Below are positions 1 through 64,000 of a DNA stretch of 64,000 nt, piece by piece. The stretch's first letter is position 1, and every line of letters starts with the position of its first letter. Origin of the DNA: Polyangiaceae bacterium (lineage in GTDB: Bacteria; Myxococcota_A; Polyangia; Polyangiales; Polyangiaceae); the NCBI GenBank assembly GCA_019637295.1, contig JAHBVX010000004.1, positions 62,001 through 126,000 of the forward strand, written 5' to 3'. The position numbers and the translations under genes are program-made. The notes under the pieces are model-generated. The model was given only the letters and a program-made list of their open reading frames with translations, did no database searches and was not told the origin of the DNA.

Positions 1-780
1 ACGGTCGAGATCGCGAGCTTGCTGACCGGCGAGACCAAGATCGCCTTCGAGAACTCCCCCGGCACCGGCGCCGTCGCGGCGACCGCCCTCGGCCCCAACC
101 ACGTCTTCTGGGAGACCGGCGGCCTGTGGTCCCGCCACCTGAAGACCGGCGTCGCCAAGAAGCTGACCCTTGGTTGCTTCTCGTACTGCCCTACCGAGTC
201 GCTCGTGCTGTGTGACAACGGCCGCATCTACACCATCGATCCCGACACCGGCGAGCTGAAACACCTCGACTACGGCGCCGCTTGGCAGACCGACGGCGCC
301 TGCTCCCCCGGTCGCACTCAGTACGCCTGGGTCGACTACCGCGATCCGCCCGGTCCCGGTTCGGGCTGGCTCCAGCGCAGCGGCGGCGAGATCTACGTGC
401 ACGATCTCGCCAAGAAGAAGACGACGCGGGTCACCTTCGACTCGCCCGGCGAACCGCGCGGGAAGGTGTATCCGGCCATCGCGGGCAAGTGGGTGGTCTG
501 GAGCGAGCCGCCCGATGGGGTCGACGCCAATCCCGACACCCTCAGCTCGCTCCAGTACTCCTCTACGACGCTCGGCTCACTCGACCTGAGCACCGGGCAG
601 CGCTGCCGCTTGACGACCGACGCGGCGGGCCCTTTGGGATTCAAGTCACTGCACGGACGCGTGCTCTATGCGTCCTGGCTCGACAAGATCGCCAACGAAA
701 AACGCCTCGTGGCCCTCGAGCTCGACCACCCCGCCCTCGAGTGGTCCTGCTGGCCCACCCCAGGCTGGACGCCCCCATGA
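1..780 (+). CDS. beta-propeller-like (TolB/WD40-type) protein, 5' truncated by window edge
   Basis: The reading frame is open from the first base, so the gene starts outside the window; the visible part is about 259 residues. It contains repeated blade-like units with aromatic/Gly patterns (HVFWETGGLW, GRIYTIDPDTGEL, GEIYVHDLAKKK, GSLDLSTGQ), as in proteins that fold as beta-propellers and read out values per blade. No catalytic motif is visible. Its TGA overlaps the ATG of the following lipoprotein remnant (ATGA), suggesting the two were once translationally coupled. Function unknown; a TolB-like periplasmic or surface repeat protein is the likeliest class. Confidence 0.55.
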   Translation, partial: TVEIASLLTGETKIAFENSPGTGAVAATALGPNHVFWETGGLWSRHLKTGVAKKLTLGCFSYCPTESLVLCDNGRIYTIDPDTGELKHLDYGAAWQTDGACSPGRTQYAWVDYRDPPGPGSGWLQRSGGEIYVHDLAKKKTTRVTFDSPGEPRGKVYPAIAGKWVVWSEPPDGVDANPDTLSSLQYSSTTLGSLDLSTGQRCRLTTDAAGPLGFKSLHGRVLYASWLDKIANEKRLVALELDHPALEWSCWPTPGWTPP

Positions 781-960
781 CCCCGAGCACCCTCGGCGGC
801 GTCGCTATCGCGGCAGGGGTAGCGCTTAGCCTACTCGCGGGCTGCCCGGGCGACGACGGGCCCGCGGGCACGGGCGCGACGGGCGGCACTGGTGGCCTCG
901 GCTCCGGCGGAAGCGCCGGCAGCGCGGGCGCGGCGGCTGCGACGCGGCGGCGCGCACACA
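777..960 (+). pseudogene. lipoprotein gene remnant cut off by transposase debris
   Basis: The ATG overlaps the upstream stop. The start of the product is a clear lipoprotein signal: a hydrophobic stretch ending in SLLAGC (lipobox), then an acidic/Gly-Ser-Ala spacer (TGGTGGLGSGGSAGS) like those of the other lipoproteins in this window. Around 955-965 the sequence stops looking like a lipoprotein and the next frame encodes transposase-like sequence. The frame itself runs to a stop at 998 in Arg-rich nonsense. No downstream mature domain survives, so this is read as a gene truncated by insertion or deletion. Confidence 0.6.
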
Positions 961-961
961 G

Positions 962-1246
962 CGACGCGTTGGACGTCCATCCAAGGCGGCGAAGCTGACC
1001 GACCGGGTGAAGCAGTGGCTCGGCGAGGATCCGGGTCTGCCGACGCAGGAGTTGCTGCGTCGCGCGAAGGAGTCGGGGTACACCGGCAAGAAGACCGCGC
1101 AGCTCGAAGCCTGGCACGCTGAGGTGAACACGCAGACGCCGTCGAGGGCGGCCGGGTGCCAACAGAAGATTGCCGAGAAGATCGTCGAGAAGGGAGCCGA
1201 CTACCTGCTCGCGCTCATGAGCAACCAGCCGCTGTTGCATCGCCCA
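962..1246 (+). mobile_element. mosaic of IS transposase fragments (IstA-like HTH part joined to ISAs1-like part)
   Basis: In one frame the sequence first resembles the N-terminal helix-turn-helix region of IS21-type transposases (GRPSKAAKLTDRV, KQWLGEDPGL, LLRRAKESGYTGKK), then around 1146 changes to a stretch typical of ISAs1/DDE transposases (GCQQKIAEKIVEKGADYLLAL, followed by NQPLLH). Both parts are far shorter than a transposase and no ends or catalytic triad are present. This is a scar of at least two elements and the likely cause of the truncated lipoprotein upstream. Family assignments rest on motif memory only. Confidence 0.55.
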
Positions 1247-1345
1247 ACGCGCAACGCGCCGCGCTCATCCCTCATCCCTCATCCCTCATCCCTCATCCCT
1301 CATCCCTCATCCCTCTTCCCTCTTCCCGCTGCCCCCTGCCCCTGA
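1243..1345 (+). repeat. low-complexity block: seven TCATCCC heptamers, then two TCTTCCC, copy 1
   Basis: A lead-in of CCAACGCGCAACGCGCCGCG is followed by seven perfect tandem copies of TCATCCC (1265-1313), two of TCTTCCC (1314-1327) and a CTGCCCC-rich tail. No gene is supported here; the open frames through it are repeat artefacts. A second, diverged copy lies at 1469-1580. Confidence 0.8.
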
Positions 1346-1352
1346 AGTCGCA

Positions 1353-1429
1353 GGCCGCGTCGAGGACGCCGAAGGCGCCGCGCCAGCGGACCGAGCACGC
1401 GAAGCGTGCGAAGGGTCCTCGACGCGGCC
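1353..1429. repeat. nested inverted repeat between the two low-complexity blocks
   Basis: A perfect 15-bp inverted repeat (GGCCGCGTCGAGGAC at 1353-1367 and its complement at 1415-1429) encloses a second hairpin of 6-bp arms with a GAA loop (1395-1409). It could fold as a stable nested stem-loop in DNA or RNA. No coding gene spans it. It may belong to the same non-coding repeat element as the flanking CCAACGCGC/TCATCCC blocks. Confidence 0.65.
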
Positions 1430-1468
1430 GAGCACCCGGGCAGACTCGAATCAGCCAAGCCAGCACCC

Positions 1469-1580
1469 ACCCAACGCGCAACGCGCAACGCGCCGCGCTC
1501 ATCCCTCATCCCGCTTCCCCCTGCCCGCTGCCCGCTTCCCCCTGCCCACTGCCCCTGCCCCTGCCCCCTGCCCGCCTTCG
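1469..1580 (+). repeat. low-complexity block, copy 2 (CCAACGCGC lead-in, TCATCCC and CCCTGCCC units)
   Basis: This repeats the lead-in of copy 1 with one extra ACGCGCA unit, then has only two TCATCCC units and a long run of CTGCCC/CTTCCC units to about 1580. It ends about 70 bp before the amidase start. The arrangement copy 1, nested hairpin, copy 2 looks like one composite intergenic element. Confidence 0.7.
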
Positions 1581-1649
1581 CGGCCAACACGGCGCCCCGC
1601 CATTTCATCGCCGTGGCCCAGGACATAGAGTGCCGCCCACTGGACGCTC

Positions 1650-3140
1650 ATGACCGATCCCCTCGACTCCACTCTCCAAGAGCTGACCGCAGCCATCCGC
1701 ACTCGCCGGTTGTCACCGGTGGAGGTCGTGGACGCACACATCCGGCGCATCGAGACGGTAAATCCGCTGGTGAACGCGCTGGTCGCAGCTCGCTTCGACG
1801 AGGCGCGCGACGAAGCGCGCAGCGCGGAGCAACGCCTGGCGTCGGCGTCACCGGAGGAGCTGCCCCCGCTGTTCGGCGTGCCGTGCACGATCAAGGACTT
1901 CTACGCGGTGCGCGGCTTGCCGCAGACGGGTGGGCTCGTCCGACGCCGCGGCGAGATCCCAGAGCGTGACGCCATCGTGGTGGAGCGCCTGCGCGACGCT
2001 GGAGCGATCGTCCTGGGCGTGACCAACGTGCCCGAGGGCGGGCTGTGGCTGGAGAGCGACAATCGTTTGTACGGCCGGACCAACAACCCGTGGGACGTCA
2101 CCCGCACCGCGGGCGGCTCGAGCGGCGGTGAGGGCGCGCTGATCGGCGCGGGAGCCTCACCCTTCGGCATGGGCTCGGACATTGGCGGCTCGATTCGACT
2201 CCCTGCTGCGTTCTGTGGCGTGGCTGGACACAAGCCGACCGCCCGTCTCGTTCCGAACCACGGGCACTGGCCGCCGTTGTCAGGCGAGCACGCCGGCTAC
2301 CTCGTGTGTGGACCGCTGGCGCGCTCGGCGCAGGATCTGATGCCGCTGTTGCGAGTGATCGCGGGTCCGGACGAGCGCGACGCGGAAGCGCGGCCGCTCG
2401 AGCTGGGGGCTCCGTCGGACGTTCGCCTCGACCGGCTGAGGGTGTTCGTAGTCGAGGATGGCCCCGTGAAGCCCGCGGGGGTGGTGCGCGACGCGGTGAG
2501 ACGCGCGGCCCGCGCCCTCGAGGATCGCGGCGCGACGGTGAGGCCGGCGCGACGCGGGATACTGGCGGAGGCGTTCTGGATCTGGGCCGCGATGATGGAC
2601 GACGCGGGCTCGGCCAACTACGCCGAGCTGGTCAGCGGCGACCCCAATTTGCCGGTGCTCCGCGAGCTGCTCCGCGTCGCGCGGGGCCGCTCGAATCACA
2701 CGCTGCCGGTGCTCGCGGTGGTCGCGGCGCAGAAGCTGCTCGGACGACTACCCGGGCGCGGGCTCGACGGGAGCATCTCCCTCGGCCGCGCGCTCCAGCG
2801 TGAGATCGAGTCGCAGCTCGGGGACGACGGCGTGCTCCTGGTGCCGCCCTACTCGCGCCCCGCGCCGCGCCACATGGCGCCGCTGCTCACGCCCTTCGAC
2901 GCGGGCTTCACGGCGGTGTTCAACGTGCTCGGGCTCCCCGGCACGCAGGTCCCCACCGGCTTCGACCACCGGGGCCTACCGGTCGGCGTGCAGGTCATCG
3001 GCAAGCGCGGCAAGGATCACCTGACCATCGCGGTAGCGTGCGCGATCGAAGACGCGCTCGGGCGTCTCGGGCGCGCGCGACCCGAGCTCGCGCCCGAGCG
3101 GTCCCCCCTCAGTGGTAGAGGCCCGAGAGCGTCAGCGTGA
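1650..3140 (+). CDS. amidase signature family hydrolase, FAAH-like
   Basis: Serine amidase of 496 residues, the usual length for the family, hydrolysing carboxamides through a Ser-cisSer-Lys triad. Visible residues are K82 (in PCTIKDF), the GGSSGG loop at 155-160, and the nucleophile S181 in GSDIGGSIR. The block from GGSSGGEGALIG to AFCGVAGHKPT resembles eukaryotic fatty-acid amide hydrolase more than GatA, and no gatB/gatC is nearby, so a free-standing lipid or xenobiotic amidase is more likely than the tRNA amidotransferase. No signal peptide. Its 3' end overlaps the convergent gene downstream by 32 bp. Substrate is not deducible. Confidence 0.88.
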   Translation: MTDPLDSTLQELTAAIRTRRLSPVEVVDAHIRRIETVNPLVNALVAARFDEARDEARSAEQRLASASPEELPPLFGVPCTIKDFYAVRGLPQTGGLVRRRGEIPERDAIVVERLRDAGAIVLGVTNVPEGGLWLESDNRLYGRTNNPWDVTRTAGGSSGGEGALIGAGASPFGMGSDIGGSIRLPAAFCGVAGHKPTARLVPNHGHWPPLSGEHAGYLVCGPLARSAQDLMPLLRVIAGPDERDAEARPLELGAPSDVRLDRLRVFVVEDGPVKPAGVVRDAVRRAARALEDRGATVRPARRGILAEAFWIWAAMMDDAGSANYAELVSGDPNLPVLRELLRVARGRSNHTLPVLAVVAAQKLLGRLPGRGLDGSISLGRALQREIESQLGDDGVLLVPPYSRPAPRHMAPLLTPFDAGFTAVFNVLGLPGTQVPTGFDHRGLPVGVQVIGKRGKDHLTIAVACAIEDALGRLGRARPELAPERSPLSGRGPRASA

Positions 3141-3789
3141 GCCCGCGGGTCGTGGTGGTCAGGTCGGCGCCGTCGGCCGTGTCGCGCGTGATGGTGGACG
3201 TCAACCGCAGCGACGGACCGAGCGACCACTGATCGGCCACCCAGATGTCGTAGCCGAGCCACGCGGCGCCACCGAACCCGCTGCTCTCGCGTCGTTCGCT
3301 TGCGGGTCCGAGCTCGGAGTACTGCACGCGCGCCAGCCCGATGCTTCCGCCGAGGTAGAAGCCGCCGCGGGGATCCGGGAAGCCCTCGATGAAGGGACCG
3401 AGGAGTCCGACGCCGATGCTCGGATCGAGGCCGGTGTCGCGACCGTTCGACTCGAGCTTCGCCGAGGGCAGCGCGTGAGCGAACAGCGCGCCACCGATGA
3501 CCAGCCCGGGGCTCGGCGTTCCCGCGATGCGCAAGTCCAAGGCCAGATCCATGCCGCTCGACTCCAGGGTCGAGTCGAGCACGTCGTCGTCGATGGAGAT
3601 GCCGAGGGCGCCGGTGCCGAGCCCGACCCGCAGGTAGAACCCGTCGTGCACGCGCTCGGTGCGCGCCACCGGCGGCTCGGGGGCAGGCGCCGCGCTGGTC
3701 ACGTCGATGCCCGACTCGGCCGCCGGCTCCTCGGCGAGCGAGACGGCGGGCGTGAAGACCGCGAGGGCGGCGAACTTCCAGGCACTCAT
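3109..3789 (-). CDS. exported outer-membrane-beta-barrel-like protein
   Basis: 226 residues starting at ATG 3789, where a short hydrophobic signal (KFAALAVFTPAVSLAEE) begins; longer upstream frame lacks a signal. After a Pro/Ala-rich linker the protein alternates Gly/aromatic beta-strand-like segments (GFYLRVGLGTGALGI, GGFYLGGSIGLARVQYS, GFGGAAWLGYDIWV) and ends LTLSGLYH with a terminal aromatic-type strand, as in small beta-barrels of myxobacteria. No enzyme motif. Convergent with the amidase, which it overlaps by 32 bp. Probably an outer-membrane or envelope protein of unknown role. Confidence 0.6.
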   Translation of the reverse strand: MSAWKFAALAVFTPAVSLAEEPAAESGIDVTSAAPAPEPPVARTERVHDGFYLRVGLGTGALGISIDDDVLDSTLESSGMDLALDLRIAGTPSPGLVIGGALFAHALPSAKLESNGRDTGLDPSIGVGLLGPFIEGFPDPRGGFYLGGSIGLARVQYSELGPASERRESSGFGGAAWLGYDIWVADQWSLGPSLRLTSTITRDTADGADLTTTTRGLTLTLSGLYH

Positions 3790-3838
3790 GCGCGCCGACG
3801 CGTGTAGCACGTCCCCGGCCGGATGGTGAGTGCCCCGG

Positions 3839-4609
3839 TCAAGGACCGCCCGCACCAGCGACGTACGCGGCGATGTGCCCGTGCAGGGCGGCGCGCATCG
3901 CCGGGGGGATCTGGTGCCCGACGTCGCCGAAGGAGTCGAAGCGAGCGTCGTAGCCCTTCTGCGCCAGGGCGCCGATGGCGCGGTAGCCGTCCGCCTCTGG
4001 CACGAGCGAGTCCTTGGCGCCGTGCAGCGCCTGCACCCGCGGCGCGTCCGCCACCTCCGTCCGGGGAAACAGCGGCGGCGGGAGCAGTCCACCGACCGGG
4101 ATGGCCATGCCGATGGCCTCGGGGTGGCGCGCGGCGATGGTGAAGCTCAGCATTCCTCCCTGCGAGAAGCCTGTGACGAGCGGCTTGCCGAGCGTGGGAC
4201 GCTGCGCCGCGAGCTCGCCGATGGCGCGAGCCACTCGCGCCGCGGGCTCAGTCAGCGCGCGGGCACGAGCGGCGTCGTCGGCGTCCGGGCGAAACGGGAA
4301 CCACGAGAAGCCGGCGCCGTGCGGCGTCGGGGCCTGCAGCACGACCACGCGCGCCCGCGCGCCCAAGCCGTCGAACAGTCCCATGAAGCTCGCGGCGTCG
4401 TCTCCCAAGCCGTGCAGCGCGACGACCAACGGCAACCGCTCCTCGGCTCGCGCGCCCCCAGTGACCCGCTCGACCGCCAGGAGCCCCGCAGGTCGCAGGG
4501 GCGCGGCGGCGCGGGCCGAGGCGCTCGGCGTCGCCGTGCTGGCCGTCGGACGACTCTCGCAGGACCCCAACGCCAGCGTGACCAGTGCGATCGTCAGGGT
4601 CCGGAGCAC
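3839..4609 (-). CDS. lipoprotein carboxylesterase/phospholipase-type alpha/beta hydrolase
   Basis: 256 residues. The signal ends LALGSC, so C17 is a probable lipidated Cys. The fold markers of the carboxylesterase/phospholipase group follow: oxyanion region LVVALHGLGDD (61-71), nucleophile elbow GFSQGG with S149, acid in ALHGAKDSLVP and His in FGDVGHQIP. It should hydrolyse short-chain or lysophospholipid esters on the envelope. It starts only 84 bp from the divergent LNS2 lipoprotein at 4693, so a shared promoter region is likely. Confidence 0.8.
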   Translation of the reverse strand: MLRTLTIALVTLALGSCESRPTASTATPSASARAAAPLRPAGLLAVERVTGGARAEERLPLVVALHGLGDDAASFMGLFDGLGARARVVVLQAPTPHGAGFSWFPFRPDADDAARARALTEPAARVARAIGELAAQRPTLGKPLVTGFSQGGMLSFTIAARHPEAIGMAIPVGGLLPPPLFPRTEVADAPRVQALHGAKDSLVPEADGYRAIGALAQKGYDARFDSFGDVGHQIPPAMRAALHGHIAAYVAGAGGP

Positions 4610-4692
4610 GGGGGCGCAACGCTAGCGCGTTCGGCTCTCGGAGGTCGAGCTTTCACGCGGCCGTCACACGAGCTACACTGCGTGACTCTCGG

Positions 4693-5883
4693 ATGGCGCT
4701 CGCGTTGCGGTTACCCTTCTTGCTCGCTGCCTTCGCGCTGCTCGCCTGCGGGGCGGAAGAGTCCGACCCAGGCTACGCGAGCTCCGGCGGAAAGACTGGG
4801 AGCGGCGGGAGCGCCGGCTCCGGCGGCTCGGGCGTCGGCGGCTTCTCGGCCATGGGCGGCACGGGCGGCACGGGCGCCACGGGTGGCTTGGGCTCGGGTG
4901 GTCTGGCGGGCAGCGCCGGCTCCGGCGGACAAGCGTCGTGCCCACCCGCGCCAGCGTGCGACTCGGCGTTGCCGAACGTGGGCCCGAAGCGCAGCTGGAA
5001 GCACAGCGTGTCGTCCCCGGTCATCGTGGCCACGGGCTTTCCCAACCATCGCGGGCGGGATCTGATCCTGCGCCCGAACGACGAGCAGTGGGTGATCGGC
5101 AAGTTCGCCTACGGCGTGGTCGACAAGGATCTGAAAGACGAAGAGGTCGACGTCTGGCTCGACCGCGACTGCGGGGGCAGCTGGGAGAAGCTCGGCACCA
5201 CGCTCACCACCGCGACGGACGGACAACACCCGACAGTGGAAGGCGTGACGGACAGCGGAGGGCGCGTCTACTTCCAGCTCCCCAGCTCGAAGAGGGTCGG
5301 GCTCGGCCGCCACCGCTTCCAGCTGGTGGTCGCTGGGGACTTGAGCAGCACGGACGTGTACTTCGACGTCATCCCGAGCGGCACCAAGTATTTCGTCAGC
5401 GACGTGGACGGCACCCTCACCACGCAAGAGACCGAAGAGTACGGCGCCCTGCTCACCGCGTCGGTGTCGAGCGCCAACCCGAGCTCACCCCAGGCGCTGA
5501 CGGCGCTCGCGAACCAGGGCTATCGTCCCTACTACCTCACCGCTCGGCCCGAGTTCCTGGTGGGTCGTACCCGCGAGTTCATCACGGTGCATGGCTACCC
5601 GCCGGGCATCGTGCGCACGACCACCGGGCTCGGCGCGCTGGGCTCGGCTGCGGTGGGCTTCAAGAAGCCTGCCATCGAGGACGCGCAGTCCCGTGGCGCG
5701 ATCATCGAGTACGCCTTCGGCAACAAGGACTCGGACGCGGAGGCCTTCTTCGTGACCAACGTGCAGCCCGCGGCGCACCGCATCTTCTTCCAGTTCACGG
5801 ACGCGGCGTACGGCGGCCGGCGCATCGAGTCCTACGCCGAGCTGCTCGGGGAGTTCTCGGCGCTGCCGAGCGTGTGTCCGTAG
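4693..5883 (+). CDS. lipoprotein with C-terminal LNS2/lipin-type HAD domain
   Basis: 396 residues from ATG 4693, chosen because the signal peptide starts there (MALALRLPFLLAAFALLAC, lipidated C19); the open frame extends further upstream without a signal. A Gly/Ser-rich spacer runs to about residue 80. The middle is a beta-rich domain. The C-terminal part has the HAD motif DVDGTLT (D237, D239) and the conserved lipin features YGALLT, NQGYRPYYLTARP and GYPPGIVRTT, i.e. an LNS2 domain as in phosphatidate phosphatases of the lipin/Smp2 group. A secreted phosphatase acting on phospholipid headgroups is inferred. Confidence 0.75.
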   Translation: MALALRLPFLLAAFALLACGAEESDPGYASSGGKTGSGGSAGSGGSGVGGFSAMGGTGGTGATGGLGSGGLAGSAGSGGQASCPPAPACDSALPNVGPKRSWKHSVSSPVIVATGFPNHRGRDLILRPNDEQWVIGKFAYGVVDKDLKDEEVDVWLDRDCGGSWEKLGTTLTTATDGQHPTVEGVTDSGGRVYFQLPSSKRVGLGRHRFQLVVAGDLSSTDVYFDVIPSGTKYFVSDVDGTLTTQETEEYGALLTASVSSANPSSPQALTALANQGYRPYYLTARPEFLVGRTREFITVHGYPPGIVRTTTGLGALGSAAVGFKKPAIEDAQSRGAIIEYAFGNKDSDAEAFFVTNVQPAAHRIFFQFTDAAYGGRRIESYAELLGEFSALPSVCP

Positions 5884-5912
5884 CCGCGCCGGGTTTGCTA
5901 TCGTTCGGCGGC

Positions 5913-6806
5913 GTGGGAGACCTCCGCACCGATCGCCTGCTCCTGCGGCGCTGGCGCGCCACCGATCGCGAGCCCTTCGCCCGGCTGAACGCGGATCCGG
6001 AGGTCATGCGCTACTTCCCCGCGTCGCTCACGCGCGGAGAGAGCGATCAGCTCGCGGAGCGCATCGACGCGAGCTTCGACGAGCACGGCCTGGGGCTGTA
6101 CGCCGTCGAGCTGCGCGAGGGCGGCGCGTTCATCGGCTTCGTCGGGCTGAGCCTGGCGTCCTTCGACGCCCACTTCACCCCCGCCGTGGAGATCGGCTGG
6201 CGCCTGGCGCGGGAGGCCTGGGGCCAGGGCTTCGCCAGCGAGGCCGGCCACGCCGTGCTGGCGCGCGCCAGAGAGCTGCGGCTCTCCGAGCTGGTGTCTT
6301 TCACGACGCGGACCAACGTCCCCTCCAGAAACGTGATGGAGCGGCTCGGCATGACCCACTGCCGGGAGGGTGACTTCGAGCATCCGAGGGTGCCGCTCGG
6401 TCACCCGCTTCGCCCGCACGTGCTGTATCGCCTCGCGCTGCGGCCCCGTCGCCGAGTGTTCGTGTACGGTTCCTTGCTCCCGGGGGAAGCGAACCACGCC
6501 GTCCTCGCCGGCGCGCTGCCCGAGGGGGCCGCCGCCTCCCGCCCCGGCTTCGAGCTGCGGGATCTCGGGCCCTACCCGGGCATGGTCCGCGCCGAGAGCG
6601 GCGTGGTGTACGGCCAAGTGTTCGGCGTGGACGCCCACCTGCTCGCCGAGCTGGACCGCTTCGAGGGCCACCCGGAGCTGTATCGGCGCACGCCGATTCG
6701 CCTCGCGGACGACACCTGGGCGGAGGCGTACCTGCTCGCCGAGCGGCACGCAGCGGGGCATCCGGTGATCCCTTCGGGTCGTTGGCGTCGCGCAGCGCCG
6801 GGCTGA
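5913..6806 (+). CDS. fusion of GNAT acetyltransferase and gamma-glutamylcyclotransferase-like domain
   Basis: 297 residues from GTG 5913 (VGDLRTDRLLLRRW, the typical start of RimJ-like GNATs). The N-terminal 175 residues are a GNAT domain: EIGWRLAREAWGQGFASEA is the acetyl-CoA-binding loop and NVPSRNVMERLGM the last helix. After HVLYRLALRPRR a GGCT/AIG2 domain starts: FVYGSLLPGEANHAVL with Y185-G186-S187 and acid E251 in LDRFEGHPELYRR. Both parts look intact and in one frame. The acetyltransferase part probably modifies an N-terminus or small amine; the second part may cyclise a gamma-glutamyl amine. Its stop is 2 bp from the convergent HAD gene's stop. Confidence 0.8.
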   Translation: MGDLRTDRLLLRRWRATDREPFARLNADPEVMRYFPASLTRGESDQLAERIDASFDEHGLGLYAVELREGGAFIGFVGLSLASFDAHFTPAVEIGWRLAREAWGQGFASEAGHAVLARARELRLSELVSFTTRTNVPSRNVMERLGMTHCREGDFEHPRVPLGHPLRPHVLYRLALRPRRRVFVYGSLLPGEANHAVLAGALPEGAAASRPGFELRDLGPYPGMVRAESGVVYGQVFGVDAHLLAELDRFEGHPELYRRTPIRLADDTWAEAYLLAERHAAGHPVIPSGRWRRAAPG

Positions 6807-6808
6807 CG

Positions 6809-7387
6809 TCAGCCGATCCCATACGCGGCGAGCTGCCGTCGCACCTGCTCGGCGCTCTCGAAGTGGATGGCGGCCATGCCCACCGCGGCGGCGCCGTCGC
6901 AGTTCTTCTGCCGATCGTCGATGAAGATGCACTGGGCGGGGTCGCGGCCGAGGACGCGCGCCGCGTGCGCGTAGGCCTCCGGCTCCGGCTTGCGGTAGCC
7001 GGTGGTGCACGACACGAAGGACCACTTCACGAAGCGCGATACCTCGAGCTCTTCCTCGATCCAGCGGTACCAAACCGGATAGTTCGACAGGGCGTGCATC
7101 TCCACGCCCTGCTCGTGCAGCTCCTCGAGCAGCGCCTCCACGCCGTCCATGAACCGGTACGATTCGCGCACGTGACGCTCGAAGCGAGCCGCGTCGATGG
7201 GGCGGCGATCCGTGAACATGGTCCGGAGGTACTCGTCCGGCGTGAGGCGGCCGTGCTCGAGCTCGATCCACGCGCCGCCGTGCTTCTGCGCCAAGAGCTC
7301 CTCCCGGGTGAGGCCGAAATAGGCTGGGATCTCCCGGTTGAAGGGGTCGTACACCAGCGTGTCCATCACGTCCCAGAGCAGCACCAT
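6809..7387 (-). CDS. HAD-superfamily hydrolase with DVMDT motif
   Basis: 192 residues. Motif I reads WDVMDTL: nucleophile D6 is kept, but the usual general-acid Asp two residues later is Met8 and the Gly is D9. The same DVMDT variant occurs, as I recall, in a plant and bacterial HAD subgroup, so it is a family trait and not decay. Motif II is ALSNYP, motif III Lys lies in TTGYRKPEPEAY, and motif IV is FIDDRQKN. The cap is the helical alpha1 type. Substrate unknown; phosphatase or phosphotransfer activity may be altered by the missing acid. Confidence 0.8.
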   Translation of the reverse strand: MVLLWDVMDTLVYDPFNREIPAYFGLTREELLAQKHGGAWIELEHGRLTPDEYLRTMFTDRRPIDAARFERHVRESYRFMDGVEALLEELHEQGVEMHALSNYPVWYRWIEEELEVSRFVKWSFVSCTTGYRKPEPEAYAHAARVLGRDPAQCIFIDDRQKNCDGAAAVGMAAIHFESAEQVRRQLAAYGIG

Positions 7388-7456
7388 CTCGCGCGGCCGA
7401 GCCTACCACGCGATCCGATCGCCCCGCCGGCGCCAGAAGTGGTAGACCGCGCGCTC

Positions 7457-8065
7457 ATGAGCCAGCAGCGCCCCGCCCACCGCGCCGAGCGCCTGCTCCG
7501 CAGCCAGACCGCCGCGGGCTGGGCCCCCTGCGCCGCGGACGATCTGAACGCGACGCTCGCGGACCACGCACACTGCGAGAAGAAGGCGGCGGCTAGCGCC
7601 ATCGCGCTGATCAACGACTACCCGAGCGACGACGCGCTCGTGTCGGCGCTCGGGCGCCTCGCGGAGGAAGAGCTGGGCCATTTCCGCGAAGTTCACGCGC
7701 GGCTCCTGCAGCGAGGGGTCGCGCTCGGACGCGACGCGGGCGACCCCTACGCCCGGGCGCTGCTCGCGCGCGTTCGCCAGCCCAACGACGAGCGCAAGCT
7801 CGATCGCTTGCTGGTTTGCGCGCTGATCGAGGCTCGCTCCTGCGAACGATTTCGGCTCCTGGCGGAGGAGCTGTCACGCCGGGGCGAGCAGGACCTCGCC
7901 GCCTGGTTCAGCCGGCTCGAGGCCAGCGAGGCCGGGCACGCGGGCTTGTTCGTGCACCTGGCTCGCGAGCGCTTCGGTGCGCAAGCGGACGCCCGGCTCG
8001 ACGCGCTGACCCGTGACGAAGCGAGCATCGTCGCGAGCCTGCCCAACCTGCCCCGCATTCATTGA
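7457..8065 (+). CDS. miaE: tRNA-(ms2io6A)-hydroxylase
   Basis: 202 residues from ATG 7457. MiaE is a ferritin-like diiron monooxygenase that hydroxylates the isopentenyl side chain of ms2i6A at tRNA position 37. Diiron ligands appear in the expected pattern: LADHAHCEKKAAASA (Glu and nearby His), EEELGHFREVH (ExxH), then ALIEARSCERF and EASEAGHAGLF (ExxH). Length fits the short form of the family. Divergent from the HAD gene by about 70 bp and stops 4 bp before the convergent protease gene. Confidence 0.87.
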   Translation: MSQQRPAHRAERLLRSQTAAGWAPCAADDLNATLADHAHCEKKAAASAIALINDYPSDDALVSALGRLAEEELGHFREVHARLLQRGVALGRDAGDPYARALLARVRQPNDERKLDRLLVCALIEARSCERFRLLAEELSRRGEQDLAAWFSRLEASEAGHAGLFVHLARERFGAQADARLDALTRDEASIVASLPNLPRIH

Positions 8066-8069
8066 TGCT

Positions 8070-8732
8070 TCACTTGGGCTTGGGTTCGGGCCAAGGCGGA
8101 GTGCCGCCGCTCAGGCCGTAGCCGCGTCGGATCAACATCTGCCGGCAGCGGGTGCACAGATCGTACTCGCGATCCGAGGTGAGCACGCTGCCCTTGGCGT
8201 CCTGCATCAGGCAATCTTTGGTGGGGCAGTGCGGCAAGCCGAAGGTGTGACCCAGCTCGTGTACGGCCACCTTGCCGAACCGCTGGCGCGCGTGCTCGGC
8301 GTTTCGCGCCAGGCGCTTGCAGCGAAAGCTCGAGATGACGCACGCGGTGTTGCCCATGTTCGCCAGGCCGATGACGCCCCAGTCCTCGTGAGGTGGCTTC
8401 GACGTGGAGATGTCGACCGCGGTGATCCCGAGCACACGGTGCGCGCTCTTGGGAGCCCGCTCCGTGAGGAAGTCGAGCAGCTTCTCGGCGCGATAGCGCT
8501 TGCGCTTCGGGTAGTAGGCCTGTTTGGGGAGGTCTGCGCGAGGGAGCACCACGACCTCGACCTCGTAGAACGCGAGCAGCGCCGTCTTCACCATGGCGAC
8601 GTCTGCCTCCGGTAGCGTGCCGCCGAGGGTCGCCAGCGCGACGCGCGGCAGCTCGTCTCCGCCCGCGCCGGCGTGACCGCCGACCAGCACGGCAGCCGCT
8701 CCGATCAGCCAACCTCGTCGATCCACGCGCAT
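8070..8732 (-). CDS. archaemetzincin-like zinc metalloprotease (peptidase M54 type), exported
   Basis: 220 residues from ATG 8732, where a Tat/Sec-like signal begins (MRVDRRGWLIGAAAVLVGG); the frame upstream overlaps gluQ and is not used. The zinc-binding signature HELGHTFGLPHC is followed by Cys residues in PTKDCLM and LCTRCRQML, the HExxHxxGxxHC-CxxC pattern of archaemetzincins. Substrate unknown. An N-terminal RR pair suggests Tat export of a folded metalloprotein. Lies just downstream of gluQ on the same strand with a 17-bp gap. Confidence 0.82.
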   Translation of the reverse strand: MRVDRRGWLIGAAAVLVGGHAGAGGDELPRVALATLGGTLPEADVAMVKTALLAFYEVEVVVLPRADLPKQAYYPKRKRYRAEKLLDFLTERAPKSAHRVLGITAVDISTSKPPHEDWGVIGLANMGNTACVISSFRCKRLARNAEHARQRFGKVAVHELGHTFGLPHCPTKDCLMQDAKGSVLTSDREYDLCTRCRQMLIRRGYGLSGGTPPWPEPKPK

Positions 8733-8749
8733 CCAGCTCTCCGAGGCGC

Positions 8750-9706
8750 TCAGCGCGCCTGCCTCAGGTGTTCGAGTGTGACACGGTCGAGGCGCACCGG
8801 CTCCCTCGGGAGGCGGTCGCGGGCGAACGCCGCGGTCGCCTCGCGGGCCGTGAGCCGGTCGGGCACGCGCATGCCCGCGCTCTGAGCCGCCCACGCCACC
8901 ACCGCGCGCGGATCGGCGCCAGCCGAGGCCAGATCGTACAGGCCGAGATCTCGCTCTCGCTTGGCCAGGCGACGGCCGGTCTCGTCGAGCACCAGCGGCA
9001 AGTGGACGTACGCGGGGCTCGGGAGCGCCAGGGCGCGCTGCAAGAGCCGCTGTCGCGCCGCGCTCGGCAACAGATCGTCGCCCCGGAGCACCTCGGTGAC
9101 GCCGTCGTAGGCGTCGTCCGAGACCACCGCGAGCTGGTAAGCGGGCGCGCCATCGCGACGGGCGACGACGAAGTCGCCCACGCTGGCTGCGACGTCGAAC
9201 ACGACCTCGCCCCGGAGCTCGTCTCGCACGGTCACTGGACCCTCCGGCACGATGAAGCGCAGGCTCGGTGTGCGACCCGAGCGCTGCGCCGCATGCTCGC
9301 GAGACGCGAAGCGGCCGCGACAGGTGCCGGGGTAGCGAGGCTCCGCGTCACCCGCCTGCGGCGCCGACTGCGCTTGCCGCACCTCACCGCGGGTGCACAC
9401 GCAGGGGTACACGAGCCCGCGGGCCTCGAGCTCGGCGAGCTCCGCCGCCATGCGCTCGATGCCCGTGGACTGCAGGCGCGCAGCGCCATCCCAGTCGAGA
9501 CCGAGCCACTCGAGATCGCGCTTGGCCGCGTCGACCATCTCTGGCGAGCAGCGATCACCGTCGAGATCCTCGATGCGCAGCACGACGCGACCGCCGCGCG
9601 AGCGCACGCTCCACCATGCGAGCAGGAAGGTGCGCGCGTGACCGAGGTGTATCAGGCCAGTGGGGCTCGGCGCCAGGCGGCCGACGAGGGGCTCCTCGGT
9701 GCTCAC
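8750..9706 (-). CDS. gluQ: glutamyl-Q tRNA(Asp) synthetase
   Basis: 318 residues, the usual size of this truncated glutamyl-tRNA synthetase, which attaches glutamate to the queuosine base of tRNA(Asp) and lacks the anticodon-binding domain. Seen: class I signature RLAPSPTGLIHLGHAR near residue 10, RIEDLDGDR, the zinc Cys set CVC followed by YPGTC, and the KMSKS-equivalent RRLAKRERD. Same strand and close to the protease gene downstream. Confidence 0.92.
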   Translation of the reverse strand: MSTEEPLVGRLAPSPTGLIHLGHARTFLLAWWSVRSRGGRVVLRIEDLDGDRCSPEMVDAAKRDLEWLGLDWDGAARLQSTGIERMAAELAELEARGLVYPCVCTRGEVRQAQSAPQAGDAEPRYPGTCRGRFASREHAAQRSGRTPSLRFIVPEGPVTVRDELRGEVVFDVAASVGDFVVARRDGAPAYQLAVVSDDAYDGVTEVLRGDDLLPSAARQRLLQRALALPSPAYVHLPLVLDETGRRLAKRERDLGLYDLASAGADPRAVVAWAAQSAGMRVPDRLTAREATAAFARDRLPREPVRLDRVTLEHLRQAR

Positions 9707-9736
9707 CGGCCCAGCTTACTCCGAGGGTGTTACGCC

Positions 9737-10012
9737 TCACATGTGCTCGACGCTCTTGAGCATCTCGCGCACGAACGACGCGCGCGGCCGGATGAGCTGA
9801 GCCCGCATCGCCGGTGGCCTCACGCGGATGGAGCCGCCGCTGGGAAACGACACGCCGCCGCTCAGCAGGTCATCACGAAACTCGTGAAAATCACCGTCTT
9901 TGGTGCGCTGACTGCGCTCCACTTGGGCGCCGGCGTCGACGCTGACGGTCAGCAGACCGAGCCCGAGGCCCAGGCTCGACAGAGCCAATTTCCAACCGCT
10001 CGCTCTTGCCAC
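9737..10012 (-). CDS. small exported protein, conserved-looking, unknown function
   Basis: 91 residues. Starts with a signal (WKLALSSLGLGLGLLTVSVDAGAQ) and a mature part of about 60 residues ending in a compact conserved-looking block FPSGGSIRVRPPAMRAQLIRP then RASFVREMLKSVEHM. I recall similar short C-terminal blocks (LIRPRxxFVxEMLKSVE) in myxobacterial proteins, but cannot name a family. No metal or catalytic motif. Sits alone between gluQ and the Cys-containing lipoprotein gene. Confidence 0.6.
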   Translation of the reverse strand: MARASGWKLALSSLGLGLGLLTVSVDAGAQVERSQRTKDGDFHEFRDDLLSGGVSFPSGGSIRVRPPAMRAQLIRPRASFVREMLKSVEHM

Positions 10013-10088
10013 ATTCCCTCGCGTCTTTCTGCGTCACCGGGACGCGAGGGATGGACAAGCGCGCCGTCGAAGGGCTTGGGTACGAATT

Positions 10089-10583
10089 TCAGACCGCGCA
10101 GGCGCAGGCCTTCAGGCGGGCGTCGTTGTCCGAGACGACCTTGCGCGCTCGGGAGCAGCGCGAGTCCGCGTCACCCGCCAGGCGGCAGATCGCGTCCGCA
10201 GCCCGCCGCAGCGAGGCAAAGGCCTTGCACCCATCCGCGCAGCGGCGGTCCCCGGAGGCCAGGGGCGTGGCGCCCTGCACGCCGAGCAGCGTGGTCAGCC
10301 GCGACTCGGCCGTGCGCAGCGCGGCCTCGGCCTGGGCCAGCGTGGCGAGGGGCGCGTCGTCCGCGTCGAGGGAGCTCGGCTTCTTGTCCTCCTCGGGCGC
10401 CGGCTCGCCGGCTTGCTCGTCCTGGGGTGCTGCGCCGGGCGGCGGCGGAGCGCCCGGGTACTGCTGCTGCTGCTGCGCCTCGCTCTCCTGGGGTGCGCTG
10501 GCGGCCTTCTCGGGCGCGCCGTGCTTGGCGCACGCGCCGAGCACGAGCCCAACCACGAGCACGCCCGTGAGCCGCGCGCTCAC
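10089..10583 (-). CDS. putative lipoprotein with Pro/Gln-rich linker
   Basis: 164 residues from GTG 10583, whose GTGA overlaps the stop of the thiolase gene, so the two are translationally coupled. The signal VGLVLGAC gives a lipidated Cys near residue 17. A Gln/Pro/Glu-rich linker (with QQQQQ) precedes a helical C-terminal domain with six Cys ([35 protein letters not shown]). No enzyme motif. Despite coupling to the thiolase, a metabolic link is not evident. Confidence 0.65.
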
Positions 10584-11773
10584 GCGGACGGCGCTCGGTA
10601 GAGGGTGACCACCGCGGCGCCGCCGAGCCCGAGGTTGTGCTGCAGCGCCGCGCGAGCGCCGCTGACCTGCCGGGCCTCGGCCTGGTTGCGAAGCTGCCAC
10701 GACAGTTCGGCGCACTGCGCCAGGCCCGTGGCGCCGAGCGGATGCCCCTTCGAGATCAGCCCGCCCGAGGGGTTGACCACCCACTTGCCCCCGTAGGTCA
10801 CCGCGCCCGAGTCGATGAGCTCGCCACCCTTGCCCGGCTCGCACAGCCCAAGGGCCTCGTAGGTGAGCAGCTCGTTGGTGCTGAAGCAGTCGTGCAGCTC
10901 GACCACCTGCACGTCCTCGGGGCCGAGGCCGCTCTGCTCGTAGGCCTTCTCTGCGGCCGAGCGCGTCATGTCGTAGCCCACGATCTTGATGCAGCTCTTG
11001 TCGTCGAAGGTGGACGGCAGGTCCGTGCTCATGGCCATGCCGGCGATCTCCACGGCGTTCTTCTCGAGGCCGTGCTGCTTCACGAACTCTTCGCTGACGA
11101 GCAGCGCGGCGCCTGCGCCGTCCGAGGTGGGGCAGCACTGCAGCTTCGTGAGCGGCGAGTACACCTCCTTCGAGCCGAGCACGTCCTCGAGGGAGTACTC
11201 GTCGCGGAACTGCGAGTACGGGTTGTTCACCGAGTGCTTGTGGTTCTTCACCGCCACCTTGGCGAACTGCTCCTTGGTCGTCCCGTGGCGCTCCATGTGC
11301 TCGCGCCCGGCGTTGCCGAAGATCTGCGGCGCCGGGGGCGCGGGCGCGAACTCGCGCAGCTGCATCATCAGCATCATGTGCTTGTCCATGGGGTTGATGC
11401 GATCCATGTACTTGGCGCCGAGCGAGCCCTTCTCCATGCGCTCGAAGCCGACGGCCATGACGCAGTCCGCCAGGCCGCCCTCGACCAGCTGCTTGGCCAG
11501 GAACAGCGCCGTGGAGCCGGTGGAGCAGTTGTTGTTCACGTTGTAGATCGGGATACCCGTGAGCCCGAGCTGGTAGAGCGCGCGCTCGCCGCTGGTGCTC
11601 TCGCCGTAACAGTAGCCTGCGACGGCCTGCTGCACGGCCGAGTAGTCGAGCTTGGCGTCCGCGAGCGCCATGCGCCCCGCTTCCTCCACCATGTCGGGGT
11701 AGTCCCAGTCCCGCGCGCCGGGCTTCTCGAACTTCGTCATCCCCACACCGACCACGAACACCTTGCGACCCAT
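10580..11773 (-). CDS. SCP-x-type thiolase / lipid-transfer protein
   Basis: 397 residues from ATG 11773. The thiolase fold is intact: acylated Cys C83 in [24 protein letters not shown], and the His loop [17 protein letters not shown]. The sequence matches the SCP-x/non-specific lipid-transfer thiolase branch, which cleaves 3-ketoacyl-CoA of branched or sterol side chains. Last catalytic Cys region is replaced ([13 protein letters not shown]), as is normal in this branch. Coupled to the lipoprotein gene downstream. A long-chain acyl-CoA synthetase lies 2 kb away, fitting lipid breakdown. Confidence 0.87.
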
Positions 11774-11948
11774 GAGACACCTCCGGGGGGCGCGAGCTGA
11801 GCGCCCGATGGACGGCTCGTACGCCAAGCCGACCCCGGGAGCAAGGCGCTGCCGGTCAAACGCGCCACGCCGTTCCCGCGCCGGACCGACAACGAAGGCG
11901 TCCGCGACGAGCGACACCGGACCGTCGACCTCTGCTGCAGCAGAGGAC

Positions 11949-12677
11949 TCACACTCGCGTGGGATGCAGACTTCGGCTGCCAGCGGACGCGTCGTCGACG
12001 CGCGCGGGCGCCATGGTGCGGAACACCAAGTCCCCAAGCGGCACGGTGACGTTGAAGTTGTAGCGCTGCATGAGGCGCGGATCGTGATGACGCGCGTGAT
12101 GCTCGCGCAGCAGGGCGATCAGGCGAAGTCGCCCGATGAAGGTGTCCCGCGGCAGGTGGTACGCCAGGTGCGTCAGCTCGTAGCTGACGACATAGAGCGC
12201 GCTGGTGAGCAAGAAGAGCCAACCGACGTTGCTGCCAAGCAAGTAACCCGCCAGCGCCGCGGCGGGCGCCGCCGCGAGCACGATGCCGAACACGCCCACC
12301 GCCGGGATCAACACCAGCCGCAGCTCGCGCGTCTCGCGGATCTCCATGTCGCGATAGCGGTAGACGCGATGGTGCTCGGGGGTGTGGCGATCGTAGAGCA
12401 CCGCCAGCGCCTTGTAGCGGCGGTGCAGGAGGTTGCGGTGCGCGTGCCACTCCGCGAGATTGGCGACCACGAACACGATGGGCACGACGAGCAGCTCGAG
12501 CCAGCTGACGCCCTCGAGCTTCCAGATGGCCAGCGCCGTCGCCACGATGCCCACGCCGGTGGTGGCGGCGAGATGCAGCCACGGCGAGTACCAACGTGGG
12601 ATCTTCGCCAGCATCGCGGCGCGAAATTCCTCCCGGCTCTCGTCGCCCTTGAAGTAGTCCGGCTCGTCGTTGCTCAT
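11949..12677 (-). CDS. membrane fatty-acid hydroxylase/sterol desaturase-type diiron oxidase
   Basis: 242 residues from ATG 12677. Histidine clusters of the integral-membrane diiron oxidases are visible: [10 protein letters not shown] (H78, H80, H85), RHTPEHHR (H98, H102, H103), HLAYHLP and REHHARHHD. Four hydrophobic segments surround them (for example [43 protein letters not shown]). It should use O2 to hydroxylate or desaturate a lipid chain. A perfect 20-bp palindrome lies 31 bp upstream of the start, so it is probably under a dedicated repressor. Confidence 0.82.
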
Positions 12678-12707
12678 GCCCGTCTCGCCCGTCGCCCCAG
12701 AGCTATA

Positions 12708-12727
12708 CGTTCTGTAATTACAGAACG
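12708..12727. promoter_or_regulatory. perfect 20-bp palindrome, TetR-type operator candidate
   Basis: The half-site CGTTCTGTAA is followed immediately by its exact complement, centred on AATT. It is strikingly AT-rich for this genome and sits 31 bp upstream of the desaturase-type gene start (12677) and just past the stop of the VOC gene. Perfect palindromes of this kind are typical TetR-family operators. No TetR gene is in the window, so the regulator is unidentified. Confidence 0.65.
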
Positions 12728-12735
12728 CAACTCCC

Positions 12736-13161
12736 TCAGCGCCGAAAGACGTCGACCTCGTCGGCAAATGCCTTGAATTCCAAGGCGTTACCGCTGGGGT
12801 CCCGGAAGAACATCGTGGCCTGCTCGCCCACCTCTCCCGCGAAGCGCAGGTGCGGCTCGATGAGGAAGACGACCCCGGCGGCCCGCAGCCGCTCCGCCAA
12901 CGGCCAGAACGCTCCGGGCGCCAGGATGACGCCGAAGTGGCGAGCGGGGACCCGATCCCCGTCCACGAGGTTGGTCGCGGAGGCGGCGTCGGGCGCGTCC
13001 ACGAGGTGGGTCGAGAGCTGATGACCGAAGAAGTCGAAGTCCACCCAGCGCTCGGCGCTGCGACCCTCGGCGCAGCCGAGCAGCTCGCCGTAGAAGCGAC
13101 GAGCTGCCTGCAGGTCCGTGACGGGCAGCGCGAGGTGAAAGCGGGGACGCGGCTCGGACAT
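12736..13161 (-). CDS. VOC-superfamily (glyoxalase/dioxygenase fold) protein
   Basis: 141 residues from ATG 13161. Two beta-alpha-beta-beta-beta modules: [23 protein letters not shown] at the start and HFGVILAP... to [15 protein letters not shown] at the end, the latter being the usual metal-site strand with Glu (ALEF). Metal ligands H9-like, H in RHFG and E near residue 130 are present. Members include glyoxalases, ring-cleavage dioxygenases and resistance proteins; the substrate cannot be told. Starts 8 bp after the methyltransferase stop on the same strand, so the two may form an operon. Confidence 0.83.
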
Positions 13162-13169
13162 GCGACGCG

Positions 13170-14024
13170 TCAGCGCACAGCGACCAAGTACGCCAACCAC
13201 CCCGGGTGGTTCGACGCGCGCGTCGTGGGCCGGTAGTCCTCTTCGTCCTCGCTCTCGGAGCGATCCCAGTACACGTCCACGCGCGAGAAGCCCGCCTCCT
13301 CGAGCAGCTCTCTCAGCTCGGGCAGCGACCAGAAGCGCCAGTCGTAGCGGAAGGCCTTCTCCAACTTCGTGCCGTCCTTGAACTCGAAGTGGATGTAGTT
13401 GACCACTCGATGCGTGATCGGGTCGAACGAGTCCTGATCCCACACGTAGGTGAACTTGCGCTTGATGCTGCGCCGCTCGTACATGGGCTCCACGCTCTCC
13501 CAGCCGCCGTAGGAGTCCAGACAGAAGATGCCACCCGGCGCGAGCCCGGCGCGCACTCGCTGGAAGTAGTCCCGCATCGCGTCGCGAGTCGTGAAGATCC
13601 AGTAGCTGAAGTTGAAGGCGCAGATGGCGTCGAACTTGCGGGCGGACTTGGCCCGCACGTCGGCCTGGAGCAACGTGATGCGCTCGGCGGCGTCACCCAG
13701 CGGCGCAACGTTGTGCTTGCGCCCCCAGGCCAGCACCTTGGGATCGATGTCCACGCCCGTGGCGCTGCGCGCGGGGTCGCTCTTCACCCAGTGGCAGCAG
13801 ATCAGCGAGGTCCCACAGAAGTCCTCGCGCAGGGTGCGAGGGGCCCGCCGATGCACGCGCTGGTACGCCTTGACGATGAAGTCCACCTCGACCGCCGCGT
13901 CTTGCACGCTGAGCTGATACAGCACGTGCTTGTCCGCGGTCTTGGCGGTGAACTGGGGCGGCGGTGGACGCTTGCGCGCGCTGGCGCCTCTGCGGGTTCG
14001 AACGCTTCTCTTCGCTTGGGCCAC
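13170..14024 (-). CDS. class I SAM-dependent methyltransferase
   Basis: 284 residues. A basic N-terminus is followed by [16 protein letters not shown], then motif I-like [24 protein letters not shown], the motif IV region [14 protein letters not shown] and [14 protein letters not shown]. This is the Rossmann class I arrangement seen in small-molecule methyltransferases. The substrate domain carries [20 protein letters not shown], common in this group. Runs 3 bp downstream of the acyl-CoA synthetase stop, suggesting one transcript with it and the VOC gene. Confidence 0.85.
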
Positions 14025-14027
14025 GAC

Positions 14028-15971
14028 TCACTGATCCATCACGACGATGCCAAAAGATGCGTCCTCGTACAGCCGTTCGAACTGCGGCGCAAACTTCTTC
14101 TCCAGGTTCTTGCGCTTGACCTTGAGGGTGGGCGTGATCTCGTCTTCGTCGGGGGATAGCTCGCGATCGAGCAAGAAGATGCGCTTGACCTGCTCCACCC
14201 GAGAGAGCTTGACGTTGCCCGAGCGCACCGCCTTCACGATGCGCTCCTGCAGTTCCTTGTCCTGGCTGACCTTCTTCATGACCTCCGCCAGGCCGTCGGG
14301 GCGCGCCAGAGGGTTCTCCATCAGCGCGCGGCGCATGCGCTCGAGGGCAGCGTCGTCGCTCAGGTGTCCGTGTTCCTTGGCCCACTCCAGGCACTCCATG
14401 GGGCTGAGCGTGACCAGCGCGGTGACGTAGGCGCGCGCGTCCCCGTGGGCGTGCACCTGGCTGATCAACGGATCCTGCATCTTGATCTCGTTCTCGATGT
14501 TGGCCGGAGTCAGGTTCTTGCCGCCCGCGGTGATGATGATGTGCTTCTTGCGATCCACGATGGCCAAGTAGCCGTCCGCGTCCCTCCGGCCCACGTCGCC
14601 GGTGTGCAGCCAGCCCTCCGCGTCGATCATCTCCGCCGTCGCCTCGGGCGCCTTGTAGTAGCCCTGAAAGACGGTCTTGCCGCGCACCAGGATCTCTCCA
14701 TCCTCCGCCAGCTTGTCCTCCACGAACGAGAGCGCCTTGCCGACGGAGCCGAGCCGCACCTGACCGGGGCGGTTGGCGTGGGAGATGACGGTGGCCTCGG
14801 TCATGCCGTACACCTCGTAGATGGGGAAGCCGGCGGACCAGAAGAACTCGAGCACCTTGCGCGGTGTGGGCGCGGCCCCGGTGATGAAGAACTTCACGCG
14901 CCCGCCGAACACGCCGCGCAGCTTGGAGAACACGAGGCGGTCGGCGATCTTGTACTTGAGCTTCAGCCCGAAGGGGATGTCCTCGCCGCGCTGCCAGTGC
15001 TGCACGACCAGAAGCCCCGTGGCCTCCGCCCAGCGAAACACCTTCTGCTTGCCCGGCGGGGCCTTGGCGACCTCGCCCTGGATCTTGGCGTAGGCCTTCT
15101 CGAAGATGCGCGGCACGCTGCCAAAGATGGTGGGCCGGACCTCCTTGATCTCCTCGAGCACGGCCGGAATGCTGCTGGCGTACGCCGTCGCCGTGCCGAA
15201 GTTGATGCGCCCGTAGAACGCCAGCACGCGCTCGGCCACGTGCGCCATGGGCAAGAAGGAGAGCGTGCAGTCGTCCGCGTCGAAGTCCATGATCGCCGAG
15301 CTGGAGAGCACGGTGGTGATGTTCTGGTGCGAGATCATGGCGCCCTTGGGGGGCCCGGTCGTGCCGCTCGTGTACACGATGATGGCGGTCGCCTCGGGCT
15401 TCACCTCGCCGGCACGGGCGGTCAGCTTCGCTTCGTCGGCGTCCGTCCTCAGCACGTCCGCTAGATCGAGCACCCAGTCGAGCTTGCGCGCAGCGTCCGG
15501 CAGTCCCGCGAAGTTCCACACCGCCACCTTCTCGAGCTTGGGCAGCTCCGACCGGCGCTCGATGATCTTCTCGAGTTGCTCGTAGTCCTCCACGAACGCG
15601 AAGCGGGAGTCGGAGTGATCCAGGATGTAGGCGAGCTGCTCGGCGGTGAGCGTCGGGTAGGCGCCGACGGTCACCGCGCCGGCGAAGAGCCCCCCGAAGT
15701 CGCACAAGCACCACTCCGGGCGGGTGGAGCCCACGATGGTGAGCTTGTCCCCGGTGGCCAGCCCCTGGTCGAGCAGCCACGACGCGATGGCGGAGGCGCG
15801 CGCGTTGAACTCGTGCCAGGTCGTCTGCACCCAGGCTCCCGAGTCCTTGACCCGAAAGGCGACGGCGTCGGGCGTGAGCTGGGCGCGACGCCGCAGCATC
15901 TCGGGCAGGGTCTTGGCATCCGGCAGCACGGGCCGGGCAGGCGTGACTGGAACGTGAACTTTGTCCAACAT
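14028..15971 (-). CDS. long-chain acyl-CoA synthetase (AMP-forming)
   Basis: 647 residues, the usual size for the FAA1-like long-chain group. It activates fatty acids to acyl-CoA through an acyl-AMP intermediate. The P-loop AMP motif YTSGTTGPPKGAMISHQN is at about residue 200, followed by FLPMAHVAER, the YEVYGMTEAT adenylation motif, WLHTGDVGR and the late Lys region IVDRKKHIIITAGGKNLTP. No signal peptide. Head of an apparent transcript with the methyltransferase and VOC genes; functionally fits the nearby SCP-x thiolase. Confidence 0.92.
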   Translation of the reverse strand: MLDKVHVPVTPARPVLPDAKTLPEMLRRRAQLTPDAVAFRVKDSGAWVQTTWHEFNARASAIASWLLDQGLATGDKLTIVGSTRPEWCLCDFGGLFAGAVTVGAYPTLTAEQLAYILDHSDSRFAFVEDYEQLEKIIERRSELPKLEKVAVWNFAGLPDAARKLDWVLDLADVLRTDADEAKLTARAGEVKPEATAIIVYTSGTTGPPKGAMISHQNITTVLSSSAIMDFDADDCTLSFLPMAHVAERVLAFYGRINFGTATAYASSIPAVLEEIKEVRPTIFGSVPRIFEKAYAKIQGEVAKAPPGKQKVFRWAEATGLLVVQHWQRGEDIPFGLKLKYKIADRLVFSKLRGVFGGRVKFFITGAAPTPRKVLEFFWSAGFPIYEVYGMTEATVISHANRPGQVRLGSVGKALSFVEDKLAEDGEILVRGKTVFQGYYKAPEATAEMIDAEGWLHTGDVGRRDADGYLAIVDRKKHIIITAGGKNLTPANIENEIKMQDPLISQVHAHGDARAYVTALVTLSPMECLEWAKEHGHLSDDAALERMRRALMENPLARPDGLAEVMKKVSQDKELQERIVKAVRSGNVKLSRVEQVKRIFLLDRELSPDEDEITPTLKVKRKNLEKKFAPQFERLYEDASFGIVVMDQ

Positions 15972-16069
15972 GAGCGGGCTCCCTCCGACAGACCCTGCCT
16001 TTTATCCCGACCCTCGGGCAGCACGACGCGAAATCGCGCTCGGGCCGGCGATCGCGATAGCATCGAGCC

Positions 16070-16891
16070 GTGTCCGAGTCGCGCCTCTGGCCCTGGGTGA
16101 CCGCGGCGTCCGTCGCGCTCGCGGCTTACTCGTTCACCTTTGGGCGCCGCGCCGCGCCCGCGCCACCGCCCGACGCCGCGCCAGCGGCGAGTAGCGCTCC
16201 CTCCGCTCGGGTCGCGGCCCCCAGCGCGAGCGCGGAGCCCGTCGAGCCGGCGTCGCTGCTCGAGCGAGCCCGCGCGGGCGAGCTCGACGCCATCAAGCAG
16301 CTCGAGCTGAAGCGACCCCGGGAGCGGACGATCGACGAGAGCGTGGCCATCGCGACGGGCCACGACGTGCTCCTGCAGCTCGACGTCATCGCTCTGGGCC
16401 GTGAGCTCGGCAGCGCGCCAGAGCGCCTCGCGGATCCGAGCCTGCTCGAGCGACTGCATCGACATGCGCTCGATCCCTCGGCGGCCAAGAGCGCCCTCGG
16501 CGTCGCGGCCCGCCTCGCGGCGCCGCTGGGGCCGGATCTGCTCTTCGCCGTCCGCAATGAGACGAAGCACGCGCCCACCCGCGCGCTCGCCGAGGATCTA
16601 CTGGCTACGGGCGAGGTGCAGAGCCGCGCCTCGAAGGCCCTGCTCGCGCTGTTGAGGGTCGAAGACGAGACCGGCTGCCAGCGGCTCCGTCCGCTGCTGG
16701 TGCGGCTGCGGGATCACGGCGACAAGCGCGCGCTCAGCCGGCTCGACGAGCTGGAGAAGAGGACCGGCTGCGGCAAAGACGAGCAAGGCGACTGCTTCGA
16801 GTGCCTGCGCGACGACGAGACGCTGACCAGCGCGCGGCGCGCGGTCAGCGAGCGCCCCGCGCCGCGCCCCTGGGTGATCCGACGGCGTTGA
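16070..16891 (+). CDS. membrane-anchored helical-repeat protein of unknown function
   Basis: 273 residues from GTG 16070. One N-terminal membrane segment (LWPWVTAASVALAAYSFTF), then an Ala/Pro-rich linker to about residue 60, then alpha-helical repeats of HEAT/ARM character (LERARAGELDAIKQLE, ALGVAARLAAPLGPDLLF, APTRALAEDLLAT, RASKALLALLRV). Four Cys near the C-terminus (TGCQRL, TGCGKDEQGDCFEC) could bind a metal or form disulfides. No enzyme motif. Divergent from the acyl-CoA synthetase by about 100 bp. Confidence 0.6.
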   Translation: MSESRLWPWVTAASVALAAYSFTFGRRAAPAPPPDAAPAASSAPSARVAAPSASAEPVEPASLLERARAGELDAIKQLELKRPRERTIDESVAIATGHDVLLQLDVIALGRELGSAPERLADPSLLERLHRHALDPSAAKSALGVAARLAAPLGPDLLFAVRNETKHAPTRALAEDLLATGEVQSRASKALLALLRVEDETGCQRLRPLLVRLRDHGDKRALSRLDELEKRTGCGKDEQGDCFECLRDDETLTSARRAVSERPAPRPWVIRRR

Positions 16892-16919
16892 AGCGCTCGG
16901 CTGCCGAGCCCGGGCTCGG

Positions 16920-17060
16920 CTACTTCTTCTTGTCCTTGGCCGCCGCGCCCGCAGAGGCGAAGCCCGCCTGGCGCTTGGCCTGATCGGACTTCGACTGGGT
17001 CTTGGCCGCGGTCTTCTGGTTCTTGTCGCGTTGCTCGGACTTCGGTGACTTGTCGCCCAT
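16920..17060 (-). CDS. 46-residue basic, Lys/Gln/Ala-rich protein
   Basis: A short gene with a strong ribosome site: GGAGGT lies 4 bases before the ATG at 17060. The product starts MGDKSPKSEQRDKNQKTAAK and ends GAAAKDKKK. It is rich in Lys, Gln, Ala and Asp, predicted disordered or a lone helix. Short proteins with the same MGDKSPKSxQ opening occur, as I recall, in many bacteria with no assigned role. The clean Shine-Dalgarno and the recognisable N-terminus make it more than chance. Confidence 0.75.
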   Translation of the reverse strand: MGDKSPKSEQRDKNQKTAAKTQSKSDQAKRQAGFASAGAAAKDKKK

Positions 17061-17111
17061 GGGGACCTCCGCGCTAGTCGCGCAAGGGCGACACTACCAC
17101 GGGCCGTGGCG

Positions 17112-17855
17112 TCACGGATCGGCACAACAGCGAAAGCCCGTGGAGTAGTCGCGATAGTCCAGGTCGTGACCGTGGGTGTTGTAGTCGCAGCCCTCACCCA
17201 GGGAGCGCGTGTCCAGATAGAAGCCGCCGCGGAACACGCCGCCCCCCTCCGCCGTCCACTCGTGCAAATTGCCGACCATGTCGCTCACGCCGTACTCGTT
17301 CTGACAACGATTGAAGGTGCCCGTCCGGGCGAGGGAGCCGGGCACCTGGTTGAGCCGCTTGTCGTTGAGCGCGGCGTAGTCGAGCCCGCCAGCCCGAGCG
17401 CCGCGCAGGATGCCGATGGGCGAAACGCCGTCGTCGTTGCAGTAGCCGGGGCGGTGCTTGACACCGTAGGGGTAGCGGGTCGGCTGCCGGCCGCGACAGG
17501 CCGCGAGCCACTCGTCCTTGCTGCACAGCCGCTTGCCCGCGCGCTCGCAGGCCCTGGCGGCGACGCGCGCGCTGACGTGCGCTTGGGGGTGCACCCCCGG
17601 GCGGGTGCGCGCGGCGACTTCGACGTCACCGGTAGCGACCTCGAAGGGCGAGTGCGGCCCGAGCTCGTGACCTTGGTCATCCACCAGCACCAGGGACGCC
17701 TCCCAGCGATCGATGCAGAACCGGCCCCCCACCGACGCCATGCCGTCCGGGCAGCCGCCGTCGGCGGCGGCGCTGCCGCCGACCAGGCCCACGCCAGCGA
17801 GCAGCACGACACGAATGGAGCTCACGCTGCTCAGCTTACTGCACGCGTCCGCCAC
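17112..17855 (-). CDS. exported FGE-sulfatase-fold (SUMF1-like) protein
   Basis: 247 residues from GTG 17855, chosen because GGAGGG sits 4 bases upstream; an internal GTG at 17825 would put the signal peptide (IRVVLLAGVGLVGGSAAA) at the very start. Family landmarks: GGRFCIDRWEAS near the N-terminus, ACERAGKRLCSKDEWLAACRG, NEYGVSDMVGNLHEWT and FRGGFYLD at the C-terminal core. The Cys pair that formylglycine-generating enzymes need in the RGGS..C..C region is not there (RGGFYLDTRSLG), so it is a non-catalytic or differently acting member, as is common in myxobacteria. Confidence 0.82.
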   Translation of the reverse strand: MADACSKLSSVSSIRVVLLAGVGLVGGSAAADGGCPDGMASVGGRFCIDRWEASLVLVDDQGHELGPHSPFEVATGDVEVAARTRPGVHPQAHVSARVAARACERAGKRLCSKDEWLAACRGRQPTRYPYGVKHRPGYCNDDGVSPIGILRGARAGGLDYAALNDKRLNQVPGSLARTGTFNRCQNEYGVSDMVGNLHEWTAEGGGVFRGGFYLDTRSLGEGCDYNTHGHDLDYRDYSTGFRCCADP

Positions 17856-17938
17856 CGTCCCTCCACTGCTACACTCACCTACATTGGTGACCCGCTGCGT
17901 CCCTTGCCTGCGTGACGGGGCAGTGCGAAACTGCCGAG

Positions 17939-19273
17939 GTGAAGACGCTTACCTTGGGTTGGGTGATAGGTCCGTTCGCCGCAGTGCTGGCGGTGTACGG
18001 TTGCAGTGCCGGTAGCAGTAGCACCCCAGGCGGCGGCGCCTCGTCGGGCACCGGCGGCAGCGCCGCGAGCGGGACGGGGGCGGACGGCGGCAGCGCCGGA
18101 TCCGGCGCCGGGATCTCGGTCGGCGGCAGCGGGGGCAGCGGCGCGTCCCAGTCGGATGCCAGCGCGTCCGGCGGCAGCAGCGCCAGCGGCCCCGGTGACG
18201 CGGCCATCGACGTCGAGTTCGTCTACGATCCTCCCCTCCATGAGGCGAGCGTCTGTGTGGACGAGACCGCGAGCGCCGATCCGCTCCCGCTCGACATCTA
18301 CTTCATGCTCGACGCGTCGACCAGCATGTCCTCGCCAGCGGGCCTCGGCGCCGCGGGAGACTGCAACGCAGCGCCGCCCTTCGTCCCGTCGGTCAACTCG
18401 CGCTGGTGCAAGGCCGTCAACGCCATCGCGGGCTACGTCTCCAGCCCCCAGGCCGCGGGCAACCGCGCCGCGCTCCAGTATTTTCAGGTGTACAGCGGGC
18501 ACAACTGCAACGGCGCCGCCTATGCGATTCCATCCGTGGGCTTGGGTCAGCTACCCGGAGGCTTCAGCGGCCACGCGCAGACGCTGGTGCAGCAGAACCC
18601 TGGCGGGCTCAACTGGGCCTACCCCTTCAGCGGCACGCCAACCGAAGCCGGGCTGCGCGGGCTCGCGCAGTTCACCGCGGCGAACAAGACACCGGGGCGC
18701 ATCATCATCGGCGTCTTGGTGACGGACGGGCTGCCCGGCGCCTGCAGCACGAGCGACCCGGTGCTGCGCGGCATCGCGCAAGATCACTTCAACGCCACCG
18801 GGATCCACACCTTCATGGTGGGCATCACCGGCGCCAACTTCACCCGGCTGGAGAACTGGGCCAGCTACACCGGCGCCATCACTCACGACGATACCAACGA
18901 CGCCTGCGGCAACTGCAACAACTGCAACTGTCACCACTACAATGTGGGCGACGGATCGCCGGCGGTGTTCATCGCGGCCCTCAACAAGATCCAGCAGGCC
19001 GTGCTCTCGTGCACTTTCCAGGTGCCGGTTCCCGCGCAGGGCGTGCTCAACGCCGACGCGGTGAACGTGGAGTACTACCCGGGTGGACAGCCGCCGCCGC
19101 AGACCTTGCCCAAGGTCGCCAACCAGGCCGCATGCTCCGGCCCCGGCTGGTACTTCGGCTACGACGCGCAGCAGAAGCCCGAGACGATCAACCTCTGCCC
19201 CGCCACCTGCACGACGGTACAGGCGGACACCCAAGGCGAGGTCAAGATCCGCATCGCGTGCCTGGGCTCCTGA
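17939..19273 (+). CDS. von Willebrand factor A-domain lipoprotein
   Basis: 444 residues from GTG 17939, chosen because it places the signal directly at the start (KTLTLGWVIGPFAAVLAVYGC); an in-frame GTG at 17912 is the alternative. Lipidated Cys then a Gly/Ser/Ala spacer to about residue 90. The VWA domain has the MIDAS motif DASTSMS and ITHDDTNDACGNCNNCNC further on, where Cys residues cluster. VWA domains bind protein ligands through a metal; here this would be on the outer surface. Divergent from the FGE-like gene, with 80 bp between starts. Confidence 0.82.
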   Translation: MKTLTLGWVIGPFAAVLAVYGCSAGSSSTPGGGASSGTGGSAASGTGADGGSAGSGAGISVGGSGGSGASQSDASASGGSSASGPGDAAIDVEFVYDPPLHEASVCVDETASADPLPLDIYFMLDASTSMSSPAGLGAAGDCNAAPPFVPSVNSRWCKAVNAIAGYVSSPQAAGNRAALQYFQVYSGHNCNGAAYAIPSVGLGQLPGGFSGHAQTLVQQNPGGLNWAYPFSGTPTEAGLRGLAQFTAANKTPGRIIIGVLVTDGLPGACSTSDPVLRGIAQDHFNATGIHTFMVGITGANFTRLENWASYTGAITHDDTNDACGNCNNCNCHHYNVGDGSPAVFIAALNKIQQAVLSCTFQVPVPAQGVLNADAVNVEYYPGGQPPPQTLPKVANQAACSGPGWYFGYDAQQKPETINLCPATCTTVQADTQGEVKIRIACLGS

Positions 19274-19276
19274 GCC

Positions 19277-20875
19277 TCAGCCCGTCTCGTATTTCAGCAG
19301 CGGCGAGAGGTGCCGCTCGTAGTGGCGCGCGCGCGCCACGGAGCGCGTGTGTACGGGCTGCCGCACCTGCCACTCGCTGACGGTGCGCACCTGCCGCTCG
19401 GCGCGGTGAGATTCGAGGCAGCGCGCATCGAAGTCGAGCCCCACGGCGTCGAGCAGCTCGCGCACCCCCCGCTCGGGCTCCGCGACCAGGGACTCGTAGC
19501 GGACGGTCACGATGCGGAGCGGACAGCTCGCTCGCCAGTGGCGCATCAAGAGGTCGCACTGCCGTGCGTAGCTGCCAATGTCGTCCAGATCGTAGGCGTA
19601 GCCCACGCCGGAGCCGCTGAAGGGGTGCATGTACATGGACAGCCCCGCGTCCATCAGGCTTCGCTGGCAGTGAATGACGGTGCCCCGCGGGAACAGCAGC
19701 GCGAACAAGCCCACGAGCATCACGTGCGAGAGCATCTTGTCGCAGATCCGCAGCACGTCCGGGGGCGCGTCCCGCCCGAGCCGCGCCAAGTACTGCGCAG
19801 CTAGCGCCTGTGCGCTCGGCGCGTCCAGCTCGGCGAGACACTCGGGAAACGGCGTCTTCGTGTGCAGACGGCTGGGCAGGTCCGCCGTCAGGCGAGAGAA
19901 CGTCCTGAGCTCGCCCACACCGTAGGCGCGGGGATGGCTGGCGATGATCTGCTCGACCAACGTGGAGCCCGAGCGCGGGACGCCCACGATCCACACGGGC
20001 GTCGCCGACTCGGACCCGAGGTTCGTCAGTCGCGAGAAGAGGGACGCATCGCACACCCGCGCGATGCGCTCCATGAGCTGCAGCAGGGCGCGGACGTCGA
20101 AGGGCTCGCGTGCGCGATGCAGCGCGTTGGCCTGGCGAAAGTGCTCGAAGGCCTCGTCGTAGGCGCCCACGTCGTCGAGCACCTTGCCCCGGGCAAAGTG
20201 CAGCGCCTCGGTGTCCTCGGGTGAGAGCGTGTCGCCACCGAGCAGCTCGCGAACGCGCACCGCGTCGGGGTCGTCCGCCGAGTCGAAGCGTCGCAGGCGC
20301 GCCAGCCGCAGCCAGGCCAAGCCGAAGCCCGGCCGCAGCCCGATCGCCTGGCGCAAGGCGACCTCCGACTGCTCGCGGGCGCCCCGCGCCGCGTGAACGT
20401 CGGCCAGCCACAGGTGCGCCGTGGGCTCCTTCGGCGCGAGGCGGAGCGCCTCGAGCAACGCCGCCTGCGCAGCACCCACGTCGCCATCTGCGAGGCACGC
20501 TCGGCCGAGGAGCAGCAGCCTGCGCGGGTCCGCGCCGGCGTGCTGCTCGAGCCAGCGTCGCACCTCGTCGACGCGACCCTCGGCCAGCAGCCGCTCGGCG
20601 TCGGCGCCCGAGGCACTCGGCGCCGCGGGCGGCTCCAGTCGCTCCAACTCGCGGCGCAGCTCGGGCGCCGGACTACGCCGGACCGCGCCGCGGTACCAGT
20701 CGAGCGCTTCGGCGAGCTTGCCCGCAGCTCGCAGCGCGTGACCAACGCCCACGAGCGCCTCGACGTGCGAGGGACTCGACGCCAGCACCTCGAGGTACGC
20801 CTGTCGCGCGCGCTCCGCGCGGCCAGCGCGCAGGTGCGTCCGCGCAGCACGGAGCGCCGTCCTCGTTTGCGACAT
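19277..20875 (-). CDS. TPR-sulfotransferase fusion protein
   Basis: 532 residues. The first 240 residues are tetratricopeptide repeats (ARQAYLEVLASSPSHVEALV, ALRLAPKEPTAHLWLADVHAA). The C-terminal 270 residues are a PAPS-dependent sulfotransferase: phosphosulfate-binding loop PRSGSTLVEQIIASHP near residue 295, and the 3'-phosphate motif HCQRSLMDAGLSMYMHPF, close to the CxRxxxDxxLSxY form of the family. It would transfer sulfate to a hydroxyl or tyrosine, with the TPR part choosing the partner. Convergent with the VWA gene (3-bp gap). Confidence 0.87.
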   Translation of the reverse strand: MSQTRTALRAARTHLRAGRAERARQAYLEVLASSPSHVEALVGVGHALRAAGKLAEALDWYRGAVRRSPAPELRRELERLEPPAAPSASGADAERLLAEGRVDEVRRWLEQHAGADPRRLLLLGRACLADGDVGAAQAALLEALRLAPKEPTAHLWLADVHAARGAREQSEVALRQAIGLRPGFGLAWLRLARLRRFDSADDPDAVRVRELLGGDTLSPEDTEALHFARGKVLDDVGAYDEAFEHFRQANALHRAREPFDVRALLQLMERIARVCDASLFSRLTNLGSESATPVWIVGVPRSGSTLVEQIIASHPRAYGVGELRTFSRLTADLPSRLHTKTPFPECLAELDAPSAQALAAQYLARLGRDAPPDVLRICDKMLSHVMLVGLFALLFPRGTVIHCQRSLMDAGLSMYMHPFSGSGVGYAYDLDDIGSYARQCDLLMRHWRASCPLRIVTVRYESLVAEPERGVRELLDAVGLDFDARCLESHRAERQVRTVSEWQVRQPVHTRSVARARHYERHLSPLLKYETG

Positions 20876-20911
20876 ACCTAGCCGCCACCTCGCCGCCGTC
20901 GCATCCCGGAC

Positions 20912-22129
20912 TCAATCACAGGCGACGATCCGCGCCCAGGTCCTGAAGTCTGCGACGTAGGTGACGAGCACGCCGGCGGCCGTCTCGGCGGCAGACACGT
21001 TCGCGAACGCGCTGGCGCGAGCCACTATCTGCGAAGGTCCGAGCCCGCTCGGGCCGAGCGAAGCGATGTGCAGCTCTTGAGGCGCTCGGGGTCGGGCTTG
21101 CTCCGGGCGCGCGTAGACCACTCGAGATCCGCACTTGCCGTGGCTCACGGCGACGGGCGCGGGATCGAGCCCGTTCGGGTACGCGCGCCACACCACCGGC
21201 GCGCCCATGGCCGGCGCCGCTCCGAGCTGGAGCTGAGCCAGACCGAAGCGCGTGATGTCGCGCGCCAGCGGGACGAAAGCGAACACCTGGCCGTCCACCG
21301 TAGCGCCGGTGATCTCGGTCAGCGACTGCGCCGGCCCGGCCACCCACACCACCACGTCCTGCTCGAGCTCTGGCTTGGAGTCTTGGAAGCGCACGCTGCG
21401 GGCATGCACGGGAGTCATGCCCGTTCGCCCCTCCAGACTGAGCACCACCAGCGAGCCCTCGAGCTCGACCATGGACACGCTGGTCGCCGCACTGCCTTCG
21501 GGGGTGACCACCAGCACGCCGTGCCCCTCGATCCAGAGCCGCGCGGTGGGTCCGCCGTCTGCGGTCACTGGCGCGCCCACGAAGCACGCCGCCGCGGGGC
21601 GCCGGCCAGCGAGCGCGGGCAGCGCCGTGACCCGCGTGCCGCTGCGCGCGTCGGCGGCGAGCACCTCCACGCCGCCGGCACCGAGCGGACGCCGGGCGAG
21701 TCTGCCGTTCGAGATGAAGTAGGCGTGACCACCCGCGATGGCCGGGCTGCGCGCGAGCGCGAACTGGTCCGCCGGGGTCTTGACGGGCTCGAGCACTCCC
21801 TTCTTGACGAGCCGTGCGACCGCGATCTCGTCCTGCTTGGTCAGCAAGTACACGCCATCGCTGCCAGCGGCGGACGGCGCGGCGGGGCCGACGTCGCTCA
21901 CCTCCGTGACGAACCCAGGACCGGCGTCGGAGGTCCCCGCGTCCGGCTCGTCGCGCTCGTCCGAGGCAGCCGAGGGCTTGGGCGGCGGCGCCGCCGACGC
22001 CGCGGGGGCAGACGCCGGAGCTGGCGCCGAGGCGCTGGGAACGGCCGGCTTGGGCTTGTCGCGCTCGCAGCCCGCGGCCCCAATCCCGACCGCGACGACC
22101 AGGGCGAGCGAGAGCGTTTCGTGCGCCAT
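20912..22129 (-). CDS. putative lipoprotein, beta-propeller-like
   Basis: 405 residues from ATG 22129, where a signal begins (ETLSLALVVAVGIGAAGC, lipidated Cys about 21); the frame upstream is spurious. A Pro/Ala linker to about residue 70 precedes a beta-rich domain with repeated units (DGVYLLTKQDEIAVARLVK, GGHAYFISNGRLARRPLG, TVDGQVFAFVPLARD, GVLVTYVADFRTW). No catalytic motif. Divergent from the gene at 22232 with a 102-bp shared upstream region. Confidence 0.65.
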   Translation of the reverse strand: MAHETLSLALVVAVGIGAAGCERDKPKPAVPSASAPAPASAPAASAAPPPKPSAASDERDEPDAGTSDAGPGFVTEVSDVGPAAPSAAGSDGVYLLTKQDEIAVARLVKKGVLEPVKTPADQFALARSPAIAGGHAYFISNGRLARRPLGAGGVEVLAADARSGTRVTALPALAGRRPAAACFVGAPVTADGGPTARLWIEGHGVLVVTPEGSAATSVSMVELEGSLVVLSLEGRTGMTPVHARSVRFQDSKPELEQDVVVWVAGPAQSLTEITGATVDGQVFAFVPLARDITRFGLAQLQLGAAPAMGAPVVWRAYPNGLDPAPVAVSHGKCGSRVVYARPEQARPRAPQELHIASLGPSGLGPSQIVARASAFANVSAAETAAGVLVTYVADFRTWARIVACD

Positions 22130-22231
22130 GGGTCCGCTTTTGCCACAGGGGCAGAGCGGCGTCCCCTCCCCCGTGCGCCGGCTGGTGGGCCGCGTTTGAT
22201 TTCCGCCGCCATCCTGGTAAGTGGCCTGGCC

Positions 22232-22834
22232 ATGACGTGGCGCGCCGGAGCCGTCGGGGCACTCACCACCGTGCTGGTCGGATGCGCGGCCCGCTGCCCG
22301 GAGCCAACCGCGCCCCCCGCCGGCGCCACGGCTGCGGCCGGGGACCACGGGGCAGGCGCCGCCGCCCCCGAAGCGAGCGCAGCGCAGCAGCACGCCGGCT
22401 CCGAGCACACCGTGACGGAAGCCACACCACCAGCCGCGCCGTCCGTCGCCGCGGAGCCTGCCCCGCCACCCGCGCCGCCTGCCGCTGGCAGCCTGCCCGA
22501 GGTGCTGATCGAGAACGTCGGGTTGCACATCGGCGGCGGCCCGAACGACGACGCGACCAAGGCGCCCTTCAAGGCCGCCATCGAGAAGCGCTTCGATGAC
22601 TTTCGTCGCTGCTACGTGCACGCAGAGGATCCCCGGAAAGGGGGCACCTTCGGCGTGGATCTGCGGATCGGTCGCGAGGGAGGGAGGGCGCAGGTGCAGC
22701 AGCCGCGCACGGGGATGAAGGGCACCGAGCTGCGCGCCTGCCTGGTTCGCGCCTTCGAGAGCGTGGAGTTCGCTCGCCCGGCGCGAGGACCCACGATGAT
22801 CAGCTACTCGCTGCGTTTCACGCTGGAAGGATGA
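22232..22834 (+). CDS. lipoprotein with AgmX/PglI-type C-terminal domain
   Basis: 200 residues from ATG 22232. Signal ends TTVLVGC, then an Ala/Pro linker to about residue 90. The last 105 residues (AAIEKRFDDFRRCYVHAED, GGTFGVDLRIGREGGRA, ELRACLVRAFESVEFARP) match the pattern of the small C-terminal domain found in myxobacterial AgmX/PglI and many lipoproteins: a Cys in a helix (RRCY), then a strand, then a second Cys helix. Role unknown. Stops 3 bp before the pyrophosphatase start, same strand. Confidence 0.7.
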   Translation: MTWRAGAVGALTTVLVGCAARCPEPTAPPAGATAAAGDHGAGAAAPEASAAQQHAGSEHTVTEATPPAAPSVAAEPAPPPAPPAAGSLPEVLIENVGLHIGGGPNDDATKAPFKAAIEKRFDDFRRCYVHAEDPRKGGTFGVDLRIGREGGRAQVQQPRTGMKGTELRACLVRAFESVEFARPARGPTMISYSLRFTLEG

Positions 22835-22837
22835 CGC

Positions 22838-23389
22838 ATGGTGCACGCCTGGCACGATCTACCGAGCAAGCCACAGTCCCCGGACAACGCCGTCAACGCG
22901 GTGATTGAGATCCCCCGCGGGTCCAAGGTCAAGTACGAGCTCGACAAGCCCTCCGGGCTGATGCGCGTGGACCGAGTGCTGCACAGCTCGGTGCACTACC
23001 CCGCCAACTACGGGTTCATCCCTCGCTCCTACTGCGACGACGGTGATCCGCTCGACATCTTGGTGCTATGCAGCGAGTCCGTCGCGCCCATGAGCATCAT
23101 CGTGGGTCGCCCCATCGGCATGGTGCGCATGGTGGACAGCGGCAAGGCCGACGACAAGATCATCGCCGTGCACGCGCACGATCCCGCGTTCGACGAGGTG
23201 AGCGACATCACCAACCTGCCTCGCCACGTGGCGCGAGAGATCCACCGCTTCTTCAAGGACTACAAGGTCCTCGAGGCCAAGGACGTGATCGTGGACGAGC
23301 CCCTCGGCCGAGCGGAGGCCGAGGTCATCGTCACCGCCGCCCTGGAGCTCTACCGCACGGAAGAGAGCCGCCTGCGCGGCTGGGGTTGA
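22838..23389 (+). CDS. ppa: inorganic pyrophosphatase, family I
   Basis: 183 residues, normal for the soluble family I enzyme that splits PPi to phosphate in the cytoplasm and pulls biosynthesis forward. The signature CDDGDPLDILVL with its Mg-binding Asp residues is complete, as are IEIPRGSKVKYELDK, YPANYGFIPRS and ADDKIIAV. Starts 3 bp after the lipoprotein gene, so the two probably share a transcript. Confidence 0.94.
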   Translation: MVHAWHDLPSKPQSPDNAVNAVIEIPRGSKVKYELDKPSGLMRVDRVLHSSVHYPANYGFIPRSYCDDGDPLDILVLCSESVAPMSIIVGRPIGMVRMVDSGKADDKIIAVHAHDPAFDEVSDITNLPRHVAREIHRFFKDYKVLEAKDVIVDEPLGRAEAEVIVTAALELYRTEESRLRGWG

Positions 23390-23502
23390 GCCGCTCCGAG
23401 AGCCGCGTCGGGCGCGTTGGCAGCGCAGTTGGCCCGCTGCCGTGCGCGGAGTAGATTCGCCGCTGGCGCACGTGGATTGGCGTCGAGACGGGAGCTGGGT
23501 CC

Positions 23503-23943
23503 ATGGCGAAGGTCTGCGTGCAGTGCGACAAGAAGATGGGGCTGTTCTCCAAGACGATCGACGGCGTGTTCTGCTCCTATGAGTGTCGCACGGCGAGTCG
23601 CGAGGCGATCGCCGCGAACGAGCGGCGCGCGCAGGACCGCAAGATCGAGGCCGAGCACGCCGCGCGCGACGCAGCCGCCGCCACGGCCGCGGCTGACGCG
23701 GAGGCCAAGGCGGCCGCCGCGCGCCTGCGCACCTGCCCCAAGTGCAGCGCCGAGTGGCGCTTCGTCGCCGGCGGCGGCGAAGGGGGCGCTCATCGCGGCG
23801 AGTGTCCCAAGTGCGGGTTCGCAGCCTCGTTCTCGGACATCGAGCGCTGCCCGACCTGCACCAGCGTCTCGCTGCTGGTGGAGGCGACCGGCGCACGCTG
23901 TCCGCGCTGCAAGCATCGCGAGTCACGCGATACGCGCGCGTGA
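23503..23943 (+). CDS. double zinc-ribbon protein with coiled-coil spacer
   Basis: 146 residues. An N-terminal Cys set (VCVQCDKKMG ... FCSYECRT) is separated by an Ala/Glu/Lys-rich helix (about 35-70) from two C-terminal CxxC pairs (TCPKCSAEW, GECPKCGF) and a further set (RCPTCTS, RCPRCKH), so up to three zinc ribbons. Such proteins often touch nucleic acid or act as scaffolds, but no specific family was recognised. Confidence 0.65.
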   Translation: MAKVCVQCDKKMGLFSKTIDGVFCSYECRTASREAIAANERRAQDRKIEAEHAARDAAAATAAADAEAKAAAARLRTCPKCSAEWRFVAGGGEGGAHRGECPKCGFAASFSDIERCPTCTSVSLLVEATGARCPRCKHRESRDTRA

Positions 23944-23970
23944 CGCGGCCAGCTCGCGGTTGGAGCCGAC

Positions 23971-25710
23971 TCACCACCAAGGCGGCTTGCAGCCCGCGGC
24001 CTTGGCGCGATCCCAGGCCTGCAACTGCTCGGCGGCGGGCAAGCTGGCGATCGCCAGCGCAGCGCGCGGGTAGGCCAGCTCCGCGTCTCGGCGGGACTGC
24101 TCGAGCGCGACGGTGAGCGACGCCACCTGAGTGTCCTGACACTGGGTCACGCCGAAGAAGCAGCCAAGCAGCGTGCGCGAGGTGGACTCGTGCGCGTGGA
24201 TCGACTCGCCGCAACGCGCCCGCGTCGTCTCTACCTCCGAGACGAGTCGCTCCATCTCCCGCGTGCTCGGCTTCAGCCGCGCGAGCAGCGCCGTCCGTCC
24301 CTCGAAGGCCTCACGGTACGCGGCCAAGGACCTCGGGAGCATGTCGTCGAAGGGGACGCTCGCGGCCGCCGTGCTGTTGCCCACGCTCACGTTGCCCTCC
24401 GTCGTCACATCCGCCAGCACCAGCGTCCGGGCGCGGTGTAGCGCGGGCACGAGCCGGCGCGGCTCCAGATCCGGTCGCAGCGCGCGTTGCTTGGCCTCGC
24501 CAAGCGCGCGAAACAGGGGCACGAGCTCGCCGTCCTTCGCTCGCAGCGCCGCGTCGTACGCGGCCGAGTGGATCAGCTCGTCCAGGTTCGCGCGGGTTGC
24601 CTCCAGGAAGGCAGCCACCGCGGGCGCCGAGCGACCCGCCTGCGTGGAGAGCGCGATGGCGCCATCCAGGGCCCGTTCGTACGCGGGCAGCGAGGCCGCG
24701 TAGCGCGCGCCGACCTCTCCCGCGAGCGCCAGCGCGGGGAACCACCGCCGATAGCTGGCTGCGGTCAGATGAGGCACGCGACCGAGATGCACGAAGGAGC
24801 CACCCTCCGTGTCGAACCGCTTCGCGAGCAGCAGGTCTTCCTGGCACGACTGGCGTGCGGCGGCGTAAGCCTCGAGCCCGCCGCTCGGACGGGCGCCGCA
24901 GATCATGAGCACCGCGCCGCTGTTGTCCTCCAGCGGCAGCGGCGTATGGGTGGGCTCCAGCGGCTCGCCTCCGGGCTGCACCGGCATGGGTGGCGGAGTC
25001 TGCCCCGCGCCGACGCGCACGGCGAGCTCGGTGATGGCGGCGTGCAGCGGCGGGAGCTTCCCGGCCGGCAGGCAGCGCCCGCGGTATCGCTCGAGGACGG
25101 GCAGCGCATCTTGGCACTGGAACTGCTGCGCGCACTGGGCATGCGCGCGCACCTCCGCCAGCATGTCGCCGCAGCCGCGGGCGTCCAGCTTGATGGCATC
25201 TCCGTGCTTTCGAGTCGCGGCCACCTCGAGCATGCGCACGACCAACGGCGTCGCCCACTCGGAGCACTGCGTCGCCCAGTCCTGCAGAAACGTGGCGCAA
25301 TCGTCTCGATCGCCGCAGCCGTGGCGAAGGATGGGCGCCACCTGCGACTCACAGGGCAGAGCCGCGGCGGACGCCTTCTGACTCATCGCTCGCTCCTGTC
25401 GAGCGATGTCCTCCGCGCCACCCGAGTCCAGCTTCTGGCAGACGTTGAGCCAGTCCTTCGCCAGCGCCGCGCCATGACGGCAGAGCGAGCCCTTGCAGCT
25501 CTGCTCGTCCGCGATCTGCGTAGCCACGATCGCGCACTCGTCTCGTCGCCCACCCCGAGTCCCTTCGGTGACGAAGAGCCACTCCGCGCTCTCGGGCTGC
25601 GGGCCGAGCGCGTCCAGCGGCGCCGCGGTCTTCGGCGCTGGCCCGCCGCCGCCCCCGCACGACAGAAGCCCAAGTGTCCCCAAGTGAAGAACGAAGCTGG
25701 CGCGACGCAT
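23971..25710 (-). CDS. large putative lipoprotein, helical, unknown function
   Basis: 579 residues. Signal ends LGLLSC followed by a GGGGG run, giving a lipidated Cys at about 18. The rest is mostly alpha-helical with many Cys spread along it (DECAIVATQ, KGSLCRHG, HGCGDRDDCATF, HAQCAQQFQCQDA, TRARCGESIH, GCFFGVTQCQD). No catalytic or repeat signature recognised. Its start faces the Ser/Thr kinase gene across 155 bp, so they may share a regulatory region. Confidence 0.6.
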   Translation of the reverse strand: MRRASFVLHLGTLGLLSCGGGGGPAPKTAAPLDALGPQPESAEWLFVTEGTRGGRRDECAIVATQIADEQSCKGSLCRHGAALAKDWLNVCQKLDSGGAEDIARQERAMSQKASAAALPCESQVAPILRHGCGDRDDCATFLQDWATQCSEWATPLVVRMLEVAATRKHGDAIKLDARGCGDMLAEVRAHAQCAQQFQCQDALPVLERYRGRCLPAGKLPPLHAAITELAVRVGAGQTPPPMPVQPGGEPLEPTHTPLPLEDNSGAVLMICGARPSGGLEAYAAARQSCQEDLLLAKRFDTEGGSFVHLGRVPHLTAASYRRWFPALALAGEVGARYAASLPAYERALDGAIALSTQAGRSAPAVAAFLEATRANLDELIHSAAYDAALRAKDGELVPLFRALGEAKQRALRPDLEPRRLVPALHRARTLVLADVTTEGNVSVGNSTAAASVPFDDMLPRSLAAYREAFEGRTALLARLKPSTREMERLVSEVETTRARCGESIHAHESTSRTLLGCFFGVTQCQDTQVASLTVALEQSRRDAELAYPRAALAIASLPAAEQLQAWDRAKAAGCKPPWW

Positions 25711-25866
25711 GACTGACCCCTGCTCGAAACGGCCGTCTTATGGTTGGTCGCGGGTGAAACGCAAGCCCTGACGACGAGTTGGCTCGCATCCAGGGGGCCC
25801 GATGGCTGCCGAATGCAGGCCTTGATGCCTTTACGGTGCGGGAACGTTCTGGGATCCTCGCGCGTG

Positions 25867-27522
25867 ATGTTCGTGTGCCAGGTGTGCAAGCGGACCTTCC
25901 CGGCGGGAGGCTTCTGCACCGAGGACGGCGCGCCGCTCAGCGCGGCGGGCGGCGATCCGCTGCTGGGCACGACCATCGGCAGCTACCAGCTCACCGGCGT
26001 GCTCGGGCAGGGCGGCATGGGCACCGTGTATCTGGGGGTCCACCCCAACATCGGCAGTCGCGTCGCGGTGAAGGTCCTGTCGCACGCTGCCGCCGAGAAT
26101 CGCGACCTGGTGGAGCGCTTCTTCTCCGAGGCGCGCGCGGTCAACGTCATCCGGCACGAGGGCATCGTGAACGTGCTCGACCTGTCCACGCTGCCCGACG
26201 GTCGCCCCTTCATCGTGATGGAGCAGCTCGAGGGCGCGCCGCTCACGGCCCACTTCGCGTCCATGCGTCCGTTCCCGCTCGCCACTCTGGTGCAGCTCGC
26301 CGCCGAGGTGCTCGGCGCGCTGGGCGCCGCCCACGCAGCGGGCATCACGCACCGGGACTTGAAGCCGGACAACGTGTTCGTCACTCGCCTCGGGCGGCCG
26401 AAGGTGCTCGACTTCGGGATCGCCAAGCTGCGGCCCGAACTCGGCGGGCAGAGCGACGCCACGCGCACGGGGGCGCTGCTCGGCACGCCGCAGTACATGG
26501 CACCCGAGCAAGCCCTGGGCAGCGCCATCGACCATCGCGCCGATCTCTACTCGCTGGGCGTGATCTTGTTCGAGGGCGCCACGGGCCGGCGACCCTTCGA
26601 CGCGGACGCCCTCTACGAGCTCCTGCGCATGCACATCCAGAGCGAGCCGCCGCCGCCGAGGGCGCTCCGACCAGACATTCCACCGAGCCTCGAAGCGGTG
26701 ATCCTGCGCGCGCTGGCCAAGGATCCGGCGCGTCGCTTCCAGAGCGCAGAGGAGTTCGCCGAGGCGCTGAGGGCTGCCGCCCTGGAGCTGGGACACGCCT
26801 TGCAGCTGCCCACCCCGGCTCCGGGCGCCGCCTTCCGATCGAGCGTGGCGCCAACGATGCCGGCCAGCGCGTCGCCATCCGTGGGCGGGACCTCGAGCCC
26901 GCTGTCGACCGTGCGCGAACCCCCACCCCGCGCGGGCATGGGGGTGTGGATCGGCGTCGCGGGCGTCATCGTGGCCGTGCTGGGCCTGGGCGTCGCAGCG
27001 ATCGCGCTGCTGGTGGGCGGGGGGATGTTCGCCGCTTCTCAGGGGGCCACCGCTGCCACGAGCGGCGATCCAGCGCCGGAGCCCGACGACGGGGAGGGCG
27101 TCGACATCAGCGCCGAGCTGCCCAAGATGCGGGCGAAGGCGCGCGAGAAGATGCCCGACGCGGAGCTGATGATGATCTCGGCGTCGGGACCCGTGCGAGG
27201 TGGCCGGCTCTCGATCAAGGCGAACACCGCGGTGAGCTACACGTTCCGCTCCGAGCACGCCTCCAAGACCAGCGAGAACTGCCTGACCATGGTCAGCGTA
27301 TCCCAGTATGGAACCCACGTGAGCGACGCGGTGGCCGACACGGGTTACAAGTGCAAGAGCCCCGTCACCGACAAGCCACGCTGCCAGCTGCGTGACGTCA
27401 CGGCGAAGGCGCCGCCGGGGGCGAAGATCCAGAGCGTGAGCTACATGAACCTGGACGCGCGTTGGGTCTGGATCGTAGTCACCGAAGGTCCGTCGGTGTT
27501 GAACCTTCCGGACACGTGCTGA
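25867..27522 (+). CDS. membrane Ser/Thr protein kinase with N-terminal zinc ribbon
   Basis: 551 residues from ATG 25867 (GTG 25864 adjoins it). A small ribbon with C4, C7 and C17 leads into a Hanks-type kinase: glycine loop GQGGMG (47-52), K69 in VAVKVL, H162-R163-D164 in HRDLKPDN, D182FG and MAPEQALG. After a linker there is one membrane helix (about residues 358-385) and a roughly 150-residue outer domain with paired Cys (ENCLTMV, YKCKS, RCQLRD). All catalytic residues are kept, so it should phosphorylate. Convergent with the rhomboid gene (3-bp gap). Confidence 0.88.
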   Translation: MFVCQVCKRTFPAGGFCTEDGAPLSAAGGDPLLGTTIGSYQLTGVLGQGGMGTVYLGVHPNIGSRVAVKVLSHAAAENRDLVERFFSEARAVNVIRHEGIVNVLDLSTLPDGRPFIVMEQLEGAPLTAHFASMRPFPLATLVQLAAEVLGALGAAHAAGITHRDLKPDNVFVTRLGRPKVLDFGIAKLRPELGGQSDATRTGALLGTPQYMAPEQALGSAIDHRADLYSLGVILFEGATGRRPFDADALYELLRMHIQSEPPPPRALRPDIPPSLEAVILRALAKDPARRFQSAEEFAEALRAAALELGHALQLPTPAPGAAFRSSVAPTMPASASPSVGGTSSPLSTVREPPPRAGMGVWIGVAGVIVAVLGLGVAAIALLVGGGMFAASQGATAATSGDPAPEPDDGEGVDISAELPKMRAKAREKMPDAELMMISASGPVRGGRLSIKANTAVSYTFRSEHASKTSENCLTMVSVSQYGTHVSDAVADTGYKCKSPVTDKPRCQLRDVTAKAPPGAKIQSVSYMNLDARWVWIVVTEGPSVLNLPDTC

Positions 27523-27525
27523 CGC

Positions 27526-28986
27526 TCACTTCGCGCCCTTCAGCCGCAGCAGCGTTGCGCGCTCGAGATCGTCGAGGGCGCCGGACAGGTCGCCACCGTC
27601 GCTCTTGTGATCCCGGCGGGCCTCGAGCGCCGCAGCGAGACCGTCGATCGCCCGCTCCCCGCCGCCGAGCTCCACCGCGCGCTCGAGCGCGACGATGGCG
27701 TCGTCGTGTCGACCCAGCTCGGTGAGCGCGACGCCGATGGCGACCTGGATGCGCCAGGACTTGGGGTCGACGCGCGCGGCTTCCTGCAGGCGCTCGAGGG
27801 ACTGCTCGTGACGACTCTCGTCGGCGAGGGTCAAGCCCTCGTCGAGCAGCTCGTCCGCCAGCGCGCTCCGGGTGCGCTCGTCCGGCTGAAGCTCGTGGGC
27901 ACGTCTGAGCGCTGCGAGAGCGGCGGCTCGATCACCCTTGCGCATGAGCGCGAGCCCCAAGTTGTAGTGCCCGAGGGCGTAGCCGCCGTCCAGGGCCAGG
28001 GCCTTTCGGTACGCTGAGATGGCTTCGTCGAAGCGCTCGGCCTTGGCCAGCGCGACGCCGTGATTCAGATGGGTGTGCATCAGCACCTGGCGAGTCTCTT
28101 CCGAGCCGTCGAGCTCGAGCGAGCGCTCGTGACTGGCGATGGCCTCCTCGAACCGCTCCAGCCGCGAGAGCCCGAGCCCCAGGTTGAAGTGCGCGAGCGG
28201 GTCGTTCGGCTCGAGCAGCAGCGCGCGCTGGTAGAGCAGCACCGCTTCGGCGTCGTTGCCCGCGCGCGCCTGCTCCACGCCGAGATTGAGGAGCATGGAC
28301 GCGGTCTGGGCTCGCTCCCGCGTCGCTGCGGCGCCGCCGAAGGCGACGAGCGCGACCAAGCCGAGCACCGCGGCGGGTCGCGTGGAGCCGGCGGTGGGCG
28401 CGCGCTGGGGCCGCAGCGCGAAACCCAGAGCGGAGCCTGCCACCATGCCGCCGAGGTGGGCGGCGTTGTCCGCGCCGATCAGCGCGCCGAACACCAGCGT
28501 GGCGCCGAGCCACACCAGCATGCCCCCGAGCTCCGAGCGCTTGCGCTCGCGCCACAGCGCGAAGGCCACGGAGGCGATCAGCCCGCAGAGCGCCCCTGAG
28601 GCGCCCGCCGAGATCACCGGGGAGCTCCAGTGCCAGGCGAGGCTCGCGAGCGACGCGACGAGACCGGAGCCGAGAGTGATGACCACGAACCGCGCGGGCC
28701 CGTACTCCGCCTCGGCGCGCGGACCGACCGCCACCAGCGCCGCGCAGTTGAGCAGCAGGTGCAGCGGGTTGATGTGCAGAAAGGTCGCAGCGATCAGGCG
28801 ATGTAGCTGTCCCTCACGCACCAGCGGGGCGTAGCCCGCGCCAAAGCGCATCAGCGTCTCGCCGGAGATGGCGGCCAGCTCCCCGCTGCCCCCCGAGAGC
28901 AACATGCCCGCGTACGCCACCACGCACACGCCGAGCAGGACCGCGCTCGGGCGCGACCAGACCTCGCTCCAGCGCTGCTCGGTCAT
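27526..28986 (-). CDS. rhomboid intramembrane protease fused to TPR repeats
   Basis: 486 residues from ATG 28986. N-terminal half is a six-helix rhomboid: HINPLHLLLN in helix 2, catalytic S130 in SAGASGALCG, and H177 in NAAHLGGMVAG. This pair cleaves membrane helices within the bilayer. From about residue 220 on there are six or so TPR units (LNLGVEQARAGNDAEAVLLY, AHFNLGLGLSRLERFEEAI, GHYNLGLALMRKGDRAAAL), probably cytoplasmic and substrate-recruiting. The start (ATGA) overlaps the FGGY kinase stop, so the genes are coupled. Confidence 0.88.
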   Translation of the reverse strand: MTEQRWSEVWSRPSAVLLGVCVVAYAGMLLSGGSGELAAISGETLMRFGAGYAPLVREGQLHRLIAATFLHINPLHLLLNCAALVAVGPRAEAEYGPARFVVITLGSGLVASLASLAWHWSSPVISAGASGALCGLIASVAFALWRERKRSELGGMLVWLGATLVFGALIGADNAAHLGGMVAGSALGFALRPQRAPTAGSTRPAAVLGLVALVAFGGAAATRERAQTASMLLNLGVEQARAGNDAEAVLLYQRALLLEPNDPLAHFNLGLGLSRLERFEEAIASHERSLELDGSEETRQVLMHTHLNHGVALAKAERFDEAISAYRKALALDGGYALGHYNLGLALMRKGDRAAALAALRRAHELQPDERTRSALADELLDEGLTLADESRHEQSLERLQEAARVDPKSWRIQVAIGVALTELGRHDDAIVALERAVELGGGERAIDGLAAALEARRDHKSDGGDLSGALDDLERATLLRLKGAK

Positions 28987-30527
28987 GGCGTCGCTCGGCG
29001 CAGCCGGGAAAGCTCCGTCAGCGACGCCCGCAGCGCGGGATAGAGCGTGGCGAACACGGCGCCGAGCTCGCGATAGCGCCCGCGCGCCGGTCCCGGGGTG
29101 AAGCCCGCGCCCGTCCCGGTCATGGCCGCCGTGGCCGCCGCCAGATCCGAGTGCAGGCCGCTGGCGACGGCCGCGAGGATCCCGGCGCCCAGGCTGGTGG
29201 CCTCGGCCGACCGGGCGCGCAGCACGGGCTTGTCCAGCACGTCCGCCAGGAGCTGACACCAGAGCGCGCTCTTCGAGCCGCCCCCCATCACCACCACGGT
29301 GTCGATGGGTGCGCCGAGGGCCGCCTCGACCGCGGCGGTGTGCAGGTGCTGCTCGAAGGCGATGCCCTCCAGGAGCGCGCGGTGAAAGTGCTCCGGCCCG
29401 TGGCCGCCATGAAGACCCACGACGATGCCCGTGGCGTCGTCGTCCCAGTACGGATTCATCACCCCGTTCCAATAGGGGACCACGAGCAAGCCGTCCGCGC
29501 CGGGCACGAGCGCGGCGGCGCGCCGCTCGAGATCCGCGAGCACGTCCTCGCTGCGCAAGGTCACCCCCGTCGTCCGCGCCACCTCACCGGCCAGGAAACG
29601 ATCGGCGAACCAGCTCAGCGTGAAGGTGCCGCCCTGCAGGTCCGTCTCCAAGAAGTAGCTGCCCGGCGCCGCGCCATACAGCGTGCGAAAGGCGCGATCG
29701 ATCTTCAGCTCGTGCGACAGCACCCCCGACACGATCGCCGTGCCCAGGTTCAAGTAGGCGCGCCCCGGACGATCGATGCCCGCGCCGAGCCCCGCCGCTT
29801 GCCCATCCCCCGCGCCAGCGACCAACGGCGTGCCCGCGGGCAACCCACAATCCCCAGCCAGCGCGGCGTCGAGGGTGCCCATCACGCTGCCGGGCTCGAC
29901 CAGCTCGGGCATGTGGCTCGCATCGAGCCCGAGCGCCGCGAGCAGCTCGGGCGACCAGCGGCGCGCGGCGAGGTCCACCAGGCCGAGCGGATCCGCCGAC
30001 GCGAGCGAGGTCATGGCGCGGCCCAACAGCTTCCAGGTCAGGAAGGCGTGCACGTCGAGCACGCGCAGGTCGGGGCGGCGCAGCTCGGGGTGGCGCTCGA
30101 ACAGCGCGAACAGCTTGTAGAAGCTCGGGGTGATGCAGGGCGGCTTGCCGGAGATGGCGTGGGCGCGGCCGGCGCCGATCCCCGCGATGGCCGCGTCGAC
30201 CCGCTCTCGGCCTCGAGCGTCCATCCACACGAGCGCCGGGTGCAGCGGTCGGCCCTGCGAATCGCAGAGCACGAACGTCTCCCGCTGGTGCGTGATGCAC
30301 ACCCCGCGCACCGCGCTGGCCGCTGGCCCCAGCGCCGCGCTGCAGGCGCACAGGGCGGCTCGGGTCGCGCTCCACCACGCCTCGGCGTCTTGCTCCCAGC
30401 CGTCCGGGGCTGGGTTGTCGAGCGCGTAGCCGGCCCGACCTTCGGCGATGGGCTGCCCGCTGCTGCTCCACGCCACCGCCTTGACGCTGGTGGTGCTCGC
30501 GTCGATGCCGATCACACTCTCGGTCAC
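28983..30527 (-). CDS. FGGY-family carbohydrate kinase
   Basis: 514 residues from GTG 30527. It begins IGIDASTTSVKAVAW, the ASKHA phosphate-1 motif, and has the second ATP-binding part IDTVVVMGGGSKSALWCQLLADVL with GAGDGQAAGLGAGI. FGGY kinases phosphorylate sugars or polyols such as xylulose, gluconate or glycerol; no neighbouring isomerase narrows the substrate. Xylulokinase-like is a guess. Translation of the rhomboid-TPR gene downstream overlaps its stop. Divergent from the POT-like transporter by 93 bp. Confidence 0.85.
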   Translation of the reverse strand: MTESVIGIDASTTSVKAVAWSSSGQPIAEGRAGYALDNPAPDGWEQDAEAWWSATRAALCACSAALGPAASAVRGVCITHQRETFVLCDSQGRPLHPALVWMDARGRERVDAAIAGIGAGRAHAISGKPPCITPSFYKLFALFERHPELRRPDLRVLDVHAFLTWKLLGRAMTSLASADPLGLVDLAARRWSPELLAALGLDASHMPELVEPGSVMGTLDAALAGDCGLPAGTPLVAGAGDGQAAGLGAGIDRPGRAYLNLGTAIVSGVLSHELKIDRAFRTLYGAAPGSYFLETDLQGGTFTLSWFADRFLAGEVARTTGVTLRSEDVLADLERRAAALVPGADGLLVVPYWNGVMNPYWDDDATGIVVGLHGGHGPEHFHRALLEGIAFEQHLHTAAVEAALGAPIDTVVVMGGGSKSALWCQLLADVLDKPVLRARSAEATSLGAGILAAVASGLHSDLAAATAAMTGTGAGFTPGPARGRYRELGAVFATLYPALRASLTELSRLRRATP

Positions 30528-30620
30528 GCCGTCGGCTCCACGGCACGAGGAATAACACCACCCCGCCGCCCACGAAAGTTTCGCTGACCTGGGCGGCGCG
30601 CGGGCGTATGGTCCGCGGCC

Positions 30621-32192
30621 ATGTCCAAGGAATCCGACGACGGCGCGCCCGCGAGTGCCGCTCCCTCGAACGACGCCGCCGCCCTCGCGGACGTGAAGCA
30701 GCTCGGGATGTGGGCTGCGATCACCTCCCTCGGTTACGTGTTCTGGATCGTCGGCGCCATGGAGATGGTCGAGCGCTTGGCCTACTACGGCGTCAAAGCC
30801 GTCGCCGCGCTGTACGCCTCGGATCCGGTGGCCAAGGGCGGCCTCGGCATCACGCCGGCCCAGTACGGTCACATCACCGGCGTGTGGGCGGCGGTGCAGT
30901 CCTTCGTCCCGGTCTTCACCGGCGGTCTGTCGGATCGCTACGGCTACAAGGAGACCATCGCGGTCTCGACGGTGGTCAAGATCTGCGGCTACGTGATCAT
31001 GGCGCTGTTCCCGAGCTACTACGGCTTCATGTGCGGCGCCGTGGTGCTGGCCCTCGGCACCGCCATCTTCAAGCCGGGCATCCAGGGCACGCTGGTGAAC
31101 TCTACCCGCCGCGAGAACAGCTCCATGGCCTGGGGCATCTTCTATCAGACGGTGAACATCGGAGGCTGGCTCGGCCCGCTGGTGGCGGCGTTCCTGCGCG
31201 GCGGGTTCGGCTGGCGCGAGGTGTTCCTCGCCTGCGTCGGCATCATCTCCATGAACTTCATCCTGCTGCTCACCTACAAGGAGCCCCACAAGGAGGTACG
31301 CCTGGCGCGCATGAAGGCCGTGCGCGCGGGCACCGTCAAGCAAGAGAGCCTCTTCTGGGACTCGCTGCACGAGCTCAAGAAGACCCACGTCTGGCTGTAC
31401 CTGCTGATCTTCAGCGGCTTCTGGTTCATGTTCAACGCCCTGTTCGACGTGCTGCCCCTGCACATCAGCGAGTGGGTGGACACCAAGAACATCGTGAAGG
31501 ATCTGTTCGGCCCGGACGGCACGCGCAATCCCTTCTTCAAGTTCTTGCTCGGCATGAACCCGGAGGGCACCGAGGTGAACCCGGAGGGCATGCTGAACCT
31601 GAACGCCGGGCTCATCATGATCACCTGCTTCTTCTTCGCCTGGCTCAGCGGCAAGATGCGAGCGACGAACAGCATGGTGCTGGGCACGCTGCTGGCTACG
31701 GCGGCCATGTTCATGAGCGGCTACTCCACCATCGGCTGGCTGTCGGTGGCGGCCATCCTCACCTTCAGCGTGGGCGAGATGTTCTCGAGCCCCAAGTTCT
31801 CCGAGTTCATTGGCAACTTCGCCCCCGGCGAGAAGAAGGCCATGTACCTCGGCTTCAGCCAGATCCCGCTCGGCATCGGCTGGACCCTGGAGGGCTTCGT
31901 GGCGCCCTGGCTGTACGGTCACTACGCGTCCAAGGAGCGCTTCTCCCGCGAGCTCCTGCTCGAGCGCGGCATGCCCACTGCTGAGGTAGACGCGATCAAG
32001 AACGGCGAGGCGTTCACGACCTTGGTCCAGTTCACCAAAGAGACCCCGGAGGCGATGACGCGCCTGCTGTACGAGTCCCACAACGTCGGCATCGTGTGGA
32101 CGATCATGGGCGCCGTGGGCATCGCGTCCGCGGTGTTCATCTACATGTACGGCCGCTGGATCCTGCGCGTGGCCAAGCAAGCCCGGAGCTGA
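30621..32192 (+). CDS. POT/PTR2-like proton-coupled MFS transporter
   Basis: 523 residues with 12 or more membrane helices. The first helix carries EMVERLAYYGVKA, the ExxERFxYYG-type motif of the proton-dependent oligopeptide transporter family, and GTAIFKPGIQGTLVNSTRRENSS followed by AWGIFYQTVNIGGW matches the second family region. It likely imports small peptides or related solutes using the proton gradient. A loop insert (about residues 295-330) with NPEGTEVNPEGM is unusual. Divergent from the FGGY kinase gene. A link to the radical SAM locus 1.3 kb downstream is possible but unproven. Confidence 0.8.
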   Translation: MSKESDDGAPASAAPSNDAAALADVKQLGMWAAITSLGYVFWIVGAMEMVERLAYYGVKAVAALYASDPVAKGGLGITPAQYGHITGVWAAVQSFVPVFTGGLSDRYGYKETIAVSTVVKICGYVIMALFPSYYGFMCGAVVLALGTAIFKPGIQGTLVNSTRRENSSMAWGIFYQTVNIGGWLGPLVAAFLRGGFGWREVFLACVGIISMNFILLLTYKEPHKEVRLARMKAVRAGTVKQESLFWDSLHELKKTHVWLYLLIFSGFWFMFNALFDVLPLHISEWVDTKNIVKDLFGPDGTRNPFFKFLLGMNPEGTEVNPEGMLNLNAGLIMITCFFFAWLSGKMRATNSMVLGTLLATAAMFMSGYSTIGWLSVAAILTFSVGEMFSSPKFSEFIGNFAPGEKKAMYLGFSQIPLGIGWTLEGFVAPWLYGHYASKERFSRELLLERGMPTAEVDAIKNGEAFTTLVQFTKETPEAMTRLLYESHNVGIVWTIMGAVGIASAVFIYMYGRWILRVAKQARS

Positions 32193-32328
32193 CCCGGCGC
32201 GGCTCTAACGGGCTCCTGGTCGCAAAAGCCTGAACTCGGCCCAGGGGCCCATCCGCTGGACCGGGCAACTCGCCTGCCGAAGGCGGGCCGTCCGTGGTAG
32301 GCTTCCACCCTTCTCCCCGGAGCGTCTC

Positions 32329-33198
32329 GTGCCGAAAACGCCCCCGCCGATGCTCGGTTTCAACAATAACGTCAGGCATCAAGGGCGTATTTTCCACATC
32401 CAGACGGAGGACAGCGGGGTCAAGCGACCGCACGTCATCACCCACCTGTTCGGCGACGGCGGCCGCATCCTCAAGAGCCAGAAGACCACCTACGCCGAGC
32501 ACCTCGAGCGCGAGGACATCTCCAAGGTCGTCCGCCAGCTGATGAAGGATCAGCACAAGGCGATGTTCGTCGCGCTGCGCCAAGGCGACTTCGACGCCGT
32601 CATCCTCGACGCTCTTGGACCACCCCCGGCACCGAAGCAGCCGGTAGCGAAGTCCGAGGCGGCGCCAGCCGACGCTCCGGCGAGCGCCCCCGCAGAGCCT
32701 GAGCAGCCGGCGGTGCAGCCCGCCGCGCCCGGAGCCCCGCTCGTCGCGCCCGAGCCCCCGCCTGCGGCGGCCGAGCCGGCGGTGACCCCGCCCTCGCCTG
32801 CCCCAAGCGAAGCGCCCCTGCGTCCGTCCAATTGGCCGCTCCCGCTGCGGCCCAGCCAGCCCCACATCTCGGTCGCTCCAGCGCTGCGCGACTCGGACGC
32901 GCCCATGCGCGCGGCCGCCATCCACCCGTCGCGGCCTTCCCCGCCGCCGCGGCGCGGCACACCCTCGCTGGGCACGCCGCGCGACGCCCGGCCCCGATCG
33001 GATCCGGACATGGGGCGCTATTCCGTGCTCGAGCCCGTGAAGGAGGAGCGACCGGGTCGCTACGCCGTCGCGGGCGCCGCCTCCATCTTCAGCGAAGAGC
33101 AGCCCAAGAGCATCTTTGGCGGCGACGAGCTGATCGGAGAGAAGTCTCTGGATGAGGTCATCCTCAGCTACCTCGCGGAAGACCTCGAGCAGAAGTAG
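32329..33198 (+). CDS. conserved myxobacterial protein, unknown function
   Basis: 289 residues from GTG 32329. A conserved N-terminal domain of about 95 residues (LGFNNNVRHQGRIFHIQTEDS, PHVITHLFGDGGRIL, QLMKDQHKAMFVALRQGDFD) is known to me from many delta-proteobacterial hypothetical proteins. A Pro/Ala-rich low-complexity stretch (about 100-240) follows and a short conserved tail (KSIFGGDELIGEKSLDEVILSYL) ends it. No signal or membrane segment. Function unknown. Confidence 0.7.
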   Translation: MPKTPPPMLGFNNNVRHQGRIFHIQTEDSGVKRPHVITHLFGDGGRILKSQKTTYAEHLEREDISKVVRQLMKDQHKAMFVALRQGDFDAVILDALGPPPAPKQPVAKSEAAPADAPASAPAEPEQPAVQPAAPGAPLVAPEPPPAAAEPAVTPPSPAPSEAPLRPSNWPLPLRPSQPHISVAPALRDSDAPMRAAAIHPSRPSPPPRRGTPSLGTPRDARPRSDPDMGRYSVLEPVKEERPGRYAVAGAASIFSEEQPKSIFGGDELIGEKSLDEVILSYLAEDLEQK

Positions 33199-33354
33199 GC
33201 CGGCCGGGATCCCGCAACGCCTGCAGCGTCACGCTGAGGGTACGCGCCGACTGCGCAGTTTCACGCGTCCATGACGAAAGTAAACTCGCGTACGACCCTG
33301 CGAGATCCCTGCCGTCGATCAGATCGCGCGCGACCCGCCGGCGCGCTTGGCACG

Positions 33355-33897
33355 ATGCCTGCAGCAGATGGCACTCCCTGCCGGAGACACTTGGTGCGAG
33401 CAACCTTCCCGACGCAGAGCGTCACCTTCATGGCCGTCGAGGATGGCGCGCTGCTCCCGCGCGTGAGTCCGGTCGAGCAAGGGGAGCATGAGCTGGTCGT
33501 GATCGCTCAGGACGGCGCGCGCCCCTCGACGTTCCTGTATCGCATCAGCCGTGCGCTGCTCGCGCTCGAGCGTCGGTGCCGGCGCGTCGAGCGCGCCGTG
33601 TTCGTGACGGGCACGACGCCCGCCGCCGACCGAGCTGGCGTGGCGCGGATCCTCGCCACGCACCTGGCACCCGGCGCGCAGGCAGTGCTCGATGTCGTGG
33701 CCGCCCGTGACCTCGACGCGCACCAGCGCCACGAGCTGTTCGGACTGGCCGACGTGCTCACCCGCGAGTTACCCCAGCGCGCGTCCTTGCGAGTCCGATT
33801 CGACGGCACCTGCGCGCCGCTCGACAGCGGCGTGTTCGCGCGCACGGAGGCCGACCGCGCCTCGTCCCTGCCGCCTCCGGGACAGGCGAGCGCATAG
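33355..33897 (+). CDS. unrecognised protein at the head of the radical SAM locus
   Basis: 180 residues if started at ATG 33355; the frame is open back to 33271 and a GTG at 33391 is also possible. An N-terminal beta-rich part (TFPTQSVTFMAVEDGALLPRV) is followed by a Rossmann-like alternation (LVVIAQDG, ERAVFVTGTTPAAD, AVLDVVAARDLDAHQRHELFGL). Not similar to anything I recognise. It is on the same strand and 93 bp ahead of the first radical SAM gene, so it is a candidate partner of that enzyme. Confidence 0.55.
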   Translation: MPAADGTPCRRHLVRATFPTQSVTFMAVEDGALLPRVSPVEQGEHELVVIAQDGARPSTFLYRISRALLALERRCRRVERAVFVTGTTPAADRAGVARILATHLAPGAQAVLDVVAARDLDAHQRHELFGLADVLTRELPQRASLRVRFDGTCAPLDSGVFARTEADRASSLPPPGQASA

Positions 33898-33990
33898 CGT
33901 CGGTTCCACGGCGCGACTCGAGCCCAGCAGCCCAGTACGAGCCGCCGGGGCCTGGCTGCCGGGTGGCAGTTGTGGGACACTCCCGGCGGG

Positions 33991-35034
33991 ATGCCCGAGG
34001 ACAAGTCGCTCTATTGCCTGTTGTTCCTGACGCGGCGCTGCAACATCGATTGCACCTACTGTCACATGGAGCACGACGGCTATGAGGACATGACCGAGGA
34101 GCGGCTCGCGCGCGCCATGAAGCTGTTTCTCGGGGTGAACCCCAACGTCTGTCTGCACCTGTTCGGGGGCGAGCCGCTGCTGCGCTTCGACTTGATCGAG
34201 TGGATCCTGGAGCACGCGGCCAAGCACTACGCGGACCGCAACATCAACTACATGATCACGACCAACGGGCTCTTGCTGCGCGATCGCTATCTGGACTACC
34301 TCCTGGAGCACGGCGTGCGGGTGATGCTCAGCCTCGACGGCAGCTTCGACTCGCAGAAGGACTGGCGCCGGACCATCGGCGGGGACGGCCGTCGCGCCTA
34401 CGACCGCATCGTCGAGAATCTGGCCGAGCTGAACCGACGCAACGTGGACTACTTCGTCAACATGGTGGTCAGCCCCGAGAACGTGGACCGCATGGAAGAG
34501 AACGTGCTCTTCTTTCGTGATCTGGGGGTTCGCCGGCTGCAGGTCACCTACGAACTCGGGGCGCATTGGTGCGAGCCGTTCCGGTCCGCGTACGTGCGGG
34601 GTTTTCGCGAGGTGATCGAGAAGTATGACGGGCAGGCTGAGTTCTCCCTGCAGTACGGGCCCTCCAGCGAGCCGGTGCTCGGCAACATGACGTTCATCGT
34701 CGACGTCAACGGTGACATGTACCGCGGCTGCGCGGTCGTGCTCGAGAAGACCATGCCGCGCTTCAACGAGGTGGTCCGTATCCCCAACCTGGACGAGCAG
34801 CGCGACCTGACGAGCTTCGTGCGCAGCCGCGACGAGCAAGTGCGAGACTTCCTGCGCCGTACCCGCGTCGCGGAGAACGACTACAAACTCCTGCGCAGCA
34901 ACATGCACCTTGGCTACCTGTTGCGCCGGGAGATGTTCGACATGCAAGCCCAGCGAGCCGAGCACCCGGGCCAACCCGCCGCCCCGCGACCCGTGGCTCA
35001 GCCGAGCGCCGGGCGCAGTCCGTCGGCGCCGTAG
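33991..35034 (+). CDS. radical SAM enzyme A (CX3CX2C), SPASM Cys mostly lost
   Basis: 347 residues from ATG 33991 (a GTG at 33970 is in frame). The [4Fe-4S] motif is C17-x3-C21-x2-C24 in RRCNIDCTYCHMEH. SAM-site features follow: LFGGEPLLRFD, MITTNGLLL, MLSLDGSFDSQ. The C-terminal half has the strand FIVDVNGDMYRGCAV where SPASM proteins carry cluster Cys, but only this one Cys is left. It therefore likely holds one cluster. It is similar to enzymes D and F of this locus (shared FGGEP, TTNG, SLDG). The 3' end overlaps gene B on the other strand by 37 bp. Substrate unknown. Confidence 0.85.
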   Translation: MPEDKSLYCLLFLTRRCNIDCTYCHMEHDGYEDMTEERLARAMKLFLGVNPNVCLHLFGGEPLLRFDLIEWILEHAAKHYADRNINYMITTNGLLLRDRYLDYLLEHGVRVMLSLDGSFDSQKDWRRTIGGDGRRAYDRIVENLAELNRRNVDYFVNMVVSPENVDRMEENVLFFRDLGVRRLQVTYELGAHWCEPFRSAYVRGFREVIEKYDGQAEFSLQYGPSSEPVLGNMTFIVDVNGDMYRGCAVVLEKTMPRFNEVVRIPNLDEQRDLTSFVRSRDEQVRDFLRRTRVAENDYKLLRSNMHLGYLLRREMFDMQAQRAEHPGQPAAPRPVAQPSAGRSPSAP

Positions 35035-35942
35035 CGGGCGTGGTGAGCGGCGACGAGCCCCGGGCAGCGGGCGCGCTCGGCGCAGTCGGTGCAGGTCGCG
35101 TCGAAGGTCATGCGTTGGGCACGGAAGTACAGCTGAATCAGGAGCGCCGCGCCGCGCGGGAGCGCGGGCGCGATGCAGCGCGGCATTCCGATCAGCGACA
35201 CGTCGGCGCCCTCGAGCGCCGCCTCGAGCTCACCGTAGCTCGCGGCTTCGCGCTCGAACGAGAACACGTCGTCCTTCGCTCGCAGCGGCGCGACCGCCAG
35301 CGTCGCTCCCCACCGCTCGCGGGTCAGTCGCCCGAGCGCGGAGAGATCGCCCAGGGTCCGCCGCAGCGCGAGGGTGTGAACGTACGTGGTCATGCCAGAA
35401 GCCCGCGCGCGGTCGAGGCCACGGGTGGCGCGCTCGAAGTGCCCGGGCACGCCCACGACCTGGTCGTGCAGCGCCGCGTGCGAGCCGTACAGCGGCGCGC
35501 ACACCGAGCGTACGCCGAGCCGAAACCACTGTCGGGCGGTCGCGTCGTCCTCGATGGACAGCCCCGAGGTCATCAGCTGTACGCGGCGGAAGCCCACCTG
35601 CTGCGCGCGCTCGAGCGTTGCGCGAAAGTGCGCGTGGGTGGGGGGCTCGGTACCGCCGATGCACAGCGCCTCGACGCCGAGGCGCCGATTGTCGTCGAGC
35701 CAGCGCTCGATGCGCTGCACGGGCGTCACGATGTCCTCTCCTGGCGCCGTGACCGCGGGGCTAGCACAAAAAAAGCAGCGTCCGTGGCACGCGCTCATCA
35801 GGATCAAGAGCCCGGCTCGCGGCAGTCCCCAGGCCGCCAGGCGCTCGAGTTGCACGGCGAGGGGCGCGGCCATCACCTCGGCCATGGCCTCGTCCTCGTG
35901 GCCGGGGACGCGGACGTCGAGGTGGCGCTTGTCCAGGGTCAT
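34998..35942 (-). CDS. radical SAM enzyme B with Twitch-like C-terminal Cys set
   Basis: 314 residues from ATG 35942. The motif is C52-x3-C56-x2-C59 (SACHGRCFFCAS), then CIGGTEPPTH for the GGE-type SAM contact and LMTSGLSI. Towards the end, C256 in GMPRCIAP and C284-x2-C287-x5-C293 in CTDCAERARCPGL form a set of four Cys that could bind an auxiliary [4Fe-4S] cluster. The same arrangement recurs in the C-terminal half of enzyme E. The start faces enzyme C across 35 bp containing a palindrome. Substrate unknown. Confidence 0.82.
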   Translation of the reverse strand: MTLDKRHLDVRVPGHEDEAMAEVMAAPLAVQLERLAAWGLPRAGLLILMSACHGRCFFCASPAVTAPGEDIVTPVQRIERWLDDNRRLGVEALCIGGTEPPTHAHFRATLERAQQVGFRRVQLMTSGLSIEDDATARQWFRLGVRSVCAPLYGSHAALHDQVVGVPGHFERATRGLDRARASGMTTYVHTLALRRTLGDLSALGRLTRERWGATLAVAPLRAKDDVFSFEREAASYGELEAALEGADVSLIGMPRCIAPALPRGAALLIQLYFRAQRMTFDATCTDCAERARCPGLVAAHHARYGADGLRPALG

Positions 35943-35954
35943 GCGTCGGCTCCG

Positions 35955-35972
35955 AGGTAGGGTATCCTACCT
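35955..35972. promoter_or_regulatory. inverted repeat between divergent radical SAM genes B and C
   Basis: Arms AGGTAGG and CCTACCT flank a GTAT centre. It lies midway in the 35-nt gap between the starts of B (35942, minus) and C (35978, plus), 12 nt from one and 5 nt from the other. The TATCCT within it can serve as a -10-like element. It is well placed to be an operator controlling both genes at once, and gene C has no clear Shine-Dalgarno, so leaderless translation is possible. Confidence 0.6.
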
Positions 35973-35977
35973 ACGGC

Positions 35978-37294
35978 TTGCGCGCTCTGTTCGTCCACAC
36001 TCCCTTGTCCGGCGCGGCGTTCAACACGTCGATCGCGGCGCTCAGCGCCTACCTGAAGCAACGCGGCCACGAGACGCGCCTGCTGCTCGTGCCGCCCAGC
36101 CCACGACTCGACGACGTCGCGCGGCTGATGCAGGACAGTGCGGCGGACGTGGTCGCGTTCTCGTTCATGACCTGCCGGCTCGACCTGGTTCGCAAACTGG
36201 TGCCGGTGGCGCGCGCGGCGCTGCCGGACGCGCGCGTGATCGCCGGCGGCGCCCACCCGACGTCGTACCCGCAGCCCACCCTCGACTTGGGCTTCGACGC
36301 GATCTGTCTGGGCGAGGGTGAGGAGCCGCTGTGCCGACTGCTGGGCGACCCGGTCGGCGAACATCCGGGGATCTGGCGTCGCGAAGGGCCGGTCCCGACG
36401 GAGCGTTGGTGGGCCGAGGATGTGGACGCGCTGCCTGACTGGGATCGGGCGCTGTTCGGCGACGTTAGGAACAGCGGCAACCGCTTCGAGGCCGCGATTG
36501 GCGTGGCCCTGGCGCGCGGGTTCTGTCCCTACTCGTGCACGTTCTGTGGAGTGGACGGCTACCGGCGCATCAACGGCGTCAGCAGCGCCAAGGCGATGCG
36601 CCTGCGCTCGGTGGAGCGGGTGCTCACCGAGATCGAGAACGCGCGACCGCTGGCCGAGCCCGCCGCCGGCTTCGCGGCCTGGGACGAGGTGTTACCCTCG
36701 AACCTGACCTGGCTGTCGGAGTTCTGTCGCCAGTATCGGGCGCGGGTGAACCTGCCCTTCGCCTGCCAATTGCGCGTCGAGCAGGTGCGACCCGAGCTGG
36801 TGGCGGCGCTGGTCGAGGCGGGCTGCGACTACGTGGTGCTCGGCGTGGAGACCGGGGACGAGGAGTATCGCAAGCGCATCCTGAACAAGCCCTTCACCAA
36901 CGAGCGCGTGAAGCAGGCTTTCTCCCTGCTTCACGGCGCCAAGATCGCGACCTTCTGCTCGTTCATGATCGGCTTGCCCTTCGAGACGCCGAAGATGCTG
37001 GCGGCAAGCATCCGCCTGGCGCAGGAGCTGCGCCCGAGCGAGCTGTCCTGGAAGTACTATACGCCCGAGCGCGGTACGATGTTGTTCGGGCTGGTGGAGC
37101 GCGAGGGTCTCGTCATCGAGCGATACGTGGACCACCCCTTCGGCGCGAACGAGGCCATGGTGCGCATGACCCGCTGCACGCAGCGAGATCTGGACAAGGC
37201 GAGCGAGGCCTTCCGGCTGCTGCGCGGCGACGGGGTGAGGGGCACCTTCGAGCAAGACTCGGAAGAGCCCCTGCGCTTGGAGCTGCGCGCATGA
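35978..37294 (+). CDS. B12-binding-domain radical SAM enzyme C
   Basis: 438 residues from TTG 35978; later ATGs would cut off the N-terminal domain, so the rare start is preferred. Residues 1-130 form the cobalamin-type Rossmann domain (ALFVHTPLSG, LLLVPPSPRLDDVARLM, RVIAGGAHPTSYPQPT, ICLGEGE). The radical SAM motif is C183-x3-C187-x2-C190 in GFCPYSCTFCGV. Later parts include VLGVETGDEEY and SFMIGLPFET. Members of this class methylate unactivated carbons or do related B12-dependent chemistry; the canonical DxHxxG cobalamin motif is not evident, so cofactor binding is uncertain. Its stop overlaps the start of D (ATGA). Confidence 0.82.
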   Translation: MRALFVHTPLSGAAFNTSIAALSAYLKQRGHETRLLLVPPSPRLDDVARLMQDSAADVVAFSFMTCRLDLVRKLVPVARAALPDARVIAGGAHPTSYPQPTLDLGFDAICLGEGEEPLCRLLGDPVGEHPGIWRREGPVPTERWWAEDVDALPDWDRALFGDVRNSGNRFEAAIGVALARGFCPYSCTFCGVDGYRRINGVSSAKAMRLRSVERVLTEIENARPLAEPAAGFAAWDEVLPSNLTWLSEFCRQYRARVNLPFACQLRVEQVRPELVAALVEAGCDYVVLGVETGDEEYRKRILNKPFTNERVKQAFSLLHGAKIATFCSFMIGLPFETPKMLAASIRLAQELRPSELSWKYYTPERGTMLFGLVEREGLVIERYVDHPFGANEAMVRMTRCTQRDLDKASEAFRLLRGDGVRGTFEQDSEEPLRLELRA

Positions 37295-38388
37295 TCCCGA
37301 CGGCGCAGGAGGCGGAAGCGCGCCTGCGAGCGACGCTGGCGCGTGGCAGCGTGAACTTGGGCGCGCGCGCTGGGACGGAGCGCCTGATGCTGATGCTCAC
37401 GCGCTCGTGCCACCTGCGCTGCAGCTATTGCTTCGTGAGCAAGACCGAGGGGGGACCGGTCATGCCTGCTGCCGTGGCGGCGCGGGCCATCGACCTGTTG
37501 ATGAAGTCCGAGCGGCCCCGCCTCGAACTGCAGCTGTTCGGCGGGGAGCCCATGAGCGAGTGGGAGCGGCTGACGCAGGTGCTCGAGCACGCGACGCACC
37601 ATCCCGAGCGTCGCGGGCGCAAGCTGGAGGTCATCCTGACGACCAACGGTGTGCTGCTCGACGAGGCGCGCATCGCGGTGCTCGAGCGCTATCCGGTCGT
37701 GATCTTGTTCTCGCTGGACGGCGACCGCGCCTCGCACCGTCGCTTTCGAGTGGTGCACCGCGGCCCGGACGCCGCTTGGCACGAGGACGACGCGCCGACC
37801 TACGATCGGATCGCGCGCTCTCTGGCGCGGTTGAAGCGCGCCAAGGTCGGTTGGTTCATGAACGCCGTGCTGCCGCCATCCGCGGCCACCGAGGTCGAGG
37901 AGCGTCACGCCTGGGCGATCGCGCAGGGCGTGCCCCGCCTGCAGCTGAACTACGCGGTGGGCATGCGCTGGACCGAGGAGCAGATGCAGCAGTACCTCGT
38001 GGGGCTACGCGCCGTGCTGCTCGCGGACCACGAGAGGAGCGAGCTGCAGCTCTTCAACTGGATGAGCGACTGCGAGCCCGTGGTGCTCAGCGACGACCTG
38101 ATCGTGGACGTGGACGGCACGGTGCTGCACGACGGGGCCATCTTCCTGGAGCGCTCCTTCGGTCGGCTGAAGGAGACCTATCGACGGGGCCACCTGGACG
38201 GGCTCGACGCGTTCGATCCGCTGCGCTGGAGCCTGCAGACTCTGTACGAGGTCATGCGCGACACCTACCCCGAGGGCAGCGAGGAGCGCGGGATATTGCT
38301 GCAGAACATGCGCTTCGGCGCGGCTGTGGACCTGCTGATCCAGCGGGTGACACAGGAGCTGGGACGGCCGCCGTCGCGGGGAGCATGA
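37291..38388 (+). CDS. radical SAM enzyme D, paralogue of A and F
   Basis: 365 residues from ATG 37291, overlapping the stop of C. Motif C40-x3-C44-x2-C47 in RSCHLRCSYCFVSK, then QLFGGEPMSEWE, ILTTNGVLL and LFSLDGDRASHRRF. The C-terminal strand LIVDVDGTVLHDGAIFLER aligns with A and F at the place where SPASM proteins have Cys, but none remains (only one Cys, in MSDCEP). The region LQLNYAVGMRW matches LQVTYELGAHW of A and IQLNYALGTLW of F. Translation of gene G starts inside its stop. Substrate unknown. Confidence 0.85.
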   Translation: MIPTAQEAEARLRATLARGSVNLGARAGTERLMLMLTRSCHLRCSYCFVSKTEGGPVMPAAVAARAIDLLMKSERPRLELQLFGGEPMSEWERLTQVLEHATHHPERRGRKLEVILTTNGVLLDEARIAVLERYPVVILFSLDGDRASHRRFRVVHRGPDAAWHEDDAPTYDRIARSLARLKRAKVGWFMNAVLPPSAATEVEERHAWAIAQGVPRLQLNYAVGMRWTEEQMQQYLVGLRAVLLADHERSELQLFNWMSDCEPVVLSDDLIVDVDGTVLHDGAIFLERSFGRLKETYRRGHLDGLDAFDPLRWSLQTLYEVMRDTYPEGSEERGILLQNMRFGAAVDLLIQRVTQELGRPPSRGA

Positions 38389-39122
38389 GCGCGCGCGAGC
38401 TGATCGACGCGCTGCTCGCGGCGTGCTTCCCCGGCGCGCTGCCCCCGCAGCTCGACCGACTCGTGGATCGCGCGTGTGCGGCCGAGCTCCTCCAAGACTT
38501 CAAGCTCGGACCGATACTGCCGCTCGGGGCCCAGCGACCGGTGCGCGTGGCGCTCAGCAATCAAGGCGAGCCGGAGCGTTGGCGTCGCGAGGTGCTGGCC
38601 GGCTATCCTCACGCCAAGCTCGCGCGCTTCATCGACTCGGTGTCGGCGTCGACGCGACGCATGGTCGACACCGACGGACACAGCGCCGTCGTCTACCTCG
38701 ACGATCTGCAGGATCTGAGCGAAGCGCCGCGGGACTCGGAGGGTCGCCCCCTCATGTTCTTGACCTTCGACTGCGCGACCGGGCGCGTCGGCTCCGGGAC
38801 GAGGCACCCCGAGCCTCCGGTCAGCCTGCTCGGGGGCATACTTCGCGCGCGACTCGAGGGGCTGCTCGCGCACGGTGCGACCGGTCTCTGGGCGATCCGC
38901 TGGCTACGCAAGGAGCCGAGCGCGCTGATCTGGATCAGCGAGAGCCGGTGGCGGAACGACCCGCGCGACAGCGCTGCCGTCGCCAAGGCCGTGGGCTCGC
39001 ACCCTGCCCTCGAGGCCTGCGAGCGGGTCGCGGGCGCCGCGGGACTGCTGGTGTACCCCGACGCCCTCGAGGCGCGGCTGGACGGGAGCTGGGATCTGAC
39101 GCTCGGCTTCTGCAGAGCGTGA
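38385..39122 (+). CDS. unrecognised protein G, coupled to radical SAM enzyme D
   Basis: 245 residues from ATG 38385, overlapping the stop of D. Soluble, mixed alpha/beta, no signal, with segments such as LPLGAQRPVRVALSNQGEPE, AVVYLDDLQDLSEAPRD, MFLTFDCATGRVGSG and GLWAIRWLRKEPSALIWISES. No catalytic motif recognised. Strict coupling suggests a subunit, carrier-recognition or chaperone role for the C-D pair. Ends tail to tail with E, 2 bp apart. Confidence 0.6.
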   Translation: MSARELIDALLAACFPGALPPQLDRLVDRACAAELLQDFKLGPILPLGAQRPVRVALSNQGEPERWRREVLAGYPHAKLARFIDSVSASTRRMVDTDGHSAVVYLDDLQDLSEAPRDSEGRPLMFLTFDCATGRVGSGTRHPEPPVSLLGGILRARLEGLLAHGATGLWAIRWLRKEPSALIWISESRWRNDPRDSAAVAKAVGSHPALEACERVAGAAGLLVYPDALEARLDGSWDLTLGFCRA

Positions 39123-39124
39123 CG

Positions 39125-41374
39125 TCAGCTGGCGATCACGGCCAGGCGGCGTCGGGTCTCGGCGGGTGGACGGAGCTCTGCGTCGCCGTGCCGCTCGACA
39201 TACTCGGTCCACAATCCCTCGCAGGACACGCGGACTCGGCAATCCGAGCACGCGGCCGCGAACTGCTTGGCCGCCTGTCGCTGTGCCGCCCGGGCGATGG
39301 GCTGACCGCGAGGGTCGAGCACCTCGTCGAAGGGGCGGCCAAGCTCGAAGGGAGGTGGCGCCCCTGAATCGAACCCGAGCACGCACTCAGGAATGCCCGT
39401 GAACTGCAGCTCGAGCTCGAGCTCCGCGGCGGCGCGCAAGGCTCGAGGCAGCTCGCGCGCCACTTCCCGCAACGCGGGCAGGTCCGCGACGGGCAGACGA
39501 TCCCACCCGCTCGGCGCCTCCCCGTACACGAGCAGCAGCGAGTCGGCGCCGTGCTCCCGCAGCCACGCGGGCCAGCGATGGAGCGACGAGACGTTCCAGC
39601 GGTCGATGAAGCCGAGCGCCGTGGCTTGCCCGCCCTCGCGAGTCCAGCCGAGCAGTCCCTTGCGCGTCTCGCGCAGCGCGCCGGGGCGACCGACGCGTCC
39701 GTCGTGATGCGCCTCGTGGATGGCGAAGAGCGGGACCGAGAGGCGCTCGACCATCCCGGTGGCGGCCAGCTTGCTACGCAGGGTGCGGGTCAGCGCGCGA
39801 GCGGAGGTCTGCAGCGCCAGGTGATGCACCCCTCGCCGCTTGCCGAACTCGAGCAACTCGAGCAGCTGCGGGTGATCGACCGCGTCGCCCCCGCCGAGCA
39901 CGCAGTGTTCGCCGCGCCAAGCGGCCATCAGGAACTGCTCCTCGAGCCGTTCGAGGGAACGTGGCTCACGCGCCGCGCCGCAGCTGCAGCCAAGGACCGA
40001 GTGCTGGCAGCCGTCCGAGACGGAAATGTAGGTGGTGCGATGCAGCAGCAGCCGCTCGAGTCGGCGGAGCTTCTGCGCGTCGTTCTCGCCGGTGTAGTCC
40101 GGCGCCAGATCGAAGGGACTCTGCTCGGGATCCGTCTCGAAGTAGTCGGGACCGATCACGCCCTCCTTCACGGCGGCGTCCCACAGGTAGGTGCCGGGGT
40201 ACACCTTCGTGGTGTTGATCAAGATGCGATCCGGCTGCAGGGTGCTGGCCAGCGCCACGCTCTCCCGCATGGTCTCTTCCGTCTCGCCCTGATTGCCGAC
40301 CATGAGCATGATGCACGACGAGATGTTCGCCTGGTGGGTGAGCTCGAACGCCGGCGGGACGCGCTTCACGCTGAGCTTCTTGCGGATGGCCTTCTGCACC
40401 GTCTGCGACAGGCTCTCGATGCCGTAGGAGATCTCGCGGCACCCGGCCTGCGCCATCGTGTCGAGCACCTCGCGGCTGACCATGTCGGCCCGCGTCATGC
40501 AGATCCACTCGATGTCGACCTTGCGCTCGATGAGCAGCTCGCAGATCTCCATGATCTGCCGGTTGGGATAGGTGAGTGTGTTGTCTCCGAACACGAAGGT
40601 GCGGTGGTCGAAGGTGCGCTTGTACTGCTCGATCTGGCGCACGATGTACTCCGGCGAGTGAAACAGCGTGCGACCCTCCCACTTGCTGAGCGGGCAGAAC
40701 GAGCACTCCCAGACGCAGCCCCGGGAGCCCATCACCATGATCAGCGCGTCGGTCACGAAGGGAGCGCGACCCGAGGCGTCGATGCGTCGCATCTGCTCGC
40801 GGCTCTCGGGCAGGAGGTGCCGGTCAATCATCTCGCGCACCGGGAACAGCTCGAGCTTCGGAAAGGGCAAGGTGTCGAGCGCCGTGAAGCGGCCGCGCTC
40901 GGCCGTGCGCCGCACAGCGCCGCCCACGCGCAGGGCCAGCCCCGGTACGCGAGCCAGCTCCCGTCCGGACTCCAGCGCGTCGACCACCTCGGGCAAGGTC
41001 TCGTCGCCGTCCCCGATGCACACCAGCTCCGCGGGAGTGCGGCGCAAGAGCAGCTCTGGTTCCAGAGTCGGGAACGGCCCCCCGAGGATCACCGGCACGT
41101 CCGGAGCGATGGCCTTCAGCTTGCGCGCGGCGAGCTCCGCCGGCCCGCGGTTCACGCTCAAGCACGAGATACCCACGAGGCCCGGCTCGTCCTGCCGCAC
41201 CACGCGCTCGAGATCCGCGAGCATGTCGCCCACCGAGCCGCGGTCGTAGTCGTATGCCGTGACCCGGTGCCCCGCCTGCTCGAGCAACGCCCCGAGCAGC
41301 GCGAGCCCGTAGGGCGGGCCGAAGTACGACGGCGCGGGGTTCGCGGTGGGCGGAAACAACAGCGCCACGTTCAT
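39125..41374 (-). CDS. radical SAM enzyme E: B12-type radical SAM plus altered second radical SAM half
   Basis: 749 residues. Residues 1-150 are a B12-binding-type domain (LLFPPTANPAPSYFGPPYGL, VILGGPFPTLEPE, ICIGDGDETLPEVV-like). The first radical SAM motif is C220-x3-C224-x2-C227 in SRGCVWECSFCPLS, followed by FVFGDNTLTYP and SYGIESLSQTVQKAI. From about 450 a second half starts with C456-x6-C463-x-C465, an altered motif, then CVLGGGDAVDHPQLLELL, resembling a radical SAM barrel, and ends with C664 (GIPECVL) and C709-x2-C712-x5-C718, the same C-terminal Cys set as enzyme B. A fused B-like domain with a changed first cluster is inferred. Confidence 0.82.
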   Translation of the reverse strand: MNVALLFPPTANPAPSYFGPPYGLALLGALLEQAGHRVTAYDYDRGSVGDMLADLERVVRQDEPGLVGISCLSVNRGPAELAARKLKAIAPDVPVILGGPFPTLEPELLLRRTPAELVCIGDGDETLPEVVDALESGRELARVPGLALRVGGAVRRTAERGRFTALDTLPFPKLELFPVREMIDRHLLPESREQMRRIDASGRAPFVTDALIMVMGSRGCVWECSFCPLSKWEGRTLFHSPEYIVRQIEQYKRTFDHRTFVFGDNTLTYPNRQIMEICELLIERKVDIEWICMTRADMVSREVLDTMAQAGCREISYGIESLSQTVQKAIRKKLSVKRVPPAFELTHQANISSCIMLMVGNQGETEETMRESVALASTLQPDRILINTTKVYPGTYLWDAAVKEGVIGPDYFETDPEQSPFDLAPDYTGENDAQKLRRLERLLLHRTTYISVSDGCQHSVLGCSCGAAREPRSLERLEEQFLMAAWRGEHCVLGGGDAVDHPQLLELLEFGKRRGVHHLALQTSARALTRTLRSKLAATGMVERLSVPLFAIHEAHHDGRVGRPGALRETRKGLLGWTREGGQATALGFIDRWNVSSLHRWPAWLREHGADSLLLVYGEAPSGWDRLPVADLPALREVARELPRALRAAAELELELQFTGIPECVLGFDSGAPPPFELGRPFDEVLDPRGQPIARAAQRQAAKQFAAACSDCRVRVSCEGLWTEYVERHGDAELRPPAETRRRLAVIAS

Positions 41375-41418
41375 CGCATCTCTCCCGCGGAACGATGACT
41401 ATACGGGCGCGCGCCGGG

Positions 41419-43434
41419 TCACGCAAGCGGGGGGCTCGAGCGATGACTCCGGGCGGCGCGCGACGCGGTGGCGTCTCGACGGAGCAGCTCGAGGCCCGGG
41501 TGCTTGCGACGCATGTAGCGGATGAAGCTCATGAGCACGGCGCCCACCTGGCGGTTGTTCTGGGCCATCTCGGGGCTGAACCAGTTGGCGAGCAGCTCGT
41601 CCATCTCGAAGCCGTCACACTGGTAGCGGTCGAACGAGCGGGCGTCGTCGAGGTGGCCGAGGCGAAAGTCCTCGCGGTGCTTGGTGTTCACCAGGAAGGC
41701 CGAGCTGCCGAAGACGGAGCCGTCCGAGTCCACCGTCACCTCGAGGTTGCCCCGGACGGGCAGGAGCGTCTCTTCCAGGTTGACGAGCTCGGCGCGCTCA
41801 TCGCCGAGCCAGCGCCGCTCGAGCTCCTCGCCCACCCGGGCGAGCTGGCGTCCAAACTCCTCGGCCGCGGGTCTGTCCCAGAGCGTGCCGAGCGCGTAGT
41901 TGAGCTGGATGCGCGAGTAGCCGAGCCCGAGGATGTGCCGAAAGTTCTCGGCCATCGCGGAGACGTTCGTAGGGTGAACGACCTGCACGACGTCGTGCGC
42001 GATGCCCGCCTCGGTGAACCACCGAGCCTTGGTCGCGGGGCTGCGGTCGTAGGAGTCTCCCGCGACGCGGAGCGCCGGACGGACGGCGTTCTGCGTGACC
42101 GCGTCCCCATCGAGCGAGAGCTGAAACCACACCGGGAAACCCGCGAGCCAGTCGAAGCGCTCCCGGGTCAGGGCCCAGCCGTTGGTCGTGAACAAGAAGC
42201 GCAGGGTGCGTCCGTCGGCGCGAGCCCGCTCGTGGCCGGTGCTCAGCGTGTGCACAATGGCGTCCCAGGCCGCGAGGGGCTCGCCGCCGAAGAAGTGCAG
42301 GTCGAGCTCGTCGCCCTCCGCGGAGAACAGCAAGTCGAGCGAGCGATCGATGGTCTGAGCAGACATCACCCGGCCGTCCTGCTTGGGGATGCGGCAGTAC
42401 TTGCAGCGCAGCTCGCACTGCCAGGTCGGGATCAAGACGATGCGCGGGCGCCGACTCTGCGCGTACTGACGGTAACTGCGGATCCACTTGGATGGTGGTC
42501 CCAGGTGCTGCGTGGTCGCGCTGACGGCGCGGGCCTCTTCGGTCGCGGCGTGGCGCGCGCGGCTCTCGCGGATCGCCGCGAAGCACGCCCGCCGTGCGGC
42601 GTCGTCCGAGTGCCGCAAGAGCGGCTCCGGGGCGGGCAGTTCGCGCAGCGCCTGGTCGAGGTGCTCGAGGGCGGCGAGCGTGAGCGACCCCGTGCTCGAG
42701 AGCGAGCGGGCGAACTCCGCCGGCGCGCACCCCAAGAGGCCGAGCTCCGGCGCTCGCCCCGCGACGCGAAGTCCGAGCGCCACCAGCCAGCGCAGCGTGG
42801 CGAGCAGCGCGTGCGGCGGTTCGTCGCCGACGGTCACACTCGTCACGTGAAACCCATCCTGCAGGATGGCTCCCTCGAGCGCCGCTCGGCGCCCGGCGTC
42901 GGCCAGCCAGCGCGTGCCCACGAGATGCAGGCCGCGCGCTCGCGCCGGCTCGAGTCCCTCGGTCAGCTGCGCGTGACGCTCGAGGGTCTTGCGCAGCGCG
43001 GCGGCGTCGAGGACCGACGGATCTGCGACGCCGGGGCGATGACAGTGAGCGCCCGCACGCGTCGTGAGCCGCAGGCCATTGAGCAGTAGCGCGCTGGTGA
43101 GCTCGCCGTAGTCGTCGATGGTGATCGGGTCGCCGGCATCGGCGCGCGGCCGCAGAGCGAGCCAGCGGCTCAGCTCCGTCGTCTCCGCGTCGTCCATCAG
43201 CCCAAACTCGTGCGGCTCGCGCGCGAGGGCCTCGTCGAGTTGCTCCCGCGCCCAGCCGCCCTGACGCAGCGCTTGCAGGGCCACGCCTTGGTCCATCAAG
43301 AGCACCTCGACTCGCGCCCCCGCGCGGGTGCCCCGGGTCTCGAGCAACGCGCGACAGGGCTCGATGTCCCCGGCACGAGGCCTGGGCAGCAGCTCCTCGA
43401 ACAACAAGACCGTGCGCGCGCCCGCGTCAGTCAC
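41419..43434 (-). CDS. radical SAM enzyme F with 330-residue N-terminal domain of unknown type
   Basis: 671 residues from GTG 43434. The N-terminal part (1-330) is not recognised: helical, with segments such as RTVLLFEELLPRPR, GDPITIDDYGELTSALLLNG and LLATLRWLVALGLRV. The radical SAM part has C340-x3-C344-x2-C347 (WQCELRCKYCRIPK), HFFGGEPLAAW, LFTTNGWAL and QLSLDGDAVTQN, closest to A and D. The C-terminal strand EVTVDSDGSVFGSSAFL lacks SPASM Cys. The start lies within the end of the halogenase gene (8-nt overlap), so both are made together. Substrate unknown. Confidence 0.84.
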   Translation of the reverse strand: MTDAGARTVLLFEELLPRPRAGDIEPCRALLETRGTRAGARVEVLLMDQGVALQALRQGGWAREQLDEALAREPHEFGLMDDAETTELSRWLALRPRADAGDPITIDDYGELTSALLLNGLRLTTRAGAHCHRPGVADPSVLDAAALRKTLERHAQLTEGLEPARARGLHLVGTRWLADAGRRAALEGAILQDGFHVTSVTVGDEPPHALLATLRWLVALGLRVAGRAPELGLLGCAPAEFARSLSSTGSLTLAALEHLDQALRELPAPEPLLRHSDDAARRACFAAIRESRARHAATEEARAVSATTQHLGPPSKWIRSYRQYAQSRRPRIVLIPTWQCELRCKYCRIPKQDGRVMSAQTIDRSLDLLFSAEGDELDLHFFGGEPLAAWDAIVHTLSTGHERARADGRTLRFLFTTNGWALTRERFDWLAGFPVWFQLSLDGDAVTQNAVRPALRVAGDSYDRSPATKARWFTEAGIAHDVVQVVHPTNVSAMAENFRHILGLGYSRIQLNYALGTLWDRPAAEEFGRQLARVGEELERRWLGDERAELVNLEETLLPVRGNLEVTVDSDGSVFGSSAFLVNTKHREDFRLGHLDDARSFDRYQCDGFEMDELLANWFSPEMAQNNRQVGAVLMSFIRYMRRKHPGLELLRRDATASRAARSHRSSPPLA

Positions 43435-44749
43435 GGCTCGCCCCTCGCCGGTCCTTCGCTCGTTTGAGCGCCTTCCTGTTCACGCCGAGGGCGCGGAAGA
43501 TCTTCTGCTCCTGAGCTTCGTGGAAGATCCGGTAGTGCGCGTCCACCGCGTACTGACCGCTCGTGAGGTAGACGAACGCGCGCATGGGCGTGGACACCGA
43601 GTCCGCGGGGATCTGTTCGTGGGCCTCCCAGAACAGGCCGCTCACCGAGCGGTTGTTACCATACCAGTAGCGGGCCAGGCGCAGGTACGCCCGGTACTCC
43701 TGGATCAAGCGCTGCGCGTAGCGTTCGAGAGCAGCGGCGCCCGCGGACTCGTCGCGCATGGAAGTGAGCAGCGCGAGCGCGCCATTGCACGCGCCGCGCA
43801 CGGCGAAGTCCACGCCGCCCGAGAGGATGGGGTCGACGAAGCACGCGGCGTCTCCCACCAGCATCCAGCCGGGGCCGACCACGCGCTGGTGGGAGAAGGA
43901 CCAGTCCTTGGCGTGGTGGAGCACCGAGCCGTCGTCGCGCGTCGCAAACTCGCCGCCGCCCAGGGGCAGCTCGGCGTGCGCCAGCAGCTCGTCGAAGCGC
44001 TGTCGCGTCAACTTCGCGCGCTCGCGCACGACGACGCCGACGCTGGTGCGCGCCGCGCTGACGGGGATGAACCACACCCAGCCCTCGGGGATGGTGACGA
44101 CGAGCTGCACGTGGCGACCGAGCGCCCCCGGCACACCACCCGCGCCGTCCACGTACGCGTAGCAAGCGGTGGCGCGCATGTCGGGCACCACGGAGGTGAG
44201 CGAGAAGGCTCGCCCGAGCAAGCAGCGCTGACCGGACGCGTCCACGACGAAGTCGGCCCGCTCGACGGCGCCAGTCGACAGGCGGACGCCCACGACTCTC
44301 CCGTCCTCGACCACCGGCGCGTCGACCTCTACGCCCTCGCGCACGTCCACGCCCCGGCGCTCGGCCTCGCGCAGCAGCACCTCGTCGAACCGCTCGCGCA
44401 AGACCTGCCAGGCGTGGTCGTAGCCGCCCGCGAGCAACTGCGCTTCATCGAGCCGCTCGAGGTCGCGCTCGAGGCGCTCGTCGAACAGCACCGTCCAGGG
44501 CTCGCGCGACTCGCCCCACACGTAGACCGCGCCGTACTTGCGCGCGAACCCTTGGCTCGCGAGCGCGCTGCCCAGCCCCAGGTAGTGCTCGAGCAGCTCG
44601 ATGGTCGCCGGCTGCAGCGACTCACCGACGTGATGACGAGGGAAGCGCTCCTTCTCGAACAGCGTGACCCTCACCCCCTCTCGAGCCAAGAGCGCCGCCA
44701 AGACCGAGCCCGCCGGCCCCCCGCCCACCACGACCACGCGCTGCTCCAT
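43427..44749 (-). CDS. flavin-dependent halogenase
   Basis: 440 residues from ATG 44749 (an in-frame ATG at 44764 is possible). FAD-binding GGGPAG at 9-14; K71 in GFARKYGAVYVWG sits where the catalytic Lys of the pyrrole/phenol group of flavin halogenases (PltA, CmlS type) lies; W214-x-W216-x-I218-P219 in EGWVWFIPV is the halogenase WxWxIP signature; GDAACFVDPILSGGVDFA closes the flavin site. It likely makes HOCl-type chloride transfer to an aromatic or activated carbon, using reduced FAD from a separate reductase (none seen here). Coupled to radical SAM F. Confidence 0.85.
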   Translation of the reverse strand: MEQRVVVVGGGPAGSVLAALLAREGVRVTLFEKERFPRHHVGESLQPATIELLEHYLGLGSALASQGFARKYGAVYVWGESREPWTVLFDERLERDLERLDEAQLLAGGYDHAWQVLRERFDEVLLREAERRGVDVREGVEVDAPVVEDGRVVGVRLSTGAVERADFVVDASGQRCLLGRAFSLTSVVPDMRATACYAYVDGAGGVPGALGRHVQLVVTIPEGWVWFIPVSAARTSVGVVVRERAKLTRQRFDELLAHAELPLGGGEFATRDDGSVLHHAKDWSFSHQRVVGPGWMLVGDAACFVDPILSGGVDFAVRGACNGALALLTSMRDESAGAAALERYAQRLIQEYRAYLRLARYWYGNNRSVSGLFWEAHEQIPADSVSTPMRAFVYLTSGQYAVDAHYRIFHEAQEQKIFRALGVNRKALKRAKDRRGASRD

Positions 44750-44811
44750 GCCGCCCCGGATCATGCCACACCAAGCCGGGGAGTCGCCTCCCTCTTCGCC
44801 GAACGACGCCT

Positions 44812-45315
44812 TCAGCCGCAGTCCGAGGCGCAGCTCTGCTGCATGCATCCGGCCAGGGTCGTGAACGCGGGCCCCTCGCTCCCCGCCTGCTGGATGCACA
44901 CCGCCATGGTCTTGCCGCTTTGCATACAGGTGATGATGGCGTTGCAGTTCGAGTCCGTTGCGCAGGCGGTCATCGCGCTGCAGCAGCTCGTGTTGATGCA
45001 GTTGTCGCAGGCGCCGTCCGTGCCGCTCAGGGGGCCGCAGGGACCGGGCTGCTTGCCCCCGTCGCCGCCCCCGGCCGCGCCGCTGCTGCCCGCCGCGCCG
45101 CCCGCGCTGCCGGCGCTACCGCCGCTCGAAGTGCCGCCGCTCGAGCTGCCTCCGCTCGACGCGCCGCCGCTCGACGCGCCGCCGCTCGACGCGCCGCCGC
45201 TCGACGCGCCGCCGCTGCTCGGCGACCCCTCGCTGCCGTCGCTGCCGCAGGCGCTCGAGCCTACGAGCGCACACAGCGCGAAGGTGACCCCCAGTGACAG
45301 CTGACTCATCCGCAT
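44812..45315 (-). CDS. Cys-rich lipoprotein with tandem SSGGA spacer
   Basis: 167 residues (alternative start at Met3). Signal LCALVGSSAC gives lipidated C23. A spacer made from tandem SSGGA units runs to about residue 85, and the last 75 residues hold a Cys-rich domain (ACDNCINTSCCSAMTACATDS, CMQSG, CIQQAG, CMQQSCASDC). I know similar Cys-rich lipoproteins from other myxobacteria, which argues for a surface protein of that family. It is next to, and co-directed with, the halogenase gene (62-bp gap), so a role as a substrate of the radical SAM enzymes cannot be excluded. Confidence 0.75.
   Translation of the reverse strand: MRMSQLSLGVTFALCALVGSSACGSDGSEGSPSSGGASSGGASSGGASSGGASSGGSSSGGTSSGGSAGSAGGAAGSSGAAGGGDGGKQPGPCGPLSGTDGACDNCINTSCCSAMTACATDSNCNAIITCMQSGKTMAVCIQQAGSEGPAFTTLAGCMQQSCASDCG
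45128..45222 (-). repeat. tandem 15-bp repeat coding SSGGA spacer
   Basis: At least four near-perfect copies of a 15-bp unit (GCCGCTCGACGCGCC on the plus strand, 45151-45215) encode SGGAS repeats; diverged copies extend on both sides. Length probably varies between strains by slippage. Lies inside the Cys-rich lipoprotein gene. Confidence 0.8.
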
Positions 45316-45390
45316 GGCGACCCTCCGGCGTGAGCCTAACGTGAACTCGCGACCTCACGCAATGGGCGCAGGAGCCGAGGCCTTGCACTC

Positions 45391-45456
45391 GACCACGCCT
45401 TGCGAGATTCGCGCGCACGACTGCCGAGCCCGCGTCGAACCAACAAGCGATCGAAC
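45391..45456 (+). repeat. dispersed intergenic repeat, copy 1
   Basis: A 66-bp sequence beginning GACCACGCCTTGCGAG and ending CGATCGAAC is repeated with about 90% identity at 55946-56010. It lies upstream of the Cys-rich lipoprotein gene. No coding or mobile-element signature recognised. Confidence 0.75.
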
Positions 45457-45460
45457 CCTT

Positions 45461-46444
45461 TCAGGTCTCTCGGCCCGTCCGTCGAGCATCACCAATCAGT
45501 GGTGGGAGAGCGCGTCGCGCAGGGGGACCGTCGACCTCGAGGACTGAACGTTCCCACCGTGCCAAGGTTGCCGCGGCTTCGTAGGTCGACTGGAGGAAGG
45601 ACAGCAGGGCGCCTTCGGGGTCGGGCGCGCGTCGCACGGCGTCGTAGGGCAGCACGAACTCGCCCAACGCCGCGTGGTAGTAGGCCTCCCCGGGGAGCAC
45701 CGCCGCCTCGGCGAAGCCAGCAGGGGCGGGGTAGGCGTAGGAGTAGAACGCGGCCTCTCCCAAGCCCATCCCCGGCCAGAAGCCCGCGCTCGACAGCTCG
45801 CGGCAGTACGCCTCCTGCATCACCCAGTCTGCACAGTTCGGCGCACCCCCGGGATGCTTGGGCGCCGGGCGCCCCGAGAAACGCGTGACGGCCAGATCGA
45901 AGGCGCCCCAGAAGAAGTGCACGGGGCTCACCTTGCCGGTGAATCGCGCACGAAACTTCGCGAACACGGGCTCGGCGCGCGTCATGGCCCGCCACACCCG
46001 GGCCATCGCGTCTGCGTCGTAGCTGGCGTGTCCGTGATCGCTGGCGAAAGGGATCGCCTCGGCGACCTCGACGGGTCGGGCCAGGATCTCGACGGAGATC
46101 CCAAGCTCGCCAAGGGCTGCGAAGGTTCGCTCGTAGAACTGCGCCACCGAGAGCCCAGGCAAGGCGAAGGAGCGCGCTTCACCCGTGGAGGACTGGATGC
46201 GTAGGGCGTGATCCACGAAGTCGAAGTCGATGGCAAAAGCTCTGCCGCCCTGATGAATCGGCGACGTCGTCAGGCCGCGCGGCGTGAGGTAGAGGGTCGA
46301 GCCCCAGGAGTGATTGACCCACGGGGACAGCTCGAGCCGCACCTTGCCCACGATCTGCAGCCACATGTGCACGGTGACGTACGTGTCCTGCCACTCTTCG
46401 ACGGCGGGCAGGACGGGCCAAGCTCGAGGGTCGATGTGGTTCAT
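45461..46444 (-). CDS. DUF5996-family protein
   Basis: 327 residues from ATG 46444. The sequence matches, from memory, the DUF5996 family: WQDTYVTVHMWLQIVGKVRLE at the start, VNHSWGSTLYLTPRGLTTSPI, AFAIDFDFVDHALRI, PVHFFWGAFDLAVTRFSGRP, and LPYDAVRRAPDPEGALLSFLQ near the end. No activity has been established to my knowledge. Starts 17 bp after the transporter gene stop on the same strand, so the two are probably cotranscribed. Confidence 0.85.
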   Translation of the reverse strand: MNHIDPRAWPVLPAVEEWQDTYVTVHMWLQIVGKVRLELSPWVNHSWGSTLYLTPRGLTTSPIHQGGRAFAIDFDFVDHALRIQSSTGEARSFALPGLSVAQFYERTFAALGELGISVEILARPVEVAEAIPFASDHGHASYDADAMARVWRAMTRAEPVFAKFRARFTGKVSPVHFFWGAFDLAVTRFSGRPAPKHPGGAPNCADWVMQEAYCRELSSAGFWPGMGLGEAAFYSYAYPAPAGFAEAAVLPGEAYYHAALGEFVLPYDAVRRAPDPEGALLSFLQSTYEAAATLARWERSVLEVDGPPARRALPPLIGDARRTGRET

Positions 46445-46461
46445 TTGGGTTCGGTGTCCAG

Positions 46462-48342
46462 TCAGTGCCCGCCGTGGCCCTTGGGCTTGGCGCCCCAGAT
46501 GCGTAGGCAGAGCAGGAAGCCAATGACCGTGAACGGAAGCAAGAACCACGGCCAGTACGCCCAGTCTTTGCTGGTCAAGTAGCCGAGGCTGATGGACTGC
46601 ACGGCCGTGCCCAGATACACGAATCCGTCGATGACCCCGACGGCGGTGGCGGCGCCCTTGCGCCCGCCGAAGTCCATGGTGGCGGTGCCGGACAGCAGGC
46701 CGTGGGTGCCGATCACGCACAGGCTCATCAAGAACACGAACACACCCAGGAAGTAGGGGCTCATGGGCAGCACGGGCTGGGCCTTCAAGAAGCGCATGTC
46801 GCCCGCCTCCTGTACCGGCAGCGGATCGTGGAGCGCGAAATCGGAGGTCTCGCCGGAGCGCGCGAGGGTCGCGGGGATCGGACGGCCGGATGCGAGCTCG
46901 CTCTTGCGCTCGGTGACGGTGGACGAGCAGATGCAGCGCTCCGCGTCCCAGCCCGAGTCCTTGCACACGGGCTCGAAGCAACCCACCGCCGTGCGCACGC
47001 CTTGCCAGTCGGTCACCTCCGCGCCGGCGATCTTCTCGATCCTGTCTCCGGGGACGAGGCCGCTCATGGGATCCGCCCCAGCGACCACGTTCGTGCCCTT
47101 GGCCAGGGTGAACGCCATGCCCACCGTGCACACCACCAAGAAGCCGTACAGGCCCGCGGCGGCGGGACCGCGCCGACTCTGGAAGAACAGATCGCTGACC
47201 CAGCCGGCCACGTTGCCGCCGATGACGCCGGCCACCATGAGCAAGCCTCCCCAGCCGCCTTGCACCAGGAAGGGCGCGAGGAAGGCCAGGGCGCCGAAGA
47301 TGGCGAGGTAGCCCTTGCGCGCGCCGGATGCCTTGGACGCGATGACGCCCGAGATGATGGCGACCGCGAAGCAGGGCAGAGCCGGCCACAACGGGCCGAA
47401 GGACCAGCGATCGATGGCGGTGAGCATGTCGCCGCCGCGCAGGGGGTGGGAGCCCGGCAGCGCCCAGTTCTCCTTGGCGTAGATCGGGAACCAGTGCATC
47501 ACGCCGTTGCGCAGCACGCCGGTGCAGAACTCGATCAGCGCGACGGTGATGATGATGGGGTTGGTGAGGATGCGTTTGTACAGCTCGATGGGCGAGGCGG
47601 GCTCGGTGGAGGTGTCCCCGCTCGACGCGTCCCCCGTGTCGAAGTCCTCGTGCCCCGCTTGCCCCGGCGTGTCGCGCAACAGGAAGAACTCGATCAGGAA
47701 GAACAGCCCCAGGAATGCGCCGGGCAGCGCGAACACCACCCAAGCAACGCTCGGCGCCGTAGACCCGGGAGACATGTGCTGCGCCAGGCGCAAGAGCACG
47801 TCGTTGACAGTGAACGCGAGGAAGATACCGCTCGAGATCATCGTGCCGAAGATGCCCGAGAAGCCGCCGCGCTCGGTGACGTGGAACCAGTGCGCGTTGA
47901 CCTTCACGATGGACACGGCGCCAAAGCTCTGAAAATACATGTTCACCGCGTACAGCAGGCTGAACACGAGGCGCAGCGGCGCGCTGGCCGCCTGCCCGGA
48001 GCTGACGATGTGATGCAAATACAGGCCCATGGCCAGGTTGGCCACCATCGAACCGAACGCGCCGACCAACATGCCTCGCCGGCCGCCCAGACGATCCACG
48101 ATCGGCCCGTTCAGCAGGAACGCGAAGGCGTACACGAAGGTACCCGCGCCGAAGATGATGCCGAAGTCTTCCTTCGTCATCAGCTCGCCCAGGGAGTTCT
48201 TGGCGACCGTGAGGTTGTAGCGCCCCATGTACAAGAGCGCGTACGTGATCCCCAGGGGGAACCAGTTCAGGAACCGGCGGCGCCGAAATGCGGCCGAGTG
48301 CTCGATCTTGAAACTACCGCCACGCGCTCCGGCCGTTGCCAT
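46462..48342 (-). CDS. OPA-type MFS transporter with inserted PDZ-like segment
   Basis: 626 residues, longer than the usual 450. Twelve membrane helices with GITYALLYMGRYNLTVAKNSLGE and DRLGGRRGMLVGAFGS in the first half match the organophosphate:phosphate antiporter (GlpT/UhpT) group. Between helices in the second half, about residues 420-520, lies a non-membrane insert with SGLVPGDRIEKIAGAEVTDW, the core of a PDZ domain, interrupted by a Cys-rich loop (CFEPVCKDSGWDAERCICSS), and resuming PATLARSGETSDFAL. It may sense or bind a partner. Translated with the DUF5996 gene; solute unknown. Confidence 0.82.
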   Translation of the reverse strand: MATAGARGGSFKIEHSAAFRRRRFLNWFPLGITYALLYMGRYNLTVAKNSLGELMTKEDFGIIFGAGTFVYAFAFLLNGPIVDRLGGRRGMLVGAFGSMVANLAMGLYLHHIVSSGQAASAPLRLVFSLLYAVNMYFQSFGAVSIVKVNAHWFHVTERGGFSGIFGTMISSGIFLAFTVNDVLLRLAQHMSPGSTAPSVAWVVFALPGAFLGLFFLIEFFLLRDTPGQAGHEDFDTGDASSGDTSTEPASPIELYKRILTNPIIITVALIEFCTGVLRNGVMHWFPIYAKENWALPGSHPLRGGDMLTAIDRWSFGPLWPALPCFAVAIISGVIASKASGARKGYLAIFGALAFLAPFLVQGGWGGLLMVAGVIGGNVAGWVSDLFFQSRRGPAAAGLYGFLVVCTVGMAFTLAKGTNVVAGADPMSGLVPGDRIEKIAGAEVTDWQGVRTAVGCFEPVCKDSGWDAERCICSSTVTERKSELASGRPIPATLARSGETSDFALHDPLPVQEAGDMRFLKAQPVLPMSPYFLGVFVFLMSLCVIGTHGLLSGTATMDFGGRKGAATAVGVIDGFVYLGTAVQSISLGYLTSKDWAYWPWFLLPFTVIGFLLCLRIWGAKPKGHGGH

Positions 48343-48408
48343 GGACCGCGCAGCCTAGCGAGCTTTGCCCCGGTTCCAAACCGAATCCGGCGCAGCGCCA
48401 TCAAAACG

Positions 48409-51400
48409 TCACGCGGACGGGTCGTGGCGCGGGAGCAGCCGCCGGAGCAGGCTGGCTTGGGCAGCCTGACGCCGCTCGGCGCTGCCGAGGGCATCGATGG
48501 AGCGGCCCACGAGCGCCGCCGGCACGAGCAGGCACAGCAGCGTCGCGAACGCCAACAGCAGAGGCGTGCCGAGCTCGTGGAACGCGAGCGCCTGCGGTCG
48601 CACGAGCAGCGCGCCGGCCTGAAACGAGTACACCGGCTCGATGGCGCCGAGGAGCTGCAGCAGCAAGGGTACGAACAGCGCGGCCAGGTAGCCGCCCGTC
48701 ACCAGCAGCCGAACGCGGCTCCTCGCTCTGGCGTGAACGAGCTGGGTGCTGGCCATGGCCAGCGCGACCACCGGCGTCATGATGAGGGGTCCGAAGAGCC
48801 ACCCGAGCGCGAGCACCACCGCCACCGCCAAGCCCACGCTGAGCCCGACCTGGGCCTTCCTGCCGCGAGCGGGGCCGATCCACCAGGTGTGCGCGGCAGC
48901 GGCGGCGGCGGTGAGCGCGATGGCCATCAGCGCATGGAGCTCGCGTGCGCTGGTCAACATCATGATCGCCACACCGCCGATGATGGCGAGGTAGCCCCAG
49001 GTCGCGCGCCGTGCCGCCTGCGACCGCTCGAGCGCGCGGGCGTCGTGCGCACGCCTCACGACCTCGGGGGGCAGGCGGCGGGGTGCGTCGTCGAGCAGCG
49101 CGACCAGCGCGCGCAGGGCCTCGGGGTTCTTGGGATCGAGCGCGAGGGCCGCGTTGATTTCGCGCAGCGCGGTGACGGAGCCAGCCAACCGAGACGAAGC
49201 CTCGTCGCCCTGACCCGAGGTGGCGGCGAGAGCCCGCGCCAGGTGCTGGCCGGCGAGCTCGGCGCGGCGCTCCCGGTCCCGCTCGCCGTCCAGGTACCGC
49301 ACCACCTCGTCGTGAAGCTCACGCGCGGTCAGCGCTCCGCTCTGTGCGCGCCGGTGCAGCTCCTGAAGCTCGGGCAGGGGGCTGTTCGACGCGACCTCGT
49401 CGAGGATCGCGCCGAGCACATCGCCGAGCGCGCTCACGTCGCCCGCGGCCCCGGTCCTGACGTCGACGCTGGACGGGTCGGGTGATGCGCTCCAGCCGAG
49501 CACGTACACGTCGTCGTATTCGCCCAGCAGGATCTGCTCGCAGCCCAGGCGACCGTGGACGACGCCGCGGCTGTGCGCGTAGGCGACCGTCATGCACGCG
49601 CGCGCGAGCGCACTGAGCAGCCCGCGGAGCGAGCGCTCGGCAGCGGGCGCCGCCCCACGTGACCCGAGCACCGCTGCCAGGGTCTCCCCGCGAGCGCGCT
49701 TGACCGTGAAGAACGGGCCTCGCTCCGGGTCCTCGCCGATGTCGTACACCGGCAACACCCCGGGATGCTCCAAGCGTCCTCGCGCGCGCGCCGCGTCGGC
49801 CAGCGCGCGGGCCGCCTCGGGCTCCCGAGGGGACGCGGCGTACTGCACCAACACCTCGCGCCCCAGGTGTTGGTCGCGGGAGCAGCGCAGGTTGGGCTCG
49901 TGGGCTTGCCGGCCGTCGACCTCCACGTAGCGCCGAGCGGGGGGCGACAAGGCGAGCGCGAGGGCTGGCGCGCCGGCGAGGGCCGATCGGCCGAGCGCCG
50001 GGATGGACTGCACGGCGCTCGGGATCGTCTCGGCCAGCGCTCGGTCCGCGGGCTGCGGAGCGAGCACCGTGGCGTCGAACGCCCCGTTCGGCGCCGGCGT
50101 CGCGGCCAGTGTCTCCGCGTCGGCTCCATGCACGCGACGCGTCTGAGCGGGCTCGGACGTTCTCGCGGGCATCGGACCCGATGCGGGCTGGCCCACGATG
50201 AGGCGCTCGAGGTACCAGGCTTGCGCGAAGAATCGCTCCTCGGCGCGGGTGAGCGCGTCGATGGAGCTGCCCACGAGCAGGATCGGGATCACCAGTGACA
50301 TCACCGTGGCCACGGACAGAACGCCCAGCGCGACACCGGGGGTCAGCTCCACGGCCCAGGGCAGGATGGCGAAGGCCTCGCCGACGAGCGCGTACGAGCT
50401 CGGCAGCAGTCCCGCGAGCGACAGCCCGAGCGGCAGCCCGAGCGCCATCATGCTGACGCCCAGCACGGTGCTGCGCAGGGACGAGCTGGCTCGTTGGTGC
50501 ACGAGCACGACGAGCGCCACGGCGATGAGCACGCTGGGCACGAGCACGAGCGGCCCGAACAACACGCACAGGCTCGCCGTCACCGCGGTCTTCAGCACGA
50601 GGCTGAGCACGAAGTGCAGGGTCCGGGTGCGCAGCGCTGCGGCGAACCACGCATGCGCCGCCGTGACGACGCACACCGCCGCGATGACCAGCAACGCGGC
50701 GGGCGCGCGGGTTCCAGTGGCGGCGATGCCGACCATGACGGCCCCGATCGCGACGTACGCCAGCGCCGTTCTGCGCGACGATCGCGCCCGCTCGGTGACG
50801 CGCAGGCTCGCCAGCTCCGCCTCCACCGCTGCCGGCAGACGTGAAGGAAGCTCCGCGAGCAAGCGGAGCAAGCGCACCAGCGCGCCGCCGTGCGTGGGGT
50901 CGAGGACCAGCGCCGCGTTGAGCTCGCGCAGCGCGCGCAGCCGATGAGCGCCGTCCGCGTCGCTCGGGGACGCGAGCGCCCGCTCTGCCGCGCCGACATG
51001 TTGGACCGCGAGGGCTCGGCGCCGCTCGGCGTCCCGATCGACATCCAGGTACGCCTCCACGCTCGCGCGCAGGGCGCGAGCGGAGTCGAGGCGGCGCGAC
51101 GGTTCGAGCTCCGTCGCCCGGCGAATGACCTCCGCGAGGGGCTCCGGCAGGTCCGAGCGCGGCGTGAGCACGGCGCCTTCGAGGGTGGATGCGGCGAGCT
51201 CCGCGCCGGTGCCCGCGTGCAGACGCTCGAGCGTGAGCAACTCGTACAGCAGCGCGCCGAGGGAGTACACGTCGGCGCGCGCGTCCACGGCGCCCCCGCG
51301 GGTGAGCTGCTCTGGCGCCATGTAGCCGAGGGTGCCCAGGATGGCGTAGGCGCCGGTGTCTGCCGTCAGGCCATCGGGTAGCGAGTCGCGAACCAGCTCA

Positions 51401-51969
51401 CGACTCGCGTCGGGTTCGGGCTCGGAGTCGCCCAGCACCTTGGCCACGCCCCAGTCGAGGACGTACACCTCGTCGTAGTCGCCCAGGATCACGTTCTCGG
51501 GCTTGAGGTCCCGGTGAACGACGCCGCGGTCGTGCGCGTACGCGACCGTGAAGCAGACGCGACTGAACGCGGCCAGCAGCGAGCGGCGCGAGTAGCGCGC
51601 GACGCAGGCTTCATCCCCACGCGCTAGCCCCTCGAGCACCTCCCGCAAGGTGAGCCCGGCGATGCGCTTCATGGTGAAGTACGCCGTGCCGTCGCTGGTG
51701 ACGCCGAGGTCGTACACGGGGACGATCGACGGGTGCTCGAGCTGCGCCTGCAGCCGCGCCTCCTGCACGAAGCGCAAGAGCAGCCCCTGGCGCTCCGCCT
51801 CCGAGCCCCGGATGACCTTGACCGCGACGTCGCGTCCGATCGACACGTCGTGGCAGTTGCGCACCTCCCCCATCCCGCCCGCCCCGACCCGGTCACCGAG
51901 GACGTAGCGCTCCTCGAAGCGTGCGCTCGCTGGCCGCCCCGCCGGCTGCGCCTGCGCCTCCAACGTCAT
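48409..51969 (-). CDS. tandem Ser/Thr kinase-pseudokinase membrane protein
   Basis: 1186 residues from ATG 51969. First unit: kinase domain with GAGGMG (29-34), K51, H152-R153-D154 (HRDLKPEN) and D172 in LDWG, then a helical stretch and several membrane helices (about 450-640). Second unit repeats this plan, but kinase motifs are gone: the loop lacks GxGxxG, HRD is H805-G806-R807 (HGRLGCEQ) and DFG is GWS, so it is a pseudokinase, followed again by membrane helices. Matching stretches such as ALRELNAALVLDPTHGGALVR and ALREINAALALDPKNPEALR show an internal duplication. It probably signals across the inner membrane. Confidence 0.85.
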   Translation of the reverse strand: MTLEAQAQPAGRPASARFEERYVLGDRVGAGGMGEVRNCHDVSIGRDVAVKVIRGSEAERQGLLLRFVQEARLQAQLEHPSIVPVYDLGVTSDGTAYFTMKRIAGLTLREVLEGLARGDEACVARYSRRSLLAAFSRVCFTVAYAHDRGVVHRDLKPENVILGDYDEVYVLDWGVAKVLGDSEPEPDASRELVRDSLPDGLTADTGAYAILGTLGYMAPEQLTRGGAVDARADVYSLGALLYELLTLERLHAGTGAELAASTLEGAVLTPRSDLPEPLAEVIRRATELEPSRRLDSARALRASVEAYLDVDRDAERRRALAVQHVGAAERALASPSDADGAHRLRALRELNAALVLDPTHGGALVRLLRLLAELPSRLPAAVEAELASLRVTERARSSRRTALAYVAIGAVMVGIAATGTRAPAALLVIAAVCVVTAAHAWFAAALRTRTLHFVLSLVLKTAVTASLCVLFGPLVLVPSVLIAVALVVLVHQRASSSLRSTVLGVSMMALGLPLGLSLAGLLPSSYALVGEAFAILPWAVELTPGVALGVLSVATVMSLVIPILLVGSSIDALTRAEERFFAQAWYLERLIVGQPASGPMPARTSEPAQTRRVHGADAETLAATPAPNGAFDATVLAPQPADRALAETIPSAVQSIPALGRSALAGAPALALALSPPARRYVEVDGRQAHEPNLRCSRDQHLGREVLVQYAASPREPEAARALADAARARGRLEHPGVLPVYDIGEDPERGPFFTVKRARGETLAAVLGSRGAAPAAERSLRGLLSALARACMTVAYAHSRGVVHGRLGCEQILLGEYDDVYVLGWSASPDPSSVDVRTGAAGDVSALGDVLGAILDEVASNSPLPELQELHRRAQSGALTARELHDEVVRYLDGERDRERRAELAGQHLARALAATSGQGDEASSRLAGSVTALREINAALALDPKNPEALRALVALLDDAPRRLPPEVVRRAHDARALERSQAARRATWGYLAIIGGVAIMMLTSARELHALMAIALTAAAAAAHTWWIGPARGRKAQVGLSVGLAVAVVLALGWLFGPLIMTPVVALAMASTQLVHARARSRVRLLVTGGYLAALFVPLLLQLLGAIEPVYSFQAGALLVRPQALAFHELGTPLLLAFATLLCLLVPAALVGRSIDALGSAERRQAAQASLLRRLLPRHDPSA

Positions 51970-52147
51970 GGCAGTGCCTCGACGCCCGACAGTCCGACAG
52001 CGCGACGGACCCTCCTCATACTTTCGATCTATCACCGCGCGAAGTGGAGACCAAGCGGCTCCCGGGCATGCGTCGGGTGGCGCTGCGTCAGCGCTCTTCG
52101 GCACCAGGTCAGGGTGCGAGCCTGGCGCGAGAGCGCCACCATCCGAG

Positions 52148-52219
52148 AGGCGCGGATCGGATTCGAACCGACGTATGACGGTTTTGCAAACCGTTGCCTA
52201 ACCACTTGGCTACCGCGCC
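52148..52219 (-). tRNA. tRNA-Cys (anticodon GCA)
   Basis: A 72-nt cloverleaf reads on the minus strand: acceptor GGCGCGG/CCGCGCC, D-arm with GCC/GGC, anticodon stem ACGGT/ACCGT around loop TTGCAAA (anticodon GCA), variable loop of 5, T-arm GTCGG/CCGAT around TTCGAAT, and discriminator T73 as expected for tRNA-Cys. CCA is not encoded. It is 180 bp from the start of the kinase gene and 1.6 kb from the fragment-rich region, a possible integration target. Confidence 0.93.
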
Positions 52220-52393
52220 GAAGGAGCGAGACGGTTTCATTTTTCTCGCGGGAGTCAAGGGAGAAGCGGCCGGGGGCTCCGTCGAGGCGGCCGGGACGCC
52301 CCCAAGGTCGGTCCGGCGCGGTCACGAAACCGTGGCGCCGCGGTCGCGCGTTCGCCGTGGATCGGCTAAACTAGCGGCCCCTCGGAGGTCGGC

Positions 52394-53527
52394 ATGCGGC
52401 TTGGTCACACGGTCCTCGGTCTTCTCGCGACTCTCGTGCTCGGAGGCTGCGGCGGCGCAGACGAAGAGGCCGCTCCCAAGGGCAGCGGCGGCAGCGGTGC
52501 CTCGAGCTCGTCGGGCGGTTCGTCGGCGGGCGGCGGCAGCGGCGCGGGGGCGACCTCCTCGGGTGGCAGCGGCGCGAGCACGGGCGGTAGCGGGGGCGCG
52601 GCCGGCGCGGCGGGCTCTGGCGGGGCGGGCGGCAGCGGCGGGGCGGGCGGCAGCGGCGGGGCGGGCGGCGGCGACAGCATCAAGCTCATCGCCATCGGCG
52701 ACACCGGCGAGGGCAACCAAGCCCAGAAAGACGTCGCTCAACAGATGGCGACGAAGTGCGCCGCCGTGGGTGGCTGCACGGCGGTGTTGATGCTCGGGGA
52801 CAACTTCTACGATCACGGCGTGCAGAGCACGAGCGACGCGCAGTGGAACACCAAGTTCGAGTCCATCTACGACTTGCCCAACCTCAACTCGCTGAAGTTC
52901 TACGCCACCCTCGGCAACCACGACTATGGCGTCACCAGCACGGGCAAGAAGGAGGCCCAGATCCAGTACACCCAGCTGCCGGTGGGCACGGGTCCCGGCA
53001 CTCGACCGAGCGACATGTGGATGATGCCAGACGCCTACTACGACGTGAAGTTCGGCGACGTGCACGTCTTCGCCATCGACACCCAGGACTACTCGAGCAC
53101 GCAGAAGAACGACATGAAGGCGCGCGTGCAAGCCTCGAGCGCCACCTGGAAGATCGTGATGGGTCACCACCCGCGCTACACCTCGGGCAACCACTACTGG
53201 GACAACGCGCTGCTCGGCGCCGCCGGCATGTACAGTCTGCTGGAGACCATCTACTGCGGCACGGACCTGCTGCTCACGGGGCACGACCACAACGTCGAGT
53301 TCATCGACAAGGGAGCGCACTCGGCCTGCCCCAGCACGCATTTCGCGATCAGCGGCGCAGGCGCCAAGACGCGCACGTCGACCGGCCTGAAACACGGCAA
53401 GCAGCTGTACTACAACGAGAAGGTCGAGGCCCTGGCCTACCTCGAGTTCAAGGGCAAGACCCTGCTGTTCGAGTTCATCGACAAGCACGGCACGCTGCTC
53501 TGGAGCAAGACCATCACCAAGCCGTGA
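52394..53527 (+). CDS. lipoprotein metallophosphoesterase, purple-acid-phosphatase-like
   Basis: 377 residues. Signal ends TLVLGGC (lipidated C19), a Gly/Ser spacer runs to about residue 95, then a calcineurin-like phosphoesterase. All five metal motifs are present: IAIGDTGEG, MLGDNFYDHG, LGNHDYG, GHHPRYTSG and GHDHNVEF. The spacing and the Tyr after the GDTG motif's loop (NFYDHG) resemble tartrate-resistant acid phosphatases. It should remove phosphate at the cell surface. No coupled gene. Confidence 0.9.
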   Translation: MRLGHTVLGLLATLVLGGCGGADEEAAPKGSGGSGASSSSGGSSAGGGSGAGATSSGGSGASTGGSGGAAGAAGSGGAGGSGGAGGSGGAGGGDSIKLIAIGDTGEGNQAQKDVAQQMATKCAAVGGCTAVLMLGDNFYDHGVQSTSDAQWNTKFESIYDLPNLNSLKFYATLGNHDYGVTSTGKKEAQIQYTQLPVGTGPGTRPSDMWMMPDAYYDVKFGDVHVFAIDTQDYSSTQKNDMKARVQASSATWKIVMGHHPRYTSGNHYWDNALLGAAGMYSLLETIYCGTDLLLTGHDHNVEFIDKGAHSACPSTHFAISGAGAKTRTSTGLKHGKQLYYNEKVEALAYLEFKGKTLLFEFIDKHGTLLWSKTITKP

Positions 53528-53841
53528 GGCTACGGCGGAGGGCCCGGCGAGTTCCGCGCCGAGCTGCGCGGGGAGTGAGCGCGCCAGGGGGCTCGGCGCC
53601 CGCATGATTTCTAGCAACTGACGCCGAGGGTGGGCCGCGTCGCGACGGCTCTCCGCTGGTGGGTCCTGTAGTTCGCCGGCCCCAGCGCGACGGCTGCTGC
53701 GACTCCGACACGACTCGAATCCTACGATTCCTACGATTCCTACACTCCTTCCGGTTGGTCGAACCGACGCGGCAGGGCGGTGATTCTTGGATACTTCGGG
53801 ACAGCAAGTAGGTCGCCGCGCTGTCCCGCGGGCCCTCGCCT
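53528..53841. other. gene-free stretch with a triplicated 9-bp repeat
   Basis: No coding region is supported. The only structure noticed is three tandem copies of ATTCCTACG (53718-53744, the first and last with one change). Short frames here lack family resemblance. Confidence 0.6.
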
Positions 53842-54141
53842 TCAGCCTAGGTCCGGGTCCAGCTTGCCCAGAAGGCGGTGCCCCTCGAACACCGTGAGCC
53901 CGACGATGCCGTCGTCGACGACCCGGTAGACGATGCGGTACGTGCGCTGGAAGACCTCGCGCACGTCGTCGCGCGCGATTTCCGGCACGACTCGGCCCGT
54001 GCGCGGCATCTTCGAGGCCTTCACTGCGCGCTGCCTGAGTTTCTCGACCCACGCGCGGGCGGCGGTGGGGTTGTCGGCTGCGATGTACTCGCCGATCGCC
54101 AACAGATCGGCGGCTGCGCGCTCGGTCCAGCGAAGCATCAC
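53842..54141 (-). CDS. ParE/RelE-type toxin, lone
   Basis: 99 residues. The sequence follows the ParE pattern: LRWTERAAADLLAIGEYIA, AARAWVEKLRQRAVKASKMPRTGR, REVFQRTYRIVYRVVDDGIVGLTVFEGHR. It would block gyrase or cleave ribosome-bound mRNA depending on subfamily; the RYRIVY-like region is complete. No antitoxin gene is clear: the minus-strand frame that ends TGATG over its start is antisense to a nucleotidyltransferase remnant. So it is an orphan or its partner was replaced by rearrangement. Confidence 0.75.
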   Translation of the reverse strand: MMLRWTERAAADLLAIGEYIAADNPTAARAWVEKLRQRAVKASKMPRTGRVVPEIARDDVREVFQRTYRIVYRVVDDGIVGLTVFEGHRLLGKLDPDLG

Positions 54142-54143
54142 TT

Positions 54144-54638
54144 CTTCTTGGTGGGCTCTCCTACGAGGGGCCGCTCCCGGCGGCGTCGCCGAAAGAGGTC
54201 AAAGTCGACATCACGATCCGAGAGCAGCTCGTGCGACCGGTGGAGGACCGCCCGGTGTTGCGTGGCTACGAGGAGTACGCCGACCTGCCCGAGGACGCTC
54301 CCGTACGTGTGTACGCGCTCGAGGAGATCGCGGTCGAGAAGCTCGTCGCGCTCACGGACAAGGCCCGGAACGAACCCCGCGACCTCTACAATCTCTGGCA
54401 CCTCACGAGCGAGGGGCTCATCGACTTCTCGACGCTGATCCCCGAGGTCGAGGCGAAGCTCGCCTTCCGCGGTCGCACGCGCGACGCGATGACCGCCGAG
54501 CTCGCGACGAAGGAGGCGCGCTACAAGAAGCTCTGGGCCGTTCGCCTCGGACAGCAGATGGCGACGCTTCCGCCCTTCGACGACGTGTTTCGCGCCGTGA
54601 GACGCAGCCTGCGCGACGCTGGGCTCGTGGAGCGGTGA
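54144..54638 (+). pseudogene. AbiEii/AbiGii-type nucleotidyltransferase, 5' part missing
   Basis: An open frame with no proper start encodes the C-terminal two thirds of a type IV toxin nucleotidyltransferase: GGLSYEGPLPAASPKEVKVD, EQLVRPVEDRPVLRGYEEYADL, VRVYALEEIAVEKLVALTDKA and ARNEPRDLYNLWHLTSE. The N-terminal catalytic GS/DxD part is absent, and the frame runs into the start of the ParE gene on the other strand. An internal GTG at 54231 could make a 135-residue piece without the active site. No partner antitoxin is seen. Confidence 0.7.
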
Positions 54639-54665
54639 GGCGCGAGCGGGAGGCGGGGCGGGCCC

Positions 54666-54980
54666 TCAGCGCTTGGCCCGCTTGAGGCGCCGCAGGATGA
54701 CCTGGATCTCCTGGGTGAGGTCCGGGTCGGTGCCGAGGTCCATCAGTGCCGCTCGAGCCCGCGGGTCTGCCGAGCGCTCAAGCGCGCTCAACAGGAGCAG
54801 GCGGCTCGAGCCATGCCGCGCGTCTCGGGCAAGGTCGATGACGTCGCCGATCACCTTGTCGTCCGCAGCGGCCGCGATCGCGGCTGCGAGCCCGTCCTTG
54901 GGGGGCTTCGCTTGCCAAGGCGCGAGCGAGCCCCACCCCGCCGCGCCCACCTGGTGGCGTCCAGGAGCGAGCCCGCCCAC
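54666..54980 (-). CDS. short helical (HEAT-like) protein or gene fragment
   Basis: 104 residues from GTG 54980. The last 80 residues form two or three helical repeats (GDVIDLARDARHGSSRLLLL, ALERSADPRARAALMDLG, LTQEIQVILRRLKRAKR) resembling HEAT units. The first 20 residues (GRHQVGAAGWG) are Gly-rich and look unlike a natural start, so this is likely the 3' end of a longer lost gene. Function unknown. Confidence 0.4.
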   Translation of the reverse strand: MGGLAPGRHQVGAAGWGSLAPWQAKPPKDGLAAAIAAAADDKVIGDVIDLARDARHGSSRLLLLSALERSADPRARAALMDLGTDPDLTQEIQVILRRLKRAKR

Positions 54981-54998
54981 CCCGTCGCTGTACGGCCC

Positions 54999-55027
54999 GG
55001 CCCGCGTGGGACCCTCCCACGCGGGCC
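54999..55027. other. perfect 13-bp stem with 3-nt loop
   Basis: GGCCCGCGTGGGA and its exact complement flank a CCC loop. It adjoins the beginning of the decayed ParE gene and lies downstream of no clear gene end in either direction except the HEAT-like fragment. No T-run follows, so it is not a typical intrinsic terminator; it may be a structured end of a mobile element or an attenuator. Confidence 0.6.
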
Positions 55028-55267
55028 TCAGCGCGAAGCGCGCACGGCGTCAGCTCGACCGCATCGAGGGCTTGGTGGCATGAGCATCGGGACAAGGCTC
55101 CGGAGCGCTTCGAGGATGAACTATGTTACCGGCGCAGCCGAGTCATTCGTTGGGTGCTGTTGCCGAAGACGAAGGTCAAGCTGTACTTCTGGCATGACGA
55201 GGCCGCCGCTGCCGTGAACATCCTCGCGGCGTGGGGTGGCCAACGCGGCCGAGAACCGAGGCTCTGA
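55027..55267 (+). pseudogene. decayed ParE-type toxin, frameshift and internal deletion
   Basis: Frame 1 reads LSAKRARRQLDRIEG (typical ParE first helix) to a stop at 55083. One base is gained near 55066-55078; in the next frame the text continues WWHEHRDKAPERFEDEL, then jumps, missing about 20 residues, to CYRRSRVIRWVLLPKTKVKLYF and ends [11 protein letters not shown] at 55267. This is the recognisable ParE order with one frameshift and one deletion. It cannot give a working toxin. Confidence 0.7.
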
Positions 55268-55355
55268 GCTGACAGACCCCCTCCTTAGCCGCCCTCGCCG
55301 TACTGGAAGCACGACAACCTTGCCATCCCCCGCGCCGCCGCCTTCATCCCGGACG

Positions 55356-55478
55356 ATGGCGAACTACGCCGACGCGACACGCACCCCACGGACCCTGACC
55401 GAACGCGAGCAGAGAGCCCTGCTCAAGGTCACCGGCGAGCACCGAGCGGGCTACCGCGACCATGTGCCGACGCGCTGA
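55356..55478 (+). pseudogene. tyrosine recombinase (phage-type integrase) N-terminal fragment
   Basis: A 40-residue piece, [20 protein letters not shown] followed by [17 protein letters not shown], matches the start of the catalytic region of tyrosine recombinases. It breaks off directly after RDHV, before the first catalytic Arg. Only a scar is left; orientation is away from tRNA-Cys. Confidence 0.55.
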
Positions 55479-55584
55479 GCACTGCGAGCTGCTGGCGCAG
55501 CGCGGCGAGCTCGAAGACCAGCTCGCTCCGAGAACCGAACAGCACCGAGAAGCACGCGCTGAGCAGCGTGACGAGGGCTCGCAT
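55429..55584 (-). pseudogene. integrase/transposase N-terminal fragment
   Basis: On the minus strand a frame beginning MRALVTLLSACFSVLFGSRS and continuing ELVFELAALRQQLAVL resembles the opening of rve-type integrases found beside IS elements (ENLALRQQLAVL). After LAVL it degenerates. It partly overlaps the integrase fragment on the other strand. Confidence 0.45.
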
Positions 55585-55641
55585 CTCGAGAGGATCGCGC
55601 TGCGAGGCGGAGGCCTCAACGGTGACGAGCACCATCGACAC

Positions 55642-55945
55642 CCGGCAGACGCCGCGACAGCGGCACGAGACACAGTGTACCTGTTCGAGTCACTCGACTT
55701 GCGTCGCGCGCGGCTGCCGAGCTGGGATGACGCTTGATGATGCCGCCAATAGGGTCGCAGTTCCGGGTCACCGCGGGCCGCATCCTCAGGCGTATCATGA
55801 GGCCGTGTTCGATCGCCTGCGTACGGCGACGATCGGCTTGGATGGTGACGGCTGTGCGTCATCCGGGAAACGGCTTGAACACGGCAGGAGTCGCGAAGCA
55901 GCGAAACGGATCACCCGGCGGGCGCCGAGCTGCATCTTCGCACCC
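55642..55945. other. no gene seen
   Basis: Open frames here are short, Arg/Ser-rich and lack homology-like pattern. I see no promoter, RNA or repeat feature up to the dispersed repeat at 55946. It is probably the continuation of the decayed accessory stretch. Confidence 0.5.
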
Positions 55946-56010
55946 GACCACGCCTTGCGAGTCTGCGCGCACGACTACCGTGCCCGCGTCGAACCCACAA
56001 CCGATCGAAC
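55946..56010 (+). repeat. dispersed intergenic repeat, copy 2
   Basis: A 65-bp sequence about 90% identical to 45391-45456, with a one-base indel after TTGCGAG. It ends 31 bp before a lipoprotein gene start. Copy 1 also lies upstream of a lipoprotein gene, but in the opposite orientation to it. Confidence 0.75.
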
Positions 56011-56041
56011 GGGCACGCGACAAAGGCGCTATGCTGCGCCG

Positions 56042-57316
56042 ATGCACCCCGCTGGACTCATCTGCCTCGCGCTCGCGCTCGTGGGTTGTTCGGACGAGGG
56101 CGCGACGGCGGGGCCGGGCGGCACCACGGGTGCGGGTGGTAGCGGACAGGGTGGCTCGGGCGGTGGCGTGGGCGGCGCGGCGGCGGGCTCGGGCGGTGGC
56201 GCGGGCGCGTGCAACGCGTCCGTGCCCTCGCTGTCTCGATTGGGGTCGACCTTCGAAGTTGCCTCGCTGGCGGAGACGGCGCCGAAGCGAAACCCGGACA
56301 TCGCTCATGATCCCGACAGCGACGTGTATCTGGTAGTCACTGGCGCAGAGGCCATCAGCGGCACGTTCTTGGGTCCGGAGGGGCAGGCCCTGGGCACTCC
56401 GTTCGCCATCGCGCAGACGACTGCCTACACGCAGTCGCCGAGCGTCGTCTACGGCGGCGGCAAGCTGCTGGTCGCGTGGCACGACAACCGCGGCAATCCT
56501 CAGCCGGAGCTGCGTGCGCGGCTGGTGAGCTGGAGCGGAACCGCCCCGGAGTTCGACGGGCCGGACTTCTCCGTCAGCGCGGGGGGGCAGTCCTATCAAG
56601 AGATGACCCCCGCGCTGGGCTACTCGGAGACCTCCGGGGCGTTCTTGGTCGTGTGGCAGTCGGTGCCGGGGGACGATCTGCGCGCGCGGCGCGTCGATAC
56701 GGCGGGCCAGCCCCTCGGAGCCGAGATCCCGATCACCGCGGATGAGGACTGGCAGAGCGGCGCGGCGGTCGCGTGGAACTCCGCGAGCGACGAGTTCCTG
56801 GTGACCTGGGCGCACGCGGGCGCCGCTGGAGCGGCGGTGCGCGCGCGACGCATTGCCGCGTCGGATGGCAGCTTGCTGGGCAGCGAGCTGGAGCTCGGGG
56901 CCGCCGCAGGCACCTGGACGACTCGAGTCGCCTACTTGCCGTGCGAAGCGCGCTACCTCGTGACCTGGGTCGCTGGCGGAGGGACGACCTTCGGACGGCG
57001 CACGAACGGCAGCGGCGAGCCCGACGGCGCGCCCTTCCCGTTCCCCTCCGGCTACGGCTACCCTGACGGCTTCGCGCTGGCCTACCACCCGCTCATCAAC
57101 ACGCTGGCCGCCGTGATGCACGGCCCAAGCAACGACGACGCCGGCATCGCCTTCACGTCGGACGGCACACAGAGCGACGTGCAGTACGTCACCGAGAGCG
57201 CAGGTGACGAGGGACACTTCAACCCCCGCATCGTCGCCAACGGACTGCGCAACGAGTGGTTGCTGGTCACGTCGCTCGGCTTTGCGACCATCGTGGCGCA
57301 GCGGCTCGGGCCCTAG
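56042..57316 (+). CDS. lipoprotein with beta-propeller-like repeats
   Basis: 424 residues from ATG 56042. Signal ends LALALVGC (lipidated C16), a Gly/Ser/Ala spacer to about residue 55, then a beta-rich repeat domain with six or so units built on SGAFLVVWQSVPGDDLRARRV, DEFLVTWAHAGAAGAAVRAR and EARYLVTWVAGG: a strand LVxW followed by variable AR. This resembles the blades of exported propellers of myxobacteria. No catalytic motif. No coupled gene; 58 bp to the SDR. Confidence 0.75.
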   Translation: MHPAGLICLALALVGCSDEGATAGPGGTTGAGGSGQGGSGGGVGGAAAGSGGGAGACNASVPSLSRLGSTFEVASLAETAPKRNPDIAHDPDSDVYLVVTGAEAISGTFLGPEGQALGTPFAIAQTTAYTQSPSVVYGGGKLLVAWHDNRGNPQPELRARLVSWSGTAPEFDGPDFSVSAGGQSYQEMTPALGYSETSGAFLVVWQSVPGDDLRARRVDTAGQPLGAEIPITADEDWQSGAAVAWNSASDEFLVTWAHAGAAGAAVRARRIAASDGSLLGSELELGAAAGTWTTRVAYLPCEARYLVTWVAGGGTTFGRRTNGSGEPDGAPFPFPSGYGYPDGFALAYHPLINTLAAVMHGPSNDDAGIAFTSDGTQSDVQYVTESAGDEGHFNPRIVANGLRNEWLLVTSLGFATIVAQRLGP

Positions 57317-57374
57317 TGGCAGCGCCGCCGCTCCGCGGTTGTCTTCTGCCTTAGATCCTGCGAAGGTCACGGCC

Positions 57375-58061
57375 ATGAAGAACACCCTCGTCGTGTGCGG
57401 ACATGGTCCCGGGATCTCGGACGCCGTGGCGCGCCGCTTCGGTCGTGAGGGCTATGGCGTCGCCATCCTGGCGCGCAATGCGGAGCGGTTGAGCCAGGCG
57501 GCGACGGCGCTCTCACAGGCCGGCGTGACGGCCAAGGCGTTCCCCTGCAATCTCGGCGACGCCGACGCCGTCAAGGCCACGCTGAAGGACGTGGCCGCCG
57601 CCCTCGGCCCGATCACCACGCTTCACTACAACGCCTACAGCGGTGGCGGCGGTGATCTCGCGACGGTTTCCGCGTCGGACCTACGAAGCGCGTTCGACGT
57701 CAGCGTGACTGGACTGGTCGCTGCCGTGCAGGAGGCGCTCCCGAGCATGAAGGCGGCGAACGGGGCGGTCTTGGTGACGGGAGGCGGCTTCGCCTACTAC
57801 GACCCGCAGGTAGACGCGATGGCGACGAACTTCGGTGTGCCCGGGCTCGCGCTCGGCAAGGCGGCGCAGCACAAGCTAGTCGGCTTGCTCGCCGAGCGGC
57901 TGCGGCAGGAAGGCGTGTACGTCGGAGAGGTGGTGGTGATGGGGATGGTGAAGGGCACCGCCTTCGACTCGGGGCAAGCCACGCTCGATGCGAGCGACAT
58001 CGCCGAGCGGTTCTGGCAGCTACACCTGAAGCGCGACGTCCAATCGGTCAACTTCGGCTGA
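57375..58061 (+). CDS. atypical short-chain dehydrogenase/reductase
   Basis: 228 residues from ATG 57375. Rossmann N-terminus VVCGHGPGISDAVARRFGREG replaces TGxxxGxG by GHGPGI; LHYNAYSGG stands at the NNAG site; VLVTGGG at the catalytic Ser position lacks a Ser. The YxxxK pair is altered: the sequence reads GLALGKAAQHKL, so the Lys is kept but Tyr is Leu. Enzymatic reduction is therefore doubtful; it may be a nucleotide-binding or pseudo-SDR. Followed after 27 bp by the gene at 58089. Confidence 0.75.
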   Translation: MKNTLVVCGHGPGISDAVARRFGREGYGVAILARNAERLSQAATALSQAGVTAKAFPCNLGDADAVKATLKDVAAALGPITTLHYNAYSGGGGDLATVSASDLRSAFDVSVTGLVAAVQEALPSMKAANGAVLVTGGGFAYYDPQVDAMATNFGVPGLALGKAAQHKLVGLLAERLRQEGVYVGEVVVMGMVKGTAFDSGQATLDASDIAERFWQLHLKRDVQSVNFG

Positions 58062-58088
58062 CCCGCCGCGAGCCGAGGAGCAAGCCCA

Positions 58089-58637
58089 GTGAAGCACGTG
58101 CGCGGTACGCTGTTCATCGACTACGTGCGGCTGATTCGCTCGCGCAAGGACGTCGAGTGGTCGAGCTTCCTCGAGCGAGAGGACTTCGCGTACCTCACGC
58201 AGCGCATCGAGGATCACGCCTGGTACCCGACGACCACCTTCAGTCGACTCGGGCTGGCCATCTTGTACGTGGTCGCACAGGGCTCTCTCGACATGGTGCG
58301 AGCCTGGGGCAAGCTTCAGGTCGATGCCATGCTGCGCATTCACCCGGAGATCTTGGCAGCGGGGGATCCGCGCGAGTCGCTCATGCGGGTGGTCGTGTTT
58401 CGGCGGGGCTACTTCGACTTCGACGTGCTGGTGACCCGGGAGCTGCTCGACAACGCCGCGTCCTTCGAGCTCGCCTACGAGATGAACGACACCGCGGAGC
58501 TCGCCGCCTGCATGCAGACGCTGGGAGCGCTCGAAGAGCTCGTGCGCCGGGCCGGGGGACAGCAGGTTCGCGCGCGGTTCTCCGAGCGCCGTTGGGAGCA
58601 GGACGCGCGGACGGTGCTCGAGCTGACGTGGGCCTAG
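58089..58637 (+). CDS. conserved myxobacterial protein (DUF2378-like)
   Basis: 182 residues. Pattern HVRGTLFIDYVRLIRSRKDVEW, EDHAWYPTTTFSRLGLAILYVVA, DMVRAWGKLQVDAMLR and GGQQVRARFSER follows a protein group multiplied in myxobacteria (the DUF2378 type, by memory). Helical, soluble, no catalytic motif, paralogues of which are usually numerous. It follows the SDR gene by 27 bp on the same strand. Confidence 0.6.
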   Translation: MKHVRGTLFIDYVRLIRSRKDVEWSSFLEREDFAYLTQRIEDHAWYPTTTFSRLGLAILYVVAQGSLDMVRAWGKLQVDAMLRIHPEILAAGDPRESLMRVVVFRRGYFDFDVLVTRELLDNAASFELAYEMNDTAELAACMQTLGALEELVRRAGGQQVRARFSERRWEQDARTVLELTWA

Positions 58638-58642
58638 CGCTA

Positions 58643-58672
58643 CGTATGTGCTCGTAATGATTGATACATACG
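58643..58672. promoter_or_regulatory. spaced inverted repeat upstream of the GntR gene
   Basis: Arms CGTATGT and ACATACG are separated by 16 nt of AT-rich sequence. The stretch from 58643 to 58730 is markedly AT-richer than its surroundings, as expected of a promoter for the GntR-led gene group. It may be a regulator site or overlap the -35/-10 region. Confidence 0.45.
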
Positions 58673-58701
58673 ACAGGGTGTCGTTTCGGACTTGCAGCAT
58701 G

Positions 58702-58714
58702 GTAACCCAGTTAC
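58702..58714. promoter_or_regulatory. GTAAC-CCA-GTTAC operator candidate
   Basis: Arms GTAAC and GTTAC around CCA, just 13 bp before the GntR gene start. The placement fits an autoregulatory site of the GntR/FadR-type protein encoded next, whose operators are short inverted repeats of this sort. Confidence 0.5.
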
Positions 58715-58726
58715 TATGTTGGCTTC

Positions 58727-59455
58727 GTGACGACGTCCTTCCGGCTGAACGAGGTCCCGCGGCGCTCCGCGGCGGACGTCGCCTTCGAGCAGCTGGCCGG
58801 GGGCATCCTTCGAGGCGACCTCGCCGTCGGGGAGCCGCTGCCGTCCGAGCGGGAGCTGGCGCAGCAGCTCGGCGTGTCGCGCATCATCGTTCGCCAGGCG
58901 ACCCACCGCCTCGCGGAGCTCGGCCTGGTGCGCGTCCGTCAGGGTGGCGCCACGCTCGTGCTGGATCCCGACGCCGCGACGGACACCCGGGTCATCGGCC
59001 TCTACTACACCCTCGACGTCGGCGCAGAAGCCCGCCGCGGCTTCGATCGGGACGTGCTCGAGAAGCAGTTCCTGCAAGGCCTAGCGCTGACGTCCATCGC
59101 GGAGCGTCGTGCCTCGCCGCAGGACCTCGCGGCGCTCGCGCGTCTAGCGGCGGACTTCGACGACGCGAGCGCGAGCGACGCGGACTTCCGCGCCTTCGAG
59201 GCGCGCTTCTGGGCGGACTGCGCTCGCGCGGGTGGCAACCGCATCCTGAGGATGGAGGTCTCTTGGTGGTATCAGACCTTGGAGCACGCCCCGCGCGAGC
59301 CCCTCACGTCGCAGGCGCCGATGGCGGCGCGCATCGGCTTCTATCGTGAGCTCGGCAATCGCCTCGCGAGTCGCGCGGGGGCAGCTGCCTACTACCTGGA
59401 GGTCGTGTCGCCGATCTTGTCGCTCCTGTTCGCCAGCGAGGAGCCCGCGAAATGA
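58727..59455 (+). CDS. GntR-family transcription regulator (FadR-type)
   Basis: 242 residues from GTG 58727. The winged helix is SERELAQQLGVSRIIVRQAT followed by ELGLVRVRQGGATLV (residues 40-80). The rest is helical, fitting the FCD-type effector domain, with FRAFEARFWADCARAGGNRIL in the ligand-pocket position. It presumably senses a small acid and controls the genes that follow: its stop overlaps the next ATG (ATGA). Candidate operator sites lie upstream. Confidence 0.87.
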   Translation: MTTSFRLNEVPRRSAADVAFEQLAGGILRGDLAVGEPLPSERELAQQLGVSRIIVRQATHRLAELGLVRVRQGGATLVLDPDAATDTRVIGLYYTLDVGAEARRGFDRDVLEKQFLQGLALTSIAERRASPQDLAALARLAADFDDASASDADFRAFEARFWADCARAGGNRILRMEVSWWYQTLEHAPREPLTSQAPMAARIGFYRELGNRLASRAGAAAYYLEVVSPILSLLFASEEPAK

Positions 59456-60705
59456 AGCGCCAGCTCGCCTTGCCCGCCGCGCTCTTCTTGCTCCACTGCG
59501 CGCCCGTCGGGGACCGGGATGAAGCCCGCCTCCCCTGCCCCGTCGCGAGCATCGTGGAGCAGCGCTGCCAGGAGTGCCACGCGCGTTCGCCCATCGGGGG
59601 CGCGCCCATGCCCCTGGTATCGGCGGCGGACTTTCGTGCCCCGGCGAAGTCGGATCCGAGTCGGAGCGTGGGGCAGCTGGTGCTCGAGCGGATCGCCGAC
59701 GACCACGACCCGATGCCGCCTGCGCCGCGCCCGCGCCTCGACCAGGCGCAGCTGAAGACGCTGAGGGAGTGGATCGAGAGCGGCGCGCCGGACGGCGCTG
59801 CGTGTGACGGGCCGGCACCGGACGGGGGCCCCCCGGTGACGGCCTTGACCTGCGCTCCGGACGTCCACTCGGCGCCCGCGAGCCCCTACTTGGTCGCCGC
59901 CGGGTCGAGCGATCTCGTCGTTTGCTACGGCTTCTCCCTGAGCAACTCGAGCAAGCGCCACATCACCGGCTTCGCGCCGCGAGTGGACAACGCGGCGGTG
60001 CTGCACCACATGTCGTTGCTCCAGTCGGACGAGGCCTTCTCTACCACGCCGATCCCGTGCCCAGACAGCGGAGGCATGGCGAGCTGGCGCGTGGTGTACG
60101 GCTGGGCTCCCGGCGCCCAGGCCTTCGAGTTGCCGGACGCCGCGGGCTTCGCCGCGGAGCCGGGCGCCAACTTCGTGGTGCAGCTTCACTACGTGAACGT
60201 GGGCGCGAAGGCGCACACGGACGGCAGCGGCTTCAGCTTGTGCACCAGCGCCGAGCTGCGCGGCTTCGACGCGGACATCATGGCGTTTGGAACTCACGAG
60301 TTCACCATCCCCGCGCATGGCTCGAAGGCCGTGACGTGCAACGTTGCGGTGCCGCCCACGGGAGCGACAACGCGCCTGTTCGCCGCCTTCCCGCACATGC
60401 ATCGCCTCGGGAAGTCCATCTCCACACGCGCGTTTCCCGCAGGCGGTGGCAGCGCGGTGGATTTGGGCAGCGTGGACACGTGGAGCTTCGACTATCAGAG
60501 CTGGCAGAGCATCGACTACGTGCTCGCTCCGGGCGACGTCGTGCAGACGAAGTGCGCCTGGAACAATCCGTACAGTCATGGCGTGGGGTTCGGGCCCGGG
60601 ACGGACGACGAGATGTGCTACTCGTTCGTGATGTACTACCCGCGCATCGAAGACCCCGCCTGGCATTGGGTGTTGCCCGCGCTGTACTCTCAGTGCGAGC
60701 CATGA
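59452..60705 (+). CDS. exported copper type II (PHM/DBH-like) monooxygenase with cytochrome-c-like N-terminus
   Basis: 417 residues, coupled to the GntR gene. A signal (LALPAALFLLHCAP, possible lipidated Cys) leads to a short cytochrome-c-like segment with CQECH. The catalytic part shows the two copper sites of the peptidylglycine/dopamine monooxygenase class: VLHHMSLLQ (CuH/CuM region), FVVQLHYVNVG, FPHMHRLGKS and DDEMCYSFVMYYP with the Met ligand. It likely hydroxylates an unactivated carbon with a haem group as electron donor. Followed by a lipoprotein and a dihaem cytochrome. Confidence 0.85.
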   Translation: MKRQLALPAALFLLHCAPVGDRDEARLPCPVASIVEQRCQECHARSPIGGAPMPLVSAADFRAPAKSDPSRSVGQLVLERIADDHDPMPPAPRPRLDQAQLKTLREWIESGAPDGAACDGPAPDGGPPVTALTCAPDVHSAPASPYLVAAGSSDLVVCYGFSLSNSSKRHITGFAPRVDNAAVLHHMSLLQSDEAFSTTPIPCPDSGGMASWRVVYGWAPGAQAFELPDAAGFAAEPGANFVVQLHYVNVGAKAHTDGSGFSLCTSAELRGFDADIMAFGTHEFTIPAHGSKAVTCNVAVPPTGATTRLFAAFPHMHRLGKSISTRAFPAGGGSAVDLGSVDTWSFDYQSWQSIDYVLAPGDVVQTKCAWNNPYSHGVGFGPGTDDEMCYSFVMYYPRIEDPAWHWVLPALYSQCEP

Positions 60706-60722
60706 AAGAGAAGGGTCGAACG

Positions 60723-61385
60723 ATGAAGAGTCTAGGATTTGGGGGACGAGTAGCGGCCAGCGCGCTGCTCCTCGCCACTCAGGGCTGTGGCAGCAGCGAC
60801 GACGGCGACCTGGGGCTGACCGGAGGCGCCGCCGGCGCCGGCGCGGCCGCCTCGGGCGGCGGCGGTGGCTTCGGAGCGTTCGGGGGCGGCGGCAGCGGCG
60901 GCAGCGGCGTGGACAATCGCATCGATCCCATCGAGATCGGCCACGCGTGGACCTACGACGTGCAGATCTTCGGCGTGTATCCGCTGTGCAAGGCGGGCAG
61001 CCACACCGGGCAGGTCCTCGGCCAGAAGGAAGTGGGCGGCAAGAACGCCTTCCAGGTGCAGTCTTTGTGTCCTGCCGCCGGCGTCTCGTCGTATCACGTC
61101 GATGGTGATCGCGTGGAGGTCTACGTGAGCGGAGCGTGGGTCCTCGCCCTCGACGCCCCGGTCCAGGCGGGGCACAGCTGGTCCAACGGCGTCGCGACGT
61201 TCACCTGGGAGGACGCCGGCACCGTGACGGTGCCCGCGGGCACGTTCAGCGACTGCTGGACCGCGCGAGAGGACCTCGCGACCGACTCGTACACCACGTT
61301 CTGCCGCGGCGTGGGGCCGGTCATCTGGCACACCATCGTCGCGGGCAACGGCTTCGACGCCCAGCTGACGGCGAAGAACTTCTGA
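60723..61385 (+). CDS. lipoprotein of the copper oxidase operon
   Basis: 220 residues from ATG 60723 (AGAAGG upstream; an ATG at 60702 gives 7 extra residues). Signal ends ALLLATQGC, a Gly-rich spacer to about residue 60, then a beta-rich domain with four Cys (GVYPLCKAGS, VQSLCPAAG, SDCWTARED, TTFCRGVGP). No catalytic motif. It sits between the copper monooxygenase and the cytochrome in one transcript-like series (gaps 17 and 5 bp), so it may assist electron transfer or assembly. Confidence 0.7.
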   Translation: MKSLGFGGRVAASALLLATQGCGSSDDGDLGLTGGAAGAGAAASGGGGGFGAFGGGGSGGSGVDNRIDPIEIGHAWTYDVQIFGVYPLCKAGSHTGQVLGQKEVGGKNAFQVQSLCPAAGVSSYHVDGDRVEVYVSGAWVLALDAPVQAGHSWSNGVATFTWEDAGTVTVPAGTFSDCWTAREDLATDSYTTFCRGVGPVIWHTIVAGNGFDAQLTAKNF

Positions 61386-61390
61386 GTCCG

Positions 61391-62941
61391 ATGGTGCGCG
61401 CTCTGACCGGGGCGGTGTTGGGCGCGCTGCTCGCTGGCTGTGCGAACCCCGCACGGGTGCCGTCGAAGCCAGCGCGAGCTCCGACCGAGAACGACGCGGT
61501 GCCCATGAGCGTGCCGGAGGAGTACCGATGGCGCCCGCTCTCGGCGGAGGCGGGCGCGCGCACCTTCAGTCGCGACGGCATCGGTGACCCCTACGGCGCG
61601 GGCATCGCGTACCCCGTCTGGCTGGCGCTGCTCGAGACCTACCCCGACGAGCTTGGAGGAACCGTCGCCGGCTTCCAACGGAAGTTCGGCTTCCTCAGCG
61701 CGCCGTTGCCCGAGTCGGATCCCGACCGCGCCGTTCCCCTCGGGTTTCACCTGACGGTGGATCCGAACACCCAGGTGTCGTTCGTGATGATGAACTGCGC
61801 GGCCTGTCACGCCGAGGTGCTGCGGCTGCCCGACGGACCGCGCTTGGTGATGGGCCTCGGGAACAAGCGGGTGCGCATGCACGACTACGACGCGGCCTTG
61901 ATGCGCATCGCGTCCTCGCCGACGTTCACGACGGAGCGGTTGGGCAAGGCGGCACGCCGCGCCGCGCACCGGCACGGAGCTACCTGGCCGCCCGGGAGCC
62001 GGGGGGCCATCGTCGACGCCTCGGTGAGGGGGTTTCGTGAGCGGGCGCGCCTTCGCGGCCCCGACGCCATCCGGCTCGCCCAGGGAGCGTTGCCCGGACG
62101 CGTCGCGACGATCGAGAGCTTCGCCTTGGCGCTGCGCACGCACGGCGCTGAGATCTCCATCGGCGCGACGCCGGGCTACGCGAAAGTGCCCGACGTGGTC
62201 GGCTTCCCCTACCGCAAGACCTTCAGCTACGACGGCTCCGGCATCGGTGCGCCCAGCACGTTGGCCGTCGAGGCGGACTTCGCCTTCGGCGTGAGAGCAG
62301 AGTGGTACGAGACTCAGCGTCACATCGGCACCAGCCTGTACCTCTATCTCCGAAGCTTCTCCCGGCAGCTGAAGTACCCGGGGAAGCTGGACGAAGCGCT
62401 GGCGCGGCGAGGCCAGGACACCTTTGACGCCCGCTGCGCGACCTGTCACGGACACTACTCGGGCCCGAGCGGCGAGCGGCGCATCAGCTACGCGGAGCGC
62501 GTGATCCCCGTGCAGCAGGTGGGTACGGACCGCGCGCGGCTCGACGCGGTCAGCGACCAGTTCGTGAGGGCCGCCAATGCTCTGCCCCTGGCTCGCGGTC
62601 TCGCGGAGGTCGTGCCCACGGGCGGCTACGTGCCACCGGTCTTGCTCGACGTCTGGGCCCGCGGCGTCTACGGCCACGCGGGGCAGTGGCCAAGCGTTGC
62701 CTTCCTCGCGCTGCCCGAGGACCAGCGCCCTCAGCGCTTCATCGTCGACGCCGAAGCAGCGTACGATCTCGAGGGGCTCGGCACCCGCTATCGGCTCGCC
62801 GCGCCCGGCGCGGACGTCGGCCCTGGCAGCTACTTGCAGGACGCAACACGGCGGGGCTACGGCACCGGCGGGCACCCCTACCTCTCGGACCTCGACGCGG
62901 CGAGTCGGCGCGCCGTGCTCGAGTACCTCAAGACCCTCTGA
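61391..62941 (+). CDS. lipoprotein dihaem c-type cytochrome (RoxA/MauG-like arrangement)
   Basis: 516 residues from ATG 61391. Signal ends LGALLAGC. Two haem-binding motifs, C136-AA-CH140 and C349-AT-CH353, are about 213 residues apart, as in dihaem peroxidase-like and rubber-oxygenase-like cytochromes. Between and after them are LRLPDGPRLVMGLGNKR, SYDGSGIGAPSTL and GVYGHAGQWPSVAFL. It probably accepts electrons from, or works as an oxidase beside, the copper monooxygenase. The exact class is uncertain. Confidence 0.75.
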   Translation: MVRALTGAVLGALLAGCANPARVPSKPARAPTENDAVPMSVPEEYRWRPLSAEAGARTFSRDGIGDPYGAGIAYPVWLALLETYPDELGGTVAGFQRKFGFLSAPLPESDPDRAVPLGFHLTVDPNTQVSFVMMNCAACHAEVLRLPDGPRLVMGLGNKRVRMHDYDAALMRIASSPTFTTERLGKAARRAAHRHGATWPPGSRGAIVDASVRGFRERARLRGPDAIRLAQGALPGRVATIESFALALRTHGAEISIGATPGYAKVPDVVGFPYRKTFSYDGSGIGAPSTLAVEADFAFGVRAEWYETQRHIGTSLYLYLRSFSRQLKYPGKLDEALARRGQDTFDARCATCHGHYSGPSGERRISYAERVIPVQQVGTDRARLDAVSDQFVRAANALPLARGLAEVVPTGGYVPPVLLDVWARGVYGHAGQWPSVAFLALPEDQRPQRFIVDAEAAYDLEGLGTRYRLAAPGADVGPGSYLQDATRRGYGTGGHPYLSDLDAASRRAVLEYLKTL

Positions 62942-62992
62942 CCCGCGTGGTTCGATTCGTTGCCGGTCCGACGCGGGCACGCCGGGTCGGCG

Positions 62993-63283
62993 TCACGACG
63001 GCGCCGAGTCCGGCGCGCTGCTGGCCAGAAACAGTATCCCGAGCAGGATGAACAGGGCGCCCGCGCCGCGTCGGAGCCACTGCGGCGGGATCACCCGACC
63101 GAGCGCCTCGCCGCCGAGCACAGCCAGCGCCGAAGTCGCGACCAACGCGAGGGCCGAGCCGGCGAACACCACCCAGCGCGAGGAGCCGCCCGCCGCCAGC
63201 GACAGCGTGGCTAGCTGCGTCTTGTCGCCGAGCTCGGCGAGGAAGATCGTGGCGAAGGTCGCGAGGAACAGCTTGTAGTCCAT
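62993..63283 (-). CDS. GDT1/TMEM165-family small membrane transporter
   Basis: 96 residues with three membrane helices. The signature ELGDKT (17-22), known from UPF0016/GDT1 cation transporters handling Mn2+ or Ca2+, is present: FLAELGDKTQLATLSLA. Only one copy of the motif exists in this protein, so it must assemble with a second copy or a partner; this half-size form is known in bacteria. Lone gene, ends 51 bp from the cytochrome stop. Confidence 0.85.
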   Translation of the reverse strand: MDYKLFLATFATIFLAELGDKTQLATLSLAAGGSSRWVVFAGSALALVATSALAVLGGEALGRVIPPQWLRRGAGALFILLGILFLASSAPDSAPS

Positions 63284-63322
63284 GGCGCGCGCAGGGTAGC
63301 GCCGTTGGCCACGACGGGCACG

Positions 63323-64000
63323 TCAGTCTACCTCTTGCATCCAGCCGTGCTTCTCGAGCAGTCGCGACGCGGCGGCGCGATAAGGCTCGTCCAGCTCGCC
63401 GCGCGAGGCATCCCGCAGCGCGGCCGCGAAGGTCGCAGCCGAACGAAATCGCTGCACCTTGTCCTTGGCCAGGGCGAGCGCGAGCACGGCGTCGACGTCC
63501 GGCGGCAGCTCTGCGAGCAGACTGGGCCGGACCGGCTGGACGCGGTTCACCCGGTGCATCGTGCTCATGGCGTCGGGCGCGGCGAAGGCCGGCTGTCCGG
63601 TGAGCGCACGATAGGCGATGGCGCCGAGGGCGAACACGTCGGAGCGATGATCGACGCTCTCGCCGCGAGTCTGCTCTGGACTCATGTAGCTCGGGGTGCC
63701 GATGGCGTTGCCGCGAGTCAGCTCGCCCGCGCCCTCCGCCAGCGCAGCGGCGCCGAAGTCGAGCACCTTCCAGCTGCGCTCAGCCTCCGGCCCGAGCGCC
63801 CAGAACACGTTCTGCGGCTTCAAATCCCGGTGCACGATGCCGCTCTCTTGAGCCACGCTGAGCGCGCGCGCGACCTGTGCCGTCAGCTCCACGACCCTGG
63901 GCAGCTCCATGCGTCGCCGCTCACGCAGGTGCTGAGCCAGGTCCTCGCCAGCGAGCAACTCCGTCGCGACGTAGGGGCAGCCGTCCCCCGTGCTGCCGCT
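63323..64000 (-). CDS. Ser/Thr protein kinase, N-terminal part beyond right edge
   Basis: The visible 226 residues are the C-terminal two thirds of a Hanks-type kinase; the frame is open to base 64000. HRDLKPQN, VLDFGAA and GTPSYMSPEQTRGESVDHRSD are complete, so the catalytic core seems active. After the domain (ALALAKDKVQRFRSAATFAAAL) a short tail ends at MQEVD with no membrane helix. It is the third active-looking kinase of the window; its target is unknown. Confidence 0.85.
   Translation of the reverse strand, partial: SGSTGDGCPYVATELLAGEDLAQHLRERRRMELPRVVELTAQVARALSVAQESGIVHRDLKPQNVFWALGPEAERSWKVLDFGAAALAEGAGELTRGNAIGTPSYMSPEQTRGESVDHRSDVFALGAIAYRALTGQPAFAAPDAMSTMHRVNRVQPVRPSLLAELPPDVDAVLALALAKDKVQRFRSAATFAAALRDASRGELDEPYRAAASRLLEKHGWMQEVD

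Follow-up and report, generated by a model that had tools for sequence, protein, structure and literature searches.

His-Xaa-Ser (Hxs) systems, recognised by the profiles HxsD (TIGR03976), HxsC (TIGR03977), HxsB (TIGR03978), HxsA4 (NF038313) and HxsC4 (NF038332), combine an (HxS)n peptide with surrounding radical SAM enzymes of the HxsC and PapB types. In the literature searched, the system is mentioned only in passing, in two relevant papers. HxsB-positive genomes make up about a third (126/377) of those searched in the phylum, taken to be Myxococcota from its named relatives. Several other described enzymes are close to those reported here, namely PapB-type ranthipeptide maturases (NF047865), ABBA aromatic prenyltransferases such as PriB, and flavin-dependent halogenases of RiPP pathways. 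The RiPP halogenases SrpI, MibH and ChlH are reported to be flavin-dependent and to act on peptide Trp (PMC10286304; PMC12518702); with SrpI, bromination is confined to the C-terminal Trp in its RiPP precursor (PMC10286304), and a Trp in a RiPP precursor is geranylated by MppC (PMC12715784).

The locus described here lies in a window of 64,000 nucleotides (the whole stretch of DNA that was analysed) from a Polyangiaceae bacterium. Positions 33970–44749 encode eight enzymes: six radical SAM proteins (A–F), a flavin halogenase-like protein (H) and G. As claimed in an earlier sequence-only reading, six of the proteins have a CX3CX2C motif (first Cys at C24 in A, C52 in B, C183 in C, C40 in D, C220 in E and C340 in F), and each of A–F matched PF04055. 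The whole genome (7.65 Mb) contains 64 PF04055 matches, which corresponds to 0.079 expected per 9.5 kb; the chance of at least six in 9.5 kb is P = 3e-10 (~3e-7 genome-wide). The genes are arranged as A (+), B (−), C-D-G (+) and H-F-E (−), and do not form one operon. The overlapping gene ends noted in that reading were confirmed as 4 bp for C/D, 4 bp for D/G and 8 bp for H/F; in addition, the end of G is 2 bp from E, and the 3′ ends of A and B share 37 bp. The reading was also right that NRPS, PKS and precursor genes are absent from the locus, and literature searches likewise turned up no described pathway with this set. The locus is flanked by MFS transporters and a DUF5996 gene, which did not catch the eye in the loci of relatives and were left outside the set.

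Of two proteins that the earlier reading had left unrecognised, G belongs to the set, while the membership of X (33271–33897) is unsupported. X was found in 2/12 genomes searched, both of one genus, with 30% identity in the second (G021); searches of this second genome with G (E ≤ 1e-4), D (E ≤ 1e-32) and E (E ≤ 1e-70) found nothing. A lipoprotein, I (44812–45315), was considered as a precursor; it has no family match and its membership is likewise unsupported.

Three of the radical SAM enzymes, A (33970–35034, + strand; TTG start with an in-frame ATG at 33991), D (37291–38388, +) and F (41419–43434, −), are PapB-like. Their PF04055 E-values are 2.5e-23, 2e-12 and 2e-9, respectively. NF047865 is their best NCBIfam profile, and the scores (103–108 bits; A 108, D 102.9 and F 105) are far under the PapB cut-off of 340; scores against HxsB (TIGR03978) are 67–84 bits with a cut-off of 370. 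Compared with the ranthipeptide maturases, these proteins have lost the SPASM cysteines, each retaining one Cys in that region. Together with the PapB-like enzyme of Hxs clusters, A, D and F form a branch (support 97/88) apart from SPASM-bearing relatives, with 0–3 cysteines in the SPASM region versus 4–10 in the outgroups. This SPASM-less radical SAM subfamily resolves into clean ortholog groups; the support for clade A is 100/100, and F and fused B12-radical SAM/PapB enzymes constitute one clade (100/100). The N-terminal domain of F (approximately residues 1–300) is without assignment. Comparing it by hhalign with the B12-binding part of those fused proteins yielded a probability of 5% (E 0.008), so that a decayed B12 domain at this position is unproven; a single-sequence model of the region was poor (pLDDT 49) and was set aside.

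B (34998–35942, −; PF04055 8e-15) is a radical SAM enzyme that resembles HxsC and carries CX2CX5CPG as a C-terminal motif. Its best profile is TIGR03977 HxsC at 60.7 bits (cut-off 267.9), and relatives with 41–52% identity were present in 5/5 other genomes searched. C (35978–37294, +) and E (39125–41374, −) pass the Pfam cut-offs for both B12-binding and radical SAM domains (PF02310 1.3e-21 and PF04055 1.9e-19 for C; 6e-20 and 7e-30 for E), and are predicted by these domain criteria to be B12-dependent radical SAM enzymes. In E, the second half (approximately residues 430–740) is a fused, degenerate, radical SAM-like domain resembling B and HxsC4-type proteins, with a cysteine motif that is irregular here and absent from the 55% ortholog.

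The halogenase announced in the sequence-only reading, with WxWxIP and its Lys, is H (43427–44749, −; PF04820 2e-42), which has GWVWFIP at 223, FVDPILSGGV at 304 and Lys71 in RKYGAVYVWG. Lys71 aligns with a Lys of CmlS and of 3e1t, and Lys71, WxWFIP and FxDPILxGG are kept in 8/8 aligned H relatives. H thus carries the motifs expected of a flavin-dependent halogenase (GxGxxG, catalytic Lys and WxWxIP), and this activity is predicted for it. Among solved structures, H is closest in sequence to 3e1t, 8zop and CmlS, with RebH far behind. SrpI, MibH and ChlH are likened to H by description; the H locus differs in having no partner peptide.

G (38385–39122, +; 245 aa) gave no Pfam or NCBIfam match at E ≤ 0.01. 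In its family, 1/7 members matched a Pfam entry (AAA_16, at 0.088), and the best E-value of the G profile against solved structures in the PDB was 0.64; neither is of weight. An AlphaFold2 model (pLDDT 94.6, pTM 0.91) has 10 strands, and its best 30 Foldseek rows are aromatic prenyltransferases throughout. Structurally, the closest enzymes are Trp prenyltransferases, PriB and IptA among them; the model was superposed on PriB with a Z-score of 16.6 and an rmsd of 3.4 over 239 of 245 residues. From this model, G is confidently predicted to have the fold of a small ABBA (PT-barrel) aromatic prenyltransferase. The 10-stranded PT barrel is common to G and PriB, IptA, CymD, CloQ and the cyanobactin-type KgpF (8ye0) over the full length (Z 13.3–16.6), whereas the listed chains of these enzymes have 280–429 aa and their sequence match to G is without weight in the Pfam, NCBIfam and PDB profile searches. 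ABBA prenyltransferases are characterised by Arg/Lys residues that bind diphosphate and by shielding Tyr residues; in the sequence alignment of G, R54, R91, R172, Y104 and Y224 are invariant among 7 homologs and would be candidates for these roles. A pattern scan of genome contigs for G matched 139 stretches, of which 6 were confirmed. G appears to represent a small prenyltransferase-fold family missed by Pfam and NCBIfam.

G329, a genome of another family, has counterparts of the full set of eight genes at 34–63% identity (A 51, B 52, C 62, D 62, E 55, F N-terminus 34, G 45 and H 63). G388 has relatives of the seven genes covered by the search there (A, B, D, E, F, G and H), including A at 43% and F at 35% over residues 11–646. 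The 62% relative of C adjoins that of D in G329, and the local gene orders in relatives include C-D-F, G-A-E, F-A-(extra radical SAM)-E and B/D-G. Relatives of D at 43–62% identity were found in 21 other genomes (377 searched). Genes of relatives were called with a script based on GC content by codon position and a 60-aa minimum, so that start positions are estimates and short genes escape detection. These sequence comparisons support the genes as a real functional set, and to this extent the earlier claim of one pathway stands with G329 and G388. Its members also occur apart in related genomes, a finding that the reading had named as refuting it and that counts against it in part: H is alone on its own contig in G329, G363, G222 and G198, and B, D and the fused F-type enzyme make up other loci. 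The dispersed loci, however, sit in genomes nearly all of which have a His-Xaa-Ser system, which indicates one distributed pathway.

No precursor gene, as expected beside the enzymes of a RiPP pathway, was found at the locus. Inspection by eye of the gaps at 30.3–48.5 kb (intergenic, not nested ORFs) revealed no precursor-like ORF of at least 22 aa, and no (HxS)3 or longer tract is present in any frame of the window. Small ORFs were checked in the window and in the loci L049, L050, L092 and L093. The short co-occurring upstream peptides that the sequence-only reading proposed to look for did not emerge: no intergenic ORF of at least 20 aa in the window has a counterpart in the loci of G329 and G388, nor do these two loci share one (99 compared, on short contigs), and the sole cross-locus match had an E-value of 0.05 over 10 residues.

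The locus lacks HxsA, HxsB and HxsD, and differs from Hxs systems by the addition of the predicted prenyltransferase fold, the halogenase-like enzyme, E and C; elsewhere, genes of G, H and F type are found within Hxs clusters or close to them. D-like enzymes occur in 26/377 genomes, of which 23 are HxsB-positive against the background of 126/377 (hypergeometric 2.6e-9; 11/14 vs 78/234 by genus, 5e-4), and 8/9 genomes with G are HxsB-positive (9e-4), in statistics that are uncorrected for genome size and treat kinship crudely, by genus. A separate count of 18/20 comes from genomes picked for having D or G and is no independent figure. Relatives of H at E ≤ 1e-80 were found in 7/160 genomes, all seven HxsB-positive. 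HxsA4 profile matches were obtained in 12/12 genomes tested (10 over the cut-off), 11 of which carry G; in the control, 1/14 named genomes had a match, under the cut-off. The distance from G to HxsA4 is 2–14 kb in G082, G198, G222, G285 and G179, and that from H is 6.7 kb in G328 and ~10 kb in G179. The fused B12-radical SAM/PapB enzyme, the closest group to F, is ~2 kb from HxsD in the Hxs cluster of the source genome, and in 10 genomes it precedes D by <1 kb, both genes being on one strand. Conversely, D-like, G and E matches are absent from most HxsB genomes, and no D relative is on one contig with HxsB among the HxsB matches listed. The source genome has HxsB at C8 and C21 and none at C20, and its Hxs cluster is at C21. 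Two HxsA4 genes are located elsewhere in this genome (C21:95824–96084 and C20:395298–395567), one of them ~290 kb from the locus on its contig and the other on a different contig. The 14 distinct HxsA4 cores from the loci retrieved, including two cut short by the end of a contig or locus, all terminate in HG(Q/S)W, have a single Trp and lack Tyr and Phe. Since G082 has a Trp-ended HxsA4 and no H-like match at E ≤ 1e-20, the terminal Trp is not specific to genomes with H.

We tentatively favour, at somewhat less than even likelihood, the reading that the locus is a substrate-less ribosomal-peptide tailoring cluster that acts in trans, as a satellite of an HxsA4 system. The substrate would be a (His-Gly-Ser)n peptide of HxsA4 type made from another locus, for which the products of the two HxsA4 genes are candidates. 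C and E may methylate or otherwise modify unactivated carbons, and A, D, F and B may cross-link or oxidise leader or repeat residues. The single C-terminal Trp is the likely target of two enzymes, of G for prenylation (with His as an alternative) and of H for halogenation or hydroxylation; we infer both the substrate and the chemistry.

The empty gaps would also suit a RiPP pathway with its own non-HxsA4 precursor elsewhere in the genome, e.g. a peptide resembling Nif11 or a lipoprotein. Another cluster on the same contig does contain a Nif11-like peptide (PF07862, marginally below the cut-off), and lipoprotein I ends 62 bp upstream of the H ATG on the same strand; this explanation is nevertheless rather doubtful, as the loci in the window, G329 and G388 share no intergenic ORF and the genome co-occurrence indicates Hxs. 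The lack of a peptide in the gaps also suits a small-molecule pathway, in which G would prenylate and H would halogenate free Trp or another aromatic, and the radical SAM enzymes would add methyl groups to it or rearrange it, with PriB and IptA as top structural matches of G, and 3e1t and CmlS, rather than RebH, as top sequence matches of H. Such a pathway is unlikely given the resemblance of A, D, F and B to peptide maturases and of E to the RiPP enzymes ApyD and TIGR03975 (all below curated cut-offs), and given that the gene set tracks Hxs systems.

It is quite improbable that H is a QhpG-like peptidyl hydroxylase or an inactive homolog in a cluster that matures a quinone-type protein cofactor instead of a secreted product. 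H scored 163 bits with the QhpG profile (cut-off 240) and matched the peptidyl Trp dihydroxylase 7ctq (1e-15), and the quinohemoprotein maturation radical SAM model TIGR03906 matched A, D and F below its cut-off. The halogenase matches are far stronger (3e1t 6e-59, CmlS 3i3l 6e-45), the halogenase motifs are kept in all aligned H relatives, and the flanking proteins scanned include no quinoprotein gene.

As an extension of the trans-acting HxsA4 reading, Myxococcota might make a poly-(His-Gly-Ser) peptide whose maturation takes twelve or more enzymes encoded at two or more loci, and which would represent a His-rich RiPP class, perhaps metal-binding, with prenyl and halogen groups; we regard this proposal as somewhat unlikely. 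Besides B12 radical SAM methyltransferases and the SPASM-less PapB-like subfamily, its enzymes would include an ABBA prenyltransferase of minimal size and a halogenase directed at the single C-terminal Trp. The locus offers testable enzyme–substrate pairs, namely G and H on HxsA4 peptides.

The window corresponds to C20:62001-126000 in a draft genome of 7.65 Mb, and its eight-gene set (window 33970-44749) forms four tightly packed runs: A (+), B (-), C-D-G (+) and H-F-E (-). The sequence-only reading counted six radical SAM proteins here, and all six (A-F) contain the CX3CX2C motif and match PF04055; the density of radical SAM genes in the locus was computed to be far above the chance expectation. 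Domain profiles place a B12-binding domain in both C and E. A and D are PapB-like, as is F in its C-terminal half, with scores of 103-108 bits where the cut-off is 340; B is HxsC-like (60.7 of 267.9 bits), HxsC being a protein of the His-Xaa-Ser (Hxs) maturation system. The second half of E is HxsC4-like with irregular radical SAM cysteines (C456-X6-C-X-C); its relative in genome G329 (M1802) has lost the radical SAM cysteines of this half and retains the C-terminal CX2CX5-6CEG motif. H is flavin halogenase-like as previously read, with Lys71 and WxWFIP conserved in 8/8 aligned relatives, and its nearest solved structures are the halogenases 3e1t, 8zop and CmlS. A lipoprotein-like gene (44812-45315, -), whose product has GGASS repeats and is Cys-rich at the C-terminus, lies on the same strand 62 bp upstream of the ATG of H. 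A protein with an N-terminal domain of RomY, a myxobacterial regulator, is encoded at 32329-33198 (+; NF053858, 1e-34, above the cut-off).

Profile searches of Pfam and NCBIfam with G gave no match at E<=0.01; a match to AAA_16 at 0.088 appeared in one of seven family members. An AlphaFold2 model built from seven homologs (the window and six public loci) has ten strands, with pLDDT of 94.6 and pTM of 0.91. In a Foldseek search of this model against the PDB, rows 1-30 were all aromatic prenyltransferases, 25 of them at E<=0.001, and the scores collapsed thereafter. Structural alignment with the Trp prenyltransferase PriB covered 239 of 245 residues (Z 16.6, rmsd 3.4), and IptA and CymD were within 1 Z unit of PriB. 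R54, R91, Y104, R172, W183, E186 and Y224 are invariant across the seven homologs. G is predicted by its model to have a hidden PRENYLTRANSFERASE fold, which alone is no proof of prenyltransferase activity.

Relatives of all eight genes are present in G329: a 4.9 kb contig carries G-A-E, another has C-D and an N-terminus of F (34%), and B (52%) and H (63%) are on further contigs. In G388 (UBA796), searched with the genes other than C, B/D-G are on one contig, F-A-extra radical SAM-E on a second and H (54%) on a third. Matches to E (E<=1e-70) occur in 3/377 genomes including its own, and matches to G in 9/377 and, in a search of the order that brought in G082 and G178, in 4/183. D (E<=1e-32), E (E<=1e-70) and G (E<=1e-4) are all without a match in the same-genus genome G021. 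Scanning 84,980 named species genomes with two short G patterns, a search that hinges on those patterns and may miss the window's own genome, yielded six loci; their titles name MAGs of Myxococcales, Deltaproteobacteria, Sandaracinaceae or an uncultured bacterium.

The distribution of these genes follows that of Hxs systems. D-like matches (E<=1e-32) were found in 26/377 genomes, namely 22 with D relatives of at least 43% (own genome included) and four with only the fused enzyme, a ~1000-aa B12-rSAM/PapB protein. HxsB is present in 23 of these 26 versus 126/377 overall (2.6e-9); one genus supplies nine of the 26, and counting by genus gives 11/14 versus 78/234 (5e-4). The exceptions, G314, G388 and G444, have completeness of 73-86%, and in G388 the tail of HxsA4, the (His-Gly-Ser)n peptide of Hxs systems, is cut by a contig end and adjoins an Hxs-type PapB-like enzyme. 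HxsB also accompanies G in 8/9 genomes and H relatives (E<=1e-80; 7/160 genomes) in 7/7, the HxsB background being that of all 377 genomes rather than these 160. In the window's own genome, contig C21 carries a cluster of HxsD, HxsD-like, HxsB and HxsA4. This cluster also includes one PapB-like enzyme, enzymes of the HxsC type and a fused enzyme of 1071 aa, the PapB half of which groups with F.

Physical linkage was also observed. A G-type gene lies ~2 kb from HxsA4 in G285, G198 and G222, where the G domain is within a 460-495-aa protein (in G222 with a weak match, 3.5e-5). The distance is 5.8 kb in G082 and ~14 kb in G179. G and Hxs genes are far apart or on separate contigs in the own genome and G364 (87 kb contig), and the contigs of G329, G388 and G446 are too short to judge. 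H is 6.7 kb from HxsA4 in G328, flanked by HxsC4 and another Hxs-type radical SAM gene, and ~10 kb from it in G179. In ten genomes (loci annotated for four) D has a fused-enzyme match <1 kb upstream and on its own strand. In G358 the fused enzyme adjoins a fragment of H where the contig ends, and B and D lie no more than 6 kb apart in G363, G258, G325 and G388.

A 45-row tree, in which six long-branch rows are of unsure placement, gives one supported group each for A, D, F, the fused enzymes and the PapB-like enzymes of Hxs clusters. A single supported branch (97/88) separates these groups from SPASM-bearing outgroups, and cysteines in the SPASM region number 0-3 versus 4-10 in the outgroups.

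The locus had been described as lacking a clear precursor, and none was found in its gaps. A comparison of 99 intergenic ORFs of at least 20 aa from the window, the G329 loci and the G388 loci showed none that recurs, the one match being at chance level. Two HxsA4 peptides are encoded in the own genome: the C21 cluster has one, and the other is an orphan at C20:395298-395567. The orphan, an (HGS)n peptide ending in HGSW, adjoins a Nif11-like peptide in a hybrid RiPP-like locus (C20:388634-395567; L076:2635-9568) that also encodes a fusion of Lant_dehydr_C with metallo-beta-lactamase, another protein of metallo-beta-lactamase fold and a stand-alone Lant_dehydr_N protein. In fetched loci, mostly chosen for Hxs or G/D/H matches, 14/14 distinct HxsA4 cores end in HG(Q/S)W. 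Since these cores have a single Trp and no Tyr or Phe, we infer that the Trp or the many His residues would be the natural target of the Trp-prenyltransferase fold of G and the halogenase-type H. Published work describes bromination by SrpI confined to the C-terminal Trp of its peptide (PMC10286304), halogenation of peptide Trp by ChlH (PMC12518702) and leader-dependent geranylation of peptide Trp by MppC (PMC12715784). Counting against a tie between Trp and H, HxsA4 of G082 has the terminal Trp, yet this genome gave no H-like match at E<=1e-20.

The locus is classed here as a putative variant peptide-maturation system. It is not filed as Hxs because HxsA, HxsB and HxsD, typical of those systems, are absent from it. 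In agreement with the earlier statement that no described pathway with such a set is known, searches pairing radical SAM enzymes with halogenases, prenyltransferases, RiPPs, tryptophan or myxobacteria found none in the literature covered, which excludes preprints and most subscription papers. In that literature His-Xaa-Ser systems came up in two relevant papers: HxsB and HxsC are named as annotated, putative maturases in a network study (PMC9062424), and the genes are listed in a genome report (PMC8446631).

Further radical SAM genes lie outside the locus. The own genome has more arrays at C1:280000-310000 and 860000-878000 (L003, L004, L005), comprising three B12-rSAM with one HxsC4-like protein and three HxsC4-like proteins, all under curated cut-offs. 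In G082, contig C1080 (L024:2442-5345) encodes one protein of 967 aa that combines three radical SAM domains (HxsC-like, PapB-like, HxsC-like), each with its cysteine motif, and on C497 (L025:2936-10295) a NifH-like and two nitrogenase component-1-like proteins directly adjoin an F-type fused B12-rSAM/PapB enzyme.
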